From Pollutimonas subterranea (GTDB taxonomy: Bacteria > Pseudomonadota > Gammaproteobacteria > Burkholderiales > Burkholderiaceae_B): DNA of 41,809 bases. Positions 1 to 41,809 of the stretch are shown here, piece after piece (within the stretch, counting starts at the first letter, position 1; each line of letters begins with the position of its first letter). The notes under the pieces were generated by a model that was not told the origin of the DNA, did no database searches, and saw only the letters and a program-made list of their open reading frames with translations. Made by a program: the position numbers and the translations under genes. Location: NCBI RefSeq assembly GCF_002849655.1, contig NZ_PDNW01000025.1, positions 1-41,809 on the forward strand, given 5' to 3'.

Positions 1-333
1 GCCAACAGGCTTTTGGTTTCACTGCGCTTCGCCGTCTGCACCGCGGGTAAACCCTAGGTGTTGGAGCAGCGAAGAACGAAACTATAGCACAGGTATTTTG
101 TGCCGCGCAAACGAAAAACGGGGAAATTAGCAGGAAAAACGAGGGCTGACGATCGAAGTTGGCGTAAGCCCTTGAAACAAAACGGTAAGATATTTTTAAC
201 CGGAATGAAATAATTTGGGGTCACTGGCCCTATGCACGAGAAAGACGAGGAAAATGGGCTGATTTAATGAACTCGGTCTCCGTAAATCGATGACAAGTGC
301 ATTTATCGTTGTCCAGCTGCTTCCGAATCCGAC
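1..333. other. Gene-free left edge
   Basis: I see no credible coding region, RNA gene or mobile element here. The first 90 bases look like the upstream region of a gene lying to the left on the minus strand, but nothing identifies that gene. Confidence 0.4.
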
Positions 334-543
334 TTCTCTCTATATTGCTCCTTGTACATATAGAGAGATAAAGCGGCTTTCTTTCTATAGGACGAAGACA
401 GCCCTGTCTATATATGGATAGGAAAAGTTCCGCCCTCTCTCGTCCTCTCTATATATGTACAGAGAGGACGCAACCTTGTCTATATATAGAGCGCGCAGTC
501 AGCCCTGTATATATATAGAGAGAGATCCCCTATATATAGAGAC
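334..543. repeat. Cluster of short TATATA-centred repeats with one strong hairpin
   Basis: About eight imperfect copies of a motif like TCTATATATAGAG lie in 210 bases, in both orientations: near 334-346, 354-369, 380-390, 405-422, 444-466, 478-491, 505-523 and 530-542. The best copy forms a perfect inverted repeat with arms CGTCCTCTCT (441-450) and AGAGAGGACG (461-470) around a 10-base loop. The spacing is irregular and there are no conserved spacers, so this is not a CRISPR array. It lies just past the stop codon of the minus-strand thioesterase gene, so it could act as a 3' processing or termination region, or be a small decayed repeat element. Function unknown. Confidence 0.6.
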
Positions 544-559
544 CGCCGCCTCGAAGTTC

Positions 560-1027
560 CTAGGCCCGGTCGGCTGGCCTGTCGCGCACGCACATTAATG
601 TCTGTTGTCCTACCGCGACCAACACGCGTTCCCCGGAATGAACGGCGAATACCTCGAGATGGCATATCGTCAAGGTGCGCCCCGAGCGGACCACCTTCCC
701 GACTGCTTCCAGGTGATCGCCCCTGGCAGGAGCGATAAGATTGACTTTGAATTCCACCGTAAGCACCGAGCTTCCGGCAGGAAACAGGGTGAGCCCTGCA
801 AAGCCCCCCGCTGTGTCGGCAATGGCACTGGTGCCGCCGGCGTGAAAATATCCATGCTGCTGCGTCAACTCATCGCGAAACGGCAACTTGATATGAACCT
901 CGCCAGGTTCAATCGCGATAAGCGTTGCTCCCAAATGGCGCATCAAACCCTGGCGATCAAAACTGTCACGCACGCGCTTCTTCATATCGGCGGCGTCTTC
1001 CAAAGCCGGCTGTTCTTTTTGCGTCAT
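560..1027 (-). CDS. PaaI-family hotdog-fold thioesterase
   Basis: This is a 155-residue protein of the PaaI/YbgC-type hotdog superfamily, which hydrolyses acyl-CoA or aryl-CoA thioesters in the cytoplasm. The diagnostic segment is HGYFHAGGTSAIADTAGG at about residues 58-75, where the family carries its active-site helix and an acidic residue. The remaining residues form the expected beta-sheet, including LTVEFKVNLIAPARGD. The length matches single-domain family members. The ATG at 1025-1027 is followed downstream by no better start. It lies 90 bases after the DUF808 gene on the same strand, so it may or may not belong to that transcript. The substrate is not predictable; a role in aromatic-acid detoxification is only a family-level guess. 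Confidence 0.88.
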   Translation of the reverse strand: MTQKEQPALEDAADMKKRVRDSFDRQGLMRHLGATLIAIEPGEVHIKLPFRDELTQQHGYFHAGGTSAIADTAGGFAGLTLFPAGSSVLTVEFKVNLIAPARGDHLEAVGKVVRSGRTLTICHLEVFAVHSGERVLVAVGQQTLMCVRDRPADRA

Positions 1028-1117
1028 CGGATGCTCCCCTTATATTATTAGTAGGCAGAGCGTATCAGGATTCCCCGGCCGAAAGCAAAAGCGCTTCCGC
1101 CACGCTGGTGGTGGAAA

Positions 1118-2110
1118 TCAGTGAGGTGCCTCATTGGACCCACCGGACTTGTTCGATCTTCCCAGGATACGCTGCACCAGCTTTACAAGCACAAGAGCAA
1201 TACCACCCGCTATGATCCCGACCAACGCGTTGATCAGGGTGGGTGCCACCCAATTAATCGTCGACCCCAGCGCGCCGGCCAACCCCGACGTGGCGGAATG
1301 GACGAGGTCATGCGAGTAGGTCTCGGCGCCTGGAATACCGTGCATGAGTATGCCGCCACCGACCAGGAACATGGCAATCGTCCCAACGATGGACAGTGTC
1401 TTCATTAGATAAGGCGCGACGGATAGAATCGCAACACCAACTCCGCGTGTGGCTTTGTGCAAGACACCATCGCCATGCCGTTGGCTAAGATATAGGCCAG
1501 CATCGTCCAACTTCACGACAGCAGCCACGAACCCGTACACACCGACAGTCATGATAAGCGCGACACTCGCCACAACCAGGGCCTGGGTACTAAACACTGC
1601 GCTGGCGACTGTGCCCAGCGTAATGGCGATGATTTCAGCCGACAGAATGAAGTCGGTGCGTATGGCGCCTTTGATCTTGGTCTCTTCCGGAGTGGGGCCG
1701 GACGTATCGAAGGCCTTAGTGATATCGGCGGGCGGCGGCGCCCCGGGAACCACCAAATGCGCTTTGTCTTGCGGATGCAGCAGACTATGCACCACCTTCT
1801 CGACACCTTCATAGCACAGGTATATGCCGCCCAGCATCAGCAATGGCGTAATTGCCTGAGGCACAAACGCGCTGATGGCAAGCGCGGCCGGCACAATGAT
1901 CAACTTATTGACAAAGGAGCCCTTCGCCACCGCCCAGACAACTGGCAGCTCTCGCTTGGCCACCACACCGCTTACCTGTTGTGCGTTCAGTGCAATGTCG
2001 TCGCCGAGCACGCCCGCTGTTTTCTTACTCGCTGCTTTGGTCAGAAGCGCCACATCGTCCAACACACTGGCGATGTCATCCAGTAAGGTAAGTAAGCTGG
2101 CTCCAGCCAT
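1118..2110 (-). CDS. DUF808 (YedI-like) inner-membrane protein
   Basis: This 330-residue protein matches the DUF808/YedI family of integral inner-membrane proteins, which have no established function. The N-terminal signature MAGASLLTLLDDIASVLDDVA, followed by a lysine-rich turn and the stretch RELPVVWAVAKGSF, is typical. Several hydrophobic segments follow (around 70-100, 155-210, 220-255, and 280-315). The ATG at 2108-2110 has a good Shine-Dalgarno (AAGGA) and lies only 13 bases after the stop of the efflux outer-membrane factor, so it is probably cotranscribed with the pump. This placement does not prove a role in efflux. Confidence 0.9.
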   Translation of the reverse strand: MAGASLLTLLDDIASVLDDVALLTKAASKKTAGVLGDDIALNAQQVSGVVAKRELPVVWAVAKGSFVNKLIIVPAALAISAFVPQAITPLLMLGGIYLCYEGVEKVVHSLLHPQDKAHLVVPGAPPPADITKAFDTSGPTPEETKIKGAIRTDFILSAEIIAITLGTVASAVFSTQALVVASVALIMTVGVYGFVAAVVKLDDAGLYLSQRHGDGVLHKATRGVGVAILSVAPYLMKTLSIVGTIAMFLVGGGILMHGIPGAETYSHDLVHSATSGLAGALGSTINWVAPTLINALVGIIAGGIALVLVKLVQRILGRSNKSGGSNEAPH

Positions 2111-2123
2111 CGGCAGTCCTTAT

Positions 2124-3644
2124 TCATTGATCGAACTTCGGACTGTACAACCGCGCCGTGTCAGTAGCGAGTGTCGTTACATCTGGAATAACCGGGTTCC
2201 AGCCCCCGCCTATTGCCCGAATCAGATTGACCGCCGCATGGGCCCTATCACCATACAGAAGCACTGCTGCGCGTTTTTGCTGAAGAACGGCCCGGTCGGC
2301 GTCGATCACATCAAGATAACTGGTGGAACCCTCGCGGTACTGAATCTGTGAAAGCTCCGCCGCCCGGGCGGCTGACTGCACAGCCGTATCCTGGACGTCG
2401 GTCTGCGAACCCAGAATGCGCAAGCTGGACAAATTATCCTCAACCTCCCGGAATGCGTTCAATACGGTCTGGCGGTATATAGCCACCTCTTCTTCGTATT
2501 CGGCGCGCGCGCGATCCAGGCCCGCCTGGCGTTGTCCGCCATCGAAAATAGGCAGTGACAACATCGTTCCCACGAAAGGCCCTAACAGGAATGCCCGGCT
2601 GGACCACTCGAACAAGTCGCTTAACTGCGAAGATTCGTATCCCCCAGTGCCGGTGATGTTCAAGCGCGGAAAAAATGCGGCCTTAGCAGCCCCTATCCGG
2701 GCATTTGCGGCCGCCATGGCGCGCTCGGCTGCTGCAATGTCGGGACGACGTTCCAGCAGCGACGAAGGTAATCCCGCCGGAATTCCCACCGCGACCGACT
2801 CCAGCGGTTGCGGCGCCAATTCAAAATTGGAGGGAGGCTTGCCCAGCAAGATGGCTAGGGCATGTTCGGCGATCGCCCGCTGGCGATCGACGCCCAGCGA
2901 TTCAGACCGAGCGGAATCCAGTTCGGTGCGAGCGCGCGCCACATCAAGTTCGCTGATATCCCCTTCCGCGTAGCGACGCTCGATAAGTTCCAGCGTCTGT
3001 TTGCGCAGTTCCACCGTGTCGCGGTAGAGCGCTTTTTCCGCATCAAGCCGGCGAACCAGAAAGTACGCTTGAGCAACGTCTGCCTGCAATGCCAGCAGTA
3101 CGGAACGAAATAACGCCTGGTATTGCTGCGCGCCGGCCGTCGCCGCATCGACCTGGGAAGCCACGCGCCCGAACAGATCTACCTCGTATGAGACACCTGC
3201 CTGCGCGCGCCATAACGTGAGTGGCGGATTGGAAGCATCTTCCGAAAGACCTTGAGACGCATTGGATGTCCGTTGCCGCGTGGGTCCAAAGCCCGCATCG
3301 ACACGGGGAAAAAGTCCTGAGCGCGCATCTTTGGTCAGGGCGCGGGCCTGCGCCACTCGTGCCGCGGCCGCCTTCAAGTCCTGATTGGCCGCCATGGCCT
3401 GCTCTTCAAGCTCATCCAGACGAGCGTCATGGAAGACCGCCCACCAACGGCCACGTTCCAGGCTGTCGGAGGGTTGCGCTTCTTTCCATCGTTCGGCCGC
3501 CTCGGGCGACATGGAGGCTTCCTTGAACGCGGCGGGTACGTCAACGTCCGGACGCTGGTATTGGGGGCCGACTGCGCATCCAGCCAGCACCAGCACGGTG
3601 GCGCCAAGGCCAAGTGTGAATCGTAAAGACTTGTTCATGATCAT
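2124..3644 (-). CDS. RND efflux outer-membrane factor, OprM/NodT-type lipoprotein
   Basis: This is a 506-residue TolC-class outer-membrane channel that completes a tripartite drug-efflux pump. The N-terminus is a lipoprotein signal peptide ending in LAGC, so the mature protein is lipid-anchored at that cysteine. After it comes GPQYQRPDVDVP, the usual OprM/NodT start. Two outer-membrane efflux repeats follow (about 80-270 and 290-480), with the typical PLFDGGQRQAGLD-type strand in the second. It lies 12 bases after the pump gene. Two in-frame ATGs (3644 and 3638) are possible; the Shine-Dalgarno GGA sits near both. The length is normal for the family. Confidence 0.95.
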   Translation of the reverse strand: MIMNKSLRFTLGLGATVLVLAGCAVGPQYQRPDVDVPAAFKEASMSPEAAERWKEAQPSDSLERGRWWAVFHDARLDELEEQAMAANQDLKAAAARVAQARALTKDARSGLFPRVDAGFGPTRQRTSNASQGLSEDASNPPLTLWRAQAGVSYEVDLFGRVASQVDAATAGAQQYQALFRSVLLALQADVAQAYFLVRRLDAEKALYRDTVELRKQTLELIERRYAEGDISELDVARARTELDSARSESLGVDRQRAIAEHALAILLGKPPSNFELAPQPLESVAVGIPAGLPSSLLERRPDIAAAERAMAAANARIGAAKAAFFPRLNITGTGGYESSQLSDLFEWSSRAFLLGPFVGTMLSLPIFDGGQRQAGLDRARAEYEEEVAIYRQTVLNAFREVEDNLSSLRILGSQTDVQDTAVQSAARAAELSQIQYREGSTSYLDVIDADRAVLQQKRAAVLLYGDRAHAAVNLIRAIGGGWNPVIPDVTTLATDTARLYSPKFDQ

Positions 3645-3656
3645 TATTCCGTATTG

Positions 3657-6600
3657 TCAGTGTCCAGCGGTTGGCGCCGCTGCGGGGGCTTCGTGTGCGG
3701 TGGCAGAGTGCAGTTCGCCCTTGCCCATGGAACGCAGCAACACGTAGAACACCGGCGTAAGGAACAAACCGAACAAGGTCACTCCCAGCATGCCGAAGAA
3801 CACGGCCACACCCATCGCATGGCGCATCTCGGATCCGGCTCCTGAAGACAGCACCAGCGGAACCACACCCATGATGAACGCGATCGAGGTCATGAGGATA
3901 GGCCGAAGACGCAGCCGGCTTGCCTCGATTGCGGCCTTCAGCGGAGTCGCGCCCTGCAATTCAAGCTCACGCGCAAATTCGACAATCAGGATGGCATTCT
4001 TGCAGGCCAGCCCCACGAGCACCATTAGTCCTATCTGCGTGAAAATATTGTTGTCGCCCCCGGTGAGCCACACTCCCCCGAGCGCCGCAAGAATGCTCAT
4101 GGGCACAATAAGAATGACCGCCAGCGGCAAGGTCAGGCTTTCATACAAAGCCGCCAGCACCAGGAACACCAGCAGTACGCTGATGGGGAATATCCAGATG
4201 CCCGCATTGCCAGCCAGGATCTGCTGATAGGTCAGATCAGTCCATTCGAACTTGACCCCGCGCGGGAGTGTCTTGTCGGCGATGCGTTCCGCCGCGGCCT
4301 GCGCCTGGTCCGACGAATACCCCGGTGCCGGGCCACTATTGATGTCTGCTGCGGTATAGCCGTTATAGCGGACCACCATCTCGGGTCCGTAGGAAGGCGT
4401 AACCTTCACCAGCGAAGACAAGGGAACCATGTCGCCATCGCGATTTCGAGTCTTTAACTGGAGGATGTCTTCAGGTTGCGAGCGGTACGGCGCATCAGCT
4501 TGCGCTCTCACCTGATACACCCGGCCAAACCGGTTGAAATCGTTCACATACAGAGAGCCCAGGTAAATCTGCATGGTGTCGAAGACATCTGTCACCGGCA
4601 CGCCCAATTGCTTTGCTTTTACCCTATCCAGGTCCACATCGAGCTGCGGCACATTGATTTGATAGCTGGAAAACGCGGGGCCCAATTCCGGCGTCTTGCG
4701 CGCCTCGGCAAGGAATGCCTGCACCGCCGCGTCGAGTTGCGCATAACCGATGGCGGCCCGGTCTTCGATCTGCAGCTTGAACCCCCCGACTGTTCCCAGC
4801 CCCATGACCGGTGGCGGCGGGAAAACGGCTATGTATGAATCGTTGATGGAAAGATACTTCTGGTTCAGTGCAGCGGCGATACCGTTGGCCGAGAGCTCCG
4901 AGTCGCCGCGCTCGTCGAAGGGTTTAAGCATCACGAACACAATCCCGGCACTGGAGCTGTTCGTAAATCCATTGATGGACAGTCCCGGAAAAGCAATGGC
5001 GCTTTCGACGCCTGGTTGCTCCAATGCGATATCGGTCATGCTGCGAATCACCTGCTCGGTCCGATCCAGGGATGCGCCGTTGGGCAATTGAGCAAAGCTG
5101 ATGAGATACTGTTTATCTTGTGCCGGGACAAAACCGCCGGGCACGATATACGACACGCCCACCGTCATTGCGAGCAGTACGAGATACACACCCATCGACG
5201 ACGCCTTGCGCGAAATGACGCCCGATACTCCCCGGGCATACTGATCCGACGATCGGGCAAAGAAGCCATTGAACCGCGAAAAAAAGCCGCCCAATAGCCG
5301 GTCCATGGAACGGGTCAGCCAGTCCGGCTTTTCATCGTGCCCCTTCAATAGCAATGCGGCCAGCGCCGGCGACAGCGTCAGGGAATTGAACGCTGAAATC
5401 ACCGTAGAAATGGCTATCGTCATGGCGAACTGCTTGAAGAACTGCCCGGTTAGCCCTGTCATGAACGCAAGCGGCACGAAAACGGCGACCAGGGTCAATG
5501 CGATGGCCACAATAGGCCCACTGACCTCCCGCATGGCGCGATAGGTGGCATCCCGGGGAGACAATCCCTCCGCGATATTGCGCTCGACGTTTTCCACCAC
5601 CACAATGGCGTCGTCCACCACAATACCTATGGCGAGCACCAGTCCGAAAAGAGACAGCGCATTAATGGTGTACCCGAAGGCCAACATCAAGGCAAAAGTG
5701 CCAACGATGGAAACCGGCACCGCGAGCAAGGGAATGATCGAGGCTCGCCAGGTCTGCAGGAAGATGATGACCACCAGCACGACCAGGGCAATGGCTTCTA
5801 GCAGCGTCACCACAACCGCCTTGATGCTCGCACGAACAAACTGCGTGGGGTCATAGGCGATGCGGCTTTCGACAGATGCCGGGAAGTCCGCGGAAAGTTC
5901 GTCCATGACCGCACGAACCTGGTCGGATACGGCAAGGGCGTTGGCACCGGGTGCCTGCATGATGCCTATGCCGACGGCCGACTCGTTATCGAGCAGGGAT
6001 CGCAAGCCATATTCCGAGGCCGCAAGCTCTATGCGCGCCACGTCAGCCAGTCGCGTCACTCCTCCGTCAGATGACGTCTTGAGCACGATATCGGCGAACT
6101 CGGCCTCAGTGTGCAACCGTCCTTGTGTGTTGATTGAAAACTGCAAGGGCACATCCGGCAGGTTCGGCGAGGCGCCAATCACGCCCGCAGCCACCTGTAC
6201 ATTCTGTTCGCGTATGGCGGCGACCACGTCAGCGGCGGTGAGCCCGCGTTGCGCCACTTTTTGTGGGTTCAACCACACACGCATGGAGTAATTTCCACCA
6301 CCCCACAGCTGCACCTCGCCTACCCCCTCGATACGAGCCAGCCGGTCCTTGACATTGAGAACCGCATAATTGCGCAGGTACGTCATGTCGTAGCGGCCGT
6401 CGGGAGAAACAAGATGCACGACCATTGTCAGCGTCGGAGAGCTCTTTACCGTGGTCACACCCAATCGCTGCACGTCTTCCGGCAATCGTGGCAATGCCTG
6501 CGACACGCGATTCTGCACCAACTGCTGCGCCTTGTCGGGATCCATGCCAAGGTTGAAGTGTATGGTCACAGCCAGGTTCCCATCGCTATTCGCCTGGGAT

Positions 6601-6842
6601 TGCATATACAGCATTTCCTCGACGCCGTTGATGGACTCTTCCAGCGGGGCGGCGACCGTTTCGGCAATGACCTTGGGATTGGCGCCAGGATACTGGGCAC
6701 GCACCACAACGGAGGGCGGGACGACTTCCGGATACTCGGAAATGGGCAGCTGAAACACAGCCAGTGCCCCTGCAAGCAGGATCAAGACCGACAACACTCC
6801 CGCGAAGATGGGCCGGTCGATAAAGAACTTGGAGATATTCAT
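3657..6842 (-). CDS. RND multidrug efflux pump, HAE1 family (MexF/AcrB type)
   Basis: This 1061-residue inner-membrane proton/drug antiporter is of normal full length. It starts MNISKFFIDRPIFAGVLSVL, the usual first transmembrane helix, and continues with LPISEYPEVVPP and YPGANPKVI as in MexF-type pumps. The proton-relay aspartate pair lies in transmembrane helix 4 (LAIGIVVDDAIVVVENVE, about residues 400-420). The two large periplasmic loops and the second six-helix bundle with its conserved lysine region (LVGLACKNAILIVEFA) are present. It is the middle gene of the adaptor-pump-channel operon. Overall resemblance is closest to MexF-like members, whose substrates commonly include chloramphenicol and quinolones, but substrates cannot be assigned from sequence. 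Confidence 0.97.
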   Translation of the reverse strand: MNISKFFIDRPIFAGVLSVLILLAGALAVFQLPISEYPEVVPPSVVVRAQYPGANPKVIAETVAAPLEESINGVEEMLYMQSQANSDGNLAVTIHFNLGMDPDKAQQLVQNRVSQALPRLPEDVQRLGVTTVKSSPTLTMVVHLVSPDGRYDMTYLRNYAVLNVKDRLARIEGVGEVQLWGGGNYSMRVWLNPQKVAQRGLTAADVVAAIREQNVQVAAGVIGASPNLPDVPLQFSINTQGRLHTEAEFADIVLKTSSDGGVTRLADVARIELAASEYGLRSLLDNESAVGIGIMQAPGANALAVSDQVRAVMDELSADFPASVESRIAYDPTQFVRASIKAVVVTLLEAIALVVLVVIIFLQTWRASIIPLLAVPVSIVGTFALMLAFGYTINALSLFGLVLAIGIVVDDAIVVVENVERNIAEGLSPRDATYRAMREVSGPIVAIALTLVAVFVPLAFMTGLTGQFFKQFAMTIAISTVISAFNSLTLSPALAALLLKGHDEKPDWLTRSMDRLLGGFFSRFNGFFARSSDQYARGVSGVISRKASSMGVYLVLLAMTVGVSYIVPGGFVPAQDKQYLISFAQLPNGASLDRTEQVIRSMTDIALEQPGVESAIAFPGLSINGFTNSSSAGIVFVMLKPFDERGDSELSANGIAAALNQKYLSINDSYIAVFPPPPVMGLGTVGGFKLQIEDRAAIGYAQLDAAVQAFLAEARKTPELGPAFSSYQINVPQLDVDLDRVKAKQLGVPVTDVFDTMQIYLGSLYVNDFNRFGRVYQVRAQADAPYRSQPEDILQLKTRNRDGDMVPLSSLVKVTPSYGPEMVVRYNGYTAADINSGPAPGYSSDQAQAAAERIADKTLPRGVKFEWTDLTYQQILAGNAGIWIFPISVLLVFLVLAALYESLTLPLAVILIVPMSILAALGGVWLTGGDNNIFTQIGLMVLVGLACKNAILIVEFARELELQGATPLKAAIEASRLRLRPILMTSIAFIMGVVPLVLSSGAGSEMRHAMGVAVFFGMLGVTLFGLFLTPVFYVLLRSMGKGELHSATAHEAPAAAPTAGH

Positions 6843-6857
6843 GAGAGTCCAGTCGGT

Positions 6858-8048
6858 TCAGGAGTTATCGGCGGAGTTGGAGGCGAGCTTTGGAGGTTCA
6901 GTCGCCAGCGCCGGCCTGGGGGCCACCACATCGCCTGGCCGGATGCGCTGCAACCCATTGACAACGATGCGCTCCCCAGCTTTCAAGCCGGTTTCAACCA
7001 CGCTCCGTCCCTTGCGGCTGGTACCCAGATGGACCTCCCGGTATGCCGTCTTGTTGCTTTCATCCACGACCACGACGAAACGCTTGTTCTGGTCAGTGCC
7101 GATTGCGCGATCATCGATCAGCACGGCCTCATGCGGAGCACTTCCGCCCAAGCGGATACGCGCGTACAGACCCGGCACCAGGGAGCCATCAGGATTGTCG
7201 AACACCGCACGCACCCGTATGGTTCCTGATGACGTGTCCATCGTGTTGTCGATAGAGGCGAGTTTTCCAGGCCGCGGATGGTTTTCCTCGTTAGCCAGAC
7301 CGAGATATACAGGTACTTCGCGATCCCCCGAAACCCTGGCCGGATTCACGACCTTCAGGAAGCTTTGTTCGTCAACGTCAAACGAGGCATAAAGCCGCGA
7401 TACCGAAACCAGCGAGGTCAAGGGCACCGATCCTGCTCCCGCTGCCACGACATTGCCCGGCGTCACTTCCGCTCGGGACACTCGTCCGGAAATCGGTGCG
7501 AGTATCCGCGTATGCTCCAGGTTCAGCCGCGCCGATTCCAGCGTCGCCTCGGCCGCCTGCAGATCGGCTACCGCACGTCGCGAGGCATTGCGCTTCTCTT
7601 CATAGTCGCGCCGGGCGATGGCGTTGTTATCCAGCAAGCGTTTTCCTCTTGCCAGATCGGAGCCTGTATATGCAACACGGGCCTCTGCGGAAACCACCAG
7701 CGCTTTGGCGTGATCCACGGCGGCTTGATACGGCCGGGGATCTATGGTGAACAACACATCGCCTTTCTTGACCAGGCTACCGTCGGTGAAATGAACGGTC
7801 GTCAAGGTACCAGACACCAAGGGTCGGACGACGACCTGGTCGACCGCCTCAAGCCGGCCTGAATAATCGTGCCAGTCAGTAATGGTTTGACTTTCGACCG
7901 TCGCAACGTCCACGGCGGCCGCGGGTACAGGAGGAGACGCTGCGGACTCTTGGGCGGTACCCGCGTAAACACGAAGTACTGCAATACCTCCAATCAGGGC
8001 CGCGGTGGCAATGGCCAGCACGGCGTATCGCTTGCGTAGAAAAAACAT
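6858..8048 (-). CDS. RND efflux periplasmic adaptor (membrane fusion protein, MexE/AcrA type)
   Basis: This protein of 396 residues bridges the pump and the outer-membrane channel. An N-terminal membrane segment (RYAVLAIATAALIGGIAVL) anchors it. It then shows the split lipoyl domain (VVRPLVSGTLTTVHFTDGS and later GRVSRAEVTPGNVV), an alpha-hairpin with heptad-like charge pattern, and a beta-barrel. I chose the ATG at 8046-8048 because GAGGA lies just upstream; a longer reading frame begins at 8126 but adds a non-conserved leader. It is the first gene of the efflux operon, with the pump 15 bases downstream, and is divergent from a LysR gene that may regulate it. Confidence 0.94.
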   Translation of the reverse strand: MFFLRKRYAVLAIATAALIGGIAVLRVYAGTAQESAASPPVPAAAVDVATVESQTITDWHDYSGRLEAVDQVVVRPLVSGTLTTVHFTDGSLVKKGDVLFTIDPRPYQAAVDHAKALVVSAEARVAYTGSDLARGKRLLDNNAIARRDYEEKRNASRRAVADLQAAEATLESARLNLEHTRILAPISGRVSRAEVTPGNVVAAGAGSVPLTSLVSVSRLYASFDVDEQSFLKVVNPARVSGDREVPVYLGLANEENHPRPGKLASIDNTMDTSSGTIRVRAVFDNPDGSLVPGLYARIRLGGSAPHEAVLIDDRAIGTDQNKRFVVVVDESNKTAYREVHLGTSRKGRSVVETGLKAGERIVVNGLQRIRPGDVVAPRPALATEPPKLASNSADNS

Positions 8049-8282
8049 GGTAGTCCTCGTGTTGCTTGGCAATGCCTGGCACAGGAAGAAGTCGGCGAGG
8101 ATACGCAACTTTCTTGTGCGGAGCATATGAATTCTGAAAAAGAGCGAGTATTATTTACTTTTCGCGGAAACGGATAAATACCTCCTTTCCGTCTTCACTA
8201 TTCGAGAACTCCCAACAATGCAGTCAGCGTCCGTGTCATGAACACCCGCACTCTGGTTGCGACACCGCATTAAGGAAACGCC
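8049..8282. promoter_or_regulatory. Divergent promoter region between efflux operon and LysR gene
   Basis: This 234-base gap lies between two divergently transcribed units, the efflux operon and a LysR regulator, an arrangement in which the regulator often controls its neighbour. An AT-rich stretch occurs around 8145-8190. I could not fix a convincing LysR box or promoter elements by eye. Confidence 0.4.
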
Positions 8283-9299
8283 ATGGACCGCTTCCAGGCC
8301 ATGCAGGTCTTTACACGAGTAGTGGACGCGAACAGCTTTACGCTGGCCGCGGACACACTCGGTCTACCCCGCGCCACCGTGACGACCACCATCCAGGGGC
8401 TGGAGCGGCTGCTGAAGGTGCGATTGCTGAATCGCACCACGCGCCGCCTGAGCCTTACGCCGGATGGCGCGGCGTATTACGACCACTGCGTACGAATACT
8501 CGCCGACATAGAAGACGCGGAGGCATCGTTTCTTGATGTGACGCGAGGACCGAAAGGTCGATTGCGCATCGATACGCCGCCGTCCATCGGGCGACTGATA
8601 TTGCTGCCCGCCTTATGCGAATTTCATAGCCGCTATCCCGACATCGAGCTAGCGATCGGCATGAGCGACCGGCCCGTCGACATGGTCCAGGAAGCCGTCG
8701 ACTGCGTGATCAGGGTGGGCGAACTGCGGGATTCGAGCATGGTCGCAAAGCGCATCGGCACATTCGAAAGCATCACCTGTGCCGCCCCGTCCTATCTGGA
8801 GCGCTACGGGGAACCGCAAACCATAAACGAACTGGATAAGCACCTCGCCGTCCATTATTTTTCGGGGCGCAGCAGCAAAAATATAGATTGGAGTTTCACG
8901 GTAGACGGGCAGGTGAAGGAAGTGGCCGTTAAAGGTGCCGTATCGGTCAATGATGCAGAAGCCTATGTGACCTGCGGACTGAAGGGATTTGGCATCATCC
9001 AGCCAGCCCGATATATGGTTGCGGCGCATTTGGAATCCGGCGCGCTGCGCGAGATTCTGCCGGCCTGGAAACCGCAATCGATGCCGATCTCCGCGGTCTA
9101 TCTGCACAACCGCCACCTATCACCCAAAGTCCGGGTTTTTGTAGACTGGATAAGTGAACTGTTCCAGCGCTGCCCGTTGCTGGGCACATGCGCTTCCGAC
9201 ATGGCCGGCACAGAAGAATGCCGGTTCGCGGGCCGCGTTGCGCCCCACACAATACGGGAAATCATGGAACGCGAACCTGTGAAGGAAAGTATCTTCTGA
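8283..9299 (+). CDS. LysR-family transcriptional regulator, divergent from efflux operon
   Basis: This 338-residue regulator has an N-terminal winged helix-turn-helix (about residues 1-60, FTRVVDANSFTLAADTLGLPRATVTTTIQGLE) and a periplasmic-binding-protein-like effector domain (about 90-300). It falls in the DmlR/AaeR-like LysR subgroup, as judged by NRTTRRLSLTPDGAAYYDHC, rather than the MexT subgroup. The ATG at 8283 has AAGGAAA upstream. The C-terminus runs about 30 residues longer than usual. It is divergent from the efflux operon and is the obvious candidate regulator of it, but that is inference from position. It could instead regulate distant genes. Confidence 0.92.
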   Translation: MDRFQAMQVFTRVVDANSFTLAADTLGLPRATVTTTIQGLERLLKVRLLNRTTRRLSLTPDGAAYYDHCVRILADIEDAEASFLDVTRGPKGRLRIDTPPSIGRLILLPALCEFHSRYPDIELAIGMSDRPVDMVQEAVDCVIRVGELRDSSMVAKRIGTFESITCAAPSYLERYGEPQTINELDKHLAVHYFSGRSSKNIDWSFTVDGQVKEVAVKGAVSVNDAEAYVTCGLKGFGIIQPARYMVAAHLESGALREILPAWKPQSMPISAVYLHNRHLSPKVRVFVDWISELFQRCPLLGTCASDMAGTEECRFAGRVAPHTIREIMEREPVKESIF

Positions 9300-9359
9300 C
9301 GGGCATAGCGATTGCTCCCACCCGCACAGACAGCCCCCTGTCGCGAATTAGGAGCATTC

Positions 9360-10766
9360 ATGAACATAGCGATAATCGGCACAGGTTATGTAGGCCTGGT
9401 TACCGGCGCATGCCTTGCGGAATCAGGAAACAGCGTCATATGTATCGACAACGATGAACAGAAAATCGCCGGACTCCGCGCCGGCACTGTGCCGTTTCAT
9501 GAACCGCTGCTCGATGCGGTTGTCCTGCAGGCCGGCAGACAAGGGAATCTTCAGTTCACAACGCGCCTGGACGAAGGCACACGTCTCGCAGACATCGTAT
9601 TTCTGGCGCTGGGCACGCCGACAGGCAGCGACGGCAATGCCGACATCGGTCCTTTGCTGCAATGTGCACATGAGCTTGCAGAAATCCTTGATCATGATTG
9701 TCTTGTGGTTGTCAAATCGACTGTCCCACCGGGAACTTGTGAAGATATCCAGGCGCTTTTCGATACGATGCTCGGGCGCCGTGCTGCGGGCTGCGCGGTC
9801 AAAGTGGCTTCCAATCCCGAATTCCTTGCCGAGGGCAGCGCCGTCACCGACTTTCGACTACCAGCCCGCATCGTGGTGGGTACATCGGACGACGCCGATG
9901 CGGAAACACTCAAGCAGCTTTATGCACCCTTCGACCCCGACGGCACGCGCCTCATCGAGATGAACCTGCGCTCTGCGGAGTTTGCGAAGTATGCATGCAA
10001 TGCCATGCTGGCGGCGCGCATTTCCTTGATCAACGAGCTTGCCAATATCGCGGGCCCTCTGGGCGCCGATATCGGTCCGGTGTGCCAAGTGTTGAAGTCG
10101 GACCCAAGAATCGGGCCGCGCTATCTGGAACCTGGCGCGGGCTACGGCGGGTCCTGCCTCCCCAAAGACCTGCGGGCGCTTATTCGCATGGCCGGGGACA
10201 AGGGCGAAACGGCGCCCATGCTCCATAGCATCGAAGAAGTGAATCGCCGCCAGGTAGGACTCGTTTTCAATGCGATAGAGAAATATTTCTGGGGACGTTT
10301 CCAAGGACGCTGCGTTGCCGTGTGGGGACTTGCCTTCAAGGCGGGAACAGACGACATTCGAGAGTCGCCCAGCCTGGCGCTGATTCGAGCCCTTCTTGAC
10401 GCCGGCGCGCAGGTACGCGCCTACGATCCCATTGCGGAACCCGCCGTCGAGTCATCATTCACGCATCCCGGCCTGGTCCTTGCGGACAGTGCCGAACAAG
10501 CGTGCCTGGATGCCGACGTGCTCGTCGTGATGACCGAATGGGAGGAGTTCATGACGCCCGATTTCAGGTGGCTGGCGTCCACGCTTCGATCGCCAGCCAT
10601 CTTCGATGCGCGAAATCTTTACCAGGATAAGGATTTGAAGTCCCTGGGCCTTCGTCATTATCAGCCGGGACGAACATTCCCGGCACACTCCATGCTCAAG
10701 ACGGTATGGCCTCAAGCGCCATTATTAAGGGACGATATACCGCAGGCCCGGCAGCAACATGCATGA
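9360..10766 (+). CDS. ugd: UDP-glucose 6-dehydrogenase
   Basis: This 468-residue enzyme oxidises UDP-glucose to UDP-glucuronate with two NAD+, supplying precursors for capsule, exopolysaccharide or lipid A modification. The N-terminal Rossmann motif GTGYVG is at residues 7-12. KSTVPPGT (119-126) and NPEFLAEGSAV (152-162) are typical, and the catalytic cysteine is Cys266 in GYGGSCLPKD. The C-terminal domain carries AFKAGTDDIRESP. The start at 9360 has AGGAG just upstream. No polysaccharide genes sit beside it, so its pathway role here is open. A UDP-N-acetyl-hexosamine dehydrogenase is a less likely alternative. Confidence 0.95.
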   Translation: MNIAIIGTGYVGLVTGACLAESGNSVICIDNDEQKIAGLRAGTVPFHEPLLDAVVLQAGRQGNLQFTTRLDEGTRLADIVFLALGTPTGSDGNADIGPLLQCAHELAEILDHDCLVVVKSTVPPGTCEDIQALFDTMLGRRAAGCAVKVASNPEFLAEGSAVTDFRLPARIVVGTSDDADAETLKQLYAPFDPDGTRLIEMNLRSAEFAKYACNAMLAARISLINELANIAGPLGADIGPVCQVLKSDPRIGPRYLEPGAGYGGSCLPKDLRALIRMAGDKGETAPMLHSIEEVNRRQVGLVFNAIEKYFWGRFQGRCVAVWGLAFKAGTDDIRESPSLALIRALLDAGAQVRAYDPIAEPAVESSFTHPGLVLADSAEQACLDADVLVVMTEWEEFMTPDFRWLASTLRSPAIFDARNLYQDKDLKSLGLRHYQPGRTFPAHSMLKTVWPQAPLLRDDIPQARQQHA

Positions 10767-10835
10767 TCGCGGATAAACAAGAAAAGCATCGCCAGCTTCG
10801 GAAGCTCCGGCGCTCAATAACAATGGGAGCACACC

Positions 10836-11330
10836 ATGGATGTGGAATGGAGTTCACTGTTCGAGTTGACCATCCCGCCGCTGGAAATTATTGTCCGCGG
10901 CAGCTTGGTCTATTGGTTCATTTTCCTGCTTCTGCGCATGGCCGGCAGACGTGACCTGGGTTCCATCGGTATATCGAGCATACTGTTGCTGGTGTTGATG
11001 GCCGACGCGGCCCAGAATGCGATGGCCGCCGAGTACAAATCGGTAGGCGAAGGCATGATTCTCATTGCTACCCTGGTGTTCTGGAGCGTACTGGTCGACC
11101 GGATAAGCTATTTCATTCCCGCGTCCCGGCCGCTGCTTGCGCCGGATCGAATATGCCTGATCAAGGACGGCGTCATGCAAAAGCGCGGGATGCGCAAGGA
11201 GCATGTGACCGAAGATGAGCTGATGTCGGAACTCCGGTTGAAAGGCATCGATGACATTGCCAAAGTCCGGCGTGCATATATCGAGGAAGCGGGTGACATC
11301 AGCGTACTGGCTTATCGGGAGAAATCCTGA
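10836..11330 (+). CDS. DUF421 (YetF-type) membrane protein
   Basis: This 164-residue protein belongs to the DUF421/YetF family. Transmembrane helices run over about residues 15-35, 40-60 and 70-90. They are followed by a small soluble alpha/beta domain with RPLLAPDRICLIKDGV and the family motif RKEHVTEDELMSELR. The ATG at 10836 has GGGAG upstream. YetF-type proteins are stress-associated in Bacillus, but no molecular function is established. The last 32 bases overlap tail-to-tail with the ABC fusion gene on the opposite strand. Confidence 0.9.
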   Translation: MDVEWSSLFELTIPPLEIIVRGSLVYWFIFLLLRMAGRRDLGSIGISSILLLVLMADAAQNAMAAEYKSVGEGMILIATLVFWSVLVDRISYFIPASRPLLAPDRICLIKDGVMQKRGMRKEHVTEDELMSELRLKGIDDIAKVRRAYIEEAGDISVLAYREKS

Positions 11331-14049
11331 CACGTGTCACCGCCAGAATAGTCGCCAGCAATTCCCGGGGGTCCACCGGCTTGCCCACATGCACCTGGAA
11401 TCCCGCCAGCAATGCGCGCAAACGATCTTCCCTTTCGCTATAGCCGGACAGCGCAATTGCCGGCAACCGTTCCGCCAGGGATGAACCACGTTGCGCCTCG
11501 AGCTTGCGTATGTCGGTAATCACTTGGTATCCGTCCGGTTCGCCCAGGGATATATCGCATACCAATACATCGGGCCATAGTGGCCGCGCACTTTCGTGCA
11601 ATCGCGACAACAGGGAGACGCCGGAATCGAATAGTTCGGCCTGCGCTCCGTGATCTTCAAGGACAGCCGCCAGCAGCTCCCTGGCCTCCTGTTGGTCATC
11701 GGCAATGAAAATACGGATTCCTTCCAGGACGTGATCCTGCTCCGGCGCAGCCGGCGTCGGCGGCGCCAGCGATGCAACAGCCCGTAGCGGCAAGCGGATG
11801 GAAAACGTCATCCCGGAACCGTCTCTTGCCGGCCTCATGTCAAAACTGCCGCCCATTTGCTCCAGTATCGCGGTCACCTGCAGGGGATCCAGCAAATGCG
11901 CCACCCTCACCAGCTGCACATCATCCACCGTGCTTGGGACCGCATCGGGCGCGGACAAGCGTCCATCGGTCACTGAAATCAGCGCTAATCCTTCCGAACG
12001 CTCCAGCCGCAACTCAAGGCGTCCGCCCGGCGGCGTGAAGCCAATCGCGTTCTCCAGCAGATCGCACACGAGTTGCTGCAAAGCGCTGGGGTCGCCGGTG
12101 ACGCGCATCGTATCCGTACTGATAAGTGGATACAGGACTATGCCTTGCGCTTCACTGGCCGGACGCATCGCGTCCAGTACGCCAGCCACCAAAGTCACCA
12201 GGTTCACCGGCTGGGCGGTCAATCGCGAACCCGATTCATCCAGTTCGCTTTGCTGGCGTTGCAGGCTCCACATCTGGGCGTACAAGCCTTTGGCGCGCAG
12301 CAACTCGCCGTGTGAACCGCGCTCGACAATGCGACCATGGTCCATGACCAGTATCATGTCGGCGGCCACTATCGTTGACAACCTATGGGCAATGATCAGG
12401 GTGCTACGGCCTTGCGCAAGGCGATCAAGCTCCTCCTGGATGGCGCGCTCGGTGCGCGTATCCAGGGCGGACGTCGCTTCGTCGAACACGAGCAGGGGCG
12501 GGTTCTTTAGCACCGCCCTGGCAATGGCGATGCGCTGTCGCTCTCCACCCGAGAGCTTCACCCCACGTTCGCCCACCAGGGTGTCATATTGGGCTGGCAA
12601 GCTTTGGATCAGCTCGTGAATCCGCGCAGCTTTGGCCGCCTCGATGACATCCGCCGGTGTGGCCCCTGCCCTGCCATAGGCGATGTTATAGGCAATCGTA
12701 TTATTGAACAGCGCAGAATCCTGGGGTACCACGCCTATCATCGAGCGCAGGCTTTTATGGCTGACCGACCGGACATCCTGGCCATCCACTTTCACACTGC
12801 CGCCATCGACATCATAGAAATGCAAGAGCAAGCGGGCTAATGTGGATTTGCCCGATCCGCTGCCTCCCACTACTGCAACGGTCGCACCCGGCTCAATGCG
12901 AAAGTCCACCCCATGAAGTATCTGGCGGCCAGGTTCGTACGAAAAGTCGACGTTTGAGAACTCGACGGCGCCACCGCGAAAATGCAGTTCAGGCAGGGCT
13001 TCGGCGGGATCCGATTCCGGCGGATAGCGCAACAGCTCCGACATTCTTTCCGCATTGATCAGCGCTTCACGCGCCTGGCGGAAGCTCAAGCCCAGCGTAT
13101 TCAAGGGCAAGCATACTTGTATGACATAGGCATTGACCAGTATCAGGTCGCCGACAGTCATGTTTGCGTTAACGACTTCTTGACCGGCCAATAACATGAT
13201 CGCCGCAACCCCGAACGCAATAATCCCGCTCTGTCCGACATGCAGGACCGACAAGGCGCGCTGGTTATCGACGCCTATGCCTATCCATCTCTTCATGATG
13301 TCGCGCAGGCGTTGCGATTCGACGTGATCGGCGGCATAGAACTTGACGGTTTCATAATTGAGCAGGCTGTCGACCAAATGCCCATTCGCTGCCGAATCGA
13401 GGTCATTCAACTGCCGCAGGTACAGCGTCCGCCTTTCAGTAAACACCACGGTAAATATCGCGTAAACGACGAACGTGACCAGTACGATGGCGGCAAACCC
13501 GAATCGATAGGCCATCATCATGATGGCGACCACCGAAACGATCTCAATGAGCGTGGGCAATACAGTAAAAAGCGCAGTGCCCAATAAAAAACCGACCCCT
13601 GTCGTTCCCCTTTCGACGTCGCGCGACAGCGCGCCTGCCTGCCGGCCGCCAAGGAACTTTACGCCAAGGCTGTGAAGATGGTCGAACATCCGCACGGTAA
13701 AGTCGGAAACTGCCGTCTGGGTGACGCGCGCAAACGCCAAATCCCGCAACTCCGTGAACAAGCCGGAAGAGAAGCGCAGCAGGGCATAGCCTATCAAGAG
13801 AAAAACCGGCAAGGTCAAGGTTGTAGTGCTTGAATCCAGGACATCGACGATGCGCTTGAGGGCGACCGGCACCAGAACTGCGAACAGCTTTGCCAGGATC
13901 AGCAAGGCCAAGGCCGCCCCCACGCGCCGCCTGAATCGCCACAAGACCCGACCTACGGTCTTGAAAATTTCGCGGCGTGCAAACGTCGAAGCGCCCGTAT
14001 CGCCGATCCCCGGTCGGGTCGATGGCGGACTGTTAACCAAGTCTTCCAT
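11299..14049 (-). CDS. Fusion protein: Atm1-like ABC exporter, histidine-kinase-type ATPase domain, response-regulator receiver
   Basis: This 916-residue protein joins three modules. Residues 35-335 form a six-helix type I ABC exporter membrane domain resembling Atm1/HMT1 transporters (NYETVKFYAADHVE at 231-244). Residues 360-600 are the nucleotide-binding domain: Walker A GGSGSGKST (395-403), signature LSGGE (499-503), Walker B ending D523-E524, and H-loop His555. Residues 615-757 resemble a HATPase_c domain, with the N-box DLLENAIGFTPPGG (Asn667); there is no H-box, and the G1 box is degenerate (VTDGR). Residues 777-905 are a receiver domain with acidic pair D784/D785, phospho-acceptor D832, Ser868 and Lys890. 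I took the ATG at 14047-14049 (GAGGA upstream). It is the last gene of a three-gene operon after a BrkB-like gene. The ABC portion would be active by motif; regulation of transport by phosphorylation of the receiver is inference. Confidence 0.93.
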   Translation of the reverse strand: MEDLVNSPPSTRPGIGDTGASTFARREIFKTVGRVLWRFRRRVGAALALLILAKLFAVLVPVALKRIVDVLDSSTTTLTLPVFLLIGYALLRFSSGLFTELRDLAFARVTQTAVSDFTVRMFDHLHSLGVKFLGGRQAGALSRDVERGTTGVGFLLGTALFTVLPTLIEIVSVVAIMMMAYRFGFAAIVLVTFVVYAIFTVVFTERRTLYLRQLNDLDSAANGHLVDSLLNYETVKFYAADHVESQRLRDIMKRWIGIGVDNQRALSVLHVGQSGIIAFGVAAIMLLAGQEVVNANMTVGDLILVNAYVIQVCLPLNTLGLSFRQAREALINAERMSELLRYPPESDPAEALPELHFRGGAVEFSNVDFSYEPGRQILHGVDFRIEPGATVAVVGGSGSGKSTLARLLLHFYDVDGGSVKVDGQDVRSVSHKSLRSMIGVVPQDSALFNNTIAYNIAYGRAGATPADVIEAAKAARIHELIQSLPAQYDTLVGERGVKLSGGERQRIAIARAVLKNPPLLVFDEATSALDTRTERAIQEELDRLAQGRSTLIIAHRLSTIVAADMILVMDHGRIVERGSHGELLRAKGLYAQMWSLQRQQSELDESGSRLTAQPVNLVTLVAGVLDAMRPASEAQGIVLYPLISTDTMRVTGDPSALQQLVCDLLENAIGFTPPGGRLELRLERSEGLALISVTDGRLSAPDAVPSTVDDVQLVRVAHLLDPLQVTAILEQMGGSFDMRPARDGSGMTFSIRLPLRAVASLAPPTPAAPEQDHVLEGIRIFIADDQQEARELLAAVLEDHGAQAELFDSGVSLLSRLHESARPLWPDVLVCDISLGEPDGYQVITDIRKLEAQRGSSLAERLPAIALSGYSEREDRLRALLAGFQVHVGKPVDPRELLATILAVTRVRISPDKPVR

Positions 14050-14070
14050 GACAATCCTCAAGCATTGAAT

Positions 14071-14961
14071 TTACGGCGGCATCATATCGGCGCCCTTCTC
14101 TGCTTTCTTCTCAACGGTTACGCGCGATCCGTGCCGACGCGCGTAGATCCAGGTGAACTCGGCGCCCAGCAGAAATACCTGGGCGGCGTAGTACACCCAG
14201 ATCAGCAGGATAACCAGGGAGCCTGCCGCCGTCAGCGAGGAAATGGTCGAGCTTTTACCCACATACAGGGCAATGAGAGTCTTACCGACTTCGAAAAGGA
14301 TGGCGGTCACCAATGCGCCCACCCATACATCGCGCCAGGCTATCTTTGCCTGCGGCATGAATTTATAGATCATGGCAAAGAGCACAGTAGCGATGCCCAG
14401 TGAAACGACCGCGTTGATGACCTGCAGCAGTAGCTCCCACCCAGGGAACAATCCAGTGGTCCACTGGCCAAACGCCGCCAGAGCGGCGCTGAGAATCAGG
14501 GATACGATCAGCAGGAACGCCAAGCCCAGAACAAGGCCGAAAGAAAGCAGGCGCGCGCGCAGGGTCGCCAATATGCCGGACTTGGCCGTCGCCGGTACCT
14601 CCCAAATACGATCCAGCGCGCTTTGCAATTCGGCGAATACGGTAGTTGAACCTACGACCAGCACTATCACGCTGAAGAGCGTGGCGGTAATGCCTTGCGC
14701 CGGTTTATCGGCGCTCTCGATCAGATTCTGCACACCCGATGCGCTGTCAGGTCCGACCATGCCTCCGATCTGGCGGACGATTTCCCCGCGTACCGCATCT
14801 TCACCCCAGACAAAGCCGGCGACCGCAATGACTATGACCAGCAAAGGCGCAATCGAAAAAGTCGTATAGAAAGCAATGGCCGCACCCATGCTCGGGGCAC
14901 CATCCTCCAGCCAGGCTGTCACGGACTCTTTGCCTAAATGAAAGAATTCCTTTACACGCAT
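14071..14961 (-). CDS. YihY/BrkB-family inner-membrane protein
   Basis: This 296-residue protein matches the YihY/BrkB family, named after Bordetella pertussis BrkB and historically misannotated as ribonuclease BN. It has about six transmembrane helices, starting with GAAIAFYTTFSIAPLLVIVIAV, the family hallmark, followed by the conserved FAELQSALDRIWEVP. Towards the C-terminus come YKFMPQAKIAWRDVW and the last two helices. The ATG at 14959-14961 has AGGAG upstream. The stop lies 21 bases before the ABC fusion and the start 28 bases after the GlcG-like gene, so the three genes probably form one operon. The transported substrate is unknown. Confidence 0.94.
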   Translation of the reverse strand: MRVKEFFHLGKESVTAWLEDGAPSMGAAIAFYTTFSIAPLLVIVIAVAGFVWGEDAVRGEIVRQIGGMVGPDSASGVQNLIESADKPAQGITATLFSVIVLVVGSTTVFAELQSALDRIWEVPATAKSGILATLRARLLSFGLVLGLAFLLIVSLILSAALAAFGQWTTGLFPGWELLLQVINAVVSLGIATVLFAMIYKFMPQAKIAWRDVWVGALVTAILFEVGKTLIALYVGKSSTISSLTAAGSLVILLIWVYYAAQVFLLGAEFTWIYARRHGSRVTVEKKAEKGADMMPP

Positions 14962-14989
14962 CGTGCAGCTCCTGGTAGCGCGTTTGCCA

Positions 14990-15499
14990 TCATGGGTTGC
15001 TCAGATCAGGCGCATCCCGGCGCTCCAAAGCGCGCGCCTTGGAGACGGCTTTCAGGCAATGAGCGACAGTCGCGGCAAACGCTTCGTCATACCACGGATT
15101 GGCGCCGCTGACGCCCACGACGATGCCGTCAATGTGCACACCGCCCCAGATCCCGCAGTCGCCTTTGTGCAAAAGATGCGGCAGGACATGGCGCACGGTA
15201 TGGCCATCGCGACCCGTGCGCCAGCAAACCTTCGCCTTGTCACGAGCAAAGCGGGCATAATCGGCATCCCATTTGGCCCGGTCACCGATGGCATGTTCAT
15301 AGAGGATCGCATCGTCGAATTCGCTGGTCGATGGGTCGAGCCCGGGGTCCATGATTACGATGTAAAGGAAACCGCTATCCCCGACAGCGGCATTTCGTAT
15401 GCCCTGCTCGAGCATTGGAAGGGCAAGGTTTACGGCCTGCCTGGCCGCATCCCGGTCCGCAAAATGACTGCCTGGAGCTGGCTGCCGCTCTGTATTCAT
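14990..15499 (-). CDS. GlcG/HbpS-like (DUF336-type) protein
   Basis: This 169-residue soluble protein resembles the GlcG/HbpS family in its C-terminal half: the segment GIWGGVHIDGIVVGVSGANPWYDEAFA (about 110-136) follows the family pattern in which a glycine-rich strand pair precedes a D-E helix, and the N-terminal LALPMLEQGI helix also fits. Family members include haem-binding HbpS and the glycolate-operon protein GlcG of unknown role. I chose ATG 15499 because AAGGAG and GAGG lie upstream; a longer frame from 15559 is less likely. It heads the operon with the BrkB-like and ABC fusion genes. A reading frame of similar length on the plus strand covers the same DNA but has no recognisable features. 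Family assignment is moderate. Confidence 0.6.
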   Translation of the reverse strand: MNTERQPAPGSHFADRDAARQAVNLALPMLEQGIRNAAVGDSGFLYIVIMDPGLDPSTSEFDDAILYEHAIGDRAKWDADYARFARDKAKVCWRTGRDGHTVRHVLPHLLHKGDCGIWGGVHIDGIVVGVSGANPWYDEAFAATVAHCLKAVSKARALERRDAPDLSNP

Positions 15500-15623
15500 C
15501 AACCTCGCTCTCCTTTCGCCGTTTGATTTCGGCACTGGCTGCAGCACAGCAAGCCGCATGCCGAGTCCGACGCGCAGAAAGGAAAGCTACACAAATTCAT
15601 CGCTATCGTGTTCAATATGCTCC

Positions 15624-16913
15624 ATGCATCCCGACACAGCCTCCCCGCGCCAGAACGATAATGCCGAAACGCCCTATGCCTGGGTCCGACTGATCGTGTC
15701 TCTTCTACTCATGACCATCGGCGGATCGGGCATGTACTCGGTCACTGTCGTGCTGCCGCAGATCCAGGCCGAATTCGATGTGAGCCGCGCCGACGCGTCA
15801 CTGCCGTATACGCTCACGATGGTGGGCTTTGGACTGGGCGGTATCCTGATGGGCCGGCTTTCGGACCGGTTCGGCGTGGTTACTCCAATCGTTATCGGCA
15901 CCTTGGGACTGAGCTTCGGCTTTGTGATGGCCGGCCTATCGACCAGCCTTTGGCAATTCGTGCTGGTGCAAGGACTGTTTATTGGACTGCTGGGCACGGC
16001 GGCCACCTTTGCACCCTTGGTGGCCGATACCTCACAGTGGTTCACCAAGCGTCGCGGGATCGCCATCGCCATATGCATGAGCGGCAACTATCTGGCCGGC
16101 GCCGTCTGGCCTCCCATAATGCAATATTTCATCGATACGTCGGGATGGCGCTATACCTATATTGGTATCGGTGTATTTTGCCTGGCATCCATGCTGCCTC
16201 TAGCCCTGGTGTATCGCAGGCGCCCTTCTTCTGTGACCGCCGCAACCACTCCAGGTCCGGGCAAGAATGCACGGTTCGCGATAGAAGCGGCCCGTTCGGA
16301 TCCCAACCGGCCTCTCGGGTTCAGTCCGACGGCCTTGCAAGGTCTGCTGTGCGTCGCCGGCGTCGCCTGTTGCGTTGCAATGGCAATGCCGCAAGTGCAT
16401 ATCGTCGCTTACTGTGGCGACTTGGGCTTCGGTGCGGCGCGTGGTGCCGAGATGCTGGCCCTCATGCTGGGCTTGGGAATCGTCAGCCGACTTGTTTCCG
16501 GATGGCTGTCCGACCACATAGGGGGACTGCGCACCTTGCTGCTCGGTTCGCTGCTGCAAGGTGTCGCGCTCATCATGTTCCTGAACAACAACGGATTAGT
16601 TTCGTTGTACGTCATCTCGGCGCTATTTGGCTTGTTCCAGGGCGGAATCGTCCCTTCCTATGCCTTGATCGTGCGTGAATACTTCACGCCAAAAGAAGCA
16701 GGCGCCCGCGTGGGCACCGTGCTTATGGCGACGTTGTTCGGGATGGCGCTGGGCGGATGGATGTCTGGCGCCATTTACGATCTTACCGGTTCTTATCAGG
16801 CGGCCTTCGTCAACGGCATCGTATGGAACCTGGTTAACCTAAGCATTGTCGGTTTTCTGTTGTACCGTGCAAAGCGCGGCGCTGGTGTCATCAACTTGCC
16901 GGTCCGCGCATAG
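15624..16913 (+). CDS. Major facilitator superfamily transporter
   Basis: This protein of about 429 residues has the twelve-helix layout of the major facilitator superfamily. Helix 1 begins WVRLIVSLLLMTIGGSGMYSV. The loop 2-3 motif GRLSDRFGV is a clear MFS motif A, and its second copy is GWLSDHIGGLRTLLLG in the C-terminal half. The overall pattern resembles oxalate/formate-antiporter-like and monocarboxylate carriers. I took ATG 15624; an upstream start at 15558 is possible and neither has a strong Shine-Dalgarno. The stop faces the stop of the LysR gene 19 bases away. Substrate unknown; the neighbourhood (tartrate/malate dehydrogenase, Bug receptor) weakly suggests an organic acid. Confidence 0.9.
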   Translation: MHPDTASPRQNDNAETPYAWVRLIVSLLLMTIGGSGMYSVTVVLPQIQAEFDVSRADASLPYTLTMVGFGLGGILMGRLSDRFGVVTPIVIGTLGLSFGFVMAGLSTSLWQFVLVQGLFIGLLGTAATFAPLVADTSQWFTKRRGIAIAICMSGNYLAGAVWPPIMQYFIDTSGWRYTYIGIGVFCLASMLPLALVYRRRPSSVTAATTPGPGKNARFAIEAARSDPNRPLGFSPTALQGLLCVAGVACCVAMAMPQVHIVAYCGDLGFGAARGAEMLALMLGLGIVSRLVSGWLSDHIGGLRTLLLGSLLQGVALIMFLNNNGLVSLYVISALFGLFQGGIVPSYALIVREYFTPKEAGARVGTVLMATLFGMALGGWMSGAIYDLTGSYQAAFVNGIVWNLVNLSIVGFLLYRAKRGAGVINLPVRA

Positions 16914-16932
16914 GCCCTTGCTTTGGCCCATG

Positions 16933-17841
16933 TCAGCGCTCGAAAGATTGCGCCATGAAATCCACGAAAGCGCGCACGCGCGCGGAATGCTGACGGCCCT
17001 GCGGGTATATCGCATAGATGTCGGCGTCGGGGGTTTGATAATCAGTCAGCACTTGCACCAGTCGTCCGCTGTTCAAATAGCGCGAAATATCCCATTCCGC
17101 GCGCATCAATATTCCATGGCCGTCCAGCGCCCAATTGACAGCGGCTTCTCCGTCATTGGTTCGTAGTGTGCCGTGAACACGGACCGTCTCGGTCTTGCGC
17201 GACGTTCCCACACCCGTAGTCAGCCGCCAGACTCCGTAGGCTTCATCGCCCTGCTGTATGCCTATGCAATTATGCTTGGAGAGGTCTGCAGGAGTGCATG
17301 GCGATCCATGCTTTGCCAGATAAGCTTGCGAAGCACACAGCAGGCGGCGGTTCGCGGTCAGGCGCCTTGCAATGACCCGGGCCTCGGGCGGCTCGCCGAA
17401 CCGGATGCCCACATCGAAGGCATCGTCACTGAATGCCGGCGGATCGACCGACAGCTGGAGCTGCACTTCGATTTCGGGGTATTCGCGCATGAATCGTGAA
17501 ATGGCCGGTGCCACGTACCGGCGGCCGAAGCCCGGTGTCGCATTCACTCGCAACAAGCCCCGGGGCGCCGCCCGGGACCCCGCCAGCGATTGCTCCATGT
17601 CGTCAATCTCGGCCAGTATGCGCCGTGCACGAAGCAGGTATAGCTCGCCCTCGGGTGTCAAATGCATCCGACGGGTGGTTCGCGTGACTAGGGAGACACC
17701 CAGACGAGCCTCCATCTGCGCCAGTCGTTTACTGACGGCAGGCGTGGTGATTCCGAGCTTGCGCGCCGCCGCACTAAGCGCCCCGCAGGAAGCCAATATC
17801 GAGAAGAAAGCCAGTTCTGAAGGATGGATGGTTGAACTCAT
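16933..17841 (-). CDS. LysR-family regulator, divergent from tartrate/malate dehydrogenase gene
   Basis: This 302-residue LysR regulator has a typical N-terminal helix-turn-helix (FFSILASCGALSAAARKLGITTPAVSKRLAQME) and effector domain (about 90-295). RTTRRMHLTPEGELYL places it in the DmlR-like subgroup, whose Escherichia coli member regulates D-malate utilisation. It is divergent from a tartrate/D-malate dehydrogenase gene, with a perfect inverted repeat between them, so local control of that operon by a dicarboxylate inducer is a sensible inference. The length is normal and the ATG is at 17839-17841. Confidence 0.93.
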   Translation of the reverse strand: MSSTIHPSELAFFSILASCGALSAAARKLGITTPAVSKRLAQMEARLGVSLVTRTTRRMHLTPEGELYLLRARRILAEIDDMEQSLAGSRAAPRGLLRVNATPGFGRRYVAPAISRFMREYPEIEVQLQLSVDPPAFSDDAFDVGIRFGEPPEARVIARRLTANRRLLCASQAYLAKHGSPCTPADLSKHNCIGIQQGDEAYGVWRLTTGVGTSRKTETVRVHGTLRTNDGEAAVNWALDGHGILMRAEWDISRYLNSGRLVQVLTDYQTPDADIYAIYPQGRQHSARVRAFVDFMAQSFER

Positions 17842-17861
17842 AGTTTTTTGCTTGCCGCCAT

Positions 17862-17880
17862 TGTTAACTGAAGGTTAACA
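17862..17880. promoter_or_regulatory. Inverted repeat, candidate LysR operator
   Basis: A perfect inverted repeat, TGTTAAC (17862-17868) and GTTAACA (17874-17880), with a 5-base gap, lies in the 122-base gap between the divergent LysR and dehydrogenase genes, 21 bases from the LysR start. Size and location fit a LysR recognition site, but binding is not shown. Confidence 0.55.
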
Positions 17881-17963
17881 GTGGTTTCACCGCAGGTCTC
17901 ATATTTTGCCGTCGTTTGTTCTTATAGTGTTCGATATCACAAAGCATTCCGATGGAGCATTCA

Positions 17964-19040
17964 ATGAAAACGTACCGTATCGCCACCATTCCCGGAGACG
18001 GCATAGGAAAGGAAGTCATACCGGCTGGCCAGCAATTGCTGGAAACGCTCGCCAGTACTGACTCGTCCTTTTCCTTTGAGTTTGAAAATTTTGCGTGGGG
18101 CGGCGACTACTATCGCGAGCACGGCGTGATGATGCCGGACGACGGCCTGGATGCCTTGCGCAATAAGGATGCGATCCTGTTTGGATCCGCCGGCGACCCG
18201 CACATTCCCGATCACATTACCCTTTGGGGACTACGCCTGAAGATATGCCAGGGCTTTGATCAATACGCCAATGTCAGGCCGACCCGCATTCTGCCAGGGA
18301 TCGACGCTCCGCTGAAACGCTGCGAAACCGGTGACCTTGACTGGGTCATCGTGCGCGAGAACTCGGAAGGCGAATATTCAGGTGTGGGCGGACGCGTCCA
18401 TCAGGGCCAGCCCATCGAAGCGGCCACAGACGTATCCATCATGACACGGGCCGGTGTGGAGCGCATCATGCGTTTCGCCTTCAAGCTTGCCCAGTCGCGC
18501 CCGCGCAAGCTCCTGACAGTCATTACCAAGTCCAACGCACAACGCCATGCGATGGTGATGTGGGATGAGATTGCACGCGAAGTATCGGTGAAGTTCCCGG
18601 ATGTCACCTGGGACAAGGAACTGGTCGATGCCGCAACGGCGCGTATGGTAAACCGCCCGGCAACGCTGGACACGATCGTCGCCACCAATTTGCACGCCGA
18701 CATACTGAGCGACCTCGCGGCAGCCCTGGCCGGGAGCCTGGGTATCGCACCGACGGGAAACATCGATCCCGAACGCCGTTATCCGTCCATGTTCGAACCC
18801 ATCCACGGGTCAGCCTTCGACATCATGGGCAAGGGGCTCGCCAATCCGGTGGGCACTTTCTGGTCGGTAGTCATGCTGCTGGAGCACCTGGGAGAAACCG
18901 CTGCGGCGCGCCGCACGATGCAAGCCATCGAACGCATTACATCCGATCCCGCGCTGCATACCGGCGATCTTGGCGGCAAGGCGCGCACCGACGACGTTAC
19001 GCGAGCCATGTGCCAGCAAATAGTCAGCGGGACAACTTAA
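17964..19040 (+). CDS. Tartrate / D-malate dehydrogenase (isocitrate-isopropylmalate dehydrogenase superfamily)
   Basis: This 358-residue protein is a metal- and NAD-dependent beta-decarboxylating dehydrogenase. Motifs in order: IPGDGIGKEV (9-18), DHITLWGLRLKICQGFDQYANVRP (83-106), RENSEGEYSG (131-140), TNLHADILSDLAAA with metal-binding aspartates, and FEPIHGSAFDIMGKGLANPVG. The DHITLWGLRL segment, replacing the isopropylmalate-specific sequence, is characteristic of tartrate dehydrogenase/D-malate dehydrogenase proteins. These enzymes act on tartrate, D-malate or meso-tartrate in the cytoplasm. GGAG precedes ATG 17964; an alternative ATG is at 17952. A Bug receptor gene follows 29 bases later. 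D-malate versus tartrate preference cannot be told. Confidence 0.9.
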   Translation: MKTYRIATIPGDGIGKEVIPAGQQLLETLASTDSSFSFEFENFAWGGDYYREHGVMMPDDGLDALRNKDAILFGSAGDPHIPDHITLWGLRLKICQGFDQYANVRPTRILPGIDAPLKRCETGDLDWVIVRENSEGEYSGVGGRVHQGQPIEAATDVSIMTRAGVERIMRFAFKLAQSRPRKLLTVITKSNAQRHAMVMWDEIAREVSVKFPDVTWDKELVDAATARMVNRPATLDTIVATNLHADILSDLAAALAGSLGIAPTGNIDPERRYPSMFEPIHGSAFDIMGKGLANPVGTFWSVVMLLEHLGETAAARRTMQAIERITSDPALHTGDLGGKARTDDVTRAMCQQIVSGTT

Positions 19041-19069
19041 GAAAGTATTTACACAACGGAGACAACGCC

Positions 19070-20077
19070 ATGAAAAGCAGACGACTTACAACTGCAGGCA
19101 TGCAAGTTATCAATTACACGATGCTAGCGGCAGGAGTGCTTGCGACAACTTTACTGAGCGGCGGGGCGGCGGCCCAAGGCTGGCCGACCAAACCTGTGAG
19201 CCTGGTCGTACCGTTTGCCGCAGGCGGCACGACCGATGTTCTCGCCCGGGCCCTGGGTGACAAGCTGTCAGCTTCGCTGGGTCAACCCGTCATCGTTGAA
19301 AACAAGCCAGGCGCGGGCTCCACACTTGGCGCCGATATCGTGGCACGTGCCAAGCCGGATGGTTACACCTTGCTGATGGGTGCCGTGCATCACACCATAG
19401 CCAGCAGCGTCTATAAAAATCTTTCCTATGACTTTCAGAAAAGCTTTGAGCCCGTCACCACGGTTGCGCTCGTGCCCAATGTCCTGGTCATCAATGCGGC
19501 AAACACCGATGCCAGCACGCCTGCCGAGCTCGTGGCATTGGCCAAGAAGGCCACACAAAGCATGGCCTTCGGGTCAAATGGCTATGGAACCTTGCAACAC
19601 CTGATCGGCACGCAGTTCGCCACACAAAACGGGATAGAACTGCTGCACGTGCCTTACAAAGGCAGCGGCCCGTTAACGACGGACTTGCTCGGTGGCCAGG
19701 TCGCCATGTCGTTTGATACGGTTACTCCTGTATTGCCCCATATACAAAGCGGCAAGTTGCGCGCCTTGGGCGTGACAACCGCCAAGCGCTCTTCCGCCTT
19801 GCCGGATACGCCGACCTTGAACGAAGCCGGCTTGAAGGATTTTGACTTGGGGACCTGGTTTGGCGTACTGGCGCCGGCCGGTACACCGGAGGACGTACTG
19901 GACAAACTGAATCAGGAAATGGTCAAGGTTATTCATTCGCCCGATTTTCGGGATCGCATGGCCAAGATCGGCGCAGAGTCCATAGGCAATACACGCAACG
20001 AAATGGCCAAGCAAATCGATGACGACACCAAGCGGTTCGCCAAAATCATCAAAGAAGCCAACATAACTGTCAATTAA
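19070..20077 (+). CDS. Bug-family (TctC-type) periplasmic solute receptor
   Basis: This 335-residue protein is a tripartite tricarboxylate transporter receptor. A signal peptide (residues 1 to about 36, hydrophobic core LAAGVLATTLLSGGAAA) precedes the mature start, WPTKPVSLVVPFAAGGTTDVLAR. The family signatures VENKPGAGSTLGADIVARAKPDGYTLLMG and FGVLAPAGTPEDVLDKLN are present. The periplasmic protein binds a carboxylate with two glycine-rich loops. GGAG precedes ATG 19070. Cotranscription with the upstream dehydrogenase suggests tartrate or malate as ligand, an inference. No TctA or TctB membrane genes are in the window, so it must share a transporter encoded elsewhere, or act in sensing. Confidence 0.95.
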   Translation: MKSRRLTTAGMQVINYTMLAAGVLATTLLSGGAAAQGWPTKPVSLVVPFAAGGTTDVLARALGDKLSASLGQPVIVENKPGAGSTLGADIVARAKPDGYTLLMGAVHHTIASSVYKNLSYDFQKSFEPVTTVALVPNVLVINAANTDASTPAELVALAKKATQSMAFGSNGYGTLQHLIGTQFATQNGIELLHVPYKGSGPLTTDLLGGQVAMSFDTVTPVLPHIQSGKLRALGVTTAKRSSALPDTPTLNEAGLKDFDLGTWFGVLAPAGTPEDVLDKLNQEMVKVIHSPDFRDRMAKIGAESIGNTRNEMAKQIDDDTKRFAKIIKEANITVN

Positions 20078-20105
20078 TCGACCTTGATCCCAGTGAACCA
20101 AGGCG

Positions 20106-20124
20106 CCGGACCGCTGCGGTCCGG
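20106..20124 (+). terminator. GC-rich hairpin after Bug gene
   Basis: Perfect 9-base arms CCGGACCGC and GCGGTCCGG flank a single base, 29 bases past the Bug stop. There is no U-run immediately after, so it may stabilise the 3' end or terminate Rho-dependently rather than act as a classical intrinsic terminator. Confidence 0.5.
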
Positions 20125-20289
20125 CAGCCGGCTGCGGAACCACTGCATGCATATACAGCTTATCCCTTCGTTCAGTGCTGTTTTTTTACAGACTTAAAAA
20201 AAAACTTAACAGAGTCTTGTAACGTACTAATTATTTGAGGGTTTTTCTGATACTATCGCTTCAATCGACACTAAACTGAAGCGCCAGCC

Positions 20290-21378
20290 ATGCTCCTGAT
20301 CCGGAATTCCCTTACACGTCGTGTTCCCCTATTGGCATCCCTGCCCCTGACCTTGCTCCTGCTAACGGCCACGTCGGCAAGCGCCCAGGCGACTGCAAGC
20401 GGTAAAGAGCAAAACATCCAGCTAGTGGCGTACAGCGCCGAGCAGACTGCGGCCCTGAACGGCGCACTCATAAAGACGCGCATCGCACCTCGGCGCAACT
20501 TGCAGCCCGTGGCTTATCAGCCTGTAGCGGGTGCCGCCTCTAAAATACGAGTGGGATTACGCAATGCGACGGACGGCATGATAGCCGTTCCCGAGGTACA
20601 ACAGCAAATCGAATCACTGGGTAGCCGGGCCGTGCTGAGTTCGGAAGTCGCCTTTGCCCAGGACCTGGAAAGCTCTACCGTTTTGTTTGACAAGAATGCC
20701 GACGAGGTCCGCCCTATTGCGTCAATTTCCAAGTTGATGACGGCCTTGATCATTGCCGAATCCGACTTACCCATGAATCAGATGATGCAGATCACTGATG
20801 CAGACGTCGACCGCATGCGTTATTCCCGTTCGCGTTTATCGGTGGGTACCGAACTTAGCCGCGCCGATATGCTGCATCTTGCCCTGATGTCATCAGAAAA
20901 TCGCGCCGCCCACGCGCTGGGCCGCTATTACCCGGGCGGCATGCCCGCATTTGTCCGGGCCATGAACGACAAGGCGCGCGCGCTGGGCATGCGCAAGACC
21001 CGTTTTGTCGAGCCCACCGGCCTGTCCAGCGAAAACGTATCGACGCCGCGCGACCTGGTCAAGCTTTTGCAGGCCACCAGCAAGCAGGCGTTGATTCAGC
21101 GCTATACCACGGACGACAAGTACAAAATCGAAGTGGCTCGCGGCCGGCAACTGGTCTACAACAATACCAATCGCCTGGTGGGAAAATCCGACTGGGACAT
21201 CAAAGTTTCCAAGACGGGCTTCATTAACGAAGCCGGCGAATGCCTTGTCATGCTTGCACGGATCGACAATCGCGACGTAGCCATCGTCTTGCTCAATTCA
21301 ACCGGGCGCTCCCGTATCGGCGATGCTGTCCGTCTACGCACGGTCGTGGAAAAAGCCAGCAATGTGGCGATGCTGTAG
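20290..21378 (+). CDS. pbpG: D-alanyl-D-alanine endopeptidase, PBP7 type
   Basis: This 362-residue penicillin-binding protein trims or cleaves peptidoglycan cross-links in the periplasm. Residues 1 to about 32 form a signal peptide. The serine-peptidase motifs are complete: S145-I-S-K148, S202-E-N204, and K308-T-G310. The length and order match low-molecular-mass class C PBP7 (PbpG) of Gram-negative bacteria, without the extra C-terminal amphipathic tail domain of PBP5/6. Its upstream leader (20078-20289) is AT-rich with a CTGT-ACAG hairpin at 20178-20195. DacA-like carboxypeptidases are the alternative, but the absence of the C-terminal anchor favours PBP7. Confidence 0.9.
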   Translation: MLLIRNSLTRRVPLLASLPLTLLLLTATSASAQATASGKEQNIQLVAYSAEQTAALNGALIKTRIAPRRNLQPVAYQPVAGAASKIRVGLRNATDGMIAVPEVQQQIESLGSRAVLSSEVAFAQDLESSTVLFDKNADEVRPIASISKLMTALIIAESDLPMNQMMQITDADVDRMRYSRSRLSVGTELSRADMLHLALMSSENRAAHALGRYYPGGMPAFVRAMNDKARALGMRKTRFVEPTGLSSENVSTPRDLVKLLQATSKQALIQRYTTDDKYKIEVARGRQLVYNNTNRLVGKSDWDIKVSKTGFINEAGECLVMLARIDNRDVAIVLLNSTGRSRIGDAVRLRTVVEKASNVAML

Positions 21379-21405
21379 TACCGGTCAGAACATCGCGCTT
21401 CCACC

Positions 21406-22209
21406 ATGTGCTTAGCCTACCTGGCCATCGCGGCGCATCCGGACTGGCCGCTGTTCATTGCCGCCAACCGCGACGAGTTCCACGATCGTCCATGCCTGCC
21501 GGCCGCTCCATGGCATGATTTTCCGGACGTCATTGCCGGTATAGATTGCAAGGCGCTGGGAACATGGCTGGGTATCACGCGACAAGGTAAATTCGCCTTG
21601 CTGACAAATTATCGCGACCCCTCGTCCGTCGTGGCCGGCGCGCCGTCGCGTGGAGACTTGGCAAGTCGATACCTGGTCGGCAATGAATCGCCGCAAGCCT
21701 ATGCATGCGACGCGCACCATAAGGCCGCGTCCTACAACGGATTCAATTTGATCGTAGGAGACCTTTCCGCCGCCTTCTATGTGGGAAACCGTGCAGGACA
21801 AAACGCGCCACATAACTTGGTACCGGGGCGCTATATCATTTCGAATCATTTGCTCAACACGGCATGGCCCAAGGCCGAGCGATTGCGGCTGGCCCTGGAT
21901 CAGTATCCGTTCGAGGACCTGGACCGAACCCTGAACCCCGTACTCGACCTCTTGAAAGACAATACGCGGGCCGATGATCACGCCCTGCCCCAAACCGGCC
22001 TGACCCTGGAGCGCGAACGCCTGCTCAGCAGCCCCTTCATTGTCAGCCCCGATTATGGGACACGCTGCTCGACGGTCATTGCCGTACACGCCAGCGGCCG
22101 TGCGATTCTCAGCGAGATCAGTTACGACCCTTCCGGCGCCCCCAAAGAGCGCCACGACTGGCCTTTCCAAATCGACAGCTCGTCGCTGTCCCACGTGCAG
22201 GCACGCTAG
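21406..22209 (+). CDS. NRDE-family (TANGO2-like) protein
   Basis: This 267-residue protein carries the family-defining NRDE tetrapeptide at residues 21-24, in FIAANRDEFHDRP. Cys2 directly after Met1 is the conserved N-terminal residue of this Ntn-hydrolase-like fold. Further family segments are GGIDxK-like IDCKALGTWLGI and TNYRDP. TANGO2-like proteins are linked to haem handling in recent work, but the bacterial function is not settled. It starts 27 bases after pbpG and may be in the same transcript. Confidence 0.92.
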   Translation: MCLAYLAIAAHPDWPLFIAANRDEFHDRPCLPAAPWHDFPDVIAGIDCKALGTWLGITRQGKFALLTNYRDPSSVVAGAPSRGDLASRYLVGNESPQAYACDAHHKAASYNGFNLIVGDLSAAFYVGNRAGQNAPHNLVPGRYIISNHLLNTAWPKAERLRLALDQYPFEDLDRTLNPVLDLLKDNTRADDHALPQTGLTLERERLLSSPFIVSPDYGTRCSTVIAVHASGRAILSEISYDPSGAPKERHDWPFQIDSSSLSHVQAR

Positions 22210-22241
22210 AATAAAGCAACGTCAATTTAGGAGATAGCACC

Positions 22242-22712
22242 ATGTCTCGCATCCGCCTGCCCATACTATTTTCGCGAACCGCCCTGAAACATGCTTTGGC
22301 TGCAACGGCGCTTGCCTGCGCAAGTGTGGGCACTCAAGCGCACGCGGAACTTCCTCCGATACAGAACCAGGGGGGCATCGAATACGTAAGCGGGGGCTTC
22401 GGACAAGACGAATCCACCGCCTTCAAGCAAGCCATGCCGCAATTCCCCTTGGCAATGACGTTTTCCAGTCGATCTGATGGGGCCGCGGCTTACGCCGCGG
22501 ATGTACAGGTGGTTATCCGCGACGAGAACGATGCGAATGTGCTGAATGTGGCGTCGGAAGGGCCATTTCTTCTGGTTAAACTGCCGCCGGGTAAATATCG
22601 GGTCTTTGCCACGTACGACAACAAGACCCAAGAGCGCCAAATAAACGTAGAAGCAAGCGACAGCACCCGCTTGACCTTCGCATGGGAGCGACCCGCCTCC
22701 GGTCCGGATTAA
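22242..22712 (+). CDS. Small exported protein with a carboxypeptidase-regulatory-like beta domain
   Basis: This 156-residue protein has a signal peptide (about residues 1-35, core ALAATALACASVGTQAHA) and a mature part of beta-strands. The segment ADVQVVIRDENDANVLNVASEGPFLLVKLPPGKYRVFATYDNKTQ resembles the transthyretin-like carboxypeptidase regulatory domain, with a typical LPPGKY turn. AGGAG precedes the ATG. No catalytic residues are evident. It lies 32 bases downstream of the NRDE gene and its end overlaps the esterase gene by four bases in convergent orientation. Function unknown; periplasmic location is inferred. Confidence 0.8.
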   Translation: MSRIRLPILFSRTALKHALAATALACASVGTQAHAELPPIQNQGGIEYVSGGFGQDESTAFKQAMPQFPLAMTFSSRSDGAAAYAADVQVVIRDENDANVLNVASEGPFLLVKLPPGKYRVFATYDNKTQERQINVEASDSTRLTFAWERPASGPD

Positions 22713-23467
22713 TGCAGCGTCCTGCCTGAACAATCCGGGTGCGTATTATTTTGCGCGTCTTGCGCAGCCTGCTGTTGCAACAATGCCAGTGCGGCCTGCC
22801 AGTTACGCAAAGGCACGCAAGTTTGCAGGCGAACAATGGCCTGCTGGATCAAGGCCTCGTGGAGTTCGTGCCCCAGATCTGACGCGACATCCAGGGTTGC
22901 ATCACCCTGCAGTTCGTCCAGCTGCGCCAGCGTAGCGGCTATATCGTCGGCCAATACCTGCGTATCGTCAGCCCCGTGAAAAAAATGCAGGAGCGTCGCC
23001 GGCGGTGCCGTTTCGAACGGGCCGGCATAAAGGCCGGAAAACGCCAGAACCCGTCCCGCCAGGTCAGGCTGAGCCAGCGAGGCTTCCAGCGCCATGCTGG
23101 CCCCTTGAGAAAACCCCGCCAGGGCCGTCTCTTCACCCGTGAGTCCGTACTTGACCTGCAAAGCTTTGACCTGTTCGATAAGTTCAGGCAGCACCTGCCT
23201 GACTTGACTGGCGTAGTTCTCGTCGTGCTGGTGGTCTGCCGCCACCCACGAATAAAGCATGGGCGACCCCTCTGCACTTGCAGCATGTGCGTAGGCAAAG
23301 GGCAAGACCACGACCGCCAGAGGAAATGCCGACTTGATCGCTTTCGCCAGCGGAAACAATTGCTCGGGGCTGGATGCTTCACCATGCAGCAAGACAAAAA
23401 GCAGACGTGGCTCACCCTGCTTGGGCACAAATATATACGGTTGAGGGTGATCTGATTTCATGGTCAT
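22709..23467 (-). CDS. YpfH-type alpha/beta-hydrolase esterase
   Basis: This 252-residue protein is a carboxylesterase of the phospholipase/carboxylesterase (YpfH) family. The catalytic triad is visible: Ser120 in GFSQGAS, an Asp in HGADDTQ (167-168) and His200 in DLGHELHE. LHGEASSPEQLFP at 28-40 is the oxyanion region. I took ATG 23467; a longer frame starting with TTG at 23518 is less likely. No neighbouring gene suggests a substrate. Cytoplasmic, since no signal peptide is visible. Confidence 0.88.
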   Translation of the reverse strand: MTMKSDHPQPYIFVPKQGEPRLLFVLLHGEASSPEQLFPLAKAIKSAFPLAVVVLPFAYAHAASAEGSPMLYSWVAADHQHDENYASQVRQVLPELIEQVKALQVKYGLTGEETALAGFSQGASMALEASLAQPDLAGRVLAFSGLYAGPFETAPPATLLHFFHGADDTQVLADDIAATLAQLDELQGDATLDVASDLGHELHEALIQQAIVRLQTCVPLRNWQAALALLQQQAAQDAQNNTHPDCSGRTLH

Positions 23468-23611
23468 GACGATAGTGATTTCAACGGCTTCGGGAAGTCT
23501 TGAAAAATTGTACGTCAAAAGTCAATATGCCTGCGGGCTCACGTCATCCCGATTCCACGCCATTGCTCCTGCCCATACTGCTAAAATAAATTCTTTGTCC
23601 GGGATTTCATC

Positions 23612-24070
23612 ATGAGCAAAATGCTCAAGCCTCAACTTGCCGACGCGGTCAAGAACGCCATGCGCGCCAAAGATGCGCCTCGCCTGGGTACCTTGCGTTT
23701 CCTGCAAGCCGCCATCAAGCAAAAAGAAGTCGATGAGCGCCGCGAACTGGACGACACCGAAGTCATTGCCATCATAGAGAAACAGGTCAAGCAACGCCGC
23801 GAGTCCATTTCGGCGTTCGAACAGGCAGGCCGCACTGAAACGGCCGAGCAGGAAAAAGCCGAGCTTACGGTTTTGCAGGAATTCCTGCCGCAGGCGGCCA
23901 GTGTTGAAGAAGTCGACGCCACCATCGCCTCCGCCATTGCCGAAGTCAAGGACCAGGGCATTACCGGCGGCCCTGCAATGGGAAAAGTCATGGCCATCGT
24001 CAAGGCCGAGCTTGCCGGGCGCGCCGACATGACCGCGGTGTCGGCACAGGTGAAGGCCCATCTTATGTAA
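23612..24070 (+). CDS. yqeY: GatB/YqeY domain protein
   Basis: This 152-residue protein matches the stand-alone YqeY/GatB C-terminal-like family. It begins MSKMLKPQLADAVKNAMRAKD and contains LGTLRFLQAAIKQKEVDERR and the ending GPAMGKVMAIVKAELAGRADM. The domain shares its fold with the tail of GatB that docks onto tRNA in Asp/Glu-tRNA amidotransferase, but the free protein has no well-defined function. In many proteobacteria yqeY follows rpsU; here it does not. Confidence 0.93.
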   Translation: MSKMLKPQLADAVKNAMRAKDAPRLGTLRFLQAAIKQKEVDERRELDDTEVIAIIEKQVKQRRESISAFEQAGRTETAEQEKAELTVLQEFLPQAASVEEVDATIASAIAEVKDQGITGGPAMGKVMAIVKAELAGRADMTAVSAQVKAHLM

Positions 24071-24083
24071 GGCTATATCGGCC

Positions 24084-24485
24084 TTACTTATATGCCACGC
24101 ATACCGACGTATCCATGCGGATTGAATGACGCATGGCCTCCAGCGCGTCCTGGTCCCAGGGGCTGCGCCCCCACACCGTGTGCGTCACCTGGGTGTTCTT
24201 GTCATCGATCGCCTTGATCTCGGTGCGCGCGACTTCAATGTCACCCAGGTGGCTGCGTACGGCCACCTGGCCCGTTTGCAGCGCGGGATCAACCTGCGCG
24301 TAGACGTCGTACTGTTTCTTGGCAGTCAAGCATTCGGCCGCCTGGTTTTGCGCACGCAGATACACCGTCTGGTAACTGCGCGGAACCGAATAGGAAATGC
24401 TGGGAGAATTGCCGTCGGGCTGTATGCCCAGGGCGCAGCCAGCGAGCAATACAGCCGCACCCATACTGATCACTAAAGTTTTCAC
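24084..24485 (-). CDS. Small lipoprotein of unknown function
   Basis: This protein of 133 residues begins at a GTG (24485) preceded by GGGAGG at optimal spacing; a longer frame from 24557 lacks that support. The N-terminus (VKTLVISMGAAVLLAGC) is a lipoprotein signal peptide with an LAGC box, so it is probably anchored at Cys17. The mature part has no recognised catalytic motif but has two further cysteines and a polar beta-rich look. Similar small lipoproteins occur in Bordetella. It faces yqeY tail-to-tail. Confidence 0.75.
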   Translation of the reverse strand: MKTLVISMGAAVLLAGCALGIQPDGNSPSISYSVPRSYQTVYLRAQNQAAECLTAKKQYDVYAQVDPALQTGQVAVRSHLGDIEVARTEIKAIDDKNTQVTHTVWGRSPWDQDALEAMRHSIRMDTSVCVAYK

Positions 24486-24612
24486 TCTGCCTCCCTGCCT
24501 GCGCCTTTGATGAATCGCCACGCTTGGTGAGCCTATGCAACACCGAGACGATTTCACAAAGGTAGCACGGCGCCCGTGATCCGTGAATGTTTTATTGTCG
24601 CTGCCGAGGCAA

Positions 24613-25698
24613 CTATGTGCAGGTTTCGTTCAAGGCTATGCTTTCCATACTGAAGGCCGGATAATCGATATACCCTTTAGGTCCATCGGCGTAGAAGGTG
24701 CTGGGGTCACAAGGATTAAGCGCGACGCCCGTCTTCAACCGTGCAACGAGGTCCGGATTGGCAATGTAGGTCTTGCCGAATGCCACCGCATCGGCCCGTC
24801 CCTGCTCAATCGCCCTTTGGGCTGTCGACAGATCGTACTGTTCATTGACGATCACCGGTCCACCGAACAAACGCTTGATGTCGGCAGTAAGGCTATCGTC
24901 GCCCAACGATTCACGGGTGAAAATAAACGCAATCGCACGCCGTCCGAGTTCCTGCGCCACATGGGCGAACAAGGCTTGCGGGTTCGAATCCGAGACGGAA
25001 TGCGCGCCGCCGCGTGGCGACAAATGCACGCCTACCCTACCCGCGCCCCATATTCCTGCGCACTCGTCCACGATATCAAGAAGAAGCCGCGACCGATTCT
25101 CGATAGAGCCGCCATATTGGTCGTTTCTTTTATTGGTGCCGTCCTGGAGAAATTGGTCGATCAGATAGCCGTTTGCCGCATGGATCTCGACCCCATCGAA
25201 ATCCGCGTCCCGTGCATTGCGGGCCGCCTCGGCGAAATCAGCCACAATGCCCGGGATCTCTTCGGTATGCAAAGCGCGCGGTACGGCGTAGGCGCGCTTC
25301 GGACGCACCAGGCTGACGTGGCCTTCGCATGCAATGGCGCTGGGAGCCACGGGTATCCCGCCATTCAGGAATTCAGGATCCGAAACGCGGCCCACATGCC
25401 ATAATTGCAAGAATATTTTCCCGCCTTTGGCATGCACAGCCTGTGTGATTTTTTTCCAACCCGCGACCTGTGCGCTACACCAGATGCCTGGCGTATTGCG
25501 GTAGCCGACACCCTGGGGTGAAACCGATGTTGCTTCTGAAAGAATGAGCCCGGCCGACGCGCGCTGACAGTAATAAGTACGCATTAAATCGTTGGGAATG
25601 CGTCCTTCGGCAGCACGCGTACGTGTCAATGGCGCCATTACTATCCGATTGCGTAATGCGACTGCACCCAGTTGAATGGGGTCAAACAAACTAGCCAT
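24613..25698 (-). CDS. Old-yellow-enzyme family alkene reductase (NemA/XenB type)
   Basis: This 361-residue FMN enzyme reduces activated alkenes, nitro compounds or nitrate esters using NAD(P)H. Family features in order: LFDPIQLGAVALRNRIVMAPLTR at the start, LQLWHVGRVSDP (98-108), and H173/N176 in EIHAANGYLIDQFLQ, the residues that bind the substrate carbonyl or nitro group. QYGGSIENR and the C-terminal VAFGKTYIANPDLVARL are also present. It is divergent from the potassium uptake genes, with an inverted repeat between them. A quinone or electrophile stress role is common in the family. Confidence 0.95.
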   Translation of the reverse strand: MASLFDPIQLGAVALRNRIVMAPLTRTRAAEGRIPNDLMRTYYCQRASAGLILSEATSVSPQGVGYRNTPGIWCSAQVAGWKKITQAVHAKGGKIFLQLWHVGRVSDPEFLNGGIPVAPSAIACEGHVSLVRPKRAYAVPRALHTEEIPGIVADFAEAARNARDADFDGVEIHAANGYLIDQFLQDGTNKRNDQYGGSIENRSRLLLDIVDECAGIWGAGRVGVHLSPRGGAHSVSDSNPQALFAHVAQELGRRAIAFIFTRESLGDDSLTADIKRLFGGPVIVNEQYDLSTAQRAIEQGRADAVAFGKTYIANPDLVARLKTGVALNPCDPSTFYADGPKGYIDYPAFSMESIALNETCT

Positions 25699-25744
25699 GT
25701 TTTGTGTACCACTATTTAAATCGAGGTTAACCCTAGCCCCCTAG

Positions 25745-25763
25745 TTTGCACCCTAAGTGCAAA
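25745..25763. promoter_or_regulatory. Inverted repeat in divergent region, candidate operator
   Basis: TTTGCAC (25745-25751) and GTGCAAA (25757-25763) form perfect 7-base arms around 5 bases, between the divergent alkene reductase and potassium-uptake genes. It fits an operator for a dimeric repressor, but no regulator gene is adjacent. Confidence 0.45.
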
Positions 25764-25874
25764 ATCTGCAGGTATGCACGTAACTTCATAAGGGTTTTTA
25801 CCAGATTTTGCGTTAAGCTACCATCCCGAGCCGGTCAAGGCGGCTACCCCCGGGGCTTCAAGAAGGAACATCAT

Positions 25875-26528
25875 ATGGGACAATTTGCCGTCATCGGCCT
25901 AGGACGGTTCGGATCCGCCGCATCACTGGAACTCATGAAGATGGGGCATTCGGTATTGGGCGTAGATACCAACGGAAAACTCGTCGACAAGTATGCCGAT
26001 GAACTGACCCATGCAGTAATCGCCGATGTCACCGACCCCGGGGCGCTGGAGGAACTAGGGCTGGATAACTACGACGTCGTCCTGGTGGCTATCGGCGAAG
26101 ACATACAGGCAAGCCTGCTTTGTGTCGTCCACCTGAAGTCGCTGGGAATTCAGACCCTTTGGGTAAAAGCCTCATCACACGCCCAGCACCTGATTTTAAG
26201 TAAATTGGGTGTAGCGCGCATCGTGCATCCCGAAGAGGAAATGGGTATACGCGTGGCCCAGGCGCTGAGCTACCCAATGGTGAATGATTATATTTCCATT
26301 GGCAATGGGGAATTTGTCGTCGAAATCGACGTCAGCGAGCGCCTGAGCGGTGTTCCGCTAAGCCAGGTGCTTGATGGCGAGCCCGATTCAATACACGTAT
26401 TGCTCATCAAGCGCAAAACGCAGATCACCGTACATCCTCCCAGCGACTTCACCTTGCAGGCCAAAGACATACTGGTCATGCTGGGACAGCTCGCCACGCT
26501 CAAGAACATCGCCCCAAAGCTTGCCTGA
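25875..26528 (+). CDS. ktrA: Ktr/Trk potassium-uptake regulatory subunit (RCK domain, KtrA type)
   Basis: This 217-residue cytoplasmic protein gates the potassium channel encoded next to it. The N-terminal RCK_N domain begins GQFAVIGLGRFGSAASLELM, with the GxGxxG dinucleotide/ATP-binding loop at about 7-12. The middle carries DVTDPGALEELGLDNYDVVLVAIGED, and a C-terminal RCK_C domain (about 140-217) completes it. Its single-RCK length, half of E. coli TrkA, fits KtrA/KtrC. AAGGA lies before ATG 25875. The stop is 3 bases before the start of the ktrB-like gene, so they are co-translated. Confidence 0.92.
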   Translation: MGQFAVIGLGRFGSAASLELMKMGHSVLGVDTNGKLVDKYADELTHAVIADVTDPGALEELGLDNYDVVLVAIGEDIQASLLCVVHLKSLGIQTLWVKASSHAQHLILSKLGVARIVHPEEEMGIRVAQALSYPMVNDYISIGNGEFVVEIDVSERLSGVPLSQVLDGEPDSIHVLLIKRKTQITVHPPSDFTLQAKDILVMLGQLATLKNIAPKLA

Positions 26529-26531
26529 GCC

Positions 26532-27899
26532 ATGCGTAATTGGGACCCCTTATACAGCTTGCAATCATACCGACGGGTCAGGCGCACTGGCCTATTGCGG
26601 GCCAGCCCTCCGATCGTGCTGGCCGCCGGATTCCTGTGCCTGATTCTTCTCGGAACGCTGCTGCTTTGGTTGCCGATATCGGGCCTAGGCCCGATAAGCC
26701 TGTTCCAGGCTTTTTTTATGGCCACTTCGGCGGTAACCGTAACGGGATTGACCATCATCGACCCCGCCGTGGCGCTTAGCCAGTTTGGGCAGATCGTGTT
26801 GATCACGCTGGTACAGCTAGGCGGACTAGGCTTCGTGACCTTCGCCGTGATTTCCGCCATCACGCTGGGGCACAGAATGAGTCTTCAACACCAGGCGCTG
26901 GCGTTGGTGGCATTCAATCAGACCAGTGTCTCGAAGATACGAGGTACAGCCTTCCTGGTATTCAAAACGTCGATTGCCATTGAAGCGATTGCCGCCGTCG
27001 TCCTTACACTATGGTGGTGGCGCGACCTTCCTTTGCTCACCGCCTCCTATCGTGCCGTTTTTCACACCATTGCAGCATTCAACAACGCAGGCTTTTCATT
27101 GTTTTCGTCAAGCCTGGCTCAATTCGTTGATGACCCTGTTACCGTACTCACCATCTCGTCGCTGATCATCCTTGGCGGCATCGGCTTTCCCGTGCTTGGC
27201 GATATAGGCAACAAGAAGCGTTGGGTAACGCTATTGCCCTACACCAAAGTCATTCTGCTTGGCACGCTGACCTTGAATCTTGTCGGTTTTGTTTCCATCT
27301 GGCTGCTGGAATCGAATAATGCGGGGACCTTGGGAGCCTTGTCCCTGCCTGGACAAGCACTCGCCGCATGGATGCAAAGCGTAACCTCCCGCACAGCAGG
27401 TTTCACGACGATCGACATTACCCAGTTGCACGACACCTCCACCCTGCTCATTATTATGTTGATGTTCATCGGTGGCGGCTCTTTGAGCACGGCGAGCGGA
27501 ATCAAAATAGGCACCTTCATAGTGCTTCTTGCCGCTGTGTATTCCTATATCTTCCACAAGAAGGAAGTGGTCCTGCTGAAGAGGTCGATTTCGCCCGACA
27601 CGGTGCAGAAATCACTTGCCCTTGTACTCGTCACGGGCGCGCTGGCATTTGGCAGCGTTCTACTGATGACGATCTTTGAAAAAGCGCCGTTTATCAGCAT
27701 TCTGTTTGAAGTCGTATCAGCGTTGAGCACAACCGGCATGAGCCGCGACCTAACCCCTCATCTGTCACTGCCAAGCCAGGCATTGCTGACTGTCCTGATG
27801 TTTGTGGGACGGCTCGGACCTTTGACCCTCGTCTATAGTCTGGCTACTCGCAAACGCAGCCGGGTACGCTACCCCGAAGCGGATTTTCAAGTGGGCTGA
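26532..27899 (+). CDS. ktrB: Potassium-uptake membrane subunit (TrkH/KtrB type)
   Basis: This 455-residue inner-membrane channel subunit has the four pore-loop repeats of TrkH/KtrB. The filter-containing loops are visible: ATSAVTVTGL (first), IAAFNNAGFSLFS (second), SVTSRTAGFTTID (third) and EVVSALSTTGMSRDL (fourth), each with its central glycine. GGGSLSTASGIKIGT follows the third loop as in the family. The length is closer to KtrB than TrkH. Working with the upstream RCK subunit it imports potassium, often with sodium dependence in Ktr systems; ion dependence cannot be read here. Confidence 0.94.
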   Translation: MRNWDPLYSLQSYRRVRRTGLLRASPPIVLAAGFLCLILLGTLLLWLPISGLGPISLFQAFFMATSAVTVTGLTIIDPAVALSQFGQIVLITLVQLGGLGFVTFAVISAITLGHRMSLQHQALALVAFNQTSVSKIRGTAFLVFKTSIAIEAIAAVVLTLWWWRDLPLLTASYRAVFHTIAAFNNAGFSLFSSSLAQFVDDPVTVLTISSLIILGGIGFPVLGDIGNKKRWVTLLPYTKVILLGTLTLNLVGFVSIWLLESNNAGTLGALSLPGQALAAWMQSVTSRTAGFTTIDITQLHDTSTLLIIMLMFIGGGSLSTASGIKIGTFIVLLAAVYSYIFHKKEVVLLKRSISPDTVQKSLALVLVTGALAFGSVLLMTIFEKAPFISILFEVVSALSTTGMSRDLTPHLSLPSQALLTVLMFVGRLGPLTLVYSLATRKRSRVRYPEADFQVG

Positions 27900-27959
27900 T
27901 GGCTCTTGAGATGGGCGTTGCAGCTGATGGCCGTCGCGGCGGTAACTATGTAAAATTTG

Positions 27960-27968
27960 TGCTAGAAT
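27960..27968 (+). promoter_or_regulatory. Candidate extended -10 promoter for tRNA-Pro
   Basis: TGCTAGAAT matches an extended -10 element (TGn plus TAGAAT), 62 bases before the tRNA. No clear -35 is seen. Prediction only. Confidence 0.4.
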
Positions 27969-28028
27969 TCTGTCTCTCGTTGATCGGCTTTAACTGTCAA
28001 CGATTGCTTGGATGCTCAACATCCAGGT

Positions 28029-28107
<79 letters not shown>

Positions 28108-28126
28108 ATAATATCTCAGGAAGATT

Positions 28127-28165
28127 AAGGACTTACAGGTTTACCGCTTGTAAGTCCTTTTCCTT
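28127..28165 (+). terminator. Intrinsic terminator after tRNA-Pro
   Basis: Arms AAGGACTTACA (28127-28137) and TGTAAGTCCTT (28149-28159) are perfect 11-base complements around an 11-base loop, followed by a pyrimidine run rich in T. This is a strong Rho-independent terminator beginning 20 bases after the tRNA. Confidence 0.85.
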
Positions 28166-28194
28166 TTCCTCTCCCGTTCTGATCATTAATCGCC

Positions 28195-28401
28195 GGCTCT
28201 TCCCCATTATCGGGGAATGGGCATTCATCACACTCGGCTAATCACATCATTCCGACCGCACGGGGCCAAGACCCTCATGCAGTAATCTTCAAAGTTCCCG
28301 GGTCCAACCGCCCTGCGCGAGATCATTTTTATTTTTGTGTGGAACCCTTCGGTAATTCCGTTGCATTTGGAGAACCGCCACATCCCGACAATAGGCTCGT
28401 G
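28195..28401 (-). mobile_element. ISL3-family insertion sequence remnant (terminal repeat and transposase end)
   Basis: Only one end of the element is left. GGCTCTTCCCC at 28195-28205 fits the GGCTCTT start of ISL3-family terminal repeats. On the minus strand a transposase C-terminus follows, from about 28401 to the stop at 28228-28230. The rest of the element, including the other repeat and the catalytic DDE region, is missing; the sequence changes to the acuR promoter region after about 28401. Confidence 0.7.
28228..28401 (-). pseudogene. ISL3-family transposase, C-terminal fragment
   Basis: The minus strand encodes about 57 residues ending in TGA at 28228-28230. It includes EPIVGMWRFSK and NGITEGFHTKIKMISRRA, followed by NFEDYCMRV, matching the conserved C-terminus of ISL3 transposases (usual form MWRF.RNNGITEGFHxKM...AYGFRNF..YRLRV). 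There is no start, and a stop lies upstream in frame, so it is a decayed fragment of a protein normally about 400 residues long. Substitutions at usually conserved sites (for example VGPGNF for YGFRNF) suggest age. Confidence 0.75.
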
Positions 28402-28423
28402 GCATATAGGAAAAGCTTAAAAC

Positions 28424-28452
28424 TTGAATTAAAAAGACGATCGGTCTATTAT
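28424..28452 (+). promoter_or_regulatory. acuR promoter with embedded operator
   Basis: Candidate -35 TTGAAT (28424-28429), 17-base spacer and -10 TATTAT (28447-28452). The inverted repeat AGAC-GATCG-GTCT (28435-28447) fills the spacer and matches a site before acuI. The -10 ends only 6 bases before the ATG, so the message could be leaderless. Binding by the adjacent TetR protein is inferred. Confidence 0.6.
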
Positions 28453-28458
28453 TCAATC

Positions 28459-29094
28459 ATGACAACACCTACCGCCCAGCCAAGACGCCGCGGACGCCCC
28501 CCCAACGTAAGCGAACTGCACATGGAAACCCGGCAGTCGCTCATCCGTTACGGCACCGAAGTGCTCACCGAGCAAGGCTTCGACAGCACCGGCATCGACC
28601 AGATCCTCAAGCACTTGAAAATACCTAAGGGTTCGTTCTACCACTATTTTTCCAGCAAAGAAGCGTTCGGCCTCGCCGTCATTGACAGCTATGCCGAGTA
28701 CTTTGGGTGCAAGCTGGACCGCTGGTTACTGGACCGCAACTTGGCCCCGTTGGCGCGTCTGGCCGGCTTCATCGACGACGCACGCCACGGCATGATCAGG
28801 CACGAATTTCGACGCGGGTGCCTCATCGGTAATTTAAGCCAGGAATTCGGCGCTGCTCACGAAACCTTTGCCACACGCCTGGAAAACACCTTCAAGGACT
28901 GGCAGCATCGGCTGGCACTTTGCCTGGACGAGGCAAAGAGCAGCGGCGAGATGAATAGCGCCGCCAATACCGACCAGCTTGCCGCTTTCTTTTGGATAGG
29001 CTGGGAAGGCGCGGTAATGCGCTCGCGGCTAATACGTAGCGATGCGCCGCTGCTACTGTTTTCCCAAATGTTCTTCAGCAGCTTGCCTAAGTAG
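28459..29094 (+). CDS. acuR: TetR-family repressor AcuR
   Basis: This 211-residue TetR regulator has an N-terminal helix-turn-helix (about 20-65, LTEQGFDSTGIDQILKHLK then PKGSFYHYFSSKEAFGLAVI). The C-terminal half, with LARLAGFIDDARHGM, FRRGCLIGNLSQE and FFWIGWEGAVMRSRL, closely follows the AcuR proteins that repress acuI and react to acrylate or acryloyl-CoA. The start at 28459 sits on a likely leaderless promoter. The downstream gene is acuI, as expected. DMSP lyase (dddL), its partner in Rhodobacter, is absent. Confidence 0.9.
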   Translation: MTTPTAQPRRRGRPPNVSELHMETRQSLIRYGTEVLTEQGFDSTGIDQILKHLKIPKGSFYHYFSSKEAFGLAVIDSYAEYFGCKLDRWLLDRNLAPLARLAGFIDDARHGMIRHEFRRGCLIGNLSQEFGAAHETFATRLENTFKDWQHRLALCLDEAKSSGEMNSAANTDQLAAFFWIGWEGAVMRSRLIRSDAPLLLFSQMFFSSLPK

Positions 29095-29131
29095 GCATTT
29101 CAACAATGTTTGCCGAATCAGGCATATTTTT

Positions 29132-29168
29132 TTGTGTATTACTAGACGATCTGTCTATAAATAGGAAG
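29132..29168 (+). promoter_or_regulatory. acuI promoter and AcuR-type operator
   Basis: TAGAC-GATCT-GTCTA (29143-29157) is an inverted repeat nearly identical to the site before acuR. It lies between candidate -35 TTGTGT (29132-29137) and -10 TATAAA (29156-29161), so a bound repressor would block the promoter. AGGAAG (29163-29168) is the ribosome site for ATG 29174. Confidence 0.65.
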
Positions 29169-29173
29169 ACATT

Positions 29174-30160
29174 ATGTTCAACGCTATTCTGGTCGAAAAC
29201 GACGATGCAGGTTATCGCGCCTCGCTAAAGCAGGTGGACGAGGCGGAACTGCCCGAGGGCGACGTTCTCGTTCAGGTGCAGTACTCCACCCTCAATTACA
29301 AGGACGCGCTGGCCATCACCGGAAAGTCTCCGGTCGTGCGTAAGTTTCCCATGGTGCCCGGGATAGATTTTGTCGGTACGGTCGAACAAAGTGCGCACAT
29401 AGACTTCAAGGCAGGTGACAAGGTCATATTGAATGGCTGGGGCGTGGGCGAGACTCACTGGGGCGGCTTGGCACAGAAAGCACGCGTCAAAGCCGACTGG
29501 CTGATTCCCGTCCCTGACGGCATGGAGCCCGCTCACGCCATGGCGATCGGCACGGCTGGCTATACGGCCATGCTTTGCATCATGGCGCTGGAACGCCACG
29601 GCGTAACGCCGGACACCGGCGATATCCTCGTTACCGGCGCAGCCGGCGGCGTAGGCAGCGTTGCAGTGACGGTCTTGGCGAAGCTTGGCTATCGAGTCGT
29701 GGCATCCACTGGCCGCCCTGAAGAGGCCGATTATCTGCGTGCGTTAGGCGCCAGTGAAGTCATCGACCGCAATACGCTAAGTGAAGCAGGCAAGCCCCTA
29801 GCCAAGGAGCGCTGGGCCGGTGCCGTAGATTCGGTCGGCAGCCATACGCTCGCCAATGTGTGTGCCGGTATGCGTTATCGGGGCGTGGTCGCCGCTTGCG
29901 GTCTCGCGCAAGGCATGGATTTCCCATCCAGTGTCGCGCCGTTCATCTTGCGCTCGGTTATCTTGGCCGGCATCGACAGCTCGCATTGCCCTGTGCCAGA
30001 ACGCAAGGAAGCATGGCGCCGTCTGACCACCGGACTGGACATCGAAAAACTGGACCAGATTAATACCAGCGCGATCCGGCTAAGCGACGTGATTGGTAAA
30101 TCGCAAGAATTGCTGAACGGGAAAGTTCGCGGTCGTATCGTTGTCGACGTAAACAAATAG
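29174..30160 (+). CDS. acuI: Acryloyl-CoA reductase (NADPH), AcuI
   Basis: This 328-residue medium-chain dehydrogenase/reductase, of the zinc-independent YhdH/AcuI group, reduces acryloyl-CoA to propionyl-CoA with NADPH, detoxifying a reactive electrophile. The substrate-side motif is [15 protein letters not shown] (about 37-51), followed by [13 protein letters not shown]. The cofactor loop is [11 protein letters not shown] at about 156-166. The ending [14 protein letters not shown] is typical. It pairs with the acuR repressor and shared operators. An acryloyl-CoA source is not visible nearby; it may come from 3-hydroxypropionate or from the crotonase chemistry of the cluster. Confidence 0.92.
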
Positions 30161-30168
30161 ATAGTGCC

Positions 30169-30185
30169 CGGCGCCTATGGCGCCG
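30169..30185 (+). terminator. Hairpin after acuI
   Basis: Arms CGGCGCC and GGCGCCG around TAT, 8 bases after the acuI stop. There is no clear U-run, so termination is plausible but not certain. Confidence 0.5.
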
Positions 30186-30543
30186 TCTGCGTCTTGTGCA
30201 CGCCAGTCGGATCGGCAAGCATAAGACGCAATTCGATATCCAGCTCGACGGCCTTCACGCCGCTTTCCAGAAAGCAGTTGGCGAGTACTGGCCTGCCTGG
30301 TAATGCGGGCGCTTTTTCACCGACTCGACGTCCAGCAAGACGTCGACCGTAAGGCGCTCGGTGCTCGATGCGAAGACGGCGACACCCAGGCGCCCCGCCT
30401 CCGATAGCGCGAGTATTGCTTGTCATATATAGCGAATTTCTTGCCAACGACTATTGAGGTGTATCGAGAAAACGAACACGCATTCTAAATTACATACAGC
30501 GTGATCTTTTCATCAACATGCGATATCCAATTGGTTGCCAAAG

Positions 30544-30557
30544 CAGCCAATTGGCTG
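30544..30557. promoter_or_regulatory. 14-base perfect palindrome before hydroxyacid dehydrogenase gene
   Basis: CAGCCAATTGGCTG is perfectly self-complementary, and its CCAATTGG core recurs 18 bases upstream (30527-30534). Position about 90 bases before the cluster's first gene suggests an operator. Confidence 0.4.
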
Positions 30558-30648
30558 TAAGGTCGTTGTCAGCCAAAACAAGATCTGCCGACGCCCGCCT
30601 CCCCGGGGGGCGGGGGGGCGAGTAAGATACCCCCTCAAGAAAACAAGG

Positions 30649-31647
30649 ATGGAGACCACGGTGGACGCACCAGTTGTACTGCTTACCGATCCAATCGCGC
30701 CTAGCGCCGTCGCGCGAATGGCGCAGCGGGCTAACGTCGTCGTTGCGCCCAACAACACGCCCAGCGCCTTGATAGCGGCCGCAATCGACGCTGACATCAT
30801 CGTCGTTCGAACGCCCCTTCCGCCCCAGATCTTCGGACACGCCGCCAAGCTAAGGGGCGTTATTCGACATGGCGCCGGCATCGATATGATTCCAGTAGAG
30901 GTGGCTACCGCCCATCGTGTGGCCGTCGCCAATGTGCCGGGCGCCAACGCCGTAAGTGTGGCGGAATACGCCTTGGGACAAATGATGAACCTTGCCCATC
31001 GCCTAAATGAAGCCGACCGCACGCTGCGCACCCAAGGTTGGGCAGCTACACGCGCCTTATGTGAAAAAAAAATCGAAGTGGCCGGAAGAACCTTGGGCAT
31101 CGTGGGCACGGGCCGTATCGGCAAAGCTCTAGCCCATATGGCGCACCACGGTCTAGGAATGAAAGTTACGGGGTTTCACCCCAGCATGTCACCGATATCT
31201 AACTACATTGAGATGCTTCCTTTAGAAGATCTCTTCACGCGGGCGGATTTCATTGTGCTAGCCTGCCCCTTGAACGCATCTACCCGGGGCATGGTGAACG
31301 CGGCGCTAATAACTAAGATGAAAGTCGATGCCGTACTCATCAATGTGTCACGCGGGCCTGTGCTGGACGAAGTGGCGTTGATACAAGCTTTAAGCACAGG
31401 CCAAATCCGGGGCGCCGCGCTGGACGTCTTCGACGTCCAGCCCTTACCCGCCGAATCGCCGTTGTTGCGCATGGATAGTGTCATACTCTCCAGCCACATG
31501 GCCGGTCTTACACAAGATACGCTAGAGCGCATCGGCGATAAGGTCGCCGACCAAGCCTTGCAGTTATTAGACGGTAAGCTGCCCCAGCATTTATGCAATG
31601 TGGAGATGCGGGCGGATCTCCAGGCCAGATTGCAGGAATTCGCGTAG
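30649..31647 (+). CDS. D-isomer-specific 2-hydroxyacid dehydrogenase
   Basis: This 332-residue NAD(P)-dependent enzyme interconverts a 2-hydroxyacid and a 2-ketoacid. The cofactor loop GIVGTGRIGKALA is at 150-162, and the catalytic Arg235 (INVSRGPVLDE) and His283 (SSHMAGL) are present. The catalytic acid, normally Glu in a DVFxxEP motif, reads Gln264 (DVFDVQP), an unusual change. The start could be ATG 30649 or GTG 30661, the latter with GGAG at better spacing. It is the first gene of the cluster and lies 5 bases before the LysR gene. Substrate unknown; the Gln change may alter activity. Confidence 0.88.
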   Translation: METTVDAPVVLLTDPIAPSAVARMAQRANVVVAPNNTPSALIAAAIDADIIVVRTPLPPQIFGHAAKLRGVIRHGAGIDMIPVEVATAHRVAVANVPGANAVSVAEYALGQMMNLAHRLNEADRTLRTQGWAATRALCEKKIEVAGRTLGIVGTGRIGKALAHMAHHGLGMKVTGFHPSMSPISNYIEMLPLEDLFTRADFIVLACPLNASTRGMVNAALITKMKVDAVLINVSRGPVLDEVALIQALSTGQIRGAALDVFDVQPLPAESPLLRMDSVILSSHMAGLTQDTLERIGDKVADQALQLLDGKLPQHLCNVEMRADLQARLQEFA

Positions 31648-31652
31648 AGGCG

Positions 31653-32561
31653 ATGGCGCCGATGAAGTTCAGCCTCAGAAACCTGGAACTCGTATTGCTG
31701 GTTGCGGAATACAGTTCGGTGACCCGCGCCGCACAACTCTTGGGCACCACGCAATCCTTCGTCAGCAAGCAAATCGTTCGGCTGGAGGAAGACTGGGGCG
31801 ACCGTCTATTTGAACGCACGGGCCGAGGCATGCGGCTGACAAGCTTCGGCGAGACCATCTTACCTCAAGTTAGAGCCCTGCTAGCCCAAGCGCAACAGCT
31901 GAACAATTCCATCACCGAGAATGCGGGCGTGCCCGCCGGAAATGTACGGGTAGGGGTGGTGCCGTCCATGTCGCCGCGACTGCTGCCAAGGTTGGTCGCG
32001 GACATTCAACAGTGTGCGCCCGCCGTGCGACTGATGGTGCTGGAGAGCTTTACCGGTGTGTTAGAGGAGAAACTTACCACAGGTGAGTTGGATGTGGCCG
32101 TGATGAACCGCTACCAAGCCAAACGCGACCACGAAGATGTCTTGGGCTATGTCGACACCATGCTCATCGGTAAGCCGGGCTCGCCTGTATTGGCGGAAAC
32201 GGACGTCAAATTTGAACGTATCCACCGCTTGCCGCTGGTCGTGCCGCCTTTGCCAGACGGCATGCGCGTATTCTTGAATCGCGAAGCCGATGCACAGCAT
32301 ATTGAGATTAATATCCGCCTGGAAATAAACACCATTTCGGCCTTGACACGTATCGCGGCAAGCGGGCAAGCCTTTACCTTCCTGCCCTTGCTGGCCGTGA
32401 GTGATGAAGTGCGTAGCGGCAAGCTAGCTGCCTCGCGCATCGTGGAGCCAGAGATGGTTCGTACGATTTCGCTGGGCTTGAACCAGCACCAGCCGCTATC
32501 ACGGGCGGCGCGTTTGGTGGCGCATCGCGTCCGCGAGCTGATGAGCGAGCTATTGGAATAA
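31653..32561 (+). CDS. LysR-family regulator inside the catabolic cluster
   Basis: This 302-residue LysR regulator has an N-terminal helix-turn-helix (LELVLLVAEYSSVTRAAQLLGTTQSFVSKQIVRLE) and a periplasmic-binding-like effector domain (about 100-300), in the NAC/CysB-like size range. ATGs at 31653 and 31662 are both possible. It is cotranscribed with the hydroxyacid dehydrogenase (5-base gap) and precedes the Bug gene by 106 bases, where a promoter could lie. It is the natural candidate regulator of the cluster; the inducer would be a pathway intermediate. Confidence 0.92.
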   Translation: MAPMKFSLRNLELVLLVAEYSSVTRAAQLLGTTQSFVSKQIVRLEEDWGDRLFERTGRGMRLTSFGETILPQVRALLAQAQQLNNSITENAGVPAGNVRVGVVPSMSPRLLPRLVADIQQCAPAVRLMVLESFTGVLEEKLTTGELDVAVMNRYQAKRDHEDVLGYVDTMLIGKPGSPVLAETDVKFERIHRLPLVVPPLPDGMRVFLNREADAQHIEINIRLEINTISALTRIAASGQAFTFLPLLAVSDEVRSGKLAASRIVEPEMVRTISLGLNQHQPLSRAARLVAHRVRELMSELLE

Positions 32562-32667
32562 CTGGTATGACCATTTAGTCCATTGTTGTGGCCTCGTCGT
32601 ATTCCTATAATCGGTCGAGCCGCCTCATTTGGGGCGCATACATATAACAACATCGAGGAGACGCTCC

Positions 32668-33648
32668 ATGAAGAAAATGGCTAAATTGCCGTTCTTGTTA
32701 TCGATGGCGGTCGCTGCCATCGCCATATCGCCGGCACACGCTAACACCGACTACCCCAAGAAGCCCATACAGATTATCGTGCCCTTCTCGGCCGGCGGCG
32801 CAACTGACATGCTGGCGCGCACCATCGGTCAGAAATTGACAGAGCGTTGGGGCCAAACCGTTATTGTCGAGAACCGCCCGGGTGCGGGTGGCAATATCGG
32901 CGCAGCGGCGGGTGCCCGCGCCGCGCCGGATGGCTACACACTAACGTTAACAGCGGCCGGCATCTCCGCCGTTAACCCCCATGTCTATAAAAACCTTCCT
33001 TACGATTCCATAACCAGCTTCGCGCCAGTGACGCAACTCGTCGCCGCACCGTTATTGCTAGCGGTGCACCCCTCCGTCAACATCGACACCGCGCAAAAGT
33101 GGCTGGAAGAGGTAAGGGCGAATCCGGGAAAATATACTGTGGCGAATGGTGGGGTGGGCACCGCCCAGCACTTGGGTGCCGAGTATCTGGACATGGAAGC
33201 GACGATGAAATCTTTGCACGTGCCGTATAGCGGCAGCGCGCCCGCTACATCCGACGTGCTGGGTGGGCAAACCCATGCCATTCTGGACAACATGGTGACG
33301 CTCGTTCCACATATCGAAAGCGGCAAGCTTAAGCCCTTGGCAGTTACCTCTACGGATCGCGCGGAGAACCTGCCGAATGTCCCCACATTCTCGGAATCTG
33401 GCCTGCCCGGCTTTCAGACGGGCACCTGGTATGGCGTGGTGGCCCCTGCCGGCACCCCACCCGATATAGTGAAAAAACTGCAAGTTGAAATCGCCGATAT
33501 TCTTCAAGCGCCAGAGCTGCGCCAATCTCTGATTAAGCTAGGCCTGGTGCCAGTGGGCAACACCCCTGAAGAGTTCGCCGAGCATATCCGCAGCGAACGC
33601 GAAAAGATGGGCAAGATCGTCAAGGCCGCCAATATTCAGATGAATTAA
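32668..33648 (+). CDS. Bug-family periplasmic solute receptor (first cluster copy)
   Basis: This 326-residue tripartite tricarboxylate transporter receptor has a signal peptide of about 26 residues (LLSMAVAAIAISPAHA). The mature protein starts YPKKPIQIIVPFSAGGATDMLAR and has VENRPGAGGNIGAAAGARAAPDGYTL and YGVVAPAGTPPDIVKKL. GAGGAG precedes the ATG by 7 bases. The adjacent downstream gene encodes an enolase-superfamily enzyme. No TctA/TctB genes are in the window. A 9-base-arm hairpin follows the stop. The ligand is unknown and would be the cluster's substrate if the arrangement is functional. Confidence 0.95.
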   Translation: MKKMAKLPFLLSMAVAAIAISPAHANTDYPKKPIQIIVPFSAGGATDMLARTIGQKLTERWGQTVIVENRPGAGGNIGAAAGARAAPDGYTLTLTAAGISAVNPHVYKNLPYDSITSFAPVTQLVAAPLLLAVHPSVNIDTAQKWLEEVRANPGKYTVANGGVGTAQHLGAEYLDMEATMKSLHVPYSGSAPATSDVLGGQTHAILDNMVTLVPHIESGKLKPLAVTSTDRAENLPNVPTFSESGLPGFQTGTWYGVVAPAGTPPDIVKKLQVEIADILQAPELRQSLIKLGLVPVGNTPEEFAEHIRSEREKMGKIVKAANIQMN

Positions 33649-33670
33649 GCGCGCGAGCTTCACGTCTCGA

Positions 33671-33692
33671 TGCGTGGGCGCGGGCCCACGCA
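33671..33692 (+). terminator. Hairpin between Bug gene and enolase-superfamily gene
   Basis: Perfect 9-base arms TGCGTGGGC (33671-33679) and GCCCACGCA (33684-33692) around a 4-base loop, 22 bases after the Bug stop and 23 before the next start. There is no U-run. Such intercistronic hairpins after binding-protein genes often stabilise the upstream message and lower downstream expression. Confidence 0.55.
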
Positions 33693-33714
33693 CTTTCCCA
33701 TTCAAGGAGTATCG

Positions 33715-34899
33715 ATGTTAATAGCGTCAGCGCAGCCTAGTCGCATGGTGAATTGCGATCTGAAAATCACGAATATCGAAGCCTTCCCCGTTTCCTATCC
33801 CCTGCCCGAGGGGGACAGCGTCACCTTGGGAATCGGCCGCGCGGTGAAACGCGATGCGGTCGTGGTGAAGGTCACGACCGCCGACGGCATCGTCGGCTAC
33901 GGCGAATCGCATCATGGCCGCTCGGTCATCGCCATTGCCACGCTGGTTAACACCACTTTGCGGCATTTGGTGTGCGGCATGGATGCCAGCGACGTCGTGG
34001 GCGTATGGGCGCACATCTATAAAATGCAACTGGGTAGCCACGGCATGGGCGCCGCCACCAGCATGGCCATGAGCGGCATAGACATGGCGCTTTGGGATAT
34101 ACGCGGTAAGGCGGTGGGCTGGCCTTTATGGAAATTGTTGGGCGGCCAACGTAAGGGGATTCGCGCGTATGCCGGTGGGGTGGCCTTAGGCTATCAATCA
34201 CCAGAAACCTTGGTAGAAGAAGCGCGCCCCCTAGTGGAACAAGGCTACCGGGCGCTAAAAGTACGCGTGGGGGATACAGTGAAGCACGACACTGAACGTG
34301 TTTCCGCCATACGCGAAGCCTTTGATGACCAACTCACCATCCTCACCGACGCCAACTGCGGATACACAGTACAGGATGCCTTGGATGTAATGCCCGTCTT
34401 GGACGCCAATCGGGTGCAATGGCTGGAAGAGCCCTTCCCCGCCCATGATTACCGCAGCTATCAAGAAGCCCGTGGGTTTGGGCGCGTTCGTTTCGCGGCA
34501 GGCGAAAACCATTACACCCGATTCGAATTCAATCATCTCTTGAACGAAGCGGCCGTGAGTTATTGGCAGCCCGACTTATCCAAGTGCGGGGGCATTACGG
34601 AAGCCTTGCGTATCGCTGCCATGGCCTCCGCACACAAGATTACGATCAACCCGCATAGCGCGATGTCCGGCATCAATATGGCCGCCACGATCCATTTTCT
34701 GTCGGCCATTGAGAACCCCGGCTATTTCGAAGCCGATGCCGCGAAAACCAATTTTTTGCGCGACCGTTTGGTGAAAACGCCCTACCAAGTCGACGCAAAA
34801 GGCGAGGTTTGGGCGCTAGACCGCCCGGGCATAGGCGTAGAGGTCGACGAGGATTTCATCAAGGCTTATCCGGCAACTGACGGCCCGGCCTATATCTAA
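33715..34899 (+). CDS. Enolase-superfamily enzyme, mandelate racemase subgroup (copy A)
   Basis: This 394-residue protein has the enolase-superfamily capping domain (to about 130) and barrel. Metal ligands are D212 (LTDANCGY), E238 (WLEEPF) and E264 (AAGENHY). The catalytic dyad of the mandelate racemase subgroup is D287 (QPDLSK) and H314 (NPHSAMSG). The usual Lys-x-Lys base motif reads K182-V-R184. AAGGAG precedes ATG 33715. Family members dehydrate or racemise/epimerise hydroxyacids. It is an obvious paralogue of the protein at 40438, and follows a Bug gene as that one does. Reaction and substrate not predictable. Confidence 0.92.
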   Translation: MLIASAQPSRMVNCDLKITNIEAFPVSYPLPEGDSVTLGIGRAVKRDAVVVKVTTADGIVGYGESHHGRSVIAIATLVNTTLRHLVCGMDASDVVGVWAHIYKMQLGSHGMGAATSMAMSGIDMALWDIRGKAVGWPLWKLLGGQRKGIRAYAGGVALGYQSPETLVEEARPLVEQGYRALKVRVGDTVKHDTERVSAIREAFDDQLTILTDANCGYTVQDALDVMPVLDANRVQWLEEPFPAHDYRSYQEARGFGRVRFAAGENHYTRFEFNHLLNEAAVSYWQPDLSKCGGITEALRIAAMASAHKITINPHSAMSGINMAATIHFLSAIENPGYFEADAAKTNFLRDRLVKTPYQVDAKGEVWALDRPGIGVEVDEDFIKAYPATDGPAYI

Positions 34900-34966
34900 T
34901 TAAACCAACAAATGCGCGGGATCTCGGCTTACACGGCCGTCGCCGCGCGCATAGACGAGGCAAACA

Positions 34967-35731
34967 ATGGGTGGCAATACGGTGCAAGTGGGTCGGATAG
35001 GATGTGTGACTGTCATTACGCTGAATCGACCCGAGCGTATGAATGCAGTCAACCAAGAACTGCGCAGCGCGCTGATCACGGCCATGCAAGTGGCCGAAGC
35101 GGACCCTACCATACGGGCCGTGGTGTTGGCTGGCGCAGGGGGCAAGGCATTTTGCGCGGGCCAAGATTTAACCGAGTCCGCCGCCATGCAGTGGCAGGAT
35201 CTCGTGCGCTGGCTGAACGCCCAGCGGGACATGTATCAGTCCGTCCGCGATTTGAATAAGCCCTGTATTGCCGCGATGAATGGCGTGGCCGCCGGGGCCG
35301 GCTTTCAGATTGCTCTTTGCGCCGATCTACGAATCATTGCGCCCACCACCCGTATCGGGCAGCCGGAAGTGAAAGCCGGCTTGGCAAGTATCGTGGGCTC
35401 TTATCTCATGACCTTGCATGTCAGTCACACGCACAATGTGGCGATGTCGCTCGGCGGGGAGTTGATTACGGGCGAGCGCGCCTACGAGATCGGCTTGGTG
35501 ACCGAACTGGCCGAGCCCGATGCCGTGTTAAGCCGGGCCATCGAAGTTGCAGCAGGCTACGCGCAGCTACCCGCCACCGCACTGCGGGTGTCCAAACAGC
35601 GCTTCCGGGAAATGACGCAAGCCGGCTTTGACGAGGCCGTAATGGCGGGCATTCGCGCGCAGCTAGAGTGCTATGCCGATGGCGACCCGCAGCGCGCAGC
35701 CGCCGCCTTTCTCGAACGTAAGCGTCCCTAA
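34967..35731 (+). CDS. Enoyl-CoA hydratase/isomerase (crotonase) family protein
   Basis: This 254-residue protein has the crotonase fold. The oxyanion-hole segments are AFCAGQDL (61-68) and NGVAAGAGFQIALCADLRI (105-123). The first catalytic glutamate aligns with E134 (GQPEVKAGL), while the position of the second hydratase glutamate reads Ser (VAMSL), so simple hydration is doubtful. GAGG precedes ATG 34967. It lies between an enolase-superfamily gene and an acyl-CoA synthetase gene, so it probably acts on the CoA ester that synthetase makes. Isomerase or decarboxylase activity are alternatives. Confidence 0.9.
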   Translation: MGGNTVQVGRIGCVTVITLNRPERMNAVNQELRSALITAMQVAEADPTIRAVVLAGAGGKAFCAGQDLTESAAMQWQDLVRWLNAQRDMYQSVRDLNKPCIAAMNGVAAGAGFQIALCADLRIIAPTTRIGQPEVKAGLASIVGSYLMTLHVSHTHNVAMSLGGELITGERAYEIGLVTELAEPDAVLSRAIEVAAGYAQLPATALRVSKQRFREMTQAGFDEAVMAGIRAQLECYADGDPQRAAAAFLERKRP

Positions 35732-35771
35732 AGGGCCACCTTCAACCGCCTTCAACCGGATATCTGCTGCC

Positions 35772-37916
35772 ATGATTGCACCACAAAAGAGCTTATTAAC
35801 ACTACTTACCGAACCAGCATCCATTGCCGTTATTGGGGCCTCCGACGACAAGAATAAAGTGGGCGGACGACCGGTGGATTATCTGCAACGTTTCGGTTAT
35901 CCCGGCAGAATCTACCCCATCAACCCCGGCCGCGAGCGCGTACAAGGCTTGCCCGCCTATGCCAGCTTGGCGCAACTGCCTGAAACGCCCGACATGGCCA
36001 TTATCGCCCTAGCCGGCCCTGCGGTGTCCGCCAGCATTGAAGCGTGTGCGGAAAAAGGCGTGGGGGTGGCGGTAATCATGAGTTCGGGCTTTGCCGAAGC
36101 GGGCGACGAAGGGAAAGAAGCGCAGCGACGCCTGATGGAAATCGCCGCACGCGCAGGCATGCGGCTGATCGGCCCCAATTCCCAAGGCACTGCGGATTTC
36201 CACCGCGGCGCGGTTGCCAACTTCAGCACCATGTTCAAGCAGCTTCCCCCACAGGACGGCCCTGTGGCCGTGATTAGCCAAAGCGGCGCCACCAGCGCCG
36301 CTTTATACACCCTGCTACGTGAACAGCACATTGGCGTGCGCTACGTCATGGCCACTGGGAACGAAGCCGATGTCACCGTATCCGAGCTTGCCTACGCATC
36401 GCTAGAAGACTCCGCCTTGAAAGTGCTAGTGCTGTACATGGAAAGCATTAAAGACCCAGAGATGTTGGTCAAGGCAGCTGCACTGGCCCGCGAACGCGGC
36501 GTTCCTATCATTGCCATCAAAGCGGGCAGCAGTGAGAAAGGGGCCATCGCCGCGCAATCACATACCGGTGCACTCTCTGGAGAAGACGATGTCATCGACG
36601 TCTTTTTGCGCCAGCATGGCATTTGGCGCGCCTCGGATCTAAACGAAATCGCGCAGGCCCTGCCCTTATACCTTAAGGGATTGACGCACATCGGGCGCAA
36701 GCTGGTCGTTATCAGTAATAGCGGCTCATCCTGTGTGATGTCTGCCGACCTTGCCGATACGCTTGCCTTGCCGATGGCAGAGTTAAGCACCGCTACGCAA
36801 AGTGGCGTGGCCGCCGCCTTGGCCAGCTATGCCACCAGTAAGAATCCCATTGATCTGACTGCGGCATTGATGGGCAACAGCGCCCTATTGAAGCAGGTGT
36901 TTGAGGCGCTGAAACAGGACGACGAAGCTCAGACACTACTGGTGAGCCTGCCCGTTGCGGGGGAAGGATACGACTTGGATCTCATGGCCGAGCATATCGC
37001 TGCGTTCGAAGTAGAATCCCAACGGCTGGTGATGGTATCCAGCACCTTGGAATCCATCTTGGCGCCCTTCCGTCGCCAAGGAATCGCCACCTTCAAGGGG
37101 GAACCGCAAGCGTTGCGCGCCATGGATCAAATCACCCGCCATCGCGCGCTGTTGCGGCGCGAGCCCGCCCACACGCAAGAGGCCCCCTTGATCATCCTGC
37201 CCGCTGGCGTCGAGGCCTTTCTGAGCGAAGCCGACAGCCTGACGGCGCTCGCCTCGGCTGGCCTGCCGGTGGTTCCCCATACGGTCTGCAATACGGCCCA
37301 GGAAGCCATCGAAGCCTGGAAAACCACAGGCGGCCCGGTAGTTTTGAAAGCCTGCTCAGACAAACTACCACACAAAAGCGAATATGGCTTGGTCTTTTTG
37401 AATCTGAATGCAGAAGCCCACATCCTGGCGGCGGCCAAGAAGTGTGAAGAGACGATGCAGAATATGGGTATAACGCCTAGTTACGTGATCTCGCCCATGG
37501 AAGTTGGCCGCTGGGAGATGGCGCTAGGCGCAAAGAACGACCCAAACTACGGCCCCGTCATCATGCTAAGCGATGGGGGCAAATACATAGAAAGCATGCC
37601 CGACTACTGCCTGCTGATGCCGCCCTTCAGTGTGGAGGACGTTCGACGAGCAATCGCCGGCTTAAGAATCGCCCCTATCTTTGGAGGAGTTAGAGGTGAA
37701 CCGCCCATCGCCATCGAGCCACTGGCGGATATGGCTATACGCCTGGCCAACCTAATGTTGCGCAACGAGGACGTCATTGCATCAGTCGACCTAAACCCGG
37801 TGCTGGTGTGCACCGACAAGATCGTCGTGCTCGATGCCCTGATCGAGCGGCGACATAGACTAATGCCAGGGGCGCGGGCCGCGCGCCATGCTGCGCCAGA
37901 ACTGCTTACAGATTAA
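35772..37916 (+). CDS. ADP-forming acyl-CoA synthetase (acetate-CoA ligase family)
   Basis: This 714-residue fused alpha-beta protein of the NDP-forming acyl-CoA synthetase family activates a carboxylate with ATP and CoA, releasing ADP. The CoA-binding domain starts SIAVIGASDDKNKVGGRP (17-34). The middle has ISQSGATSAAL and the phosphorylated histidine region SHTGALSGEDDV (His264). The C-terminal third is the ATP-grasp domain (about 490-714, VVLKACSDKLPHKSEYGLV, the family's lipid-like KxxxxxxxHKS motif). The ATG at 35772 has only a weak Shine-Dalgarno. It is 40 bases after the crotonase gene. Acid specificity unknown. Confidence 0.93.
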   Translation: MIAPQKSLLTLLTEPASIAVIGASDDKNKVGGRPVDYLQRFGYPGRIYPINPGRERVQGLPAYASLAQLPETPDMAIIALAGPAVSASIEACAEKGVGVAVIMSSGFAEAGDEGKEAQRRLMEIAARAGMRLIGPNSQGTADFHRGAVANFSTMFKQLPPQDGPVAVISQSGATSAALYTLLREQHIGVRYVMATGNEADVTVSELAYASLEDSALKVLVLYMESIKDPEMLVKAAALARERGVPIIAIKAGSSEKGAIAAQSHTGALSGEDDVIDVFLRQHGIWRASDLNEIAQALPLYLKGLTHIGRKLVVISNSGSSCVMSADLADTLALPMAELSTATQSGVAAALASYATSKNPIDLTAALMGNSALLKQVFEALKQDDEAQTLLVSLPVAGEGYDLDLMAEHIAAFEVESQRLVMVSSTLESILAPFRRQGIATFKGEPQALRAMDQITRHRALLRREPAHTQEAPLIILPAGVEAFLSEADSLTALASAGLPVVPHTVCNTAQEAIEAWKTTGGPVVLKACSDKLPHKSEYGLVFLNLNAEAHILAAAKKCEETMQNMGITPSYVISPMEVGRWEMALGAKNDPNYGPVIMLSDGGKYIESMPDYCLLMPPFSVEDVRRAIAGLRIAPIFGGVRGEPPIAIEPLADMAIRLANLMLRNEDVIASVDLNPVLVCTDKIVVLDALIERRHRLMPGARAARHAAPELLTD

Positions 37917-37997
37917 GCCCGGCTGACGTATCCCCTTTTGGACAACCACTTGCCGCTTGCGAACATGCTAGCGGCCCACCTTCCTCCCTATCGCCCT

Positions 37998-39164
37998 ATG
38001 AAAATTAAAAGCATCCTCGCCCGTTGGCTACACGTACCCATCCCGCACGAGAAGCAGCACGTCTCCGACTTTGGGCGTGTCGCCTCCTTCGATTCCGTTT
38101 TGGTCCGAATAGAAACCGTATCCGGCCTAGTCGGATGGGGTGAAGCTAAAGAAGAAGTGGGCAGCGAAGCGAACTGTCGCGGTCTGGTCGCGCTGATCAA
38201 CCAAAAATTCGGCCCCCTGCTCGTCGGCGAAGACGCCCAAGACATCAATCGCTTATGGGAAGTGATGTACAACGGGTCCCGGGCGCATTACGCCGTCTCG
38301 CAAGGCCATGTGTTTCCCATCATGGGCCGCCGAGGGGTCTCGATAGCTGCCATTAGCGGCATCGATATGGCGTTGTGGGATCTGCTCGGCAAATCCTTGA
38401 ACGCACCGGTATGGCGCTTGTTGGGCGGCAGAAAGTCCGAACGCATGGCAGCGTATGCGTCAGGCGGATGGGCCGATGCCGAGCATATCGGCGCACAGTT
38501 GCAGGGCTATATTGACATCGGCGGCTTCAAGGCCGTCAAAATGCGGGTAGGCGTTATAGACGGCGACCCCATCAATTCCGCTCGCCGCGTCAAGGCGGCG
38601 CGCGAGGCCCTGGGGCCGGACGTCGCCCTAGCCTGCGATGCCCATGGCACGTACACCGTGGCCGAAGCCAAGCGGTTTTGCCGGCTGGTAGAAGACTGCA
38701 ATCTGTTGTGGTTTGAAGAACCGGTAACCGCCGACGATAAACGGGGCTTGGCCGAAGTACGTGCCGCCACCGCCATCCCAATCGCAACCGGAGAAAGCGA
38801 GTTCAATCGCTTCGATTTCCGCGACTTGGCAGAACTGCGTGCGGCCGATGTCTTTCAGCCCGATCTCGCCATCTGCGGCGGTATATCCGAAGCGATGCGT
38901 ATTGGGGCGATTGCCAGCGCCTGGAATATCAAGTTGGCCCCCCATCTTTGGACAGGCGCCTTAGCCTTTGCAGCCGGCATGCATGTCGCCGCCGCATCGC
39001 CTGCGGGGTGGATACTGGAGTACTCCGTCGGCGCCAACCCGATGCTGCAAGAGCTCGCAGAAGAACAATTCGCGGTAGAGGACGGAACGATAGAGATTCC
39101 GGAAAGGCCGGGTTTAGGCATCACTATCCAGCAAGATTTCGTGGATCGCTACACCGTCGCTTGA
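37998..39164 (+). CDS. Enolase-superfamily enzyme, mandelate racemase subgroup (copy B, divergent)
   Basis: This 388-residue protein shows the full subgroup pattern: K181-M-R183 in place of KxK, metal ligands D214 (ACDAHGTY), E240 (WFEEPV) and E266 (TGESEF), then D289 (QPDLAICGG) and H316 (APHLWTG). It is less like copies A and C than they are to each other, and ends with GLGITIQQDF. I took ATG 37998, the MKIKS start; a longer frame from 37938 (TTG) or 37965 exists and none has a clear Shine-Dalgarno. It follows the acyl-CoA synthetase by 81 bases. Probably dehydratase or epimerase, unproven. Confidence 0.9.
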   Translation: MKIKSILARWLHVPIPHEKQHVSDFGRVASFDSVLVRIETVSGLVGWGEAKEEVGSEANCRGLVALINQKFGPLLVGEDAQDINRLWEVMYNGSRAHYAVSQGHVFPIMGRRGVSIAAISGIDMALWDLLGKSLNAPVWRLLGGRKSERMAAYASGGWADAEHIGAQLQGYIDIGGFKAVKMRVGVIDGDPINSARRVKAAREALGPDVALACDAHGTYTVAEAKRFCRLVEDCNLLWFEEPVTADDKRGLAEVRAATAIPIATGESEFNRFDFRDLAELRAADVFQPDLAICGGISEAMRIGAIASAWNIKLAPHLWTGALAFAAGMHVAAASPAGWILEYSVGANPMLQELAEEQFAVEDGTIEIPERPGLGITIQQDFVDRYTVA

Positions 39165-39188
39165 ACCCCGTGACATTAACACGCGTAA

Positions 39189-39362
39189 TGCTGCTCAAGT
39201 GGTGGGATCCACTACAGTTCTTACGAACTCCGTTTAGCGGCTCATGGTGCCGAAACCGTCGATATTCCGTCCGATGTCATGGTCGCTATCAGGCTTCAAG
39301 CCGGTATTTCCATGACCTCAGCTCAATCCCATATTAAATTTCAACCGTCGACTATAGACAAG
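39189..39362 (+). other. Short coding-like fragment, unidentified
   Basis: An open stretch of 58 codons without a proper start, bounded by TAA upstream and TAG at 39363-39365, encodes residues such as SSYELRLAAHGAETVDIPSD. The composition looks protein-like rather than random, so it may be the tail of a lost gene. I do not recognise the family. Confidence 0.3.
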
Positions 39363-39382
39363 TAGTCCATGCCACCGTAAAA

Positions 39383-39408
39383 TTGGTACTACCAATCTGG
39401 TCGTACCA
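39383..39408. promoter_or_regulatory. Tandem GntR/FadR-type operator before second Bug gene
   Basis: TTGGTACTACCAA (39383-39395) has perfect TTGGTA/TACCAA arms around one base, and TGGTCGTACCA (39398-39408) is a second, looser TGGT/ACCA copy with centres 14 bases apart. This resembles the TGGT-N-ACCA operators of FadR/VanR-class GntR regulators. It is 24 bases from the Bug start. No GntR gene is in the window. Confidence 0.6.
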
Positions 39409-39431
39409 ATAAAATTTAACAAGGAGATAAT

Positions 39432-40412
39432 ATGTTCCATTCCTTTTCGCGTCGTCTTGGCTGGGTAGCATGTGCCCTTTTATTTAGTGCGGGCGCCGCT
39501 TCAGCCAACACAGAAAACTATCCGGCTAAGGCCGTCACCCTAGTAGTGCCTTTCGGCGCGGGGGGCACCACCACCACGTTGGCCCGCTTGATGGCAGAAC
39601 AGCTGGCTTTAGAAATGGGCCAGCCTTTCGTTGTGGAGAATCGCCCCGGCGCCGGTGGGAACATTGCTTTCGATCATGTCTCTCGTGCTCGGCCCGATGG
39701 CTACACCCTGCTTATGGGCCCCATCGGTCTGGCCATCAATCCCGCCATCTACCCTTCCTTGAGCTTTGACCCGCTCAAGGATTTTGCGCCCATCAGCTTA
39801 TACGGCGGTGTCGCCAACATCTTGGCGGTTAATCCTTCCGTGCCGGCTAAAACCTTGAAAGAACTAATCACTTACGCAAAAGAAAATCCGGGCAAACTGA
39901 CCCAAGGTTCGAGCGGCAATGGCAGTTCGAGTCACCTGGCTGGTGAAATGCTGCGTGCGCAGACAGGCATCGACTTCATTCACGTTCCCTACAAGGGCGG
40001 CGCGCAGGCCATGCAGGACCTGCTAGCTGGACAAATATCCATGCTGTTTGACCAAGTGCCAGCCGTTCTTCCCCATGTCAAAGCAGGTAAGGTGCAGGCA
40101 CTTGGCGTGTCAACCAAAGAAAGGTCTTCGGGCGCTCCAGATATTCCAACCATTGCAGAGCAAGGTTTACCGAATTTTGAGGTCAATGTCTGGTTCGGAT
40201 TTCTGGCACCCAATGGCACACCCAGGCCCGTTATCGACAAAATCAACACCAACATGGTGAAAATCCTGAAAAACCCTGACTTCATCGCTCGCATGACGAG
40301 CATGGGCGTCGACACGATGCCAAGCACTCCAGAGGAGTTCCAACAGTATCTGGAAGTGGAGACTGCTCGCTGGAGCAAGGTAGCCAAAGATTCGGGCGCC
40401 AAACTTGAATAA
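39432..40412 (+). CDS. Bug-family periplasmic solute receptor (second cluster copy)
   Basis: This 326-residue receptor has a signal peptide of about 26 residues (WVACALLFSAGAASA). The mature protein begins YPAKAVTLVVPFGAGGTTTTLAR, with VENRPGAGGNIAFDHVSRARPDGYTLLMG and FGFLAPNGTPRPVIDKIN. AAGGAG precedes the ATG. Directly downstream is enolase-superfamily copy C, matching the arrangement of the first Bug gene and copy A. It is probably under a GntR regulator, given the tandem operator. TctA/TctB genes are absent here. Confidence 0.95.
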   Translation: MFHSFSRRLGWVACALLFSAGAASANTENYPAKAVTLVVPFGAGGTTTTLARLMAEQLALEMGQPFVVENRPGAGGNIAFDHVSRARPDGYTLLMGPIGLAINPAIYPSLSFDPLKDFAPISLYGGVANILAVNPSVPAKTLKELITYAKENPGKLTQGSSGNGSSSHLAGEMLRAQTGIDFIHVPYKGGAQAMQDLLAGQISMLFDQVPAVLPHVKAGKVQALGVSTKERSSGAPDIPTIAEQGLPNFEVNVWFGFLAPNGTPRPVIDKINTNMVKILKNPDFIARMTSMGVDTMPSTPEEFQQYLEVETARWSKVAKDSGAKLE

Positions 40413-40437
40413 CAACTGCTCTGACAGGAATAACAGC

Positions 40438-41586
40438 ATGAAAATAGACAGTATCACCGCCACGCCACTCTCCTTTCGTTTCCCTGAAGGAAAGGCGGTT
40501 GCAATGGGCATTGGCACTGCGCGGAAGCGCGATGTCGTGATAGTGAAGGTTCAAACTTCAGACGGCCTGGTGGGTTATGGCGAATCCCATCCGGGACGCA
40601 GTCCGGGCGCGGTGGCAAGCGTCATCAACAATACATTCGGACCACTCCTGCAAGGCATGGATGCCTGCGATGTTTCCGGCGTCTGGGACCTGGCTCACCG
40701 TATGCAACTCGCGAGCCACGGCTTGGGTGCAGGCGCTGCGCTTGCGCTCAGTGGCATAGACATGGCGCTGTGGGATATTCGTGCAAAAGCCGCCAACATG
40801 CCGCTGTACCGCATGTTGGGCGGTAAGTCCAAACGTGTCCCCGCCTATGCTGGTGGGGTGGCATTAGGCTACCAAGATCCTGAGTATCTGGTCGTGGAAG
40901 CGCAGGGTTATGTCGATCAAGGATACCGAGCGATCAAGTTGCGCATCGGCGATACCACCGCCAAAGACATCGCCCGCATTACGGCGGTGCGCGATGCGTT
41001 GGGAGACAACATCGCCATACTCGCTGATGCGAATACGGCATACACGCTTGCTGATGTCCGCCAAATTATGCCTGCCCTCGCGGAGTTGAAGGTCGGCTGG
41101 CTTGAGGAGCCTTTTCCCTGCAATGATTTTGCATCGTATCGCCTCGCGGCACAAATCAACCCCCTGGTCCCCATTGCAGCTGGCGAAAATCACTACACAC
41201 GGTACGAGTTCGCAAGACTCATCGAGGATCGCGCTGTGGTGATTTTTCAGCCTGACCTTTCAAAAACTGGCGGCGTCACCGAGGCTATGCGTATTGCCGC
41301 GCTCGCGTCCGCGTGGCGCATACCGATTAATCCCCATAGCTCCGCGGGCGGAATAAACCTTGCAAGCACGATTCATTTTTTGGCTGCCATAGACAACGGC
41401 GGCTATTTTGAGGCATGCGTGTCCCAGGTCAATCCACTACGAGACATGTTCGGATCAGCCTTCGAGATCGGAAAGGACGGTTGTGTGGAGCCACTAGAAA
41501 CACCAGGAATCGGGTTGGAAATCGACGAAAGTATATTCGCGTCGTTCCCTTTAATCGACGGCCTTGGTTTTGACGAGAAAACGTAA
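40438..41586 (+). CDS. Enolase-superfamily enzyme, mandelate racemase subgroup (copy C)
   Basis: This 382-residue protein aligns end-to-end with copy A (33715). Key residues: K167-L-R169 (again KxR), metal ligands D197 (LADANTAY), E223 (WLEEPF), E250 (AAGENHY), then D273 (QPDLSKTGG) and H300 (NPHSSAGG). The shared YAGGVALGYQ and HYTRxEF segments mark A and C as close paralogues. AGGA lies upstream of ATG 40438. It follows the Bug gene by 25 bases. The two paralogues may handle related or stereoisomeric hydroxyacids. Confidence 0.92.
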   Translation: MKIDSITATPLSFRFPEGKAVAMGIGTARKRDVVIVKVQTSDGLVGYGESHPGRSPGAVASVINNTFGPLLQGMDACDVSGVWDLAHRMQLASHGLGAGAALALSGIDMALWDIRAKAANMPLYRMLGGKSKRVPAYAGGVALGYQDPEYLVVEAQGYVDQGYRAIKLRIGDTTAKDIARITAVRDALGDNIAILADANTAYTLADVRQIMPALAELKVGWLEEPFPCNDFASYRLAAQINPLVPIAAGENHYTRYEFARLIEDRAVVIFQPDLSKTGGVTEAMRIAALASAWRIPINPHSSAGGINLASTIHFLAAIDNGGYFEACVSQVNPLRDMFGSAFEIGKDGCVEPLETPGIGLEIDESIFASFPLIDGLGFDEKT

Positions 41587-41680
41587 TGCTTCGGCCTGAC
41601 ATCACCACTAGCCATCCTTTCATCGCATATTGCCGGATTACCCGTGATAGCTTGGATCGCATCGGGTGGTCTGTGGCACA
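41587..41680. other. Short gap, no feature
   Basis: No gene or structure identified between the last enolase-superfamily gene and the IS3-family end. Confidence 0.3.
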
Positions 41681-41809
41681 ACGGTAATCCCCCCATTTTC
41701 AGCAGTGAGCGGCAGTAGAATCAGTTAAATATTTACTGGCTAGTTTCTGTCTTGGAGTGATGCCGCCCAGTGCCATGTTGGGTCGTTCGTTGTTGTAAGT
41801 CCAGAGCCA
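41681..41809 (-). mobile_element. IS3-family insertion sequence, 3' end running off the window
   Basis: The minus strand carries the end of an IS3-type element. The transposase C-terminus (separate entry) is followed, reading leftward, by a G-run-containing end (GGGGGGATTACC at 41683-41694 on the minus strand) that resembles IS3-family terminal repeats. The element continues beyond the right edge, so its completeness cannot be judged. Confidence 0.65.
41699..41809 (-). CDS. IS3-family transposase OrfB, C-terminal part (cut by window edge)
   Basis: The minus strand reads WLWTYNNERPNMALGGITP, then about 17 residues to a TGA at 41699-41701. This is the standard C-terminus of the rve-type OrfB transposase of IS3-family elements (YNxxRPHxxLGxxTP), which pastes the element by a DDE mechanism. 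The remainder lies outside the window, so it is partial by truncation of the window and may be intact. Confidence 0.85.
   Translation of the reverse strand, partial: WLWTYNNERPNMALGGITPRQKLASKYLTDSTAAHC

Follow-up and report, generated by a model that had tools for sequence, protein, structure and literature searches.

An ABC exporter fused to a degenerate HATPase-like domain and a conserved receiver in Pollutimonas subterranea and other Burkholderiales

The window, by which we mean the whole 41,809-nt stretch of Pollutimonas subterranea DNA analysed here (contig NZ_PDNW01000025.1), carries a gene whose product combines, in one chain, a transmembrane domain (TMD), a nucleotide-binding domain (NBD), a HATPase-like domain and a receiver (Table 1). 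An earlier note on this DNA, which gave no strand, had described a single 916-residue frame. This frame is indeed uninterrupted and lies on the minus strand, with codons running from 14049 to 11302; an in-frame TTG at 14061 is also possible as a start. Searched against Pfam, as had been proposed, the protein matched ABC_membrane (residues 45-312, 1.3e-30), ABC_tran (residues 378-527, 2e-33), HATPase_c (residues 652-756, 3.7e-7, 31 bits for a cut-off of 26.4) and Response_reg (residues 780-901, 4.3e-17), the last two accounting for the C-terminal region. No other kinase or receiver was found in the window. A structure model of the whole protein was weak (mean pLDDT 58).

Table 1. Coordinates of the fused gene, its domains and neighbouring genes in the window
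Feature	Position	Strand	Remarks
UDP-glucose/GDP-mannose dehydrogenase	9351..10766	+	Similar frames in 12/23 other loci compared
DUF421 (YetF C-terminal domain) protein	10836..11330	+	Convergent; 32-nt frame overlap with the fused gene's end
Fused ABC exporter / pseudo-HATPase / receiver CDS	11299..14049	-	916 aa; ATG 14049, stop 11299-11301
Receiver domain	11347..11712	-	Residues 780-901; Pfam, alignment
Predicted phospho-acceptor Asp832 codon	11554..11556	-	Asp in 44/44 rows reaching it
Degenerate HATPase-like domain	11779..12213	-	Residues 613-757; Pfam core 652-756; no H-box
ABC-half C-terminal helix, continuing into the tail	12217..12285	-	About residues 589-611; helix 589-605 in weak model, alignment columns 590-600
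Nucleotide-binding domain	12259..12966	-	Residues 362-597; Walker A, Q-loop Gln, signature, Walker B and H motif intact
Transmembrane domain, Atm1/ABCB7-type	13114..13917	-	Residues 45-312; Pfam, PDB sequence matches, alignment columns
BrkB/YihY-family membrane protein	14071..14961	-	21 nt upstream of the ABC start codon; in nearest relatives' loci only
F4, small protein, predicted HbpS/GlcG-like fold	14990..15499	-	Likely ATG 15499 after AGGAG; 28 nt upstream of the BrkB gene

With a single query and stringent cut-offs (1e-195, 1e-192, 1e-170 and 1e-165), which would miss any fusion whose ABC half is more distant, we found close matches to the fused protein in 42 of 268 family genomes, its own included, and 41 of these matches extend to residue 901 or beyond. 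The same architecture occurs in three genomes from other families of Burkholderiales and on seven plasmid records of other Burkholderiales. In a class sample (369) and a phylum sample (299), the protein itself was the only one with the tail. Several genera (g1, g2, g8, g13, g15, g32, g33 and g42) include members with and without the fusion. For alignment, 57 full-length ORF matches were collapsed to 45 distinct rows; L152 reaches a contig edge and is without the receiver, and L009, with an in-frame gap in the NBD, was retained. A sequencing frameshift or an assembly error joining two genes, the weakness to which the earlier note had itself pointed, is rejected because the same fused frame recurs in dozens of separately sequenced genomes and plasmid records. 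The 45 distinct sequences share the joint QPVNL at residues 613-617, each position being kept in 38-43 of them, and the probability of an artefact is negligible. dN/dS was below 0.35 in every domain for 11/11 pairs, a rough estimate since dS exceeded 1 in several pairs.

The exporter motifs are complete, as had been claimed: Walker A and B, the signature and the H motif are intact, and K401, S500, D523, E524 and H555 are found in 45/45 rows and Q443 in 44/45. The best PDB sequence matches of the TMD are Atm1/ABCB7 types. Four glutathione-site residues are named for the Rhodobacter capsulatus protein in the accessible part of the published description (Arg212, Arg216, Asn275 and Arg329; PMC6424863), and we mapped these positions onto the fused protein through the alignment and their identical spacing. 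Positions 207 and 324 are kept in the clade; the other two are switched, 211 from R to Q in 44/45 rows (L in the window protein) and 270 from N to H in 43/45. In the window protein R207, L211 and H270 fall within the TMD and R324 just beyond the Pfam range. Q273 and a PLN-x-LG stretch are also kept. The switch at 211 and 270 is shared with three unfused sisters and is not a property of fused rows alone. The clade sits on a long stem in the ABC tree, and a second, unfused Atm1-type copy is present in the same genome, at C1:147746-149554. Because two named glutathione-site residues are switched, we do not class the ABC half as an Atm1 exporter; judged by its sequence, it is an Atm1-derived paralogue.

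The HATPase-like domain is degenerate. The earlier note had recorded an N-box, no H-box and a degenerate G1 box, and this description holds: N667 is in place and G1 reads D-G-R rather than DxGxG. We could not recognise a G2 box in the window protein. HisKA gave no Pfam match in the fused protein at E up to 1, and no conserved His was found in residues 598-650 of the aligned rows. In 15 control kinases, chosen for similarity to a kinase core, the H-box and the N-box Asn were present in 15/15 and DxGxG in 12/15; loss of G1 alone is not decisive, since three controls are also without a perfect motif. Among the fused rows, the N-box Asn is kept in 19/45 and lost in 26/45, and the second G1 Gly is kept in only 3/45, with Arg instead in 40/45. 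Both N-box Asn and G1 are lost in the five most divergent rows, in which the receiver is complete. The six Burkholderiaceae copies have all lost G1, three of them have Asn at 667, and their receivers are complete (6/6). The HATPase is also the domain with the loosest dN/dS in 8/11 pairs, again a rough comparison with dS above 1 in several. The tail displays neither a HisKA domain with its phospho-acceptor His nor the set of N, G1 and G2 boxes expected of a histidine or hybrid kinase. That the domain still binds ATP and works as a kinase or nucleotide sensor could be argued from its Pfam score and from the Asn seen in the window protein, in 19 rows and in half of the Burkholderiaceae copies. 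Against this stand the losses listed above and the place of the ATP lid (residues 698-719), which lies under pLDDT 50 in the model. We regard ATP binding as very improbable, and the nucleotide sensing suggested earlier is not supported.

The receiver, on the other hand, is conserved despite the wide divergence of the tails. The residues previously listed (D784/D785, D832, S868 and K890) are all found where they had been placed. The active-site set (acidic pair, Asp, S/T and Lys) is complete in the window protein and in 41/44 rows reaching it; the remaining three are without some key residues, L153 without three. D832 and S/T868 are each kept in 44/44. The protein has the sequence hallmarks of a receiver, from which phosphorylation and output switching are predicted. 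One could imagine the tail as a structural dimerisation or anchoring module whose phosphorylation is vestigial, as the lost HATPase motifs and the three incomplete receivers might suggest. A scaffold needs no acidic pocket, and the invariance of D832 and S/T868 makes this improbable.

Concerning the origin of the tail, the C-terminal ~300 residues of a CheB-CheR-PAS-HisKA-HATPase-REC kinase encoded in the same genome match it collinearly (29% identity), and two such hybrids align with it in order over their final ~300 residues. This agrees with the capture from a hybrid kinase proposed in the earlier note, but not with a capture that yielded a nucleotide sensor. Gating by a phosphorelay, also proposed there, is a fair reading because the tail matches a hybrid-kinase end and the receiver residues are kept. 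In the ABC tree the fused forms occupy one side of one branch, with an SH-aLRT of 79, below the usual mark. Most clades reappear in the tail tree, which places groups g10 and g32 differently. The fusion was probably gained once, a single origin being supported, not proven, by these sequences. Across the loci, no kinase is constantly linked to the fused gene; a CheB-CheR hybrid of this strain is located at C67:42-46 kb.

The fused exporter co-occurs with glycan genes. A GT4 gene of this set is present in 47/240 genomes, 38 with the fusion and nine without, counted, like the other co-occurrences, per genome and not per independent event. The association holds even where GT4 is unlinked; in P. 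subterranea GT4 lies on another contig. The glycan set is absent beside the fused gene in the window and in the nearest relatives' loci (L009-L011, L159). Since comparable glycan loci also surround the unfused sister transporters, the glycan pathway as such would not need the tail. BrkB, DUF421 and BON genes are found near the fused gene in some loci. A Burkholderia cenocepacia low-oxygen locus may be linked to the fused exporter, a lead only.

F4 was found in 39/42 fused genomes (missing in G193, G194 and G200) and in 2/226 others, and within mixed genera it mostly tracks the fusion (exceptions G200, G193, G194 and G079). It is present in two of six plasmid stretches, which are not whole replicons. 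F4 had no match among Pfam and NCBIfam models, the HbpS family PF03928 was not among the seven Pfam families listed for 29 F4 members at E up to 1, and an F4 profile gave no significant match to one HbpS-family protein. As the predicted fold agrees and the family profile is unmatched, F4 is described here as HbpS-like in fold and not as a PF03928 member. Missing from the earlier note were F4, the glycan genes, the derivation from the Atm1 family and the change in the substrate site.

We tentatively favour, at slightly less than even confidence, a receiver-gated Atm1-derived exporter as the best explanation. An Atm1/ABCB7-type half-transporter, presumably acting as a homodimer like its family, would have acquired the C-terminal HATPase and receiver of a hybrid histidine kinase, minus the phospho-acceptor His domain. 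The HATPase half, given its lost motifs, may now be a pseudo-ATPase linker or docking domain, and Asp832, given its conservation, would still accept phosphate from a kinase encoded elsewhere. Phosphorylation could alter the packing of the two cytoplasmic tails and, via the post-NBD C-terminal helix, favour or block NBD closure, and export would be switched without new transcription. The cargo would probably not be glutathione disulfide but a compound made by the co-occurring glycan genes, either their product or an intermediate, and F4 would be the likeliest ligand sensor or partner. A bolder version, which we consider rather less likely than not, is a two-component system whose output is an ABC exporter and not a promoter, enzyme or motor. 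In it, aspartyl phosphorylation of the tail would directly open or close an ATP-driven pump for an intermediate of a cell-surface glycan, and the HbpS-fold protein would feed in a small-molecule or redox signal.

Two other readings bear on cargo and on the direction of signalling. The protein might be no more than an Atm1-like pump for glutathione conjugates or metals, with stress-kinase control tightened by the fusion and the glycan genes mere island neighbours. The closest structures by sequence, the retained R207, Q273, R324 and PLN-x-LG, the BrkB, DUF421 and BON genes of some loci and the non-adjacent glycan set in the window are in line with this. We find it somewhat doubtful in view of the two switched site residues in a long-stemmed clade, the unfused Atm1-type copy already present in 105/151 family genomes (strict cut-off) and the co-occurrence of GT4 even when unlinked. 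Signalling could also run in reverse: the transport state would serve as input, the receiver would act as output or phosphate sink, and a kinase network would be informed of the flux, as in CbrA. Signalling transporter-kinase fusions are described in the accessible parts of papers on CbrA (PMC7096432, PMC13022988) and the Kuenenia Amt-kinase (PMC5764959), and the tail does derive from a sensor kinase. Lacking a His domain, and with its ATP-binding motifs decayed, it could not start a phosphorelay itself, and the NBD is intact, unlike in a pure sensor; this reading appears unlikely.

If the favoured receiver-gated reading holds, a signalling kinase may act on the pump directly and not on its gene. 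To our knowledge, ABC exporters are mostly controlled at the level of the gene or via their substrate. A conserved exporter with its own receiver offers a one-protein test of post-translational pump gating by a phosphorelay. The fusion also marks an apparently Atm1-derived clade in Burkholderiales with a changed substrate site and glycan-gene co-occurrence, and the co-occurrence of F4 is a first lead for a small family of predicted HbpS fold unnamed in Pfam and NCBIfam. Targeted searches of titles and abstract openings in the open-licence literature found no published description of this domain order.

Compared with known systems, F4 differs from HbpS-SenS-SenR and from other HbpS/GlcG-fold proteins (EfgA, PduO-C) in lying outside the Pfam and NCBIfam models. 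Atm1/ABCB7 types (NaAtm1, mitochondrial Atm1, ABCB7 and R. capsulatus PexA) share with the fused protein the TMD and NBD fold, the motifs, R207 and R324, whereas the fused protein has Q (here L) for R at 211, H for N at 270 and the HATPase-receiver tail. The CheB-CheR-PAS-HisKA-HATPase-REC hybrids possess a sensor part and HisKA; in the fused protein both are absent, the HATPase motifs have decayed and an exporter replaces the sensor. As far as the accessible parts of their descriptions go, CbrA, CrbS and RpuS (SLC5-STAC) and the Kuenenia Amt-kinase likewise combine transporter and two-component domains within a single polypeptide. They pair a symporter- or Amt-type domain with a kinase, and a CbrA-like transceptor has an active kinase half, whereas in the fused protein, which is without HisKA, an ATP-driven exporter is followed by a HATPase whose motifs have decayed and by an intact receiver.

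The fused gene occupies one uninterrupted frame of the minus strand. The earlier note gave no strand; its residue positions were correct. GAGG lies six bases upstream of the ATG. F4, which encodes a small protein of predicted HbpS-like fold, the BrkB-family gene and the fused gene follow one another in the same orientation, separated by 28 nt and then 21 nt. No other kinase or receiver, nor any relative of GT4 (a glycosyltransferase), was found within the window. The NBD residues K401, S500, D523, E524 and H555 were present in all 45 aligned fused proteins and Q443 in 44, the exception being L009, which is without that stretch. In this Pollutimonas nitritireducens orthologue (L009:6001-8601) about 38 NBD residues are missing in frame, as assembled; the gap lies between Walker A and the signature motif and takes in the Q-loop, and either a deletion or an assembly slip is possible. 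One conserved chain carries an exporter and a receiver, both complete, with a decayed HATPase between them.

Coordinates of the fused gene, its domains and associated genes
Feature	Position	Strand	Remarks
Fused ABC exporter CDS	ATG 14049, stop 11299-11301 (window)	minus	single open frame, 916 residues
ABC_membrane	residues 45-312 of fused protein		Pfam
ABC_tran	residues 378-527 of fused protein		Pfam
HATPase_c	residues 652-756 of fused protein		Pfam; weak, yet above cut-off
Response_reg	residues 780-901 of fused protein		Pfam
F4	14990-15499 (window)	minus	HbpS/GlcG-like predicted fold
Own-genome hybrid kinase	L210:3771-7952 (G000 C67)		CheB-CheR-PAS-HisKA-HATPase-REC by Pfam

The earlier note had considered that a frameshift or an assembly joint could have created this frame. 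This is ruled out by its recurrence across family, order and plasmid records. The closest named relatives are proteins of Pollutimonas species (Alcaligenaceae, Burkholderiales; best segment 82% identity). Within the family, 42/268 genomes, including the own genome (4.54 Mb in 68 contigs), matched the fused protein (E up to 1e-195). The match extends to residue 901 or further in 41 of them, in two pieces in G201; in G130 it ends at residue 764, 10 bases short of the contig end. In a sample taken across the order, 38/399 genomes matched, 7 through the receiver (own included; 3 in other families), and the remaining 31 matches end by residue 635. The class and phylum samples gave matches in 92/369 and 26/299 genomes, respectively, none going past residue 642 except the own protein. 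Among 72,556 plasmid records 25 matched; coverage was 80% or more in 7, namely Burkholderia, Caballeronia and Paraburkholderia replicons (two each) and one Cupriavidus replicon. Annotated plasmid copies are labelled as ABC protein only. In the samples covered, the fusion is specific to Burkholderiales.

The tail was compared in 45 distinct fused proteins, one of which stops before the receiver residues (n = 44 there). D832 and S/T868 were kept in 44/44, and the full set (D/E784, D785, D832, S/T868, K890) in 41/44. The departing proteins L153, L162 and L106 lost one to three of these residues, with three lost in L153. In contrast, HATPase position 667 (N-box; n = 45) was variable (N 19, H 17, S 5, R 2, Q 1, A 1), the second G1 Gly (position 697) was mostly replaced by Arg (R 40, G 3, A 2), and no conserved His was found in residues 598-650 across the 45 proteins. 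The controls were 15 histidine kinases of the own genome and of context loci, picked for their resemblance to a kinase core; all 15 had an H-box and an N-box Asn, and 12 had DxGxG. The most divergent copies (L118, L120, L121, L154 and L155) have lost both N-box Asn and G1 with a complete receiver; in six Burkholderiaceae copies G1 was lost in 6/6, the receiver was complete in 6/6 and Asn667 was found in 3/6. In 11 close pairs dN/dS, a rough estimate with dS >1 in several, was below 0.35 for every domain (HATPase 0.05-0.18, receiver 0.03-0.35), the HATPase being the loosest domain in 8/11. Since HATPase motifs were lost while receiver residues were kept, we take the HATPase for a probable pseudo-ATPase and see in the receiver the part of the tail under selection. 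The whole-protein AlphaFold model, made with 7 sequences, is weak, with a mean pLDDT of 58. The receiver ranks with its better-modelled parts (pLDDT 61-87 in blocks of ten), and HATPase helices and strands are present, with pLDDT <50 at 698-719, where an ATP lid would lie.

Within the own genome, tail residues 615-906 best match residues 1102-1391 of the 1394-residue hybrid kinase (29% identity). By its TMD, whose top PDB matches are ABCB7, plant ABCB25, mitochondrial ATM1 and NaAtm1, the ABC half falls in the Atm1/ABCB7 group. A separate unfused copy in the own genome is 51% identical to it, and unfused copies occur in 105/151 family genomes (E up to 1e-195; 106 matches, one being the G098 fused gene). 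A tree was built of 87 ABC halves, 46 of them fused (one duplicating the query). All fused forms fall to the same side of a single branch, whose SH-aLRT is only 79, and are adjoined by three unfused sisters (L200, L201 and L202) beyond a long, well supported common stem. Most of these clades recur in the tail tree, the genus groups g10 and g32 being placed elsewhere. At the joint QPVNL (613-617) every position is conserved in 38-43 of 45 fused proteins. A single fusion event would be the simplest account, though it is not proven.

Passages of PMC6424863 give Arg212, Arg216, Asn275 and Arg329 as glutathione-site residues in the protein from R. capsulatus. Their counterparts in the fused protein, by alignment and with the spacing unchanged, are 207, 211, 270 and 324. 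Positions 207 and 324 are Arg in every protein aligned. Position 211 is R in 34/38 other unfused copies, Q in 3/3 sisters and 44/45 fused proteins, and L in the window protein; position 270 is N in 38/38 other unfused copies and H in 3/3 sisters and 43/45 fused proteins. In the six Burkholderiaceae copies the four positions are R, Q, H and R. Judged from these residues, the site switch is older than the fusion, as the unfused sisters already have Q and H.

The glycan set comprises GT4, SDR, HAD phosphatase, GT9, carbamoyltransferase, further GT2/GT9/GT4 and NAD epimerase genes. At least two of these were found in 17 of 19 fused-gene loci with ~19 kb context (L179-L197), but not in L179 and L192, nor in the nearest-relative loci L009-L011 and L159. 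The set also occurs in 4/4 annotated plasmid loci, together with genes for a PIG-L deacetylase and a UDP-glucuronic acid decarboxylase. The unfused sisters are located in much the same gene set. GT4 is present in 47/240 family genomes, 38 of which have the fusion. Four fused genomes are off this list, one being the source of the query and hence not drawn; in the three of them that were looked at, those other than G040, GT4 lies near the fused gene. The own-genome GT4 lies on another contig than the fused gene (C67:705-1964). At L222 and L224, on secondary replicons, the set adjoins BON, DUF1269, hemerythrin or alcohol dehydrogenase genes, surroundings which we take to resemble low-oxygen stress loci. 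The F4 family, which has no Pfam or NCBIfam name, is found in 39/42 family genomes with the fused exporter. It is kept without the exporter at L204 (G079) and L205 (G226), the glycan set being otherwise present in G226.

The best overall reading, to which we give slightly less than an even chance, is a receiver-gated exporter phosphorylated in trans. A kinase encoded elsewhere would phosphorylate Asp832, the tails of both exporter halves would then repack, and the C-terminal helix joining NBD to tail (~589-611) would relay this repacking to NBD closure. In Atm1-like proteins, according to the same passages (PMC6424863), C-terminal helices interleave and touch the opposite NBD, which could provide the lever for such a relay. 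Several kinds of kinase lie near the fused gene in some loci. A CheB-CheR-type kinase adjoins the glycan set in L221 (Pfam) and L224 (annotated CheR family), and L225 has a 1367-residue frame resembling one (47% identity in the kinase core), which ends ~1.4 kb before the fused frame. These locus-linked kinases are only leads as phosphate donor; the own-genome hybrid kinase is a putative donor, as a candidate. For the cargo, a glycan-gene product is our first guess and a glutathione-type compound the second.

Targeted full-text searches of open-licence literature yielded no ABC exporter that combines a pseudo-HATPase with an intact receiver. Fusions of transporters to kinases are already known, as excerpts of that literature describe for CbrA, CrbS, RpuS and Amt-kinase. 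Here, the output of a two-component system might be the ABC exporter itself, with tail phosphorylation directly gating a pump for glycan intermediates and the HbpS-fold protein feeding the signal, an arrangement that we consider possible but rather unlikely.
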